From assembly GCA_913009315.1 (NCBI GenBank), contig CAJVZA010000076.1, positions 1 through 6,098 of the forward strand: a DNA stretch of 6,098 nucleotides. Direction: 5' to 3'. Within the stretch, counting starts at the first letter, position 1. Every line of letters starts with the position of its first letter. The position numbers and the translations under genes were made by a program. This DNA comes from an uncultured Hippea sp. GTDB taxonomy: Bacteria; Campylobacterota_A; Desulfurellia; JAADFJ01. Below are positions 1 to 6,098 of this stretch, in pieces. The notes under the pieces are model-generated. The model saw only the letters and a list, made by a program, of their open reading frames with translations, had not been told where the DNA came from and did not search any database.

Positions 1-384
1 CAATGGAAATCGGATTATGCGACACTTAAAGCTACAACTACAACTAACGTTAATGCTGCGAAGACAGCTATGGCAGGCGTTAATAACGCATCCCTGCAGG
101 CCGACTTAAATGAAGCAGTGGGAAATCTAACTTACGCCGGCGGCGATGAGAGCGGAGGCTTTCACAACCATAAGTATACTATGGCACTATTAAATGATGC
201 CAACGACAAAGCACTTGAAGTGCTAAATGCAAATCCGCAGTCATCCGGCGGCGGCACTGTCTCTTCATCCGGCGGCGGCGGCTGTACAATAAATCCGAAT
301 GCCGGCTTTAATGCAACCTTACCGCTTCTTATAATATTATCGTTATTTTATTTCTATTATCGCTCCAGGAAACAAAACAGCTGA
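1..384 (+). CDS. C-terminal part of an exported, possibly multiheme cytochrome-like protein with a C-terminal sorting signal
   Basis: The reading frame is open to the left edge, with 23 codons before the first ATG at 70, so this is a 3' fragment of a longer gene and not a 104-residue protein. The stop is TGA at 382-384. Seen directly: the stretch DESGGFHNHKYTMALLNDA, then a Gly/Ser-rich linker, then CTINPNAGFNATLPLL, a hydrophobic segment, and a basic end (YYRSRKQNS). From family knowledge, a G-S-G-G-x-H-N-x-x-Y-x-x-x-L-L-x-x-A pattern is common near the C-terminus of multiheme c-type cytochromes such as the NrfA-like group. The Cys, hydrophobic, Arg/Lys tail resembles the JDVT-CTERM type of protein-sorting signal, where a tail is cleaved by a dedicated membrane enzyme. 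No CXXCH haem site lies in the visible part, so the cytochrome assignment is an inference. Export with C-terminal anchoring or processing is better supported than the function. Confidence 0.6.
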   Translation, partial: QWKSDYATLKATTTTNVNAAKTAMAGVNNASLQADLNEAVGNLTYAGGDESGGFHNHKYTMALLNDANDKALEVLNANPQSSGGGTVSSSGGGGCTINPNAGFNATLPLLIILSLFYFYYRSRKQNS

Positions 385-404
385 AATTTGCATTCAGAAA
401 TTTT

Positions 405-442
405 TTTACTGCCCGGTCAACCTTTACCGACCGGGCAGTAAA
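405..442. repeat. Perfect 14-bp inverted repeat between convergent genes; possible terminator
   Basis: The arms 405-418 (TTTACTGCCCGGTC) and 429-442 are exact reverse complements around a 10-base loop. It lies 20 bases after the stop of the first gene. As RNA this would be a very stable GC-rich hairpin, and its place between convergent genes suits transcription termination. However, no U-tract follows on either strand: on the plus strand the T-run comes before the stem, and on the minus strand the stem is followed by A residues. It may be a non-canonical terminator, an mRNA 3'-end stabiliser or a protein-binding dyad. Confidence 0.6.
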
Positions 443-483
443 GGTATAGGCATAAAAAAACCCAACGGTTAGACATTAAAAAA

Positions 484-519
484 ATGATACTTTTATAAAA
501 GCAGGCATCCGCGTATCAT
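484..519. repeat. Small dyad with 7-bp arms around TTTTATAAAA
   Basis: ATGATAC (484-490) and GTATCAT (513-519) are exact reverse complements 22 bases apart, with the self-complementary TTTTATAAAA at 491-500 between them. A 7-bp match can arise by chance in AT-rich DNA. It overlaps the possible left boundary of repeat copy A at 515. No function is assigned. Confidence 0.3.
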
Positions 520-597
520 GAGTCCTGCATTGACCTATCCACCACAAAACTTACCTGGAGCGAAATTTCACCCTTTCTTTAGCTTCATGCGGACTTT

Positions 598-720
598 ATG
601 AGGTTTCCCATATGCTTACGTTTTGCTTCTTTGAATTAACCCGTTAATCCTTCAGAAGTTTGCCTCATCTATATCTCACAAAAAGCTGTGAATATATTTA
701 TTGTACAGTGGTTTCATGAT
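598..720 (-). repeat. Dispersed repeat, copy A, just downstream of ubiE
   Basis: Read on the minus strand from 720 to 598, this matches copy C at 5972-6098. The first 41 bases agree at 35 positions. The 40-base core (626-665 here, 6032-6071 in C) differs at one position. Both end with ATATGGGAAACCTCAT. It begins 10 bases after the ubiE stop and runs in the same direction as ubiE. The middle is altered relative to C, so the outer arms of the palindrome seen in C are degraded here. A terminal-like ATCATGAG at 515-522 on the plus strand mirrors the ATCATGAA at the 720 end, so the original element may span 515-720. There is no coding capacity; it could be a palindromic repeat, a MITE remnant or a structured 3'-UTR RNA. 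Confidence 0.85.
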
Positions 721-730
721 AGAGACAATC

Positions 731-1420
731 TCAAGACCTTGCGCTATGTATTGCAGCAACGCCCCCGAGAATTCGATCGTAACAAACATTCGAAAATCCT
801 ACATCTCTCAAAATATCCGAAAGTCCTTCGGGAGCCGGAAACTTCATTACAGTTTGAGGAAGATAGTAGTATGCAAAATGATGTTTTGATATTTTGTTGC
901 CTATATATGGAAGAATCTTGAGAAAATAGAATTCGAATATACTTCTCCATAAAATATTCTTGATATGACTAAACTCAAGGATGAGCAGAACCCCGTCATT
1001 TTTAAGAACTCTTTTCATCTCACGCAGCGCCTTTTTCCTTTCAGGTATATTTCTCAGTCCAAATGAAATAGTTACAGCGTCGAAAACATTATCGGCAAAC
1101 GGAAGATACTCCGCCTGGGCATTTATAAACTGAATATTGTCATCTTTATCTTTTCGCTTTGCCATTTTAAGCATAGACAATGAAATATCCGCACCGACAA
1201 TTAAGGAGTTGAAAGATTTGGAAATTTCAAGTGCTACATCTGCAGTACCGGTTGCCAGATCAAGAATTCTTCCTGCATCACCCGGTATCTTATCGATTAA
1301 GCGTTTCCGCCAAAGATGGTCGATTCCGAGACTAAGCAGATGGTTAAGCTTATCATAATTCGGAGATATTTGTGAAAACATATTCTCAATAGCTTTGTTT
1401 TCATTAGACAGACTTTTCAT
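731..1420 (-). CDS. ubiE: Demethylmenaquinone / ubiquinone biosynthesis C-methyltransferase UbiE (MenG)
   Basis: This cytoplasmic or membrane-associated SAM-dependent methyltransferase adds the ring C-methyl group in quinone synthesis; in a menaquinone-only organism it converts demethylmenaquinone to menaquinone. The 229-residue product matches the length of MenG/UbiE proteins (roughly 230-250). Visible family marks are the N-terminal MFSQISPNYDKLNHLLS (14-30), the SAM-binding motif I ILDLATGTADVAL (52-64), the acidic SAM contact in GADIS (76-80), AQAEYLPFADNVFDAVTISFG (101-121, ending in the family signature FGLRN at 120-124), LEF (148-150) and the C-terminal GGVAAIH (219-225). Motif I has Ala where many members have Gly (GTAD instead of GTGD). 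The ATG at 1418-1420 gives the expected N-terminus but has no Shine-Dalgarno; a promoter-like pair lies 8 bases upstream. The gene is divergent from the hydrolase-dnaE unit and is followed by repeat copy A. Whether the substrate is demethylmenaquinone or a ubiquinone precursor cannot be read from the sequence, though nothing here suggests ubiquinone. Confidence 0.94.
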   Translation of the reverse strand: MKSLSNENKAIENMFSQISPNYDKLNHLLSLGIDHLWRKRLIDKIPGDAGRILDLATGTADVALEISKSFNSLIVGADISLSMLKMAKRKDKDDNIQFINAQAEYLPFADNVFDAVTISFGLRNIPERKKALREMKRVLKNDGVLLILEFSHIKNILWRSIFEFYFLKILPYIGNKISKHHFAYYYLPQTVMKFPAPEGLSDILRDVGFSNVCYDRILGGVAAIHSARS

Positions 1421-1428
1421 TATATTTT

Positions 1429-1456
1429 ATGGTATCTTGTTTGTTTTGTTAGTCAA
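1429..1456 (-). promoter_or_regulatory. Candidate promoter of ubiE, nearly leaderless
   Basis: On the minus strand TTGACT (1456-1451) is followed after 16 bases by TACCAT (1434-1429), then 8 bases to the ATG at 1420. The -35 matches the sigma70 consensus at 5 of 6 positions and the -10 at 4 of 6. A start 7 bases past the -10 would leave only about 2 bases before the ATG, which fits the missing ribosome-binding site. The assignment is by pattern only. Confidence 0.5.
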
Positions 1457-1468
1457 GACAGGGGTGAA

Positions 1469-1496
1469 ATTATGAGACCGCTCTGCAATAAGCAGA
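1469..1496 (+). repeat. Dispersed repeat, copy B (partial, leader segment only)
   Basis: These 28 bases align without gaps to the first 28 bases of copy C (5972-5999) with 23 identities, including TATGAGACC and CAATAAGCAGA. A small CTGC/GCAG stem with AATAA loop (1483-1495) is kept, as in copy C. The similarity stops after about 1500, and neither the 40-base core nor the long palindrome is present. It lies in the spacer between ubiE and the hydrolase gene, just upstream of the ubiE -35. It looks like a truncated or eroded copy, or a solo end of the element. Confidence 0.55.
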
Positions 1497-1559
1497 AAAG
1501 CATAACGAGACTCCCAGATTAGAAAATCGGCATGTTGAGAGAACAGGGATGACATGGGA

Positions 1560-1587
1560 TTGACAAACAAAGATAATGAAGTAGCAT
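1560..1587 (+). promoter_or_regulatory. Candidate promoter of the hydrolase-dnaE unit, nearly leaderless
   Basis: A perfect TTGACA -35 (1560-1565) is followed after 16 bases by TAGCAT (1582-1587, 4 of 6 to the -10 consensus), then 9 bases to the ATG at 1597. The predicted start at about 1594 leaves a leader of about 3 bases. The layout copies that of the ubiE promoter. An alternative -10, CATTAT at 1585-1590, would need a 19-base spacer. The -10 lies inside the palindrome at 1570-1593. Confidence 0.5.
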
Positions 1588-1593
1588 TATCTT
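1570..1593. promoter_or_regulatory. 24-bp palindrome overlapping the promoter -10: candidate operator
   Basis: AAGATAATG (1570-1578) and CATTATCTT (1585-1593) are exact reverse complements around a 6-base centre. The dyad runs through the spacer and the proposed -10 and ends 3 bases before the ATG. If transcription starts near 1594 the dyad is not transcribed and would act as DNA, for example as a repressor site. If the promoter is further upstream, it would be an mRNA hairpin hiding the start codon. Confidence 0.5.
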
Positions 1594-1596
1594 GTT

Positions 1597-2526
1597 ATGC
1601 GCTATACAAAATATATAATTTTGATAATCGCTTTGATTTCTATACCGGCGTTCGGATATCAACATGCAAGTAATATCTATTCAAATTCTAAGATCGTTGT
1701 TTCATACGACAATTTTTTTTACAAGGTAAAGCATGGAGATTCACTTAACAGCATTGCAAAGCGTTTTAAATTAACTGTCGGTAACCTGAAAAGCATCAAT
1801 CGCATCAAAGAAAATTATATCAGAGCCGGTGATACTCTGATTATAGCCAAACCGGGTAGAAAAAATCTTTATATCCTCCGGAAAAGTATAAATTCATCTA
1901 TATTGGCATATACAAAAAGTTACATAGTCAAAAAAGGTGATACTCTTTATTTTATATCGAGACGATTTTCAACCAATGTAGCGTTTCTTAAAAAATTTAA
2001 TCATATTGGAAGGGAACCGCTCAAAATAGGTCGGAAATTGCTTGTACCAGGAAAATCTTTTGTAAGTTACCGGTTTGTTCCTGTTGAAAAGCTTATGCGC
2101 AAAATGAGAATCCGGCTTGTACGGCACGATAAACTGCATCTTTTTTTGAGTTCTCGTTACAAAGTTGTGAGGATAGCTGAAAGATATTTAGGATCGCCTT
2201 ACAAATTCGGAGGTGAATCATTTAAGACAGGAATCGATTGCTCGGCGTTTGTAATGAAGGTATTCAGAAAAATCAATATAAGACTCCCGAGAACTACCTG
2301 GGGTCAACATAAATACGGTATAAAAATCCCTCTAAGCAGCATTAGAGTCGGAGATCTGGTTTTTTTTAATACCCGTAGAGGACCCCACAGCCATGTCGGT
2401 ATCTATATCGGACATAACAAATTTATACATGCATCCTCAGGCAGAGTACACGATGTAACCATCTCAAGGTTGGCAGGATTTTACAAAAGACATTTTAATC
2501 ACGCTGTACGTGTAATAAAACATTGA
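1597..2526 (+). CDS. Secreted peptidoglycan hydrolase with two LysM domains and a C-terminal NlpC/P60 (C40) peptidase domain
   Basis: Predicted periplasmic cell-wall endopeptidase of 309 residues that binds glycan through LysM domains and cleaves stem peptides, typically at D-Glu/meso-diaminopimelate bonds or cross-links in this family. Residues 1-20 (MRYTKYIILIIALISIPAFG) form a signal peptide with no lipobox Cys. LysM1 spans about 41-84 (YKVKHGDSLNSIAKRF), and LysM2 about 108-151 (YIVKKGDTLYFISRRF, ending KIGRKLLVPG). After a basic linker comes NlpC/P60 (about 185-307): GIDCSAF with catalytic Cys215, HSHVGIYIG with His266, and FIHAS with His278. The 51- and 12-residue spacings equal those of the Cys-His-His triad in E. 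coli MepS/Spr, so the enzyme is predicted active. The protein is very rich in Lys and Arg. ATG at 1597 is the first start after an in-frame TAG at 1582 and gives the basic signal-peptide N-region; no Shine-Dalgarno precedes it. Its stop overlaps the dnaE start. The exact bond cleaved cannot be told from sequence. Confidence 0.92.
   Translation: MRYTKYIILIIALISIPAFGYQHASNIYSNSKIVVSYDNFFYKVKHGDSLNSIAKRFKLTVGNLKSINRIKENYIRAGDTLIIAKPGRKNLYILRKSINSSILAYTKSYIVKKGDTLYFISRRFSTNVAFLKKFNHIGREPLKIGRKLLVPGKSFVSYRFVPVEKLMRKMRIRLVRHDKLHLFLSSRYKVVRIAERYLGSPYKFGGESFKTGIDCSAFVMKVFRKINIRLPRTTWGQHKYGIKIPLSSIRVGDLVFFNTRRGPHSHVGIYIGHNKFIHASSGRVHDVTISRLAGFYKRHFNHAVRVIKH
2523..2526 (+). other. TTGA stop/start overlap joining the hydrolase gene to dnaE
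   Basis: The hydrolase stop TGA (2524-2526) overlaps the TTG (2523-2525) that starts dnaE in the next frame. TTG is the only usable start: an in-frame TAA lies at 2496-2498, the codons between contain no ATG or GTG, and the very next residues are the conserved DnaE N-terminus (FVHLHNHTEYSLLDG). The preceding bases (GTAATAAAACA) contain no Shine-Dalgarno. Initiation therefore probably depends on ribosomes finishing the hydrolase, that is, translational coupling. Confidence 0.85.
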
Positions 2527-5500
2527 CAAAGTTTGTCCATCTTCATAATCATACCGAATACAGTCTTTTGGACGGTTCTGTTAAAATCAAAGATCTAATC
2601 AAAAAGCTTAAGTCAAGCGGAATGGACAGTTGTGCCATAACCGATCATGGCAACATGTTCGGAGCCCTGGAATTCTACAAAAATATGAAAGCGAACGGCC
2701 TTAAGCCAATTATAGGCTCTGAGATGTACCTAACGCCCGATCATTCAAAAAAGATTAGAGGACAGGAAGGATTTCATCATATTATCCTTCTGGCAAAAAA
2801 TGAGGTCGGATATCACAATCTTATGAAATTATCGGGAAGAAGTTTTACAGAAGGTTTCTACTATAAACCGAGAATTGATAAAAAGCAGCTTGCAGACTGC
2901 GCTGAGGGTCTTATGGCCGGTTCGGCATGTCTGCAAGGTGAGATTGCAAAAAACATTCGCTTCGGCAGATACGATGAAGCTAAAAATACGGTTCACTCGT
3001 ATAAAGAAATTTTCGGAAAGGATAATTTTTATATAGAGATCATGCGGCACAATTTGTCTGAACAGGATCGAATCAATCCGGAACTCATAAAACTTGCCGG
3101 TGAAACAAACACTCCGCTGGTTGCAACCAATGATTGTCATTTTCTTGAAAAAGAAAACAGCATAGCTCATGATGCTCTTTTATGCATTCAAACGGGAAAA
3201 GTAGTATCTGATAGAGAACGTCTGAGAATGGATTCGGATCAGTTCTATGTAAAAACTGCCGAAGAGATGCTGGCAGCATTCGGCGATATCAAAGAAGCTG
3301 TTACAAATAGTGAGTATATCGCAGATATGACCGATCTAAATTTAAATCTTGGCAATCCCATTCCTCCGCGCTATCCGTTTGTGGAGAATGATAAACAGGG
3401 AAGCTATTTGAGAAAATTGGCTGTTGACGGTCTTGAAAAAAGATTCAATGAAGATTTGATAGATGCGGATCAAAAGATCATCTATCAGAAGCGTCTGGAA
3501 TATGAGCTTACAGTTATTGAAAAAATGAAGTTTCCGGGCTATTTTCTGATAGTTTGGGATTTTATACATTATGCAAAAACGCACGATATACCGGTTGGAC
3601 CGGGCAGGGGTTCTGCTGCCGGTTCTCTTGTCGCATACGCATTGTCAATTACAGATATTGATCCCATAAAGTATAAGCTTTTGTTCGAACGGTTTTTAAA
3701 TCCCGAACGTGTTTCGATGCCGGATATTGATGTCGACATATCAAATGATAAACGACAGCAGGTGATAGATTATGTAGTCAAAAAATACGGAGCTGATAAA
3801 ACTGCTCAGGTTATTACATTTGGAACCATGAAAGCAAAAGGGGTAATCAGGGATGTAGGCAGAGTACTCAGTATACCATACAGCGATGTGGACAAGATTG
3901 CAAAACTTGTTCCGGACACTCTGGACATAACATTGGAAACCGCAGCAAAAGAGAATAACGTTTTAAAAAAAAGAATAGCTGATGATCCTGCTGTAGCTCA
4001 AATTTATAATATAGCAAAGGTTCTTGAAGGTCTGAAACGCCATGCTTCTACGCACGCTGCCGGAATCGTTATTTCGGATGAACCGCTTGAAGAAAAAGTT
4101 CCGCTATATAAGTCCCCGAATGAGCAGATGGCTGTTGTTCAATACAGCAAAGAATATCTGGAGGACATAAACCTTATAAAATTCGATTTTTTAGGCTTAA
4201 AAACATTAATGGTAATAGAGATTGCCGTACGATTTATTCATGAAAATGAGCCTGATTTCAATATTTCTAAAATTCCTTTAGATAATGAAAAGACGTATAA
4301 AAATATGTCTGAAGGGCATACGCTTGGCATGTTCCAGCTTGAATCGTCGGGAATGCAGGATATCGTTAGACATCTTGATCCAAATAATATCAATGATGTA
4401 GTTGCATTGGTGGCACTTTTCAGACCGGGTCCGTTAGGAAGCGGGATGGTCAAGGATTTTATTGAGAGAAAAAAAGGGAAGCAGGCTGTAAAATATTCTC
4501 TTCCCGAGTTAAAGGATATTCTGAAAGAAACATACGGGGTTATTCTATACCAGGAACAAGTGATGCAAATTACTATGAAACTGGCCGGTTACAGCGCAGG
4601 AGAGGCTGATATTTTGAGACGCGCAATCGGAAAGAAAAAGCCTGAGATTGTGGCAAATGAAAAGATTCCATTTGTGAAAAGGGCGGTTGAGAGAGGAATA
4701 AGAAAGCGGCAGGCAGAAGAGATATATGATCTTATGGCATACTTTGCAGGATACGGATTCAATAAATCGCATTCTGCAGCATATGGTCTTATTGCTTATC
4801 AAACCGCTTATCTAAAAACCAATTATCCTGTCGAATTTATGTCAGCCCTTTTAAGTTCCGATCAAGATAATACGACAAAAATTACTAAATACATTGACGA
4901 GTGCGAAAGAATGGGAATTCTGGTTTTGCCGCCGGATGTGAATTTAAGTGATGTAAGTTTTTCGCCTTCCGGCTCTAACCAGATTCGATTTGGTCTTGGA
5001 GCCGTAAAAAATGTTGGCAATGCTGCAATACACTCTATTTTAGAAGAGCGCAAAAACAGTGCTTATAAAGATTTTTATGATTTTATAAGCAGAATTGATA
5101 TGCGAAAATGTAATAAGAAGGTTCTGGAAAGTCTAATAAAAGTTGGAGCATTCGATCAACTGGAGAAAAATCGTATGAAGCTGCTTGAAAATCTTCCTGT
5201 TTTGATCGAATGGGCAATCTCCAAAAAAAACAACACAACCGGCATGGCATCGCTGTTTGGTGAATCAGACACATTCTCTCAGGGGCCTGCATTAATTAGT
5301 GTTGCTATGCCTTCTGATAAACAAATTTTCTTGTGGGAGAACGAACTGCTCGGATTTTTTCTTTCCGGAAATCCGCTATCCGACTATGAGAGTGTCGCAA
5401 AAGCAATAACAGAGATATCGGATCCTGAAAATGCGATAATTTCAGGAGTTATAACGGATATTTCAGAAAAGACAACAAAAAAACGTACCAAAATGGCATA

Positions 5501-5969
5501 TATCAAAATCCATACCACATTTGGTGCTGTTTCATGCGTAGTTTTTCCACACTTATATGCCAAAATTGAATCAAAATTTCAGATTGGCGATCCTGCCGTC
5601 GTTTTTGGCCATATGGAAGAAGATCAGAGTAAAGAGATAAGATCCTCCGGGATTATCAGCATTGAAGAAGCATTAGAAATTATAAAAAAAATTGCAATAG
5701 ACATCGAATATGAGATGATAAATGAACAGTTTTTGTCTCGGATAGATAATGTTTTTAGTAATTGGCCTGGTGATTTTCCGCTTTTTATGAAAATAAAACA
5801 AGCTAAAAAGAGTGTCATCTTAAAAACAGGCAGCGAATTCCGCTTTAAATTAAATTTGGAATCACTTAAATATCTCTGTGATAATTTTCAGATTGCGCTT
5901 AAAGTTGAAAATAATCAGAAAAAAAGATCATTTCCCCGGTTTTCAGGAAATCCTCAAAAAGAATTCTGA
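2523..5969 (+). CDS. dnaE: DNA polymerase III alpha subunit (replicative polymerase)
   Basis: Catalytic subunit of the replicative DNA polymerase III holoenzyme, acting at the fork with clamp and clamp loader. At 1148 residues it is close to E. coli DnaE (1160), complete and unbroken. The PHP domain (from residue 4) keeps all nine metal-ligand positions known from active PHP domains: H8, H10, D17, H42, E67, H86, C136, D204 and H206. E. coli DnaE has lost some of these, so this enzyme may carry its own 3'-5' proofreading. The polymerase core has GPGRGSAAGSL (359-369), the catalytic aspartates D401 and D403 in PDIDVDIS, and D555 in KFDFLGL, at the same numbers as in E. coli. RPGPLGSGMV (634-643) and NKSHSAAYG (747-755) follow, then a helix-hairpin-helix (about 850-877), a clamp-binding-like segment MASLFG (908-913, Met where Gln is usual), an OB fold (about 971-1048) and a C-terminal tail. 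It starts at TTG, coupled to the hydrolase gene; repeat copy C follows the stop. Confidence 0.98.
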   Translation: MTKFVHLHNHTEYSLLDGSVKIKDLIKKLKSSGMDSCAITDHGNMFGALEFYKNMKANGLKPIIGSEMYLTPDHSKKIRGQEGFHHIILLAKNEVGYHNLMKLSGRSFTEGFYYKPRIDKKQLADCAEGLMAGSACLQGEIAKNIRFGRYDEAKNTVHSYKEIFGKDNFYIEIMRHNLSEQDRINPELIKLAGETNTPLVATNDCHFLEKENSIAHDALLCIQTGKVVSDRERLRMDSDQFYVKTAEEMLAAFGDIKEAVTNSEYIADMTDLNLNLGNPIPPRYPFVENDKQGSYLRKLAVDGLEKRFNEDLIDADQKIIYQKRLEYELTVIEKMKFPGYFLIVWDFIHYAKTHDIPVGPGRGSAAGSLVAYALSITDIDPIKYKLLFERFLNPERVSMPDIDVDISNDKRQQVIDYVVKKYGADKTAQVITFGTMKAKGVIRDVGRVLSIPYSDVDKIAKLVPDTLDITLETAAKENNVLKKRIADDPAVAQIYNIAKVLEGLKRHASTHAAGIVISDEPLEEKVPLYKSPNEQMAVVQYSKEYLEDINLIKFDFLGLKTLMVIEIAVRFIHENEPDFNISKIPLDNEKTYKNMSEGHTLGMFQLESSGMQDIVRHLDPNNINDVVALVALFRPGPLGSGMVKDFIERKKGKQAVKYSLPELKDILKETYGVILYQEQVMQITMKLAGYSAGEADILRRAIGKKKPEIVANEKIPFVKRAVERGIRKRQAEEIYDLMAYFAGYGFNKSHSAAYGLIAYQTAYLKTNYPVEFMSALLSSDQDNTTKITKYIDECERMGILVLPPDVNLSDVSFSPSGSNQIRFGLGAVKNVGNAAIHSILEERKNSAYKDFYDFISRIDMRKCNKKVLESLIKVGAFDQLEKNRMKLLENLPVLIEWAISKKNNTTGMASLFGESDTFSQGPALISVAMPSDKQIFLWENELLGFFLSGNPLSDYESVAKAITEISDPENAIISGVITDISEKTTKKRTKMAYIKIHTTFGAVSCVVFPHLYAKIESKFQIGDPAVVFGHMEEDQSKEIRSSGIISIEEALEIIKKIAIDIEYEMINEQFLSRIDNVFSNWPGDFPLFMKIKQAKKSVILKTGSEFRFKLNLESLKYLCDNFQIALKVENNQKKRSFPRFSGNPQKEF

Positions 5970-5971
5970 CA

Positions 5972-6098
5972 ATAATGAGACCACTGCACAATAAGCAGAT
6001 TCACAGCTTTTTATGAGGTTTTCTATAGACAAGGCAAACTTCTGAAGGACTAACGGGTTAATTCAAAGAAGTTTAACGAAGTATATGGGAAACCTCAT
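5972..6098 (+). repeat. Dispersed repeat, copy C, just downstream of dnaE (runs off the window)
   Basis: It starts two bases after the dnaE TGA and continues to the right edge, so its true end is unknown. It matches copy A in the opposite genomic orientation, with the 40-base core 6032-6071 differing once from A. The leader 5972-5999 is also found in copy B. Its parts are ATGAGACCACTGCACAATAA, a small CTGC/GCAG stem (5984-5998), ATTCACAGC with a T-run, then the 86-base imperfect palindrome. There is no coding potential. It is in the same orientation relative to dnaE as copy A is to ubiE. Confidence 0.88.
6013..6098. repeat. 86-base imperfect palindrome within repeat copy C
   Basis: The sequence is nearly self-complementary about a centre at 6055/6056. 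Outer arms begin ATGAGGTTTTC (6013) and end GGGAAACCTCAT (6098). Middle arms AAACTTCT (6036-6043) and AGAAGTTT (6067-6074) pair perfectly. Inner arms GGACTAAC (6047-6054) and GTTAATTC (6057-6064) flank a GG centre with one C-A mismatch and one G-T pair. In copy A the corresponding inner base is T, which restores the pair. Transcribed, it would fold into a long hairpin and might terminate or protect the dnaE mRNA; as DNA it could be a cruciform or transposase substrate. Confidence 0.8.

Follow-up and report, generated by a model that had tools for sequence, protein, structure and literature searches.

A probable MITE family with IS5-related termini, enriched at gene 3' ends, in an uncultured Hippea lineage

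Results

The window, by which we mean the whole 6,098-nt stretch of DNA analyzed here, is all of contig C76 of the 1.74-Mb, 96-contig draft genome of an uncultured Hippea sp. (G000). Positions 1 to 384 encode the C-terminal portion of a protein that bears a JDVT-CTERM sorting signal (NF033191). A ubiE-type methyltransferase gene (731 to 1420, minus strand; PF01209, E=6e-62) precedes copy A of the repeat under study (720 to 598, minus strand), and dnaE, for DNA polymerase III alpha (2523 to 5969, plus strand; PF07733, PF17657, and PF02811), precedes copy C (5972 to 6098, plus strand). In a common core, AGGCAAACTTCTGAAGGAYTAACGGGTTAATTCAAAGAAG, the two copies match at 39 of 40 bases. They start 10 bases past the ubiE stop and 2 bases past the dnaE stop, beyond the native stops of both genes, and are not of the stop-supplying type described below. 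A first-pass annotation had reported the copies, their core, and their distances from the stops, all of which we confirmed. Its coordinates were right, but the element proved to be longer, given that copy C is cut by the contig end and copy A has decayed. A third and older fragment, copy B, is also present.

Copy C opens with a target-site copy, ATAAT (5972 to 5976, plus strand); the sister genome G001 has TGACAATAAT after dnaE and then no element. The left terminal inverted repeat (GAGACCACTGCACAATAAGCAGATTCACAG...) follows at 5977 to 6011 (plus strand), and its 21-bp terminus is repeated genome-wide; complete copies carry an inverted match to it at their other end. The left half of the interior occupies 6012 to 6098 (plus strand); complete copies read on as AAAGCCCGCAGGGAAG... 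for about 146 bp more, where the inverted terminus closes them. Copy C is only 127 bp long because contig C76 ends inside the element.

Copy A, an older and diverged copy, covers 565 to 720 on the minus strand and is 84% identical to copy C over 598 to 720. Its left terminus lies at 715 to 681, next to a target-like ATCAT (720 to 716). The resemblance extends past 598 (AAAGTCCGCATGAAGCTAAAGAAAGGG) into a decayed, 3'-truncated right half whose boundary near 565 is approximate, and a search of copy A for a right terminus found none. Copy B (1469 to 1496, plus strand; ATTATGAGACCGCTCTGCAATAAGCAGA) is an old terminus fragment between ubiE and a LysM/NlpC gene, recognized as a 29-nt repeat 83% identical to 5971 to 5999; it is common to G001, where it is better preserved.

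The first-pass annotation had proposed a genome search recording copy number and stop distance. When this was run, the 127-bp query gave 59 matches in G000 (best E 1e-61), and the 21-bp terminus GAGACCACTGCACAATAAGCA occurred in 136 copies at up to 3 mismatches versus 0 for a reversed-pattern control, which places the relationship between the copies beyond chance. The sister genome held 122 termini with a genus-adjusted pattern (controls, 0), and a search of 58 further genomes outside the genus did not find the MITE. A full element measures 273 bp including its flanking 5-mers, with a body of about 263 bp, terminal inverted repeats of about 35 bp (GAGACCACTGCACAATAAGCA...), and a 5-bp target duplication, ATNAT. 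In the one full copy checked, no ORF of at least 30 aa lay wholly inside. Termini could be paired into 83 elements over both genomes; 35 of these were two-terminus hairpins of 44 to 55 bp, and the other size classes were 154 to 226, 257 to 275, and 299 to 581 bp. The elements are multicopy and within the 500-bp size range of MITEs, mostly 44 to 275 bp and up to about 460 bp with a nested insert. Some of the largest hold a second, nested MITE with AGGGCAACTCTATTAATTC ends. Pairwise identity among full copies was 73 to 99%, a spread consistent with several waves of insertion. Besides C76, contigs C18, C40, and C73 end inside an element, and C13, C53, C64, and C66 start inside one.

Identical 5-mers stood on both sides of 29 of the 83 pairs, and all were ATNAT (ATAAT, 16; ATTAT, 12; ATGAT, 1). 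In the remaining 54 pairs the flanking 5-mers differed, owing either to decay or to halves having been wrongly paired. At ATNAT sites, a 3-bp TNA duplication with T/A inside the element is inseparable from a 5-bp one; we favor 5 bp, from the ATATA ends of the Aliarcobacter element described below. The joined flanks of elements were then compared with G001 and a third genus genome, G002. At C43:9262-9524 in G000, a MITE splits a gene for formate dehydrogenase alpha; in G001 this gene is uninterrupted and contains one ATAAT. The G001 sites were also empty for C21:14049-14463, an insertion just past an apparent tRNA gene, and for C59:3224 and C1:41989. These empty orthologous sites demonstrate recent transposition. 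A 49-bp hairpin on a TAA stop at C51:10256 in G000 is missing in G001, and a 52-bp hairpin in G001 is missing in G000; therefore, the short forms move or have moved. Presence and absence of elements between the two genomes run in both directions. Two insertions had no exact fit (CATAG/CTAAG at C51 and a 6-bp ATTAAT in G001). The window locus itself is 93.5% identical in G001, where copies A and C are both missing.

In G001, dnaE adjoins a tryptophanase-like gene, tnaA; the tnaA of G000 is on a different contig (C42:15639), next to nhaA, the names of both genes being read from translations. The right half of copy C was sought via tnaA and was not found there, tnaA being elsewhere in G000. This synteny break near window position 6098 possibly reflects recombination between MITE copies.

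Contig C15 of G000 carries a truncated transposase of 291 aa, comprising DUF772 and the start of a DDE domain, with the MITE terminus GAGACCACTGCACAGTAAACC upstream. Among plasmid records, the nearest complete relative of this transposase comes from Aliarcobacter cibarius. It shows 56% identity over 281 aa, carries an IS5-family annotation, and scores above the NCBIfam IS5_4 cut-off; the element encoding it has the ends GAGACCACTGCA and GAGCCCACTGCACAA and is flanked on both sides by ATATA. Because the terminus flanks the C15 transposase and the ends of the Aliarcobacter relative match, the element is, judged by its sequence, an IS5-related MITE. A search of the three genus genomes, which are incomplete drafts, revealed no intact transposase bearing the MITE terminus, and an intact IS copy may have been lost or may be missing from these drafts. 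Searches of the other available genomes of the phylum for the transposase, and of viral contigs for the transposase and terminus, returned nothing. Most PF01609 transposases of G000, G001, and G002 are without the GAGACC terminus.

Placement relative to genes was assessed with a simple hexamer-based gene caller, which reproduced the window's genes. Over both genomes, 183 elements gave 260 gene-facing sides, and 2,175 noncoding ATNAT sites served as background. A gene 3' end lay within 20 bp of 51 of the 260 sides versus 201 of the 2,175 background sites (odds ratio, 2.4; p=2e-6), and a gene 5' end lay within 20 bp of 7 of the 260 versus 312 of the 2,175 (odds ratio, 0.17); some insertions are common to both genomes, and these counts are not fully independent. 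The earlier suggestion of a dispersed family near gene ends is borne out by these figures. Copies, about a hundred in each genome, were mostly intergenic, and gene-interrupting elements were rare; the caller splits interrupted genes, as at C43, and its tally of no elements within genes is therefore too low.

Distances to the stop clustered at +1 (n=13), -2 (n=7), and -18 (n=11), together 31 of the 51 near-stop cases. The +1 cluster is the TAA within an ATAAT target, the -2 cluster is a TGA formed from the target T and the terminus GA, and the -18 cluster is a TAA inside the terminus. The further claim that copies point the same way as the gene they follow did not survive the addition of the second genome. 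A weak trend in G000 alone (26/36 versus 15/30) fell to p=0.21 once G001 was added (left ends facing the gene end, 46:27; right ends, 29:28), and within 20 bp the ratios were 17:2 for left and 9:2 for right ends (p=0.61); we dropped the orientation rule.

A full copy was predicted to fold at -116.8 kcal/mol (z, -15) as a three-way fold-back, and hairpin copies were predicted to fold at -33 to -39 kcal/mol. In an alignment of 15 full copies, which are related by descent so that the counts are not independent, 23 of 94 stem pairs had changed on both sides, compared with a shuffled mean of 10.1 and 2 to 7 in slid controls. The compensatory changes reached inner stems and not the termini alone (alignment columns 40-60/113-133 and 142-158/237-253), and those of the interior exceed what a plain model of MITE decay would give. 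The two strands folded equally on average (-103.1 versus -102.3), the plus strand being more stable in 8 of 15 copies. This balance speaks for a palindrome at the DNA level, or for hairpin-templated correction, rather than for a transcript; a strand-specific RNA reading was rejected for this reason. We found no intrinsic terminator (hairpin plus U-tract) in the element at copy C, and hairpin copies run on into ATNAT, not into U-tracts. Rfam covariance models gave no match in the repeats and only sub-threshold matches elsewhere in the window.

Discussion

Our findings indicate, with a probability of roughly 0.92, that the repeat is a MITE, a non-autonomous DNA transposon that makes 5-bp ATNAT duplications, has moved recently, and would be mobilized in trans by an IS5-family transposase. 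The elements have terminal inverted repeats and a target-site duplication, carry no transposase gene, have moved between sites, and have termini in common with an IS5-family element. One of the alternatives in the first-pass annotation, a MITE that tolerates insertion in 3' untranslated regions, was the right one. The family is new, and prokaryotic MITEs as a kind are already known.

We infer from the common termini that an IS5-family transposase with the same terminus would act in trans on the MITE ends. As the sequence shows, the ATNAT target often brings a TAA stop (in ATAAT), and the terminal repeats supply a stop in two of the three frames, one at the T|GA junction and the other as a TAA 16 to 18 bases in. 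Stops supplied by the element could make a landing at or near a gene end tolerable, with the gene call then ending at the element, and selection would remove insertions beside start codons or within genes. We hypothesize that this combination of tolerance and selection produces the 3'-end preference, largely because the target and element ends hold stops and insertions elsewhere are more harmful. It offers a simple, testable reason for an apparent tie to gene ends without a regulatory role.

We considered that the repeat could instead be a mobile 3'-UTR cassette kept for terminating or stabilizing the mRNA of the preceding gene. Its overrepresentation at up to 20 bp from stops, its very stable fold, and the excess of compensatory stem changes are all in keeping with such a role, but no orientation rule holds, the strands fold equally well, as those of a DNA palindrome would, and copy C has no U-tract terminator of the element. 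Stops in the target and terminus also account for most of the near-stop cases, and orthologous gene ends occur without copies, all of which leaves a terminating or stabilizing role unsupported and makes the cassette unlikely. The 44- to 55-bp hairpins in both genomes resemble REP/BIME units, which would suggest a family of REP-like palindromes mobilized by a RAYT (Y1 transposase). A strict REP element is nonetheless very improbable, given that REP elements are recognized by having no target duplication; here we found target duplications, empty sites, long terminal inverted repeats, longer elements ending in identical termini, and an IS5 transposase that has this terminus as well.

A different DDE transposase, for example, an intact one of the IS1634 type, could move the MITE, with the IS5 terminus match being incidental. 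Intact IS1634-family genes are present in the genome, and the IS1634 family makes 5- to 6-bp duplications. The IS1634-type gene ends are without the GAGACC terminus, whereas this terminus flanks the local IS5 gene and both ends of the Aliarcobacter relative, and we give the idea little credence. The window and several other contigs break off within the element, which could point to an assembly artifact of repeated contig ends. This reading is refuted by the many complete copies that lie within contigs, with unique flanks and empty orthologous sites, and the same family is found in the sister genome; its likelihood is close to nil.

As an IS5-related MITE, the element resembles the prokaryotic MITEs reviewed in PMC10969869, such as the 235-bp Chunjie of Geobacter uraniireducens, in its size of less than 500 bp, its terminal inverted repeats and its target repeats, and in having tens of mostly intergenic copies, many partial ones, and a stable fold-back. 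It differs from them in sequence, in terminus, and in its large class of 49- to 55-bp elements that are nearly terminus only. QMITE2 of Coxiella burnetii lies mainly in the 3' untranslated regions of ORFs and in intergenic sequence, and its insertions are reported to overlap C termini and supply stop codons (PMC5896051). Our family is likewise enriched at gene 3' ends and supplies stops; the QMITE2 duplications are variable at 7 to 11 nt, whereas those found here are 5 bp with an ATNAT preference, and the stops are explained by target and terminus. The IS5-family element of Aliarcobacter cibarius pACIB (NCBIfam NF033581) is similar in its terminus, GAGACCACTGCA, and its A+T-rich 5-bp duplication (ATATA), but the MITE encodes no transposase and the IS copy in G000 is a truncated one. 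REP/BIME palindromes are likewise short, extragenic hairpins, although they are without the target duplications, DDE-type termini, and larger relatives with the same ends. A literature search joining MITEs with Desulfurellales found no paper, and the match found for MITEs with Epsilonproteobacteria concerns Thiomargarita.

This family provides an IS5-linked MITE in an uncultured Campylobacterota lineage for which two close genomes allow insertions and empty sites to be compared, and its 49- to 55-bp mobile hairpins are very small transposable units. We speculate, with considerable doubt, that the element is built to land without harm and to preserve its structure: these terminus-only hairpins would be complete mobile units whose stop-bearing termini cap genes cleanly, and the fold-back interior of longer copies would be kept by compensatory changes, its folded (cruciform or hairpin) form mattering for transposition or host tolerance.

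Other repeats also occur in these genomes. In G000, a second and smaller MITE-like family of about 162 bp, with ends AGGGCAACTCTATTAATTC and GGGCACTTCTGTTAATTC, is nested in several copies of the first (the region of L030 1558-1720, as well as L023, L026, L028, L033, and L039). It is also dispersed on its own, with 24 to 29 matches in the G000 stretches examined. In G001, another dispersed repeat with many copies was detected through the left flank of C8:7692 (query part 693-825) and is present on contigs C89, C86, C83, C16, C53, C29, C21, C17, and C84.
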